Virus record (IMG/VR): IMGVR_UViG_3300027974_000178
Coordinates: 1 to 21,988 of that record
Reading direction: 5' to 3' (one strand)
From: a virus
DNA length: 21,988 bases
Below are positions 1 to 21,988 of this stretch, piece by piece (the first letter of the stretch is position 1; each line of letters opens with the position of its first letter). The notes below the pieces were generated by a model. The model was given only the letters and a program-made list of their open reading frames with translations. It was not told the DNA's origin and made no database searches. Made by a program: the position numbers and the translations under genes.

Positions 1-1370
1 GCTGTAGGTGCTGAAAGTGTTGCTGCAACCTGCTTAGCAACTGAGTTTAACTCAACTGCTGTGAAGTTTGGAACAACTGCTTCAAGAGCATCTACTGCAC
101 GAACATCTGTGAAGTAAAGGTTTGTTAAACCTTCTGTAAGGTCATCTGTATCAGAATCTGCTACACCGTTTTCTGCGGTAATAGTAAGTCCTGCACCTGT
201 ACCTGAGATTGTGATATTTGTTAGTGAAGCACCAGTCAAAAGATCTGCTGCTGAAGACTTAGCACGAGCATCTGTGAAGTACTGTGCTGTTCCTTCTGCT
301 ACATCATCTGTATCAAGTGCATCTGCGTAGTCCTTTGCATCTTGCAGTGCTGTTGCTGCTGCTGAAGAAGCAGCACCTGCTGCATCGTAGTTAACAGCAA
401 GTCCATCTGCATAATCTTCTGCATTTGATTGTGCTGTTGCTGCTGCACCTGCAGCATCGTATGCTGCTGAAGTTGCTGCTAGTGCTGCCGTTGAGAAGTC
501 TGAAATATCTGCTGCATCTAGACCAGTTACAGAAATTGTTGCTCCTGTAATGTCAATGTTTGCGCCAGCGGTTAGAGTATCTTGCTTTCCTGATGCTACG
601 CTTTCAAGATCAGCAATAATGTCTGGATTATTTTCAAGTGCTGTTGCCAATTCTTCAAGAGTGTTTAGAAGGTCTGGTGCTGCACCAACAAGATTTCCAA
701 CTGCTGTATTTGTGTAGTCATTAGCATCAGAAAGTGCTTGTGCTGCTGCAGATGTTGCTGAACCTGCTGCATCATAATTAGTAGCAAGGCTATCTGCATA
801 TGCTTGAGCATCTGTTTGTGCTTGATCTGCATAAGTCTGTGTTGCAAGAATATCTGATCCCCACTTAACAGAAGAACCTGATGCTGGAGTAAGAACGATA
901 TGAGAATCAGAATTGATTGTCATTGCTCCTGCGCCAGTGAAGTTAAGTGTATCTCCAATAGTCTTATTTGTTAATGTTTGTGTATCAGATGTACCAACAA
1001 CATTTCCAGTTACACCGTGTGCTGATGTATCTGAAACGTGATCTGAAAGATCTGATGCTACTGCTCCTGCTGCGCCTGCTGCATCGTAATTGCCAGCAAG
1101 TCCATCAGCGTAGTCTTTAGCGTTTTGTTCTGCAGTATCTGCTGCACCATCTACATCAAATACGCCTGACTTAATATTTAGTTCACCAGCAACAACTTCC
1201 ATCTGTGTTGATTCAACTGATGTGACAAGTGTTTCTCCACCAATAATATCAACGATGAAGTCTTGTGACGCCTGGTTCTTTGTAAGAATGTCGTAACCAT
1301 TAACTGTCGCTGTTGTACCTTCAACAATCAGACCACTCTTAATTTTAAAATCTTTATTTACTGTTGCCAT
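1..1370 (-). CDS. Alanine-rich phage tail fibre protein, C-terminus cut by window edge
   Basis: Open for 456 codons from the ATG at 1370 to the left edge, so the C-terminus is missing. A strong Shine-Dalgarno, AAGGAG at 1384-1379, lies 8 nt before the ATG. The protein starts MATVNKDFKIKSGLIVEG and then repeats Ala/Asp-rich stretches (DYADGL, NYDAAGAA, SAAAQALSDANDYT). It also contains TDDVAEGTAQYFTDARA and the related DDLTEGLTNLYFTDVRA, plus KQDTLTAGANIDITG. Such 'NLYFTDxRA' and 'QDTLTAG' repeats are typical of long fibrous tail proteins of phages of aquatic bacteria; this is family knowledge, not a computed match. It is the last gene visible in the unit that starts at 1833. Role inferred: distal tail fibre that contacts the host. 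The receptor-binding tip is not in the window. Confidence 0.85.
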   Translation of the reverse strand, partial: MATVNKDFKIKSGLIVEGTTATVNGYDILTKNQASQDFIVDIIGGETLVTSVESTQMEVVAGELNIKSGVFDVDGAADTAEQNAKDYADGLAGNYDAAGAAGAVASDLSDHVSDTSAHGVTGNVVGTSDTQTLTNKTIGDTLNFTGAGAMTINSDSHIVLTPASGSSVKWGSDILATQTYADQAQTDAQAYADSLATNYDAAGSATSAAAQALSDANDYTNTAVGNLVGAAPDLLNTLEELATALENNPDIIADLESVASGKQDTLTAGANIDITGATISVTGLDAADISDFSTAALAATSAAYDAAGAAATAQSNAEDYADGLAVNYDAAGAASSAAATALQDAKDYADALDTDDVAEGTAQYFTDARAKSSAADLLTGASLTNITISGTGAGLTITAENGVADSDTDDLTEGLTNLYFTDVRAVDALEAVVPNFTAVELNSVAKQVAATLSAPT

Positions 1371-1386
1371 TTTTATATCTCCTTAG

Positions 1387-1833
1387 TTATGCCTTAAGTC
1401 CCATACGAGCAAATCGTACAGTGACTGGCTTGATCGCAGGATCTGGAGTGACTGATAAAGCCACGGTATTTCCAGTGCGAGAGACATTAATGGTGCCAAT
1501 ATTCCCATCATTGTCGATAGTGCCGTATTCGCTAACTGATACATCTGTACCGTCAACGAGAATTGTTAGTTCGGTTGCATAGAATTTATTATCTCCTGCT
1601 GTGGTCTTTGATATTGAAACAATATACTTGACCATACGCCAAACTGTAGCATCAAAGTTATCAATAACAGTTACGTTCTCAATCCCATTGATTGTGTTTT
1701 CATTATTACCCATTGATCCCAGGTCTGTTGCCTGTGAAGAAAGTGTATCGATTAAATCTACATAATTTTCTTGAGTTGGTCTGTCTCCTGTTTGGAATAG
1801 ACTCTTAACTCCTGGAACTGATATCTTAGCCAT
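1387..1833 (-). CDS. Small virion-associated protein, probably tail/fibre module
   Basis: 148 residues starting MAKISVPGVKSLFQTGDRPT and continuing with ENYVDLIDTL. This kind of opening is seen in small tail-fibre-associated proteins of aquatic phages, but I cannot name a family. The rest is beta-rich, with alternating hydrophobic residues and few charges, ending TVRFARMGLKA. It lies 16 bp upstream of the long fibre gene, which has its own Shine-Dalgarno. This gene has no Shine-Dalgarno; instead a TGTTATAAT box ends 6 nt before the ATG, so it probably starts a leaderless transcript carrying both genes. Structural role is inferred from position and composition. Confidence 0.75.
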   Translation of the reverse strand: MAKISVPGVKSLFQTGDRPTQENYVDLIDTLSSQATDLGSMGNNENTINGIENVTVIDNFDATVWRMVKYIVSISKTTAGDNKFYATELTILVDGTDVSVSEYGTIDNDGNIGTINVSRTGNTVALSVTPDPAIKPVTVRFARMGLKA

Positions 1834-1839
1834 GTTGAT

Positions 1840-1848
1840 ATTATAACA
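1840..1848 (-). promoter_or_regulatory. Extended -10 box TGTTATAAT, leaderless start of 1833 gene
   Basis: On the minus strand TGTTATAAT is followed by exactly 6 nt and then ATG. Standard -10 geometry would put transcript position +1 on the A of the ATG. No clear -35 is visible. Confidence 0.65.
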
Positions 1849-1866
1849 TGCCTTTTAACTATTTAA

Positions 1867-2091
1867 TTAAAGAATATAGTTGCTGTAGCCAATAACCTGA
1901 AGAGGAATTGCTGGTGTATTTCCTAAGCCAATAGACTGAATTTGTATTGCTGTAAACTTAACCCTAAAGGGTAGTATATCTGTGATTAAAGTGTTTACTC
2001 TAAAATCTTCTATCTGAATTAATGGATAATCAATAGTAAAAATTTGTTTTGTTTTACCACTAAGTTCATCAAGAATTAATGCTGTAGCCAT
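1867..2091 (-). CDS. Small hypothetical virion-region protein
   Basis: 74 residues, beginning MATALILDELSGKTKQIFTI. It is joined to the upstream gene by a TAATG overlap at 2093-2089, which implies translational coupling. It is rich in Ile/Leu/Val with an alternating pattern (PLIQIEDFRVNTLITDILPF), suggesting a small beta-structured protein. I do not recognise the family. Its place between tail-type genes suggests a virion part or assembly factor. Confidence 0.7.
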   Translation of the reverse strand: MATALILDELSGKTKQIFTIDYPLIQIEDFRVNTLITDILPFRVKFTAIQIQSIGLGNTPAIPLQVIGYSNYIL

Positions 2092-2501
2092 TAATCTGTT
2101 ACATCTTCAAGAATTCTTAGGCTACCCTGGGCAACCGTCCAAACTCTTGTAGGATCTGAAACCTGAATATCAAAGATGTCTCCTGTTTGAAGTTGTATTG
2201 ACTCTGCTGCTGTTAACCAAACCGTAAACTCTCCAACAAGATCATCTTCATCTGCAACAGGGTATAAATTTAAAACCAAAGTTGCATTATCTGTAATAAT
2301 TCCAGGAGTTGAAGTAGGTCTCTTAACCTTCATAGCAATATCCCACTCAGATCCTTCACCTTTTAAAACCAAAGGCTGTTTAGCATCATCTGTTACATAA
2401 ACCTTAAATCCAGAAGTATCTCCACGAACAACAGTCCAAATAACAGTTGGTGGGGCATTACCAATATCGTATGATGTCTGAGATCCTCTTAAAGTTGCCA
2501 T
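2091..2501 (-). CDS. Small Ig-like/beta-sandwich tail protein, paralogue 1 of 3
   Basis: 136 residues. It shares a pattern with the proteins at 9455-9829 and 10678-11058: an early RGDT or KGDT followed by an alternating hydrophobic strand (here VVRGDTSGFKVYV), a central stretch, then a strand with DIQV (IFDIQVSDPTRVWTVAQG), and an ending like ILEDVTD. I infer a small all-beta domain of the kind found in tail or baseplate accessory proteins. Its ATG is preceded by TGGTATAAT with 6 nt between, so it heads a leaderless unit; the next gene overlaps its stop. Function unproven. Confidence 0.75.
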   Translation of the reverse strand: MATLRGSQTSYDIGNAPPTVIWTVVRGDTSGFKVYVTDDAKQPLVLKGEGSEWDIAMKVKRPTSTPGIITDNATLVLNLYPVADEDDLVGEFTVWLTAAESIQLQTGDIFDIQVSDPTRVWTVAQGSLRILEDVTD

Positions 2502-2507
2502 GATTAG

Positions 2508-2516
2508 ATTATACCA
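2508..2516 (-). promoter_or_regulatory. Extended -10 box TGGTATAAT, leaderless start of 2501 gene
   Basis: Minus-strand TGGTATAAT, 6 nt, then ATG; predicted +1 is the A of the start codon. It fills most of the 18-bp gap between the 3044 and 2501 genes. No Shine-Dalgarno is seen. Confidence 0.75.
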
Positions 2517-2519
2517 TCA

Positions 2520-3044
2520 TTAGGCTAGACCGTTCTTGAGTGCGCCCCAAGTACCGTTGCCTTTTGCCTCTACTATAATAATCCCAGTTGCATTTGAGTG
2601 TGCAACAACCCCTACAGCACCACCTGCAGTTACTGGTTTACTTCCATCTACTTCTGGTCCAACTAAGCCACCTGTTTCTCCAACATAAAGAGTATCACCA
2701 TTGTCAAAACTTGAGGTGTTAATATTTTGAAGAACTCCTGCTACAACACACACACCTGATTGACCATTTGTCAATTGTGTTTTTAATAAACCAAGAATTG
2801 GAGATGTAGTTGTAGGAAGTGCTTTTGATATTGTTGTTGCTGTTGAGTAACCTGTTGCATAAACAGGGGTGCCAGCAGAAAGTGTTTGACCAGAATTATT
2901 AATAACACTAACCTGAATAATAGATGTATCTATTCCATTTAATGCAATTTGTACGCTTGTTGCAAGATCTTTAAAATCTCCATGAACATTAACTGGATCA
3001 TTAGCCAGCGGATACTGTAAATTCCAATTTTCTGTGGTTGCCAT
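2520..3044 (-). CDS. Phage tail/decoration-type structural protein
   Basis: 174 residues. The N-terminus (MATTENWNLQYPLANDPVNV, then HGDFKDLATSV) looks like a short attachment segment. It is followed by a beta-rich domain with INNSGQTLSAGTPVYATGY and GDTLYVGETGGLV, a pattern common in phage head-fibre and tail-fibre shaft domains. The protein is Gly/Thr/Ser-rich and low in charge. It is a single-gene unit headed by TGGTATAAT nine nt before the ATG, and is divergent from the lysozyme gene. Virion role is well supported; the exact part is unknown. Confidence 0.75.
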   Translation of the reverse strand: MATTENWNLQYPLANDPVNVHGDFKDLATSVQIALNGIDTSIIQVSVINNSGQTLSAGTPVYATGYSTATTISKALPTTTSPILGLLKTQLTNGQSGVCVVAGVLQNINTSSFDNGDTLYVGETGGLVGPEVDGSKPVTAGGAVGVVAHSNATGIIIVEAKGNGTWGALKNGLA

Positions 3045-3053
3045 AATAAATTA

Positions 3054-3062
3054 ATTATACCA
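3054..3062 (-). promoter_or_regulatory. Extended -10 box TGGTATAAT upstream of 3044 gene
   Basis: Nine nt separate the -10 from the ATG, so the predicted leader is 3 nt or less. It is divergent from the plus-strand lysozyme promoter, whose -35 begins 10 bp away. Confidence 0.65.
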
Positions 3063-3071
3063 TGCTCAAAT

Positions 3072-3101
3072 TTGATTTTATGGACAAAATTATGCTATAC
3101 T
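3072..3101 (+). promoter_or_regulatory. Sigma-70-type promoter for lysozyme gene
   Basis: TTGATT (3072-3077), an 18-bp spacer, then TATACT (3096-3101) with an extended TGC in front. The predicted transcript start near 3108 gives a leader of about 40 nt. The small inverted repeat ACACC/GGTGT (3111-3125) and an AAGGAGGA ribosome site follow. Confidence 0.65.
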
Positions 3102-3149
3102 TGTCAGTAGACACCTACCAGGGTGTTATTGTTTTCTAAGGAGGAAACT

Positions 3150-3698
3150 ATGATTAAATTTATCGAAAGAAACAAAGAGATCATTAGCATACTCAGTATT
3201 TCTGCTTTAGTTAGTGTTATGTCAAATTCTGCTAATGCTACTATTAATGATTTAAAGCCCGAACAGGCTCAGAACGTGACAACAACCTCGCAAGAGGTTT
3301 TTTTGGTTTCTAAGCAAAAAAGGTTGGAGAGTTTTGCAAATAAGGCATCTCTAACTGATTTAGAACTAAAACAAATGCTACACCTTGTAGGGTTCAAAGG
3401 AAAGGATCTTATTGAGGCTTGGGCAGTGGCAAAAAAGGAATCTGGAGGAAGACCCCTAGCATTTAATGGCAACCAGAAGACTGGAGACAGTTCTTATGGA
3501 ATTTTTCAAATAAATATGCTTGGTATTCTTGGTCCAGATCGTAGAAACAAGTTTGATTTATCGTCAAATGCTGAACTTCTCAATCCCGTGCTTAATGCAC
3601 AGATTGCATTTTATATGACCGATGGTGGAAAAGATTGGTCCTCTTGGCATGGGTTAACTGCTAAGACCAAAGAATTAATGAAACAATTTCCAAACTAA
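3150..3698 (+). CDS. Secreted lysozyme-like/SLT-domain endolysin
   Basis: 182 residues from the ATG at 3150, chosen because AAGGAGGA (3139-3146) sits just before it; a non-ATG start 27 nt upstream has no such site. Residues 1-30 form a signal peptide: basic start (MIKFIERNKE), hydrophobic core (IISILSISALVSVM) and a likely SANA/T cleavage. Residues 85-180 are a lysozyme/transglycosylase-like domain: KKESGG with Glu97 as the likely catalytic acid, and SYGIFQIN (115-122), the classic SLT motif. It should cut peptidoglycan after export. It is the only plus-strand gene in the left 11 kb and has its own promoter and terminator, so it can be timed apart from the virion genes. A secreted endolysin could act without holin pore release. 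The alternative is a virion-associated muralytic enzyme, less likely given the signal peptide. Confidence 0.85.
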   Translation: MIKFIERNKEIISILSISALVSVMSNSANATINDLKPEQAQNVTTTSQEVFLVSKQKRLESFANKASLTDLELKQMLHLVGFKGKDLIEAWAVAKKESGGRPLAFNGNQKTGDSSYGIFQINMLGILGPDRRNKFDLSSNAELLNPVLNAQIAFYMTDGGKDWSSWHGLTAKTKELMKQFPN

Positions 3699-3704
3699 AA
3701 ACAT

Positions 3705-4583
3705 TTAGTCTAAATTAATCCCCACTATTTTTTGATATTGCTCAAAGAGTAGTGGGGATTTTATTCCATATTCACCTATATTTTTGTCTCCCGTTAATAT
3801 TGCTTCAACCCTTTGATTTGATTTTGCTCTCAACTCTCCCCAATTAGGATTATCTTCCCAATGCAACCTTCTTTTTGAGTTTACTAAATTATAGTTTGTA
3901 AACATAAACTTAGTTACTGGAGAAACGATTCTAATACCTCGTGTGTACGCTCTTATGGCAAGTGAAAACTCTTCGCCCTCAAAATATAACTCTTTATCAT
4001 ATGGTAACTCCTTCATAATCTCAGATGTTGTAAAAATGCAGCCAGCACAAATATACAAAACCTCATCACCAAACTCTTTATCTTGCACTTCGGACCATGG
4101 CATTTTTGATCCGACTATCCTTAAATTTTTATCCCAATTAGGCTCAATTTTTTTTAATGTCTCATACGGTAGTGTTATGTATGAGTCTTCTGTTAACTCA
4201 AAAGGGTCGGGGTAATTTGTTAATATTAATCTATCACCCCAAAAAGATTTAGATTTGTTATAATTATTTATAATAGTTGTATCCCAGTTTAAAGCAAACC
4301 TAGAGTGTGAGTCTATTTGTAAAAAATATTTACCTATAGGTTTGGCTGTCGCAATTGATCTTGCCCAACATGCACCTTTGCTTTCTGACCAATGAGTTTT
4401 AATATATCTTATCTGTTTATTTGGTATAAATGATAGGTCTGCATGTTCAGCATCTTCTGCTTGAGAAAATACTGAAAAAAACAATGAATCTTTATTGTCT
4501 GCATTTTCATAACAATTTTTTACGGTATTTACAAGATCTGGATCTCTATAACTTGCTATACTAATAAAGATTAGTTTATCCAT
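3705..4583 (-). CDS. GT60-like (Skp1 GlcNAc-transferase type) glycosyltransferase
   Basis: 292 residues. The N-terminus (FISIASYRDPDLVNTVKNCY, 6-25) and the acidic motif QIDSHSRF with a following WD (89-101) match my knowledge of the 'Glycosyltransferase (GlcNAc)' family (PF11397, CAZy GT60). Its founding member adds GlcNAc to hydroxyproline on Dictyostelium Skp1. DSH (91-93) is in the place of the usual metal-binding DxD. A later stretch CAGCIFTTSEIMKELPYDKE and YFEGEEFSLAIRAY fit the acceptor side of such a GT-A fold. The start overlaps the hydroxylase gene by 13 nt, so the two are likely made together. Cytoplasmic; no membrane segment or signal. I infer transfer of a sugar, perhaps GlcNAc, to hydroxyproline on a phage structural protein. 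Other acceptors, such as Ser/Thr or cell-wall sugars, are possible. Confidence 0.8.
   Translation of the reverse strand: MDKLIFISIASYRDPDLVNTVKNCYENADNKDSLFFSVFSQAEDAEHADLSFIPNKQIRYIKTHWSESKGACWARSIATAKPIGKYFLQIDSHSRFALNWDTTIINNYNKSKSFWGDRLILTNYPDPFELTEDSYITLPYETLKKIEPNWDKNLRIVGSKMPWSEVQDKEFGDEVLYICAGCIFTTSEIMKELPYDKELYFEGEEFSLAIRAYTRGIRIVSPVTKFMFTNYNLVNSKRRLHWEDNPNWGELRAKSNQRVEAILTGDKNIGEYGIKSPLLFEQYQKIVGINLD
3717..3763 (+). terminator. Hairpin terminator after lysozyme gene
   Basis: Perfect 11-bp inverted repeat: AATCCCCACTA (3717-3727) and TAGTGGGGATT (3750-3760) with a 22-nt loop, followed by a short T-rich tail. It lies within the 3' end of the convergent glycosyltransferase gene and may also stop minus-strand transcription weakly. 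Confidence 0.6.
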
Positions 4584-5155
4584 GATACAACTGCATACCT
4601 TGTACCACTTGTGACTTCTAGAACAGAATGATTATATACATATGTTGATGGAAACATGATTAGTTGATTTGCTTTTGGTTTAAACTTAATATCAAACCTT
4701 GGAAAAACTATTTCTCCGCCTTCGTAATCATCATTAAAATAATATACATTCGAAACAGTTCTTGGGTATTCTGGATGGTGGTCAACATGATTTGTAAAAA
4801 ACTGGCCTTTACCATATCTTAAAATATCATATGAGGAGTGATCTGAAAAACTAAGACCATAGGTTCCCTTATATTCTCTTTCAAACTTATCAAAGGAATT
4901 AAAGAATGTTTCTGAAAGTGTTTTTTCAAAAAAGTCTCTTGGTGTTGGGTATACGCCATCAAATTCTGATAAATATGGAACATATATTGAATCTGTGTCT
5001 CTAATTTTTTTATTTTCTCCACTATCAATTGCTGCAGCATTCCAGGGGATAAGTCCACTTTGTACTACATCCTCTATGTCTTTTGGAAATGATTCATAAT
5101 CATCTAGTACATCTGAATATACTACAATTCCTGGTGCAATTTCTTCTTTTATCAT
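4571..5155 (-). CDS. Prolyl-4-hydroxylase-type 2OG-Fe(II) dioxygenase
   Basis: 194 residues from the ATG at 5155, which follows the zinc-ribbon stop as TAAAATG. A TTG start at 5191 would add 12 residues. The full catalytic set is visible: H123-V-D125 in FFTNHVDHHPEY, distal H176 in YVYNHSV, and R186 ten residues later in SGTRYAVVSW, the usual 2-oxoglutarate anchor. YYFNDDYEGGEIVFPRF and KPKANQLIMFPS are typical strands of the double-stranded beta-helix of P4H-like enzymes. The reaction is expected to be hydroxylation using 2-oxoglutarate, O2 and Fe(II); the prolyl substrate is inferred from the family and the GT60-like partner. It is the middle gene of a unit with a zinc ribbon before it and the glycosyltransferase after it, next to the Pro/Thr stalk gene. 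Confidence 0.85.
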   Translation of the reverse strand: MIKEEIAPGIVVYSDVLDDYESFPKDIEDVVQSGLIPWNAAAIDSGENKKIRDTDSIYVPYLSEFDGVYPTPRDFFEKTLSETFFNSFDKFEREYKGTYGLSFSDHSSYDILRYGKGQFFTNHVDHHPEYPRTVSNVYYFNDDYEGGEIVFPRFDIKFKPKANQLIMFPSTYVYNHSVLEVTSGTRYAVVSWIN

Positions 5156-5156
5156 T

Positions 5157-5420
5157 TTACCATTTACCAATTGGGCATGATGCTTTTGCAAGTGTTGTTT
5201 TTGCTTTCATAAAGCATCCACATTTTTTGCATTGAGTTGTTAATTTAATCATTTCTGGACAAGCCTTACAAATTTGGTATCTTATATCAGACTCTTCTTT
5301 TGGCAAAAAGTCAGAATTTGGATTTAACATGTCCCAAGGCTTAACAGTATCTGGATCTTTCATGTACCCAGCCATTTCAGCAATTTTATGAAATGCAGAT
5401 TTTGTATTATTTTCTTCCAT
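5157..5420 (-). CDS. Small zinc-ribbon protein, paralogue 1 of 2
   Basis: 87 residues. Six cysteines follow the pattern C51-x2-C54-x9-C64-x2-C67-x-C69-x12-C82 in the C-terminal half (CKACPEM, CKKCGCFM, SCPIGKW). The same spacing and the same CPIGKW end are found in the protein at 14052-14249. The function of this phage family is not known to me; metal binding is a safe inference. It is the first gene of the hydroxylase/glycosyltransferase unit and its paralogue also precedes an oxygenase-like gene, so it may help that enzyme, for example in iron supply, folding or substrate docking. It starts from a -10 box with 6 nt before the ATG. Confidence 0.8.
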   Translation of the reverse strand: MEENNTKSAFHKIAEMAGYMKDPDTVKPWDMLNPNSDFLPKEESDIRYQICKACPEMIKLTTQCKKCGCFMKAKTTLAKASCPIGKW

Positions 5421-5426
5421 TTAAAA

Positions 5427-5435
5427 ATTATACCA
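5427..5435 (-). promoter_or_regulatory. Extended -10 box TGGTATAAT, leaderless start of modification unit
   Basis: TGGTATAAT, 6 nt, ATG on the minus strand. It lies in the 22-bp gap after the stalk gene's stop, so the zinc ribbon, hydroxylase and glycosyltransferase can be transcribed separately from the stalk protein. Confidence 0.75.
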
Positions 5436-5442
5436 TAGAGAA

Positions 5443-7689
5443 CTATACTGTGTCTGGACGGTCAAATACTAACATTTTTGTTGTAAAGAAGTTGTCATAT
5501 GGTTCGCAGTTAATAGAAACCTTGTCTAGTGTCATATATACTGTTTCTATTAGTTCAATATTTTTAAAGTCTCCAAGTTCTGGTGAGAATATTTGATATG
5601 TAGCATCAATATCTACAGCCTTTATAAATCTTGTAACTCCATCTTTTTTAACTAAGACATAGTGAGACTTAGAGAACAAATCTCCTTCAATATAAATAAA
5701 CTCATCTTCTTGTGCAATATTAATAGCAACAATTTCAGTCTCTACAATATTTTCCATATCTAAAGATATATCAGATGATTGCCATGTTGTCCAGTCTGTT
5801 ACATTATCATCAATCTTAAGAGCAAGTAGTTTATCTCCCACCTTTAGTTCTCCTGCTGATTTTTTAGATCCTGGGGCTCCTGCGGTAAGTATGTCAGTCA
5901 AAATACTTATTGAGTTGAAGAAACCAAATGCTCCAAACGTTTCTCCGCCAGAAGGTACAAACGAGAAGGCTCCAAATGCAGTAAATCCTGATGGAGTAAA
6001 GGAAAACGCCGAAGGCGTAAATGAGAATGCACCAAATGCACCGAAGGCGCTAAATGTTGCTGGTGCTGGATTGCATACGCACCGTCCAGCGCAATTAATT
6101 GTTCCAGCACATCCATCTGCTCCAGTACAATCCATATCGGCATTAGCACTACATGGTGCTGCAGTTGGTGCTACAGTAGCCGTTGGTGCAGGAGTTGTTG
6201 TTACGGTTGGTGCGGGAGTCGTTGTTACAGTTGGTGCGGGAGTTGTTGTTGGTGCTGCTGGACAGTCCCAATAATAAGCCAATGTACAAGGATTCTGGTA
6301 AATTGCAACTGGTGTTGAAGAACCATTACACTGTCTATTTTCAATCCCTTGATAAACTAAATTACAATTTGTAGGTGCAGGTGTTGTGGTAACCGTTGGT
6401 GTTGGTGAAGGAGTTGGTGAAGGAGTTGGTGAAGGAGTTGGTGAAGGAGTTGGTGTTGGAGTTGGTGTACATGTTGGAACTGTAGGATATCCAGGGTATC
6501 CAGATGTAGAACAAGATGTTGCATAGTCATTACATAAAGAACCACTTACATCATAACTTGCAGTACCTTGCTCAGTTGATCCATTTTGATACTTTGTTGA
6601 GCAATACCAAGTTGTCCCTGGTGTAGGTGTTGGTGTAACTGTAGGGGTTGGTGTTGCTGAAGGCGTTGGCGTTGGCGTTGTTGTTGGAGTTGGTGTACAA
6701 TTTATGGTTGGATAACCACTTGTGCTTGTTGTTGCATCTGTTAAAATACCAGTCATACAAAAACTTTCAAGGCTATCTAATGCTTGAATTAAGCCAACAT
6801 TACTAGAGCCATGCACTAATACACCATCACAACATCCCGATGCATACCAAGTTGATGGTGCAGGTGTTGGTGTTGGTGTTTGAGTTGGAGCAGGTGTACA
6901 ACTTGGTGTTCCGCTAGTTGGTGTTGATCCACAAACCCATCCAATTGGTGGATAACCATTTGCATTTTCTTGTGCAGCATATGCATCAGCACATGATGAA
7001 GATGTCTGAAATGGTCCATATCCAGTATTTGTTAAATCACAATAACCAAAGTAATTTGTTCCAGCAGTTGTAGTTGGTGTTGGAGTTGTTGTAGGTGTTG
7101 GAGTACAATTAACAGAAGGATAAGAAGTTCCATAAACAACAGTTCTTTGTGTTGGTCCTACTAAACTTTGTGTACAGAAACTATCTAATGCATCAAGTGC
7201 ATTTGCTTCTGATGAAAGACTGCTTCCATGAATTAGTACACCATCACAACATCCTGATGCATACCACCCAGTTATTCCAGTGCTTGTTGGTGTTGGTGTA
7301 ACTGTTGGTGTTGGTGTTGGAGTTGGAGTTGGTGTAACTGTTGGTGTTGGTGTTGGTGTTGGTGTTGGTGTTGTAGTAGATGTAGGAGCAGGAGTAGTTG
7401 TTGGTCCTGGTGTAGAAGTTGGTGCTGGTGTAGAAGTTGGTGCTGGAACATAAGCATAATAAATAAAACTTACATCTGACTCATACTGAACAAGATCTCC
7501 AGCATTAGGAAGTTGAGATGCAATTTTATCACTTAAAGATGCGTTAGATGTATTAGAAGATCCACCATTAATAGGATTTAGTCCTGAACTATAAATTGTA
7601 GCAATTGCTTGGGCTGTTGTTAGGTTAGAAAGATTTGGTACTGTTACCATTCCTTTTGATGATGACCATAGACCAAATGAGTTTAACAT
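5443..7689 (-). CDS. Modular fibre/adhesin: PASTA-like, Pro/Thr stalks, Cys modules, Hint-like C-terminus
   Basis: 748 residues. Order: a PASTA-like domain (14-80; TVPNLSNLTTAQAIATIYSS); Pro/Thr stalks at about 82-138, 196-209, 264-279, 332-359, 407-440 and 480-511; cysteine-rich modules between them. Two modules are near-copies starting WYASGCCDGVL (142 and 281). Residues 546-592 are an aromatic low-complexity run (AFGAFSFTPS). Residues 594-748 resemble a Hint (hedgehog/intein) domain: GELKVGDKLLAL (613-624), SHYVLVKKDG (675-684) and a closing strand NCEPYDNFFTTKMLVFD. The possible nucleophile is Ser595 rather than Cys, and the terminal HN of inteins is absent, so self-cleavage rather than splicing would be expected, if active at all. 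PASTA domains bind peptidoglycan or muropeptides. Probably an extended host-contact fibre. It lies just upstream of the hydroxylase and glycosyltransferase genes, and its Pro/Thr stalks are the best candidate substrate. Confidence 0.75.
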   Translation of the reverse strand: MLNSFGLWSSSKGMVTVPNLSNLTTAQAIATIYSSGLNPINGGSSNTSNASLSDKIASQLPNAGDLVQYESDVSFIYYAYVPAPTSTPAPTSTPGPTTTPAPTSTTTPTPTPTPTPTVTPTPTPTPTPTVTPTPTSTGITGWYASGCCDGVLIHGSSLSSEANALDALDSFCTQSLVGPTQRTVVYGTSYPSVNCTPTPTTTPTPTTTAGTNYFGYCDLTNTGYGPFQTSSSCADAYAAQENANGYPPIGWVCGSTPTSGTPSCTPAPTQTPTPTPAPSTWYASGCCDGVLVHGSSNVGLIQALDSLESFCMTGILTDATTSTSGYPTINCTPTPTTTPTPTPSATPTPTVTPTPTPGTTWYCSTKYQNGSTEQGTASYDVSGSLCNDYATSCSTSGYPGYPTVPTCTPTPTPTPSPTPSPTPSPTPSPTPTVTTTPAPTNCNLVYQGIENRQCNGSSTPVAIYQNPCTLAYYWDCPAAPTTTPAPTVTTTPAPTVTTTPAPTATVAPTAAPCSANADMDCTGADGCAGTINCAGRCVCNPAPATFSAFGAFGAFSFTPSAFSFTPSGFTAFGAFSFVPSGGETFGAFGFFNSISILTDILTAGAPGSKKSAGELKVGDKLLALKIDDNVTDWTTWQSSDISLDMENIVETEIVAINIAQEDEFIYIEGDLFSKSHYVLVKKDGVTRFIKAVDIDATYQIFSPELGDFKNIELIETVYMTLDKVSINCEPYDNFFTTKMLVFDRPDTV
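6401..6460. repeat. 12-bp tandem repeat in stalk coding region
   Basis: Four exact head-to-tail copies of GTTGGTGAAGGA (plus-strand reading) and one variant copy. On the coding strand they give Ser-Pro-Thr-Pro repeats. Copy number could change by slippage and alter stalk length in frame. Confidence 0.9.
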
Positions 7690-7695
7690 TTTGAA

Positions 7696-8328
7696 CTACG
7701 CCTTCAAATCGCCAATAAGAATCCAAGTATTTGTATCGTCTTTAAGAAGTACCGCACCAGAATATTGACTTGCTATTCTTTTGTTTCCATTCTTACTATT
7801 TATTGTTACGCCAACTGTTGCTCCAGCAATTGTAACTTCTCCAGAGCCGTTTCTAATAATTTCAATTTTTTGTCCAACTACAAAAGGAACAGAACTATTT
7901 AGTGGAACTGTAATTATCTTGTCTGTTGCTGCAGTTACTCTAATTGTTTTACCTGCATCTAAAAGTGCAACTGTGTAGTTGTCTGTTTTAGAAAGAATGT
8001 GTGCGGAATCATTATATTCTCTCCATGCACCATTATAATAATATTGAATTTCATTTACAACATTTCCAGTTGAATCTTGTCTAACAAAAGCAACTACTCC
8101 ATTTGCTGGAGATGTAATTGCAGCATCTCTTGCTGCTGGATTAAGAAAATTATTAATTCCTGCTTTTGCATTTACAACACTATCAAAAGAAACAGTAGAG
8201 GCAAATGTGTGTGCCCCATTCCAATCAAAGTTAGCAGCAGTATTTGTTGAACCTGCTACTGGATACCAAGTATCGCTTCCTTGATCATATATATAAGCAA
8301 TTTTTCCAATTGAACTAGTTGTTGTCAT
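7696..8328 (-). CDS. Tail fibre-like structural protein
   Basis: 210 residues starting MTTTSSIGKIAYIYDQGSDT and continuing with WYPVAG. The middle (FVRQDSTGNVVNEIQYYYNG, then AWREY) and the C-terminal beta-rich part (VGQKIEIIRNGSGEVTIAGA and GAVLLKDDTNTWILIGDLKA) resemble the shaft and tip modules of short tail fibres. The ending is very common in phage structural proteins ('xxWxLxGDLxA'). It overlaps the preceding 38-codon gene by 14 nt and is followed 6 nt later by the stalk gene, so all belong to the unit starting at 8868. Structural role inferred. Confidence 0.75.
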   Translation of the reverse strand: MTTTSSIGKIAYIYDQGSDTWYPVAGSTNTAANFDWNGAHTFASTVSFDSVVNAKAGINNFLNPAARDAAITSPANGVVAFVRQDSTGNVVNEIQYYYNGAWREYNDSAHILSKTDNYTVALLDAGKTIRVTAATDKIITVPLNSSVPFVVGQKIEIIRNGSGEVTIAGATVGVTINSKNGNKRIASQYSGAVLLKDDTNTWILIGDLKA

Positions 8329-8431
8329 CTGATCTTAGCCCCAATGCTCTTAATTCTGCTTCAGTTAATCCAAGAGCAACCAACTTTGCAATTCCAATTT
8401 CTTTTAATTCTTGTTCTGATGTTTTAGCCAT
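8315..8431 (-). CDS. 38-residue helical tail-region peptide
   Basis: Short gene begun by the A of the TAATG that ends the upstream gene (8433-8429) and overlapping the next start by 14 nt. The peptide runs MAKTSEQELKEIGIAKLVAL and then GLTEAELRALGL before a short polar end. The Glu/Leu/Ala pattern predicts one amphipathic helix, and 'LGLTEAELRALGL' recalls helical segments seen in phage tail proteins. Conserved start-stop coupling on both sides argues it is translated. Function unknown. Confidence 0.6.
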   Translation of the reverse strand: MAKTSEQELKEIGIAKLVALGLTEAELRALGLRSDDNN

Positions 8432-8868
8432 TATGCACCGATCTCTTTCCACTCAGTACCGCTATAAACATACATAGTAAGTGGTGATGAAGATGAATCA
8501 ACCCAAAGCATTCCAACCGTTAAATCTGTTGTTGGAGCAGTTGAAGCATAACTTGCTGCAGCAGGTGTTGCCTCAGAAATTGCTGTTGAATTTGAGTCTA
8601 CCCAAATAAAACCTTCTAGTGGGGCAGATGGCTTTGTTGAACTATACTCTGCACCAGTTCCAAGTTCTTCTTGATCTGTTACTCTGTCAGATAGAGCCTT
8701 AAGATGTCCTGCAACAGAGTTTGCTGGAATAAGTGATACATCTGTATTTGTTGGATCATAAGTTGAAGATCCGTAGTGAAAAAGTTTAAGCGCTGCCTGA
8801 ATATCTGCTGGATCATCGTATCCAGGAACTTTAGTTGGGTAGAGTGCCCCTATATTTTCTGCAGCCAT
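8431..8868 (-). CDS. Tail-region structural protein
   Basis: 145 residues. It opens MAAENIGALYPTKVPGYDDP and continues ADIQAALKLFHYGS, an arrangement typical of small fibre-attachment proteins in aquatic phages. Two similar strands occur, APLEGFIWVDSNST and LTVGMLWVDSSSS, suggesting internal duplication of a small beta motif. It ends MYVYSGTEWKEIGA, a common fibre-tip style ending. It heads a unit with the 38-codon gene, the 7696-8328 fibre and the stalk gene. It starts seven nt after a TGGTATAAT box. Confidence 0.75.
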   Translation of the reverse strand: MAAENIGALYPTKVPGYDDPADIQAALKLFHYGSSTYDPTNTDVSLIPANSVAGHLKALSDRVTDQEELGTGAEYSSTKPSAPLEGFIWVDSNSTAISEATPAAASYASTAPTTDLTVGMLWVDSSSSPLTMYVYSGTEWKEIGA

Positions 8869-8875
8869 ACATAAG

Positions 8876-8884
8876 ATTATACCA
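8876..8884 (-). promoter_or_regulatory. Extended -10 box TGGTATAAT upstream of 8868 gene
   Basis: Seven nt separate the -10 from the ATG. The upstream gene's stop codon TAA (8879-8877) is inside the TATAAT box itself. Confidence 0.7.
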
Positions 8885-9455
8885 CAGAAATAGACATATG
8901 AACGGTATAAGTATTATCTGGAAGTGGTGCCCAATTAGTACCGTCAAATTGTATTGCTGTTAAAGTAATTGGCAATGTGTTTGACAGTGTTACTTCTCCC
9001 ACCCCAATAGACACAGAAACAGGTCCAGTTGTATTAATTACACTTGCCTGAATATTAAAACTAGCAGCAGTTACTACGCCAATTCTATCTGATGGAACAA
9101 TGTCAATAAGATTAATAGCAAATTCAGCAATACCGTCAGTAAATGACTTGCTTGCATAATTCTTATTAAAAAGGTTGGGGATTAATCTAAACAATCTCTT
9201 CCAAGTAAGGGTTCCGTCTTGTGATATATATTGGTACATATAAAGGTATTCATCACTTTGTGGTCCAACATTAATTACCATGTCATTTAACTGATACCCG
9301 CTTGGAAGCAGATTAGGAAAATCATTTGGACTATCAGAAAGATTATAGATATAACTTCCACGAGATCCTGCTGGACCAAAATCAACTTCAACATTTACTG
9401 TTGATGGTCCACCAAAAACTGTTAAATCTTCTGAGGAAACAACTATCTCTGCCAC
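8877..9455 (-). CDS. Virion-region protein with C-terminal beta domain
   Basis: 192 residues from a GTG start that overlaps the previous stop by one base (TAGTG at 9457-9453). An early stretch EVDFGPAGSRGSYIYNLSDS looks like a fibre-collar motif. Residues from about 125 to the end are beta-rich (VSVSIGVGEVTLSNTLPITL; YTVHMSISVV). The ending resembles the last strand of the collagen-like protein at 9837-10571 (LNSVYVSVV), so the two may share a C-terminal fold. I cannot name the family. Virion role is inferred from position. Confidence 0.7.
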   Translation of the reverse strand: MAEIVVSSEDLTVFGGPSTVNVEVDFGPAGSRGSYIYNLSDSPNDFPNLLPSGYQLNDMVINVGPQSDEYLYMYQYISQDGTLTWKRLFRLIPNLFNKNYASKSFTDGIAEFAINLIDIVPSDRIGVVTAASFNIQASVINTTGPVSVSIGVGEVTLSNTLPITLTAIQFDGTNWAPLPDNTYTVHMSISVV

Positions 9456-9829
9456 TAGATTGCTCCAGTGACATCTTCAGTAACTGATATTGTTCCAGTA
9501 AGGAGCGTGTGAATTACTGGAGTTGTTCCTGGCTTTGTAACCTGAACATCGTATACATATGTCAATGACGAACTTAGATTTCTTCCAGTTCCTGGAATTA
9601 TTGTACACGTAATATAAAATGGTCCGTCAACGCCGTCTTGCTTAATTTCTGCCAATGCCTCTATTTGTCCAGATACGCCAGATGAACCACGTGATGGTGC
9701 AATTGTAAAAGCAGCACTTCCATAATCTGTTAAATCAAAATATGCTCCGCTAGAAATTTTTGGGAAAATGTTAAACTCAAAGGTATCACCCTTGTAGTAA
9801 TTAAAATTATATGTGCCTGGAAATGCCAT
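9455..9829 (-). CDS. Small Ig-like/beta-sandwich tail protein, paralogue 2 of 3
   Basis: 124 residues starting MAFPGTYNFNYYKGDTFEFN. It shares the plan of the 2091-2501 and 10678-11058 proteins: KGDTFEFNI near the start, YDVQVTKPG in the last third, and the ending LLTGTISVTEDVTGAI, nearly the same as GTISVIGDITGSL of the third copy. A leaderless -10 box lies 6 nt before the ATG. Likely an all-beta accessory domain of the tail; no catalytic motif is visible. Confidence 0.75.
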   Translation of the reverse strand: MAFPGTYNFNYYKGDTFEFNIFPKISSGAYFDLTDYGSAAFTIAPSRGSSGVSGQIEALAEIKQDGVDGPFYITCTIIPGTGRNLSSSLTYVYDVQVTKPGTTPVIHTLLTGTISVTEDVTGAI

Positions 9830-9835
9830 AGAATT

Positions 9836-9844
9836 ATTATACCA
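9836..9844 (-). promoter_or_regulatory. Extended -10 box TGGTATAAT, leaderless start of 9829 gene
   Basis: TGGTATAAT, 6 nt, ATG. The TAA stop of the upstream collagen-like gene (9839-9837) is embedded in the box. Confidence 0.75.
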
Positions 9845-10571
9845 CGCTGACGTATACAGAATTAAGGATTACTGATGCATCATAGTCTGTTCTGAGTTGA
9901 GGGACTGCTCCATTGCCCCACATTTTTTGGTTTTCAATAAAAATCTGCTGAGTAAAGGATATGTTATAAACATGTTGATATTTGAAAGACCCAATTAATG
10001 ATGCAACCTCTTGTTCATGGCTTGGGAAAAAAGTTCTTAGCCAAACCTCTGTATTTGTATTAAATGTTGTTAGTTCAAAGTTATAAGTTATAAAGACTTG
10101 CGCTCCCACATTTAATCCTTTAAAATTTAACATCTTTGAATGTGAATTCCAAAAACTTACACAGTCACTTGGTAAAAACTCTTCATTAGATTCACCAGAA
10201 ACCATTTGTAAGTTTACCCAACCATCGATTCCTTTTGTGGCTCCAAGTCTTATATCTGATGGAGAACCATTAAAATATGATGCCCAACCTGCTTGCTGTC
10301 CTGAAGAAGATAGAGAACTTTTACCATCTTTACCGTTTGGACCTTGAATTCCTTTTGGTCCTGTTTTTCCTTCTGGTCCTTGAGGTCCTTCTTTACCATC
10401 TTTTCCATCTTTACCATCTCTTCCTGCGGGACCTTGTGGACCTTGGGGCCCAGGGACTGGAAGGAAAGAAAGAGTATTTTCTTGATAAGGAGATGACTGA
10501 CTCTGTTCTACTTGTGCAGCATAAGAAGATTTTTTTGCATTAGGAAAGTCCATAGATTTAGAAGCAGCCAT
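9837..10571 (-). CDS. Collagen-like repeat fibre protein
   Basis: 244 residues. Residues 41-85 are 15 uninterrupted Gly-X-Y triplets (GPQGPQGPAGRDGKDGKDGK and onward), which should form a collagen-like trimeric triple helix. An N-terminal segment (1-40) ends in PVPG, and the C-terminal 150 residues are a beta-rich domain with a WNSHSKMLNF stretch. All prolines in the repeat are in the X position after Gly; none is in the Y position favoured by animal collagen prolyl hydroxylases. Charged KD/RD/KE pairs, a known way to stabilise bacterial and phage collagen helices, replace them. Probably a trimeric fibre shaft with a C-terminal knob. It starts 6 nt after a TGAGATAAT box. Confidence 0.85.
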   Translation of the reverse strand: MAASKSMDFPNAKKSSYAAQVEQSQSSPYQENTLSFLPVPGPQGPQGPAGRDGKDGKDGKEGPQGPEGKTGPKGIQGPNGKDGKSSLSSSGQQAGWASYFNGSPSDIRLGATKGIDGWVNLQMVSGESNEEFLPSDCVSFWNSHSKMLNFKGLNVGAQVFITYNFELTTFNTNTEVWLRTFFPSHEQEVASLIGSFKYQHVYNISFTQQIFIENQKMWGNGAVPQLRTDYDASVILNSVYVSVV

Positions 10572-10577
10572 AAGGAC

Positions 10578-10586
10578 ATTATCTCA
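10578..10586 (-). promoter_or_regulatory. Extended -10 box TGAGATAAT, leaderless start of collagen-like gene
   Basis: TGA-GATAAT, 6 nt, ATG on the minus strand. It is a variant of the TGGTATAAT boxes used by the other virion units, with the same spacing. Confidence 0.6.
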
Positions 10587-10591
10587 CTGTA

Positions 10592-10678
10592 TTATTTGTT
10601 TACTTTAAAGACTTTGTTTTTAATTCTAATTACTGGTGGCAACTCAGGTCTTGGAGTTGTTACTTTAACTACCGCCAT
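10592..10678 (-). CDS. 28-residue basic peptide, coupled to upstream gene
   Basis: Begins within TAATG (10680-10676) at the stop of the upstream paralogue gene and reads MAVVKVTTPRPELPPVIRIK then NKVFKVNK. It is basic and proline-containing, with no cysteine or membrane segment. The start-stop overlap, matching those of neighbouring real genes, is the main support. Unknown function. Confidence 0.5.
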   Translation of the reverse strand: MAVVKVTTPRPELPPVIRIKNKVFKVNK

Positions 10679-11058
10679 TATAGGCTACCTGTAATATCTC
10701 CGATTACAGAGATAGTTCCAATCAAAGGTGTCCATACGGTATCTGAATCAATAGTTACTTGCAGATCAAAAGTTAATTCTGTTACAACTGATTTAAAACC
10801 AGTTCCCCAATTAGCGGTCAAGGAAGCGGGAGCCATAATATCTACATATCCAACTCCTGGGGTAATTTCCAGGGAGTCAAGGAAGTCAGACTGAGGATCA
10901 TAAGATGTAGCCTCATATGTCCAATCAGAGGTATCAAAATATGTTATTTCATCATCCTGTAAAAATTCAACTCTAAGCGGAGAGGTATCTCCTCTAACAA
11001 TATTCCATTTAATACGAGCAGGGTCTGCTCCAAATATCTCAGGTGAACAAAGATTCAT
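10678..11058 (-). CDS. Small Ig-like/beta-sandwich tail protein, paralogue 3 of 3
   Basis: 126 residues from the ATG at 11058. The frame is open 20 codons further to 11118, but that extension runs through a terminator hairpin and the -10 box, so the internal ATG is preferred. It contains WNIVRGDTSPLRVEFLQDDE, then FDLQVTIDSDTVWTPLIG and the ending GTISVIGDITGSL. The RGDT, DLQV and GxISVxxDITG landmarks match the two other copies in order and spacing. Likely a small tail accessory beta domain. Confidence 0.75.
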   Translation of the reverse strand: MNLCSPEIFGADPARIKWNIVRGDTSPLRVEFLQDDEITYFDTSDWTYEATSYDPQSDFLDSLEITPGVGYVDIMAPASLTANWGTGFKSVVTELTFDLQVTIDSDTVWTPLIGTISVIGDITGSL

Positions 11059-11067
11059 AATACCTAG

Positions 11068-11076
11068 ATTATACCA
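11068..11076 (-). promoter_or_regulatory. Extended -10 box TGGTATAAT upstream of 11058 gene
   Basis: TGGTATAAT with 9 nt to the ATG, immediately after a strong minus-strand terminator. This is the first promoter of the left virion gene block. Confidence 0.7.
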
Positions 11077-11078
11077 TG

Positions 11079-11133
11079 AAAAAAGACTAGTACTCAGGCT
11101 GGTGGGTATGAGAGACAAACCAGAGTACTAGTC
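11079..11133 (-). terminator. Strong hairpin terminator insulating the virion block
   Basis: Perfect 11-bp arms GACTAGTACTC and GAGTACTAGTC (plus-strand 11085-11095 and 11123-11133) with a 27-nt loop. On the minus strand the stem is followed by TTTTTTC. It would stop minus-strand readthrough from the holin-like unit (12552) just before the 11058 promoter. Confidence 0.75.
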
Positions 11134-11343
11134 AAATAAAAGTATATCATATCAGTACAATTTGGACATTGATATTTAAAGTTATCAAATTGTTATTGTC
11201 TATTATGTCCGTTTTGTCTATTATGTAATAACTCATCAGAAAAGGGATAGTGTATACTAAATATATATAAGAAGAAAGAACTATCTTTAAGTTAAGTTTT
11301 TAGTATATCTTATATATTATATATAGTATATAGAAAGAATAAA
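11134..11343 (+). promoter_or_regulatory. AT-rich leader/regulatory region of SGNH gene
   Basis: No gene is seen. It holds a 13-bp direct repeat TTGTCTATTATGT (11196-11208 and 11214-11226, 18-bp period) spanning a copy of ATGTCCGTTTTGT (11205-11217), which recurs at 19532 and 20540. A possible -10 TATACT is at 11253-11258 without a good -35. From about 11250 to 11333 the sequence is nearly all A/T with two TATATA-rich tracts that could pair imperfectly. Confidence 0.45.
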
Positions 11344-12243
11344 ATGAATCAATTTTACGACAAATACTTTTCTGGAAACTTAATAGGTGCAACTCGTGGT
11401 GGATTCAATAAACGTGGGGAAGCAATAGAAAGCAATACAACGTATGATGGTGTATGTCCAGATTGTGATCATTATGGTGATTGTGCTATTGTAAGAAAAG
11501 GTAATATTTATCCAGATCCCTTAATAACTTACAAGATAAATAACTACGGATATAGGTCTGATGATATCACAAAAGAAGATGCACTAAATAATTTTATATT
11601 TTCTGGATGCTCAAATACTTTTGGAATAGGCGTTCCAATTGAATCTATTTGGGCCCATCAAATTAATGAAGAACTTGGTGGAGAAAAATTTATAAATCTT
11701 GGAATGAATAGCGGGTCTCATAAAACAATAGTTTTTGATATATTTAGATACATTAAAAATTTTGGAAAACCTAAAGGTGTCTTTGTTCTTTTTCCAAACA
11801 TGGAGCGACATATAGGATTTAGCAAAGATAAAGATAAGAATATTTTTATACTAGTTTATAGAAATCCTAGAGGCAGAGAAGATATGCAAAAATGCCTAGA
11901 TGCAATACCAGAAGATGTTGCATGGTTTGAGTTCTATCATACTGTTATGATGCTTGAAGATTATTTGGAACAACTTGATATTCCTTTGGTTTGGGCTACT
12001 TGGGATGAAAAACTTAATAAAAAAATACTAGGAACAAAAGGTTTTAGAAATTATGTAAATACTGAAAACTTTGATATATTTGATAGAACAAAGGCTCTTG
12101 GAAAACCAGATAAATTTAAAAATAGGTATTGGGAAATAGCAAGAGACCTTTCTCATATGGGAACAAAATCACATATGTTTTACTATCAATTATTAATTGA
12201 TGAATGGAGGAATAAATATGAGAAGAATAATCAATCGAGTTAG
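11344..12243 (+). CDS. SGNH/GDSL-like hydrolase
   Basis: 299 residues. Landmarks of the SGNH family occur in order: FIFSGCSNTFGIGV with the likely nucleophile Ser90, INLGMNSGS (117-125) as the N-x-G block, and DLSH (268-271) giving the Asp and His of the triad. The N-terminal 60 residues carry three cysteines (C38-x2-C41-x5-C47) in CPDCDHYGDC, possibly a metal site. Family members remove acetyl or other acyl groups from sugars or lipids. No signal peptide or membrane segment is seen. It stands alone on the plus strand between virion genes and the holin-like gene. It may de-acylate a host surface glycan or edit a phage glycan; both are inference. Confidence 0.75.
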   Translation: MNQFYDKYFSGNLIGATRGGFNKRGEAIESNTTYDGVCPDCDHYGDCAIVRKGNIYPDPLITYKINNYGYRSDDITKEDALNNFIFSGCSNTFGIGVPIESIWAHQINEELGGEKFINLGMNSGSHKTIVFDIFRYIKNFGKPKGVFVLFPNMERHIGFSKDKDKNIFILVYRNPRGREDMQKCLDAIPEDVAWFEFYHTVMMLEDYLEQLDIPLVWATWDEKLNKKILGTKGFRNYVNTENFDIFDRTKALGKPDKFKNRYWEIARDLSHMGTKSHMFYYQLLIDEWRNKYEKNNQSS

Positions 12244-12285
12244 GTTTTATTTTTTTAAAAAGAAGAATAAAAATAGAGATTATAT

Positions 12286-12552
12286 TTACTGAGTAAATCT
12301 ATCTATGTGTTTAATTAGCACATCATACATCTTATCAATCTTATCTTCTTGACGATTTCTAGATGTTAAAGAATCAATTCTTTGATCCTCAAGTGCAATT
12401 TCTAATCTATTGACCTGATCTTTGAGGCTTGATCCAGAATTGGGCTTAAGTTCTGCTAAATAATGTTTTACAAGCCACTTGATTGCTCCCGCAAGAACTG
12501 CTACAATTGTAAGTACGGATACGGCAAGTGCTGCCCAGTCTTGAAGTGTCAT
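12286..12552 (-). CDS. Holin-like one-span membrane protein with coiled coil
   Basis: 88 residues from the ATG at 12552; a start at 12570 would lie inside the -10 box. Residues 8-32 form one hydrophobic span (ALAVSVLTIVAVLAGAIKWL) followed by KHY. The rest is charged with heptad-like spacing (LKDQVNRLEIALEDQRIDSL). This topology fits small holin or spanin-like lysis proteins of actinophages, but no specific motif proves it. It is convergent with the SGNH gene and divergent from the DHH-like gene. Confidence 0.6.
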   Translation of the reverse strand: MTLQDWAALAVSVLTIVAVLAGAIKWLVKHYLAELKPNSGSSLKDQVNRLEIALEDQRIDSLTSRNRQEDKIDKMYDVLIKHIDRFTQ

Positions 12553-12561
12553 AACTATATT

Positions 12562-12570
12562 ATTATACAA
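12562..12570 (-). promoter_or_regulatory. -10 box TATAAT upstream of holin-like gene
   Basis: TTGTATAAT with 9 nt to the ATG at 12552 (minus strand). The 32-bp gap also carries the plus-strand AAGGAG (12569-12574) of the divergent DHH-like gene, so the two starts are packed back to back. Confidence 0.55.
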
Positions 12571-12584
12571 GGAGTTTTAGAAAA

Positions 12585-13355
12585 ATGAAAACAGCCATAC
12601 TTAAAACACTGGAGTATTCTCAAAATTTAATTATATCTCCAGATATGGATGGTTTTCTTTCCGCCGAGTTATTAAATCGTTATAACGGTTCTAAAGTCGT
12701 CGGTACATATGATAAAAACATTCTTTGTCTTTCCGACGATATAACAATAGAAGATTGTTTGTTTGTTGATTGCGATATGAATCGTTCGGAATATGTTTCA
12801 ATCGGAAATCATATGCGCCGATTAGATGACGGTATGTCAATTAAATCTTTTAATCCGAATGTACACTTCGCCGTAACAACATATACTGACAAGTTTCCAT
12901 ATGCAACGGCTTTTTTAGTCGCCGACGCAATAGAGGCTCCTACATCCCAAGAAGACCACATTCGCATGGCCTATGCTGACTCTACATTACGCAATATGGA
13001 AAATTACAGCGATAACATGCGATCTTGGTCTATGAGAATGAATCATCCTTCAATATCTTACATAATGGACAATTCGGACATTATAAAAGAGGCAGATAAT
13101 AAACTTCGAGAGGTATATCCAAACCAATCTTTTACATCTAAGAGGTTTGGTAAGAAGAGGTACATAGAAGCCCTTAACAAGGCATTTGAGGACCTTTCAA
13201 TGGATTACCTACCACTGACCCAGGGTATCAAATTGTTATCAGACAAAGTAGGCTTAAACACCGTTATGCGATATAATAAAGATATCATCTCATATGCAGA
13301 AGTATTTGGTGGAGAGTATAGCGTTACCTATGATCAGGAGATAGAGTGGAAGTAG
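12585..13355 (+). CDS. DHH-like phosphoesterase-type protein
   Basis: 256 residues. IISPDMDGFLSAELL (16-30) resembles motif I of DHH/RecJ-type phosphoesterases (DxDGxxSA, D20 and D22). LFVDCDMN (59-66; D62, D64) fits motif II, and H76 and H94 could supply further metal ligands. KSFNPNVH and DKFPYATAFLVADAI follow, as in small DHH-like proteins. The C-terminal half is helical and unassigned. No canonical DHH triplet is present, so catalysis is uncertain. It ends overlapping the methyltransferase gene by 10 nt, which suggests a joint role in nucleic-acid metabolism. The first 400 bases are rich in CpG compared with the second half of the same gene. Confidence 0.55.
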   Translation: MKTAILKTLEYSQNLIISPDMDGFLSAELLNRYNGSKVVGTYDKNILCLSDDITIEDCLFVDCDMNRSEYVSIGNHMRRLDDGMSIKSFNPNVHFAVTTYTDKFPYATAFLVADAIEAPTSQEDHIRMAYADSTLRNMENYSDNMRSWSMRMNHPSISYIMDNSDIIKEADNKLREVYPNQSFTSKRFGKKRYIEALNKAFEDLSMDYLPLTQGIKLLSDKVGLNTVMRYNKDIISYAEVFGGEYSVTYDQEIEWK

Positions 13356-14050
13356 AGTTTTATTGTAAGGATTCTAGAGAGGCTTTTCTGCAATCAGAGA
13401 GTGTGGATTTGTTTTTCACTCACCCGCCGTATTTTGTAACAAACAAATATCATTATGGTGGAGACCTAGCCTTGCAATTACAAAATAAAAAAGATTATTT
13501 TGCATATTTAGATGCCTATATCCAATGTATTAAAAATATGGAAACTGCTCTAAAGGACACTGGCTCAGCGATTATCATATTAAAAAATTATGAACACTCA
13601 TTTGATATCATAGCCAAAATCAAAAGTGAAACAAATCTAATAATCACAAAAAGTCTTATTTGGGACTATTCCGATAGTGTATTTTTACAGCATAACCAAG
13701 AAAGAACTGGAGATGAGTTTGCTATTATGCTTCTTCTTCATAAAAGACATAGTGTGCCTAGATATGAGCATTTAGAGAACTTTGTTATTAGGACTCCTTG
13801 GGATACCGCCCTAGAATCAGTTAAAGAGTTTGATGAAATAGGCTTTGTTTATGATTGCTTCCCCGAAAAATTAACAGAAATGATTCTAGATAACTATTCT
13901 GTACCTGGAGATACTGTTGCTGACATATTTGGAGGAACTGGCACTACTGCAGCAGTTTCACTGCGTATGGGCCGAAAGGCTATTTATAACGATGTCTCTA
14001 TTGAACAGTTTAATATTGCCAAAAAGCGTCTTTCTGCTATAATTGACTAA
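13346..14050 (+). CDS. DNA methyltransferase, N6-adenine/N4-cytosine type
   Basis: 234 residues from a GTG start; AGGAG lies 5 nt before it and it overlaps the previous gene by 10 nt. Motif IV appears early (DLFFTHPPYF, with HPPY at 26-29) and the SAM-binding motif I late (ADIFGGTGTTAA, about 192-203), followed by MGRKAIYNDVS. This order is that of the beta class (PF01555). The family usually has DPPY or SPPY; His in the first position is unusual. No restriction gene is adjacent, so it is probably a solitary phage methylase for self-protection or regulation. Target site cannot be read from sequence. Confidence 0.85.
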   Translation: MEVEFYCKDSREAFLQSESVDLFFTHPPYFVTNKYHYGGDLALQLQNKKDYFAYLDAYIQCIKNMETALKDTGSAIIILKNYEHSFDIIAKIKSETNLIITKSLIWDYSDSVFLQHNQERTGDEFAIMLLLHKRHSVPRYEHLENFVIRTPWDTALESVKEFDEIGFVYDCFPEKLTEMILDNYSVPGDTVADIFGGTGTTAAVSLRMGRKAIYNDVSIEQFNIAKKRLSAIID

Positions 14051-14051
14051 T

Positions 14052-14249
14052 ATGGACGACGTAAAGTTTACAGATTTGTTTGACCCTAGTCAGCCTAGAT
14101 CAGACAGAGGTTTAATTGAGCATCGTCTTAGTATTTGTAATGAATGCCCTGCATTTAGAAAAAATACAAAGAAGTGTACTAAGTGTGGATGTTTCATGAA
14201 TTTGAAATCTACATTAAAGCAGGCAAAGTGCCCTATAGGAAAGTGGTGA
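14052..14249 (+). CDS. Small zinc-ribbon protein, paralogue 2 of 2
   Basis: 65 residues from the ATG at 14052, one base after the methylase stop. Cysteines C29-x2-C32-x9-C42-x2-C45-x-C47-x12-C60 (CNECPAF, CTKCGCFM, KCPIGKW) repeat exactly the spacing of the 5157-5420 protein. It is shorter at the N-terminus. The next gene, 3 nt downstream, is oxygenase-like, so the zinc ribbon/oxygenase pairing occurs twice in this window. Confidence 0.8.
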   Translation: MDDVKFTDLFDPSQPRSDRGLIEHRLSICNECPAFRKNTKKCTKCGCFMNLKSTLKQAKCPIGKW

Positions 14250-14252
14250 GAG

Positions 14253-14900
14253 ATGGAAAAAGAACATAAGTTTTTTGAAAGAGTTGTTAGGTCTGATATA
14301 CCTTCACTTGAAAAATTTGTTTTAGAATTAAACGATGACCTACATGATGGACTATTTCCAGACATCACAAAAGAAGAAGTTATTGCAAAGAAAGAAATCG
14401 TTGGCGATGCTATTGGAACATCTTTTGCTCACAAGTATAATATTTTTCAATTTTTAAATTCAGATATCAGAAAGTTACACCAAGCGATTAGAGACATGAC
14501 CATTGAGGCATGTGATTACTATGGTGTGGACTTTAATAAGCAAGAATATATGCTTCAAGGTTGGTTTAATTGCGATAATAAGTCATCAGATAATTTAAAT
14601 GATTTACATGATCACTGTGGTGGAGTTGGATTACCATTTTTCCATGGTTACTATTGTGTAAATGCAGAACCATCAGTGACTCATTACCAGTTAGATCCAA
14701 AAAACAATCCAGAGGAAATTTTTGAGAATGTCAATGTTAATGACAGAGCAATCCTTTCTGTTGTTGGGAAACCACATAGAAAAGGCAAGTGGGAACAAGA
14801 TAGCAAGCGAATTACTATTGCTTATGATATGATCCCACTATCTGCTCTTGGCGATAATAATGACAAAAACTATTTGCAACACTGGGTACCACTAATCTAA
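14253..14900 (+). CDS. Putative 2OG-Fe(II) oxygenase-like protein
   Basis: 215 residues. The metal-site candidates are H119/D120/H121 in NDLHDHCGG, followed by a strand FFHGYYCVNAEPSVTHY, and then H175 and R186 in VGKPHRKGKWEQDSKRITIA. This order, an HxH/HxD pair, a 'GyyCvn' strand, then PHR and an Arg leading a final strand, fits putative 2OG-Fe(II) oxygenases of phages (PF13759-like). It is not close to the P4H-like protein at 4571-5155. The substrate is unknown. Neighbours (methylase, zinc ribbon) leave nucleic acid or protein targets open. Confidence 0.6.
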   Translation: MEKEHKFFERVVRSDIPSLEKFVLELNDDLHDGLFPDITKEEVIAKKEIVGDAIGTSFAHKYNIFQFLNSDIRKLHQAIRDMTIEACDYYGVDFNKQEYMLQGWFNCDNKSSDNLNDLHDHCGGVGLPFFHGYYCVNAEPSVTHYQLDPKNNPEEIFENVNVNDRAILSVVGKPHRKGKWEQDSKRITIAYDMIPLSALGDNNDKNYLQHWVPLI

Positions 14901-14909
14901 GGAGAAAAA

Positions 14910-15095
14910 ATGACAAGAGAAGATATCATCAGCACAATGATCGATACAGTAAACACATTTAACGCTGAGTTAATGAAGCAAAATGGAGCAACTGATGAAC
15001 AGGTATCAGAAGCAATTGTTTCACAGCGCCCTGCGTTTGAAGGCATGTTCGGACTTATTTATGACGAACTACTTGCCAAAGGCGCTTTTAACTAA
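14910..15095 (+). CDS. Hypothetical helical protein
   Basis: 61 residues after a good AAGGAG site 6 nt from the ATG. It is mainly helical (MTREDIISTMIDTVNTFNAE, QVSEAIVSQ, FGLIYDELLAKG), with no cysteines or membrane span. It is the last gene of the plus-strand run begun at 12585. Unrecognised. Confidence 0.75.
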   Translation: MTREDIISTMIDTVNTFNAELMKQNGATDEQVSEAIVSQRPAFEGMFGLIYDELLAKGAFN

Positions 15096-15108
15096 AATCT
15101 GAAAAATT

Positions 15109-15282
15109 TTATTTACCGCAAGTGCAGTCAGAGCAACAAGTTTCTGAAAATAACTTTACGGACAAATTAGGATATCCCTGATCAAGGATTGGTCTTCCCA
15201 TTGCATCGTTTTCTAATAGTGGTTTTGACTCAAACTGGAAATCTTCATCCCAGGCATTTTCTAAATTATCTAATATTCCCAT
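15109..15282 (-). CDS. 57-residue protein with Cys-rich tail
   Basis: Reads MGILDNLENAWDEDFQFESK and ends ETCCSDCTCGK, with four cysteines in the last nine residues, a likely metal-binding tail. It starts 6 nt after TGGTAGAAT with no Shine-Dalgarno, so it should be leaderless like the virion units, although it lies far from them. Convergent with the 14910 gene, whose stop is 13 bp away. Function unknown. Confidence 0.7.
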   Translation of the reverse strand: MGILDNLENAWDEDFQFESKPLLENDAMGRPILDQGYPNLSVKLFSETCCSDCTCGK

Positions 15283-15288
15283 GAATTT

Positions 15289-15297
15289 ATTCTACCA
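15289..15297 (-). promoter_or_regulatory. Extended -10 box TGGTAGAAT, leaderless start of 15282 gene
   Basis: TGGTAGAAT, 6 nt, ATG on the minus strand. It is the same design as in the virion block and lies just downstream of a minus-strand terminator, so this gene is an independent unit. Confidence 0.65.
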
Positions 15298-15348
15298 CAA
15301 ATCTGAATATTTTTACTAGATGTATGATACATGATTTAGAAATAAATA

Positions 15349-15384
15349 AACAAAAAAAATAGTGAGCACATACTGGTGCCCACT
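15349..15384 (-). terminator. Rho-independent terminator of the small minus-strand operon
   Basis: On the minus strand: AGTGGGCAC, loop CAGTAT, GTGCTCACT (9-bp stem with one G-T pair), then ATTTTTTTTG. It sits after the stop of the 15405 gene. Confidence 0.85.
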
Positions 15385-15404
15385 AGATCTTTTAGAGTAC
15401 TATT

Positions 15405-15509
15405 CTATACACACTTGCAAGGGTCTATGTGTGTCATTTCAGCATCAAAAATAATGATACCTGTGTCTCCACATGACTCGCATGTGTGTGCATACATTGC
15501 TGATGTCAT
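15405..15509 (-). CDS. 34-residue zinc-finger peptide
   Basis: The ATG directly follows the TAG stop of the upstream gene (TAGATG). The peptide has C10-x2-C13 in TCESCGDTG and C31-x-C33 in DPCKC, like half of a DnaJ-type or ribbon zinc site. It is followed by a strong terminator, so it is the last gene of its unit. Function unknown. Confidence 0.6.
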   Translation of the reverse strand: MTSAMYAHTCESCGDTGIIIFDAEMTHIDPCKCV

Positions 15510-15674
15510 CTACTTAACCTCAATCTTTCTAACACATGCTGAGAACTTAACCTTCTTGCCTAAGTCACTATCATTGAGTGAGTCAATGAGATGGTCAATC
15601 TCTTTTGCATCTGTTGCGATGTTGTCAACAGATAGTAGATTGCTACCCTGCCAAATTGAGTATGTGATTGTCAT
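15510..15674 (-). CDS. 54-residue hypothetical protein
   Basis: The start at ATG 15674 is chosen because it lies about 30 nt after a predicted transcript start and has a GAAAGAAGAA ribosome-like stretch; the longer frame to 15740 runs through the -10 and -35. It begins MTITYSIWQGSNLLSVDNIA and has a polar helical middle. Likely a mixed alpha/beta domain; unrecognised. Confidence 0.65.
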   Translation of the reverse strand: MTITYSIWQGSNLLSVDNIATDAKEIDHLIDSLNDSDLGKKVKFSACVRKIEVK

Positions 15675-15711
15675 TGTCTGTTCTTCTTTCGTTAGTTTGT
15701 TTATAAGGATA

Positions 15712-15766
15712 ATAATAGTAGGGATAAGGGAAAAAGTCAAGCATTTAGCGTGTGGTGTTGGTCACA
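15712..15766 (-). promoter_or_regulatory. CRP/GlxR-like operator and sigma-70 promoter of 15674 unit
   Basis: TTGACT at 15740-15735, 17-bp spacer, TATTAT at 15717-15712. A palindrome TGTGGTGTTGGTCACA (15751-15766) sits 10 bp upstream of the -35. It is the closest operator-promoter spacing in the window, one helical turn. The stop codon of the 15942 gene is 2 bp beyond the operator. Confidence 0.7.
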
Positions 15767-15768
15767 CC

Positions 15769-15942
15769 TTAGAAGCCATACCATTTCTTGCGTATAGCCT
15801 CTATTGTGGCTATCTGTGCCTCATCTGCTGAGCGATAGGCTTCTACGCTTTCACGTATCCATGGAGACTTTAGCATAGCCTTCTCATGTGCTTCATGGCG
15901 AGCAAGGTCTTGCTCTGCCTTTATTCTGTTTAGTGTATCCAT
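15769..15942 (-). CDS. 57-residue charged helical protein
   Basis: ATG at 15942 after AAAGGTG. It reads MDTLNRIKAEQDLARHEAHE and continues as one or two charged helices ending RKKWYGF. Basic and Ala/Glu-rich; could bind protein or DNA but no named motif is present. It has its own promoter module (15998-16063). Confidence 0.65.
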   Translation of the reverse strand: MDTLNRIKAEQDLARHEAHEKAMLKSPWIRESVEAYRSADEAQIATIEAIRKKWYGF

Positions 15943-15997
15943 TTAATGAACACCTTTCTTTAGTAGTTTTATTTAGTATTTAATTGTTATACCTGTA

Positions 15998-16063
15998 AGG
16001 GTATCATACATACCCTGAAAAGTCAAGGCGACACGCCGTTGGCGTGATGTGATGTGTGTCACT
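15998..16063 (-). promoter_or_regulatory. CRP/GlxR-like operator with GC element and TTGACT promoter of 15942 gene
   Basis: Minus strand: operator TGTGATGTGTGTCACT (16048-16063 in plus reading), 21 bp containing ACGGCGTGTCG, then TTGACT (16026-16021). With a 17-bp spacer the -10 is the weak TACCCT (16003-15998). That hexamer is one arm of an inverted repeat, AGGGTA/TACCCT (15998-16003, 16011-16016), so a second regulator could cover the promoter. Confidence 0.6.
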
Positions 16064-16113
16064 TATTCGCTACGCTCATGCGAACATTTGTTCGCCTTAT
16101 TTGGTAGGCTCAT
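16063..16113 (-). CDS. Possible 16-codon leader micro-gene
   Basis: ATG 3 nt after AAAAGG, reading MSLPNKANKCSHERSE and ending at the edge of the 16048-16063 operator. The first bases (ATGAGCCTA then CAAATAA) match a five-codon frame at 17391, which holds the same place between two operator-promoter modules on the other side. Translation is not proven. Confidence 0.3.
   Translation of the reverse strand: MSLPNKANKCSHERSE
16081..16094. promoter_or_regulatory. Gram-positive-type LexA/SOS box
   Basis: CGAACATTTGTTCG fits the CGAAC-N4-GTTCG consensus of the Gram-positive/actinobacterial LexA (Cheo) box, with flanking G/C extending the palindrome by one pair. It is about 50 nt downstream of the predicted start of the 16149-16214 promoter and 55 bp upstream of the next minus-strand -35, so bound LexA could act as a roadblock. 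Confidence 0.5.
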
Positions 16114-16148
16114 TGACCTTTTCTTTATTTAATTTTTTGTATACGGCA

Positions 16149-16214
16149 AGTATAACAGACATACCCCACAAAGTCAAGTCCTGACACGGCGTGTCGCATG
16201 TGATGTCCCTCACA
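16149..16214 (-). promoter_or_regulatory. CRP/GlxR-like operator and strong TTGACT-TATACT promoter
   Basis: Operator TGTGATGTCCCTCACA (16199-16214), then 21 bp holding the near-palindrome GACACGGCGTGTC, then minus-strand TTGACT (16177-16172), 17-bp spacer and TATACT (16154-16149). It drives leftward into the 16113 micro-frame and beyond. Confidence 0.75.
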
Positions 16215-16230
16215 TTTTACTCGGGTGAAA

Positions 16231-16317
16231 TGTGGTGTAGGTCACATGTGTTCTACCTCACAATGTCCCTAATGTCCGTATTGCACCCTACCATTTGTCA
16301 GTGGTAGGTGTTACACT
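16231..16317 (+). promoter_or_regulatory. CRP/GlxR-like operator and TGTCAG-class promoter of 16374 operon
   Basis: CTCGGG (16220-16225) precedes operator TGTGGTGTAGGTCACA (16231-16246). A variant ATGTCCGTATTGC is at 16272-16284. A 7-bp inverted repeat CCTACCA/TGGTAGG (16287-16308) frames TGTCAG (16296-16301), which is 10 bp before the -10 TACACT (16312-16317). No normal -35 is seen, so activation is plausible. In the leader, AGAGG/CCTCT (16337-16355) can form a hairpin before the ribosome site. Confidence 0.6.
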
Positions 16318-16373
16318 TACAGTATAAAGAAAAACAAGAGGTAAAGAAATCCTCTAAAGAAAGGTGGTCTAAA

Positions 16374-16547
16374 ATGACTACACTTACAGTATGTAAAGAG
16401 CATAACCCTATGCTATCCGCTATCTCCTCAGTAGGAGATGACCAATTCACTTTTTGTCAAGATTGTGAAAATAACATTGAGCGTTGGTATGACGATACTG
16501 ACCCAGAAAGACTACCTATGTGGTCAGATTGGAAGGTTTCTAAATGA
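16374..16547 (+). CDS. 57-residue zinc-binding protein
   Basis: ATG chosen at 16374 after AAAGGTGG; a TTG start 66 nt upstream would lie in the leader. Cys/His pattern C7-x2-H10-x17-C28-x2-C31 (VCKEH, FCQDCENN) suggests a treble-clef or ribbon-like site. The rest is acidic and Trp-rich (LPMWSDWK). First gene of a five-gene operon joined by ATGA and TAATG overlaps. Function unknown. Confidence 0.7.
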   Translation: MTTLTVCKEHNPMLSAISSVGDDQFTFCQDCENNIERWYDDTDPERLPMWSDWKVSK

Positions 16548-16657
16548 GAGACTTTGTAGAAAAACTAGAAATAGAAAACTTTTGGGAAGATGAATACATT
16601 GACCCACTAGCAAAACGATTAGATGAACTAATCAAGAAAGGTAGTTACTCAAAATGA
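16544..16657 (+). CDS. 37-residue acidic helical peptide
   Basis: ATGA overlap with the previous gene. It reads MRDFVEKLEIENFWEDEYID followed by PLAKRLDELIKKG; amphipathic helices are likely. No motif. The overlaps on both ends support translation. Confidence 0.6.
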   Translation: MRDFVEKLEIENFWEDEYIDPLAKRLDELIKKGSYSK

Positions 16658-16818
16658 GCACTTTCATAAACCTTGCCTCTGTGTGTGGTAAATCTTCTGC
16701 TTCTGTTGATGTCTATGACCTAGACCTCAACCCTAATGGAGTTATCTGTTGCGATAACTGTAAGTCAATTCTTATGTGCCGCAAGGCTTGGGATTTTCTA
16801 TACAAGGAGAATAAATGA
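16654..16818 (+). CDS. 54-residue Cys-rich protein
   Basis: ATGA overlap at both ends. Cysteines 11, 32, 33, 36 and 42 (SVCGK; ICCDNCKSILMC) could form a zinc site. The middle SVDVYDLDLNPNGV is a beta-hairpin-like stretch. Not recognised. Confidence 0.65.
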   Translation: MSTFINLASVCGKSSASVDVYDLDLNPNGVICCDNCKSILMCRKAWDFLYKENK

Positions 16819-16904
16819 AAACACTTCAAGAGAAATTAGATGAAGCAGCCATTGCACTAGAACCAGTGCTTTGGGAACTACTAGATGAAATTGATGGTAA
16901 CTAA
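16815..16904 (+). CDS. 29-residue acidic helical peptide
   Basis: Begins in ATGA and ends in TAATG. It reads MKTLQEKLDEAAIALEPVLW then ELLDEIDGN; an amphipathic acidic helix. Similar in style to the 16544 product. Function unknown. Confidence 0.5.
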   Translation: MKTLQEKLDEAAIALEPVLWELLDEIDGN

Positions 16905-16957
16905 TGTTAGTTGTATGTATTGCAATGATGGTTTTTGGTTTTCTTTATTCCTTGTAA
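16904..16957 (+). CDS. 17-residue hydrophobic micro-peptide
   Basis: Starts within TAATG; sequence MLVVCIAMMVFGFLYSL is wholly hydrophobic, enough for one membrane span. It is the last frame before a strong terminator. A second hydrophobic micro-frame ends another operon at 20465-20533. Too short for proof from sequence alone. Confidence 0.4.
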   Translation: MLVVCIAMMVFGFLYSL

Positions 16958-16970
16958 ATAAAAAGCAAAG

Positions 16971-16997
16971 ATCGCAGAATAAAAACTGCGATTTTTG
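16971..16997 (+). terminator. Rho-independent terminator of 16374 operon
   Basis: ATCGCAG (16971-16977), loop of eight A/T bases, CTGCGAT (16986-16992), then TTTTT. Confidence 0.85.
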
Positions 16998-17009
16998 ACT
17001 CGGGCGGTT

Positions 17010-17075
17010 TGTGATGTAAAACACATCTAAGATACGGCGTGTCGTCTTGACTTTTTGACATTTCTCTGCTATACT
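17010..17075 (+). promoter_or_regulatory. CRP/GlxR-like operator, GC element and TTGACT-TATACT promoter of 17126 gene
   Basis: CTCGGG (16999-17004) precedes operator TGTGATGTAAAACACA (17010-17025). A 21-bp stretch ending ACGGCGTGTCGTC leads into TTGACT (17047-17052), 17-bp spacer, TATACT (17070-17075). This is the cleanest example of the module. Confidence 0.8.
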
Positions 17076-17091
17076 TCTAGTATAAAGAAAG

Positions 17092-17108
17092 TTGAGAAAG
17101 GTTCTCAA
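17092..17108 (+). other. Leader hairpin
   Basis: TTGAGAA-AGG-TTCTCAA, a perfect 7-bp stem with a 3-nt loop, within about 15 nt of the predicted transcript start and 17 nt before the ATG at 17126. It may protect the 5' end or control ribosome access. Confidence 0.6.
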
Positions 17109-17125
17109 ACTAGAAAGGTCAGAAA

Positions 17126-17290
17126 ATGACAAATAGAATGTGGGAAAGTCGAAATGACTTTCAGAATGAAAGTGACGCTAAGCGTCTTGGTTATGTAGCC
17201 TGTTCAGCAGGTTGCGGTAGAGTGACAGCATGGTCACTATGCGTAATGTGTGGAGGCAACTACGCCACACACAACCTAGTAGGAAAGTGA
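17126..17290 (+). CDS. 54-residue zinc-finger protein
   Basis: Preceded by GAAAGGTCAG. C26-x3-C30-x8-C39-x2-C42 (ACSAGCGR, LCVMCGG) indicates a zinc site; the N-terminus is polar (MTNRMWESRNDFQNESD). It is a single-gene unit: its own operator and promoter lie before it and its stop codon overlaps the next operator. Small zinc fingers under such control may be early regulators or host-takeover factors; this is inference. Confidence 0.7.
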   Translation: MTNRMWESRNDFQNESDAKRLGYVACSAGCGRVTAWSLCVMCGGNYATHNLVGK

Positions 17291-17351
17291 TCTAAATCAC
17301 ACAAACTGAACGGCGTGTCGTCTTGACTTTTTAGGTCTTATCTGATAGTCT
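17286..17351 (+). promoter_or_regulatory. CRP/GlxR-like operator, GC element and TTGACT promoter
   Basis: Operator AGTGATCTAAATCACA (17286-17301), 21 bp ending ACGGCGTGTCGTC, TTGACT (17323-17328), 17-bp spacer, TAGTCT (17346-17351). It transcribes into the five-codon frame at 17391 and then into the next operator. Confidence 0.7.
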
Positions 17352-17390
17352 TACTACATAAGAAAAACTAAATAAAGGACAAATTGGCTA

Positions 17391-17408
17391 ATGAGCCTAA
17401 GCAAATAA
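17391..17408 (+). other. Possible five-codon leader frame
   Basis: ATG AGC CTA AGC AAA TAA, with AAAGG 12 nt upstream. The stop is one base before the next operator. The start matches that of the 16113 minus-strand micro-frame. Translation unproven. Confidence 0.25.
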
Positions 17409-17443
17409 ATGTGATGTAAATCACAGTGAGCCTTAGCAAATAA
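17393..17443. repeat. 16-bp direct repeats flanking an operator
   Basis: GAGCCTAAGCAAATAA (17393-17408) and GAGCCTTAGCAAATAA (17428-17443), 15 of 16 identical, 35 bp apart, with the palindrome TGTGATGTAAATCACA between them. Confidence 0.85.
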
Positions 17444-17475
17444 GTAGTCAAAATGTCAGCCCCCAATGATAGGAT
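17410..17475 (+). promoter_or_regulatory. CRP/GlxR-like operator and TGTCAG-class promoter of 17510 operon
   Basis: TGTGATGTAAATCACA (17410-17425) matches TGTGANNTANNTCACA exactly. After 21 bp comes a weak -35 position (GTCAAA, 17447-17452). TGTCAG (17454-17459) lies 10 bp before TAGGAT (17470-17475). Confidence 0.65.
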
Positions 17476-17509
17476 AGTCTTATCAACTTAAACGAAAGGT
17501 ATAACACTT

Positions 17510-17695
17510 ATGTCATACACTGTAAAACTAGAAACCTTTTCAGGTTCTACAAAATCAATCTCACTCCCTAGCAAGGGTGCTGTTGCTCAATTCATTTCAA
17601 CCTACCCTCAGACTTTGCCAATTGGTGTATCTGTGAAAATCGCTTGCGATACTCTTGGAATTACTGGAACACTACGAGGAAAGGCCTCTCTATAA
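17510..17695 (+). CDS. 61-residue hypothetical protein
   Basis: Preceded by GAAAGG. It starts MSYTVKLETFSGSTKSISLP, a beta-hairpin-like opening, followed by AVAQFISTYPQTLP and a second beta part. It may be a small DNA- or protein-binding beta fold; not recognised. First of three genes linked by TAATG overlaps. Confidence 0.7.
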   Translation: MSYTVKLETFSGSTKSISLPSKGAVAQFISTYPQTLPIGVSVKIACDTLGITGTLRGKASL

Positions 17696-17898
17696 TGAAA
17701 ATTGAACATAACCTAAAGTTTGTAACAGAGTTTGCAGAGGGTCACCCTGTAACGGCAACCATGTCTGCACTAGATGAGTCTATGCGTGTTATCATGCTAG
17801 AGTCAATGCTAAAAGATTTAATTGCTCCACGCCTGCAACCAATTCTTGATGAAATAAATGCTAATGGCTCCTATGCAATTCTAAAGGTGGCAGACTAA
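17695..17898 (+). CDS. 67-residue hypothetical protein
   Basis: ATG at 17695 in TAATG with GAGGAAAGG upstream; a non-ATG start 51 nt earlier is unlikely. It begins MKIEHNLKFVTEFAEGHPVT and has a helical middle (SMRVIMLESMLKDLIAPRLQ). No motif. Coupled to genes on both sides. Confidence 0.7.
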   Translation: MKIEHNLKFVTEFAEGHPVTATMSALDESMRVIMLESMLKDLIAPRLQPILDEINANGSYAILKVAD

Positions 17899-18083
17899 TG
17901 AAGTACACTCGCAAAACTTTTATTGATGTCTCATCAATTCTAAATCAGTTTGAAAGTTCTATGGACTCTCACGTGTTTCAAGATTTAGTTTTTGAATTTA
18001 GTGAATTCTTTTTAGCAGACAATCCAAATTTTGATGAAACAAGATTTTGGGACGCTTGCGTTAAATCAGAAGCACTAGTATAA
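17898..18083 (+). CDS. 61-residue acidic hypothetical protein
   Basis: TAATG-coupled to the previous gene. It reads MKYTRKTFIDVSSILNQFES with an acidic, Phe-rich C-terminal part (FEFSEFFLADNPNFDETRFW). Last gene of its operon. Unrecognised. Confidence 0.7.
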   Translation: MKYTRKTFIDVSSILNQFESSMDSHVFQDLVFEFSEFFLADNPNFDETRFWDACVKSEALV

Positions 18084-18095
18084 AATAAAAAACCT

Positions 18096-18124
18096 AAGCA
18101 AGTTTTAAAACTGCTTGATCTTTT
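18096..18124 (+). terminator. Probable terminator of 17510 operon
   Basis: AAGCA (18096-18100) pairs with TGCTT (18112-18116), extended by GTTTT/AAAAC, and is followed by a short TTTT at 18121-18124. The tail is weak. Confidence 0.45.
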
Positions 18125-18145
18125 CAAATAAAAATGCTCGGGTGG

Positions 18146-18166
18146 TTTTCCACAGCCTGTGGATAA
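18146..18166. promoter_or_regulatory. Inverted pair of DnaA-box-like sites
   Basis: TTTTCCACA (18146-18154), 3 bp, TGTGGATAA (18158-18166). The second is an exact reverse DnaA box (TTATCCACA) and the first differs at one base. Together they form a 15-bp near-perfect palindrome. The region 18084-18308 has no gene. It could be an origin part, a host-DnaA titration or regulation site, or only a hairpin. Confidence 0.45.
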
Positions 18167-18177
18167 GTTTAAGTGGA

Positions 18178-18264
18178 TGTGATTTTTCTCACATTTCTTG
18201 AGCGTCTCATTATTTAAGACTACTCGCTAGTAATTAGATTTTTGTCAGTCTTTCATGATAGGAT
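18178..18264 (+). promoter_or_regulatory. CRP/GlxR-like operator and TGTCAG-class promoter of 18309 operon
   Basis: Operator TGTGATTTTTCTCACA (18178-18193). TGTCAG at 18243-18248 is 10 bp before TAGGAT (18259-18264); no clear -35. The operator is about 42 bp from the -35 position, as at 16231. Confidence 0.55.
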
Positions 18265-18308
18265 TACAGAGTAATAAGTTAATTAACAAAAAAGAAAGGC
18301 GGACTTAA

Positions 18309-18518
18309 ATGTCAGCACTAACCTATACAATAGATAACCTACTAGTAGGAAAACACTATCGCTCACGCTCTCGTCATGATGAGGGTACTATCTTACACGC
18401 AGAAAAGCGTGAAGGAATTTGGTATGGAGAAAATCTTGATGCCTATGTCGTTGAAGTATCTTCCACTTGTGGAATTAGAAACTTTTGGGCAACAGTAACA
18501 GTAAGAACAGGAGAATAA
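18309..18518 (+). CDS. 69-residue basic beta-rich protein
   Basis: Good ribosome site (AAAGGCGG). It begins MSALTYTIDNLLVGKHYRSR followed by SRHDEGTILHAEKREGIWYG, a small-barrel-like pattern, and ends WATVTVRTGE. Similar in spirit to SH3/KOW-like small folds. First gene of a five-gene operon. Function unknown. Confidence 0.7.
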   Translation: MSALTYTIDNLLVGKHYRSRSRHDEGTILHAEKREGIWYGENLDAYVVEVSSTCGIRNFWATVTVRTGE

Positions 18519-18520
18519 TA

Positions 18521-18721
18521 ATGGGAAACTTATTTGATGAGATTGGCACTTGCTACACTTGCTATGATGAAGGTATCTTGTTTGTAGATATGGATAGCGA
18601 AGGATTTATAAATGATTTCTGCGCTGATTGTGAAAAAGGGCAAGGACTTGCTCAACAGTATGCTAAATGGTATGCTGAAAACGAATTAAACGAATACACT
18701 AAAGAAAAGGAAAATGCATAA
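18521..18721 (+). CDS. 66-residue zinc-ribbon protein
   Basis: ATG at 18521, 2 nt after the previous stop, with AGGAG upstream; a non-ATG start 36 nt earlier is less likely. C11-x2-C14-x19-C34-x2-C37 (CYTCYDEG, FCADCEKG) is a standard ribbon. The tail is acidic and helical. Unknown role. Confidence 0.7.
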   Translation: MGNLFDEIGTCYTCYDEGILFVDMDSEGFINDFCADCEKGQGLAQQYAKWYAENELNEYTKEKENA

Positions 18722-18936
18722 TGGAATACCTATACGCAATAACAGTATCACATGACGGAAAAGCCCCTCATTGGACAGGTCGCTATGCAGACGCACTAAG
18801 TGCCGTTGATGAGTTTAATAAGCACATTGACTGGGGCTTTGCAGATGAATACGCAACAGTTAATTTATCTGAACCTAGTGGCAAAATGCACACTAGAACA
18901 TTCTATCGTGAAGGACGAAAGGTAGTAACAAAATAA
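18721..18936 (+). CDS. 71-residue hypothetical protein
   Basis: TAATG-coupled at both ends. It starts MEYLYAITVSHDGKAPHWTG, has a helix DALSAVDEFNKHI and ends in a basic strand (TRTFYREGRKVVTK). Compact alpha/beta fold likely. Not recognised. Confidence 0.7.
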   Translation: MEYLYAITVSHDGKAPHWTGRYADALSAVDEFNKHIDWGFADEYATVNLSEPSGKMHTRTFYREGRKVVTK

Positions 18937-19256
18937 TGGGAAACAATACAGCAATAGACCTAGCAGAAAATTTAGACCTATCACTTGAACAGGCTATTAG
19001 TTATCACTTACAGGGTAATCACTATCCTCCAGTACCGCTTAGCATGGTGCCAGTATGCGTACAGGCTATTGACTTTGCTCATGAAGACCTATGGGATGAA
19101 ACAATTGAAATGCCTGATGGAATTAGTTACAAGGGTGAAACCTGTGCTCCAGTATGGGCAATTATTGAGCAGCACCACCTTCATGCTTGGTTGCCTCAAG
19201 ATGAAGATTTTGGTGATGAAGATGCAGGATTTGAATTAGGATTGGGGCTTGAATAA
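18936..19256 (+). CDS. 106-residue strongly acidic protein
   Basis: TAATG-coupled. It has 21 Asp/Glu against one Lys and no Arg, ending in an acidic tail (LPQDEDFGDEDAGFELGLGL). The N-terminal part is helical (DLAENLDLSLEQAISYHLQG). The charge is that of DNA-mimic or nucleic-acid-binding-protein antagonists, but no known anti-restriction family is recognised. The next gene is also very acidic. Confidence 0.7.
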   Translation: MGNNTAIDLAENLDLSLEQAISYHLQGNHYPPVPLSMVPVCVQAIDFAHEDLWDETIEMPDGISYKGETCAPVWAIIEQHHLHAWLPQDEDFGDEDAGFELGLGLE

Positions 19257-19498
19257 TGAGTGCTACAATGATTGACATGGAATTGAAGTTTGCAGATACA
19301 CTAAAGCCTGATCAGTTAATGATTGAAGATTTGATTGCAATTAACGATGAGGTTGTTGAAGTAATTGACATTGACTCTGATGCAACAGGAACTATTTATG
19401 CCGTTGGATTTAGAAATGAGTTTGGTGAAAAAGATGTTGCAGAGTTTAATTTTACTGATGACGTTTCATTGTATGTCTACGTTGATGATGACGAATAA
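19256..19498 (+). CDS. 80-residue strongly acidic protein
   Basis: TAATG-coupled to the previous gene. It has 22 Asp/Glu and 4 Lys/Arg, ending VYVDDDE. The strand pattern (EVVEVIDIDSDATGTIYAVG, VAEFNFTDDVSLYVYV) suggests a small beta barrel with a negative surface. DNA mimicry is possible but unproven. A weak CCCC/GGGG hairpin (19504-19519) follows the gene. Confidence 0.7.
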   Translation: MSATMIDMELKFADTLKPDQLMIEDLIAINDEVVEVIDIDSDATGTIYAVGFRNEFGEKDVAEFNFTDDVSLYVYVDDDE

Positions 19499-19531
19499 AT
19501 AAATCCCCTTCAAAATGGGGCCCGAGGCAAA

Positions 19532-19587
19532 ATGTCCGTTTTGTACTAATTAAGATTATTGACATTTTCCCCCAATTCTGCTAGAAT
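19532..19587 (+). promoter_or_regulatory. Consensus promoter giving a leaderless transcript
   Basis: Element ATGTCCGTTTTGT (19532-19544), then TTGACA (19559-19564), 17-bp spacer, TAGAAT (19582-19587) with TGC extension. The ATG at 19594 follows after 6 nt, so +1 is predicted on the A of the ATG. Confidence 0.8.
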
Positions 19588-19593
19588 TAAGAC

Positions 19594-19743
19594 ATGAAGA
19601 AAAATGCAGAGGAATTGCGTCGCCTAATGGAATTAAGACGCTCTAATGCTGCTTCCGCTGTCCCAAATAAAAAGAAATATGACAGAAAGAAATGTCAGTC
19701 CTTAATGCTAGAATTAAGAAAAGAAAGAGGCCCTCATGACTAA
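19594..19743 (+). CDS. 49-residue highly basic protein
   Basis: Leaderless-type start 6 nt after the -10. It reads MKKNAEELRRLMELRRSNAA and later PNKKKYDRKKCQSLMLELRK; many Lys/Arg, with two LMELR/LMLELR-like helical repeats. Likely binds nucleic acid or a partner protein. It overlaps the GP88 gene by 8 nt, so it may couple GP88 translation. Confidence 0.65.
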   Translation: MKKNAEELRRLMELRRSNAASAVPNKKKYDRKKCQSLMLELRKERGPHD

Positions 19744-20458
19744 ACTAAAACGTTCTAATGATAGAAAGGTGGCTAACCTTGTCACAAAAAATGGAAAACA
19801 AGCAGCAATCGCAAATACGTTTGGCTTACCTGCTGGAAAGGCTTTCTCGTGTCCTGGTGCCACTAGCGTATGTGAAAGCGTATGCTACGCAGGAAAACTA
19901 GAAAAACTATTCAAGGGTGTAAAGGTTAATCTATTACATAACTGGGAATTACTTAAAGACGCTGATCATGAGACCATGGTGCACTTACTAGATGAAATGA
20001 TTAATGATTTTGTTAGTGACTGCAATAAGAAAGACGCTCCTAAATTATTCCGTATCCACTGGGACGGAGATTTCTTCAATGATACTTATACACAAGCATG
20101 GAAGACTATCATACTTAATAATCCTGATATTCAATTTTGGGTTTATACACGAGTAAAGTCTGCAGTCTTAATCTTAAAAGACATAGACAATCTATCTTTA
20201 TATTATTCTACAGATAGTGATAACAAGGCTATTGGTGTTGAACTTAAAAAAGATCATGGTGTGCGTCTTGCATACCTTGCTAAAAACTTTGCCATAGGTC
20301 AAGGTGAAATGAAAGAATTGTTTAATAAACCAGGGGCTAAGTGTCCTGAGAATAATAAACAAATACCACTCATAAGCAATGCAGGTTCCGCTTGCGTTTC
20401 TTGCAGTTTATGTGTATACTCTAAAGCAGATGTAGTTTTTTCTGCAACCAAGAAATGA
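19736..20458 (+). CDS. GP88-family protein
   Basis: 240 residues, with a GAAAGAGG ribosome site inside the preceding gene. It matches what I know of the actinophage 'Gene product 88' family (PF17338): FGLPAGKAFSCPGATSVCES followed by VCYAGK (C39, C46, C50), a hydrophobic LLHNWELL, FRIHWDGDFFNDTY (about 102-115), FWVYTRVKS, and a C-terminal cysteine group (C203, C220, C223, C226 in SACVSCSLC). The conserved cysteines suggest an iron-sulfur or zinc site. The biochemical role of the family is unknown to me. The start overlaps the basic 49-residue gene. Confidence 0.8.
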   Translation: MTKLKRSNDRKVANLVTKNGKQAAIANTFGLPAGKAFSCPGATSVCESVCYAGKLEKLFKGVKVNLLHNWELLKDADHETMVHLLDEMINDFVSDCNKKDAPKLFRIHWDGDFFNDTYTQAWKTIILNNPDIQFWVYTRVKSAVLILKDIDNLSLYYSTDSDNKAIGVELKKDHGVRLAYLAKNFAIGQGEMKELFNKPGAKCPENNKQIPLISNAGSACVSCSLCVYSKADVVFSATKK

Positions 20459-20464
20459 GAAACA

Positions 20465-20533
20465 ATGACTCTACTAATACTAACTATCTTGTTTGTCTTA
20501 ATCCTGTCCGCAGGGCTAGGTCACCACAAATAG
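20465..20533 (+). CDS. 22-residue hydrophobic micro-peptide
   Basis: ATG seven nt after the GP88 stop, with GAGAA in front. It reads MTLLILTILFVLILSAGLGH then HK: one membrane span with a short His/Lys end. It closes the GP88 operon just before the next regulatory region, as the 17-residue frame closes the 16374 operon. Confidence 0.5.
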   Translation: MTLLILTILFVLILSAGLGHHK

Positions 20534-20561
20534 TCCCAAATGTCCGTTTTGTCCCCTGAAA

Positions 20562-20636
20562 TGTGATGGAGGTCACAAAAATAAATCTAAAAAATGCCAT
20601 AAATGACTTGAAAATGTCAGTAGGAAATGTTATACT
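20562..20636 (+). promoter_or_regulatory. CRP/GlxR-like operator and TGTCAG-class promoter of 20668 gene
   Basis: Another ATGTCCGTTTTGT copy (20540-20552), then operator TGTGATGGAGGTCACA (20562-20577). After 30 bp come TTGAAA (20608-20613), 17-bp spacer holding TGTCAG (20615-20620), and TATACT (20631-20636), 10 bp after TGTCAG. Confidence 0.75.
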
Positions 20637-20667
20637 TAATACATACAACAACAAAAGGAGAAACACA

Positions 20668-20835
20668 ATGTCAGTAGCAACAAGCACATACAAGGTAGGC
20701 GACCTATACACTTCACAGAAGTCAAAGGTCACAGGAACAATCCTTGCGATTGACCCACAATCAAATGGTAATGTTCGTGTAAAGTTAGATGTTCAAGGTA
20801 TCACTCGTTATACAACTTGGACACCTAAGCAGTAA
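20668..20835 (+). CDS. 55-residue small beta-barrel protein
   Basis: AAAAGGAG precedes the ATG. A longer reading frame to 20563 would pass through the promoter. YKVGDLYTSQKSKVTGTILA and GNVRVKLDVQGITRYTTW form five likely strands, like SH3/KOW or cold-shock-size barrels. It may bind nucleic acid. Single-gene unit or first of two with the 20908 gene; a C-rich stretch of unknown role (CCACACCCCCCC) lies between. Confidence 0.7.
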   Translation: MSVATSTYKVGDLYTSQKSKVTGTILAIDPQSNGNVRVKLDVQGITRYTTWTPKQ

Positions 20836-20907
20836 TTATCTTATTCCTGAGTATGAATTAAAACTACTCCACACCCCCCCAACTAACAGAAATGGAAACG
20901 ACCTAAC

Positions 20908-21330
20908 ATGGCAAGAGGAAAAGCAATCTCAGTAAAGATACCTACGCAACGAGTAATCGAAGCACTTGAGCAATCACTCAATAAACTAGAACTTGATTGG
21001 ACATCACAAGAAGCCAACGAAGCAAGATACGAAATTGCTCGTAAGGCTTGGCAGAAAGCAGTTAGCGAGTTCGCAGTTGCTAACATCAGTAAGGCAGAAA
21101 ACTTCCGCACCAACTATCGTTCATGGAACAATACTCTTAACATTGACTATGACTTAACAGTTAGCGAAAAAGAAATGCCTAAAGAGCCTGAGAAGGACTT
21201 TGTAACACTACACCAACACTCATACAATGAGCAAAAAGAGGAGATGGCTAACGCTATTCGTATTCTCAAGATGACAGATGAGGAAGTAGTTAATACTTCT
21301 ACATACAACGCAGTTGCTCGTTATCTCTAA
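20908..21330 (+). CDS. 140-residue helical hypothetical protein
   Basis: ATG at 20908 after a weak GGAAACG site. It is largely helical and charged (VIEALEQSLNKLELDWTSQE, ARYEIARKAWQKAVSEFAVA), ending TSTYNAVARYL. Proteins of this style are frequent among actinophage early genes but I cannot name a family. A hairpin lies just after the stop. Confidence 0.75.
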   Translation: MARGKAISVKIPTQRVIEALEQSLNKLELDWTSQEANEARYEIARKAWQKAVSEFAVANISKAENFRTNYRSWNNTLNIDYDLTVSEKEMPKEPEKDFVTLHQHSYNEQKEEMANAIRILKMTDEEVVNTSTYNAVARYL

Positions 21331-21334
21331 TTAG

Positions 21335-21369
21335 ATAATTGGGTGGGGTGTAAAAGCCCCACTCATTAT
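21335..21369. terminator. Hairpin between convergent genes
   Basis: GTGGGG (21343-21348) pairs with CCCCAC (21357-21362), extended by ATAAT/ATTAT with a bulge; no clear T-run on either strand. It may serve both strands. Confidence 0.45.
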
Positions 21370-21503
21370 CCCTTGCGTTCCACGCTATTTATAGCAAGTG
21401 TCCCCTGGGGATCCTTCGCCAGGCTGATTAGGGCGATAACAGAAATACTATAGAGCCAGTTCACACCAACTGCAAGAAGTGTAACTACCTGAGTAAGTAT
21501 CAA
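21366..21503 (-). CDS. Possible 45-residue membrane protein
   Basis: A minus-strand frame in the 255-bp gap 21331-21585, with GGGGAG five nt before a TTG start at 21503. The product is hydrophobic (ILTQVVTLLAVGVNWLYSIS; VIALISLAKD) and ends NSVERKG. No ATG start is available in the gap. The shared hairpin at its 3' end is consistent with a real convergent gene, but support is thin. Confidence 0.3.
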   Translation of the reverse strand: MILTQVVTLLAVGVNWLYSISVIALISLAKDPQGTLAINSVERKG

Positions 21504-21524
21504 AACTGCTCCCCGTAAGGGTCC

Positions 21525-21554
21525 TTGACAAATGTCAGTGACTAGTAGTACAAT
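21525..21554 (+). promoter_or_regulatory. TTGACA promoter of TGTCAG class for 21586 gene
   Basis: TTGACA (21525-21530), 18-bp spacer with TGTCAG (21533-21538), TACAAT (21549-21554) 10 bp after TGTCAG. No CRP-like palindrome is seen upstream. Confidence 0.7.
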
Positions 21555-21585
21555 TGAACTAACCAACAAACAGAAAGAGGCCCCC

Positions 21586-21988
21586 ATGGACCAAACAGAA
21601 ACATCAGTAACAATCATAAACGCTACAGAAGATTTTCTTAAGTCAGAAATTGCAAAAAAGGATGAGCGCATTGCTCAACTTGAAGACCACATTCAAAAAG
21701 TAACTCAGCGCTCCTATTCCGATTCAGCAGACCGTAACCGTATGGTTGAGGGAATGAAAGAATGGACCCTTAGTGAATTATCAGATGAAAGCATAACAGA
21801 AGAGCAAGCGGAAGCAATTGCTGAAATTATGGGCTTTGAATTAACAACAGAATTCGAAGTTGAAGTTACAGTTATGTATTCAATTACAGTTAATGCACGT
21901 GATGAAGAGAGTGCACAGAATGCAATTCATGATATTGATTTTGACACTGTCTCTTATAACGATGAAAATATTTCATGGCTTAGCGCTA
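21586..21988 (+). CDS. Hypothetical protein, C-terminus cut by window edge
   Basis: 134 codons visible from an ATG preceded by GAAAGAGG. The first 60 residues include a coiled-coil-like stretch (FLKSEIAKKDERIAQLEDHI). The later part is acidic and beta-rich (FELTTEFEVEVTVMYSITVN, then ARDEESAQNAIHDIDF), an arrangement I associate with conserved hypothetical actinophage proteins, without a known function. Partial at its 3' end. Confidence 0.75.
   Translation, partial: MDQTETSVTIINATEDFLKSEIAKKDERIAQLEDHIQKVTQRSYSDSADRNRMVEGMKEWTLSELSDESITEEQAEAIAEIMGFELTTEFEVEVTVMYSITVNARDEESAQNAIHDIDFDTVSYNDENISWLSA

Follow-up and report, generated by a model that had tools for sequence, protein, structure and literature searches.

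A putative phage fibre-modification module linking proline-rich stalks with a zinc ribbon, a prolyl 4-hydroxylase-like oxygenase and a PF11397 glycosyltransferase

The sole biochemically defined pathway combining a prolyl 4-hydroxylase (P4H) with a glycosyltransferase (GT) of family GT60 is that of Skp1, in which GT activity depends on the hydroxylase and the acceptor is hydroxyproline (Hyp) (PMC6939170). Besides Gnt1, which is specific for Hyp, GT60 includes the polypeptide alpha-GlcNAc-transferase of Trypanosoma cruzi (PMC6939170). In phages, 2OG-Fe(II) oxygenases are widespread and described as 'auxiliary metabolic genes' with unknown substrates (PMC3037559, PMC13184970, PMC12774648), and GTs have been proposed to modify the capsid protein, for example in mycobacteriophage Maravista (PMC11256854). 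Collagen-type prolyl hydroxylases were reported as absent from bacteria and viruses in a 2012 study of collagen-like fibres in phages (PMC3368898). No description of phage hydroxyproline, of DUF6171 or of a phage precedent for the cassette presented here was found in searches of an open-access library.

The window is a stretch of 21,988 nucleotides from an uncultured phage (IMG/VR record IMGVR_UViG_3300027974_000178). Its minus strand carries, tightly packed, the genes for a stalk, a zinc ribbon, a P4H and a GT:

7696..8328, minus strand: tail/fibre protein 5' of the stalk, with PHROG minor tail and virion structural matches
5443..7689, minus strand: stalk/fibre protein, 748 aa, proposed substrate
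5157..5420, minus strand: DUF6171-type zinc ribbon, 87 aa, proposed adaptor
4571..5155, minus strand: P4H-like 2OG-Fe(II) oxygenase; the likely ATG gives 194 aa, a TTG at 5191 gives 206 aa
3705..4583, minus strand: PF11397 (GT60-type) GT, 292 aa, DSH at residues 91-93

The four elements named in a first-pass annotation of this DNA were all found at their positions on this strand, with the zinc ribbon first in the enzyme unit, ahead of P4H and GT, and the stalk directly upstream.

The cassette would represent a phage variation on known eukaryotic glycosylation, organized as a modular fibre system. Like the Skp1 pathway of Dictyostelium and Toxoplasma (PhyA P4H and GT60 Gnt1), it has a soluble P4H of matching fold and a PF11397 GT. 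In the Skp1 pathway, one Pro is modified in a globular, cytosolic subunit of a ubiquitin ligase involved in oxygen sensing, whereas the phage cassette has a repetitive stalk as its likely substrate, contains a zinc ribbon and in many cases includes a second gene of oxygenase type. With the T. cruzi polypeptide alpha-GlcNAc-transferase and its mucins, the phage loci share the GT60 family and, in GT-only versions, Thr-rich, Pro-containing stalks; mucin O-glycosylation, however, proceeds without a hydroxylase in the secretory pathway, as opposed to the bacterial cytoplasm. The hydroxyproline-rich glycoproteins of plants and algae (arabinogalactan proteins, extensins; Cr-P4H-1) offer [A/S/T]-P repeats and the P4H fold, but plants use arabinosyl- and galactosyltransferases in a secretory location. 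P4Hs of PBCV-1 (vCPH) and other NCLDV are likewise virus-encoded (fold match with 5c5t, Z 16.8), but these are eukaryotic viruses with no shown link to a phage fibre stalk and a PF11397 GT. Virion glycosylation of the Maravista type has GTs in common, without a hydroxylase or covarying stalk repeats. The cyanophage 2OG-Fe(II) oxygenases (phrog_61, phrog_3531) belong to the same superfamily and, unlike the window, often lie near metabolic genes, nitrogen/2OG or iron metabolism being the proposed roles.

The stalk protein contains 89 Pro and 135 Thr. A PASTA domain was matched by profile at the N-terminus, and Thr-Pro, Ala-Pro and Ser-Pro linkers separate Cys-containing modules. The C-terminus, assigned by eye, is Hint-like without Cys1 and gave no match in a PDB sequence search. 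Thr, Ala or Ser precedes 69 of its 89 Pro. In XP repeat runs, 86% of the Pro follow one of these residues; algal P4H substrates and arabinogalactan proteins carry the same [A/S/T]-Pro motif. Since the repeats mix several synonymous codons for Thr and for Pro, they are not one copied DNA unit. In several relatives, a homologue of the 7696..8328 tail protein is fused to an XP-repeat stalk in a single ORF (L006, L007, L021).

The P4H gene probably starts at the ATG at 5155, 1 base past the zinc-ribbon stop; MIKEEIAPG is the N-terminus of most P4H homologues. The protein matched PF13640 (E 5.8e-18). The complete P4H-like active site noticed earlier (H123, D125, H176 and R186, or H135, D137, H188 and R198 from the TTG) held up, with H/D/H and R/K kept in 29 of 29 aligned relatives; among ungapped copies from zinc-ribbon cassettes, counted before dereplication, conservation was 152/152, 152/152, 150/150 and 150/150. 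The nearest solved sequence by PDB sequence profile was the Bacillus anthracis P4H (3itq, 1.1e-11), PKHD scoring weaker (2.6e-7), and the match to the PKHD-like NCBIfam model NF003974 (E 6e-11) fell below the cutoff. The predicted structure (pLDDT 89) matched PHD2 (Z 18.4, rmsd 2.9 over 183 residues), the (Ser-Pro)5-bound algal P4H (3gze, Z 17.5) and, in the comparison with Skp1 P4H that had been suggested as a check, the Dictyostelium P4H (6t8m, Z 17.5). The P. putida P4H-EF-Tu complex (4iw3) was also among the best fold matches, and the PKHD/PiuC-type 3dkq reached Z 17.6, so that the fold scores of the branches tie (17.6-18.4). Because of this resemblance to PKHD/PiuC enzymes, the P4H fold does not fix the substrate. 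The oxygenase is predicted to have a double-stranded beta-helix with an HxD...H triad and a basic 2OG residue, and its association with XP stalks suggests proline C4 hydroxylation. A bacterial host source of the P4H was rejected, as the relatives in genome contigs were all distant (at most 47%, along a part of the protein), and an HMM search of the contigs detected neither a zinc ribbon nor a GT near them.

The GT gene overlaps the end of the P4H gene by 13 nt. Its assignment to PF11397, on which the first proposal depended, was borne out (E 3.6e-42, 145.5 bits against a cutoff of 21, residues 52-264), ruling out a placement outside this family, and D91 and H93 of the DSH motif were invariant in 19 diverse relatives. 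The GT profile matched no PDB chain in a sequence search. Upon structural comparison of the predicted model (pLDDT 91.5), all 50 PDB fold matches listed were polypeptide GalNAc-transferases, with TMq of about 0.6-0.67 to these GT-A structures. The protein is accordingly classed as a PF11397 member with a predicted GT-A fold and DxH/DxD metal motif. As GT60 contains both acceptor types, a sugar on hydroxyproline or on threonine is allowed. GT relatives were found beside (TP)n stalks without any oxygenase (L005, L141, L326), indicating that the hydroxylation and glycosylation steps are separable. More distant phage GTs of PF11397, at about 35% identity, had an XP stalk nearby in just 7 of 49 dereplicated loci and were dropped as support.

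The zinc ribbon shows the motif C-x2-C ... C-x2-C-x-C ... C-P-x-G-K-W. It matched phrog_13558 (E 9e-14) and, under the Pfam cutoff of 27, PF19668 (DUF6171; E 2.5e-5, 25.0 bits). It is considered related to DUF6171 despite this score, since all Cys columns are invariant in the alignment; a paralogue at 14043-14249 passes the cutoff with 36.7 bits. What links the cassettes throughout is the zinc ribbon, which L141 and L326 encode as a fusion with the GT. An adaptor function between enzymes and stalk is proposed.

P4H and GT are encoded together in the window and in L003, L007, L323 and L324. Most cassettes carry an oxygenase without this GT, and the GT position is often taken by other sugar genes, encoding an epimerase, a carbamoyltransferase, a sulfotransferase or FkbM. 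P4H can also be replaced by a second oxygenase-like family, OXB, classed as oxygenase-type by its HxD...H motif, a shared phrog_3531 match and one weak PF13532 hit. A distant kinship of OXB with P4H was not supported: an hhalign comparison of the two was negative, and no PDB match was found for OXB. The pair emphasized in the first-pass annotation is therefore present, but too narrow as a unit: the system is wider and has the zinc ribbon as its common link.

The survey of gene neighbourhoods showed co-occurrence of the cassette with Pro-rich fibres far above chance. Among 81 independently sampled viral stalks containing (VAPTP)2 and 2.5 kb of downstream sequence, P4H or OXB was encoded within that distance in 73 and the zinc ribbon in 69, while eight had none of the four cassette families; after dereplication, 41 of 46 stalks had an oxygenase-type gene. 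Such a gene lay downstream of none of 767 random ORFs of at least 200 aa. An unbiased (TP)6 scan found the GT in 12/112 against 0/145 random contigs (p 3e-5). Chance or artefact as the cause of the association was rejected on these controls.

Repeat type and enzyme set also covary over 92 dereplicated zinc-ribbon loci. The 63 oxygenase loci comprised 57 with XP (Thr/Ala-Pro) stalks, one with FFPP and five others, and arrays of at least three P4Hs accompanied (FFPP)n stalks in 7/7 cases. GT-only loci (n = 9) had six Thr-rich (polyT) stalks, resembling the poly-Thr mucins of T. cruzi, two FFPP and one XP, and the 13 zinc-ribbon loci without such enzymes had one XP stalk and 12 others. These stalk classes were set after seeing the data, by rules differing across analyses, and the counts include related, non-independent phages. 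The observed covariation was reached in 0 of 5000 shuffles, and shuffles likewise failed to match it in 38 loci fetched by the zinc ribbon alone. On the zinc-ribbon tree, with about 14 changes of oxygenase state, nearest-pair contrasts were 18 concordant, none opposite and four tied. Co-transfer of tail modules could partly account for the covariation.

Stalk, zinc ribbon, P4H and GT probably constitute a module modifying the phage's own fibre, and we infer what it acts on, which sugar it adds, where in the virion the product lies and what purpose it serves as follows. In the infected cell, the oxygenase would use O2, 2-oxoglutarate and Fe(II) to convert prolines of the unfolded linkers to 4-hydroxyproline. 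The GT would then place a sugar on the stalk, with a UDP-sugar as donor and a HexNAc such as GlcNAc as the probable residue; the acceptor would be, by a slight preference, hydroxyproline. The zinc ribbon would help the enzymes reach the stalk. Between the tail and the Cys-containing modules there would then be a stalk made stiff and coated with sugar, which could alter adsorption, protease resistance or particle interactions.

Of the original proposal, namely hydroxylation and glycosylation of the stalk prolines, the PF11397 GT and the link with Pro-rich fibres stood, but Hyp as the GT acceptor was not established. Two parallel modifications, with P4H hydroxylating stalk Pro and the GT glycosylating stalk Thr in mucin fashion (alpha-GlcNAc/GalNAc-Thr), have a real, though somewhat less than even, chance. 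The GT without oxygenase at (TP)n and Thr-rich stalks (6/9 GT-only loci), the predicted fold closest to GalNAc-transferases acting on Thr/Ser, and the polypeptide alpha-GlcNAc-transferase besides Gnt1 in GT60 (PMC6939170) argue for threonine; the overlap of the two genes in the window and the hydroxylase-dependent use of Hyp in the Skp1 pathway (PMC6939170) argue against it.

It is unlikely that a tail-fibre hot spot carries the enzymes as cargo, with their activity directed at host surface glycans, 2OG/nitrogen metabolism, iron uptake or DNA repair and their place beside XP stalks due to module shuffling only. For phage 2OG oxygenases, a role in nitrogen metabolism by way of 2OG has indeed been proposed (PMC3037559), as have roles in DNA repair, the regulation of nitrogen or PiuC-like iron uptake (PMC13184970), and the additional sugar genes within cassettes fit this view. 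However, repeat type tracks enzyme set, the enzymes are near-obligate at VAPTP stalks (73/81 versus 0/767), and the same zinc ribbon without them mostly lacks such repeats (12/13). Thr-Pro repeats are common low-complexity linkers, and the complex of a Pseudomonas P4H with its target EF-Tu is among the best fold matches; that the repeats arose by slippage and undergo no chemistry, with the P4H acting on another phage or host protein, is nevertheless very improbable in view of their mixed codons, the tracking of enzyme sets by distinct TP, VAPTP, TPPSP, APVAP and FFPP units, and the multi-oxygenase arrays at (FFPP)n.

Returning to modification of the phage's own fibre, the balance tips towards a modular process, present in phages of several kinds, in which repeat and enzymes evolve together: Thr/Ala-Pro with P4H or OXB, FFPP with arrays of at least three hydroxylase-like enzymes and Thr-rich stalks with the GT alone, the zinc-ribbon adaptor delivering the enzymes. 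Judged from genome data, chemical decoration of fibres by the phage itself may be widespread among phages. The covariation offers a concrete candidate substrate for one large group of phage 2OG-Fe(II) oxygenases, and many now filed as metabolic genes would, if this holds, be virion-modifying enzymes. For a bacteriophage, glycoprotein stalks built on hydroxyproline would be a novelty, and the cassettes would provide compact soluble enzyme sets to make hydroxyproline glycoproteins in bacteria.

Within the phage collection, no cultured phage contained the full cassette of XP stalk, zinc ribbon and P4H. Zinc-ribbon matches occurred in 30 records, DUF6171 also being located away from fibres in cultured phages, and three PF11397 GTs were present. 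Distant P4H matches were found in 219 records, mostly cyanophages. In cyanophage S-IOM18, fibre-region genes are followed by a zinc ribbon and a 2OG-like gene, as identified by eye.

The window (21,988 b, GC content of 37%) belongs to the record of an uncultured virus. A run of tail-type genes is present on the minus strand, in which four genes are closely packed.

7689-5443, minus strand: stalk protein of 748 aa, first of the four packed genes
5420-5157, minus strand: zinc ribbon, between the stalk and the oxygenase
5155-4571 (likely; from 5191 with a longer TTG start), minus strand: prolyl-4-hydroxylase-like (P4H-like) oxygenase
4583-3705, minus strand: glycosyltransferase (GT), overlapping the end of the oxygenase gene by 13 nt
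3123-3698, plus strand: lysozyme, convergent, after the GT

The first-pass annotation had placed the same four genes here, as confirmed, and its P4H catalytic residues are right once the numbering is moved by 12, a matter of the start codon.

The P4H matched PF13640 (E 5.8e-18), with the Bacillus anthracis P4H as nearest solved sequence. In its predicted model (pLDDT 89) prolyl hydroxylases were the closest folds: PHD2 (Z 18.4), the Dictyostelium P4H (17.5), an algal P4H with (Ser-Pro)5 (17.5) and the PBCV-1 P4H (16.8). PKHD/PiuC-type enzymes were close behind (17.6), and since these score nearly equal, the fold does not fix the substrate. Before dereplication, all ungapped copies from zinc-ribbon cassettes keep the iron/2OG residues (H 152/152, D 152/152, H 150/150, R/K 150/150). 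PHROGs phrog_3531 and phrog_2954, labelled ‘ferrochelatase’, match P4H proteins and those of OXB, a second oxygenase-type family, in the oxygenase core; this naming seems to be a mis-annotation or fusion artefact. Assignment of the GT to PF11397, also proposed earlier, is clear (E 3.6e-42). D91 and H93 did not vary across 19 diverse relatives, and the predicted model (pLDDT 91.5) is most similar to polypeptide GalNAc-transferases, which made up all 50 PDB matches listed.

The zinc ribbon is related to DUF6171, slightly below the Pfam cutoff. The stalk protein has TP, AP and SP linkers separating Cys-containing modules, a C-terminal domain that is Hint-like by eye and lacks the catalytic Cys, and an N-terminal PASTA domain (residues 15-75; PF03793, E 8.7e-6). 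Peptidoglycan is the usual ligand of PASTA domains. The plus-strand stretch 14043-14900 encodes another DUF6171 zinc ribbon (PF19668, E 5.8e-9) and, immediately after it, a 215-aa protein without Pfam hit that is 2OG oxygenase-like by eye (HDH...PH(x9)R). A homologue of the latter protein is encoded in locus L009 (18780-19442).

P4H relatives in IMG/VR fell mostly into two sets. In the first, a repeat fibre is followed in turn by zinc ribbon, P4H, further enzymes and a convergent lysozyme, with fibre repeats of (TP)n, (VAPTP)n, (TPPSP)n, (APVAP)n or (TTP)n. The second (L034-L057) lacks the zinc ribbon, and no stalk with (Thr/Ala/Ser)-Pro (XP) repeats occurred among the flanking genes checked on both sides. 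Genes downstream of P4H are variable: some loci carry a GT of the window type, others OXB (about 190 aa, HxD...H pattern in the alignment), and NAD-epimerase, NodU-type carbamoyltransferase, sulfotransferase, FkbM methyltransferase, NTP-transferase, GT8-like, YibB and radical-SAM proteins were also found.

The enzyme set covaries with the stalk repeat in 92 dereplicated zinc-ribbon loci, pooled from a scan by zinc ribbon alone and other loci. Loci with P4H or OXB had 57 XP stalks, one with Phe-Phe-Pro-Pro (FFPP) repeats and five others; all seven loci with at least three P4H-like genes had FFPP stalks; GT-only loci had six Thr-rich, two FFPP and one XP stalk; loci without P4H, OXB or GT had 12 other stalks and one XP. 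None of 5000 label shuffles matched this table, and likewise for the 38 loci from the zinc-ribbon scan alone. Repeat classes were set after data inspection; under three versions of the stalk rule single-cell counts differ and the pattern is the same. In XP runs, 86% of prolines are preceded by Thr, Ala or Ser. On the zinc-ribbon tree (about 75 aligned residues) the oxygenase state changed about 14 times, and among nearest pairs differing in oxygenase, of which the deeper are non-independent, the stalk difference was concordant in 18, opposite in none and tied in four. Joint transfer of entire tail modules could contribute to this covariation, although such transfer would itself link enzyme and stalk.

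Tandem arrays in L548, L563, L568, L574, L580, L584 and L587 hold three to four genes matching the P4H HMM, in runs of up to six consecutive genes of similar size, and adjoin a zinc ribbon and a fibre of (FFPPFFP)n repeats. In L589, L530, L529 and L519, Thr-rich fibre runs such as TTTTTTTTTTTAATTTTAA, resembling T. cruzi mucin repeats, lie 5' of a zinc ribbon and GT.

Stalks were also sampled blind to the enzymes. DNA encoding VAPTPVAPTP was found in 117 loci, and 81 of the stalks were followed by 2.5 kb or more of sequence. In the first 2.5 kb of it, on the same strand as the stalk, P4H and/or OXB was found in 73/81 (41/46 dereplicated) and the zinc ribbon in 69/81 (38/46), against 0/767 ORFs of at least 200 aa in random control loci. 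P4H itself was detected by HMM in 35 of the 73, the rest having OXB only. In a (TP)6 scan, the PF11397 GT occurred in 12/112 loci versus 0/145 random-pattern controls (Fisher p 3e-5), P4H in seven versus two (p 0.04) and the zinc ribbon in five versus none (p 0.015).

The first-pass reading, in which the phage hydroxylates its own stalk prolines and the GT then adds a sugar, is partly supported and too narrow: the unit is better described as a probable fibre-modification module joined by the zinc ribbon, with the P4H-GT pair as one version. Beyond the gene order, families, conserved catalytic residues and covariation with repeat type, which are observed, the oxygenase would hydroxylate stalk prolines and the GT would transfer a sugar to hydroxyproline or threonine. 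The zinc ribbon may serve as an adaptor, since it is encoded between the stalk and the enzymes and is fused to the GT in two relatives (L141, L326). GT60 holds both acceptor types, the Skp1 Gnt1 with hydroxylase-dependent activity and a T. cruzi polypeptide alpha-GlcNAc-transferase (PMC6939170). For the window GT, hydroxyproline seems the slightly favoured acceptor and threonine a serious contender at somewhat below even chances, because GT-only stalks are mostly Thr-rich and some (TP)n loci have a GT and no oxygenase.

The proposed chemistry resembles Skp1 modification and plant hydroxyproline-rich glycoproteins. For phages, none of the papers searched described the substrate, the zinc ribbon or the modular pairing of stalk with enzymes. 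Nitrogen/2OG metabolism has been proposed as the role of 2OG oxygenases in phages (PMC3037559); another paper suggests DNA repair, nitrogen regulation or iron uptake of the PiuC kind (PMC13184970). EGLN3-like folds were noted in many phages with no substrate given (PMC12774648), and a study of collagen-like fibres in phages, from 2012, stated such prolyl hydroxylases to be absent from bacteria and viruses (PMC3368898).

The window also encodes a protein that is SGNH hydrolase-like by eye (11344-12243, plus strand; GCSNTFGIG). Its homologue directly follows the oxygenases within a relative's cassette (L021:11195-11983), so acyl decoration may be a further version. In Synechococcus phage S-SRM01 (L679), a gene annotated as flavin-dependent halogenase (3327-4784), possibly a further fibre-modifying enzyme, has fibre-type genes on one side and, on the other, a gene annotated as adhesin tip complex, after which a DUF6171-type zinc ribbon follows.
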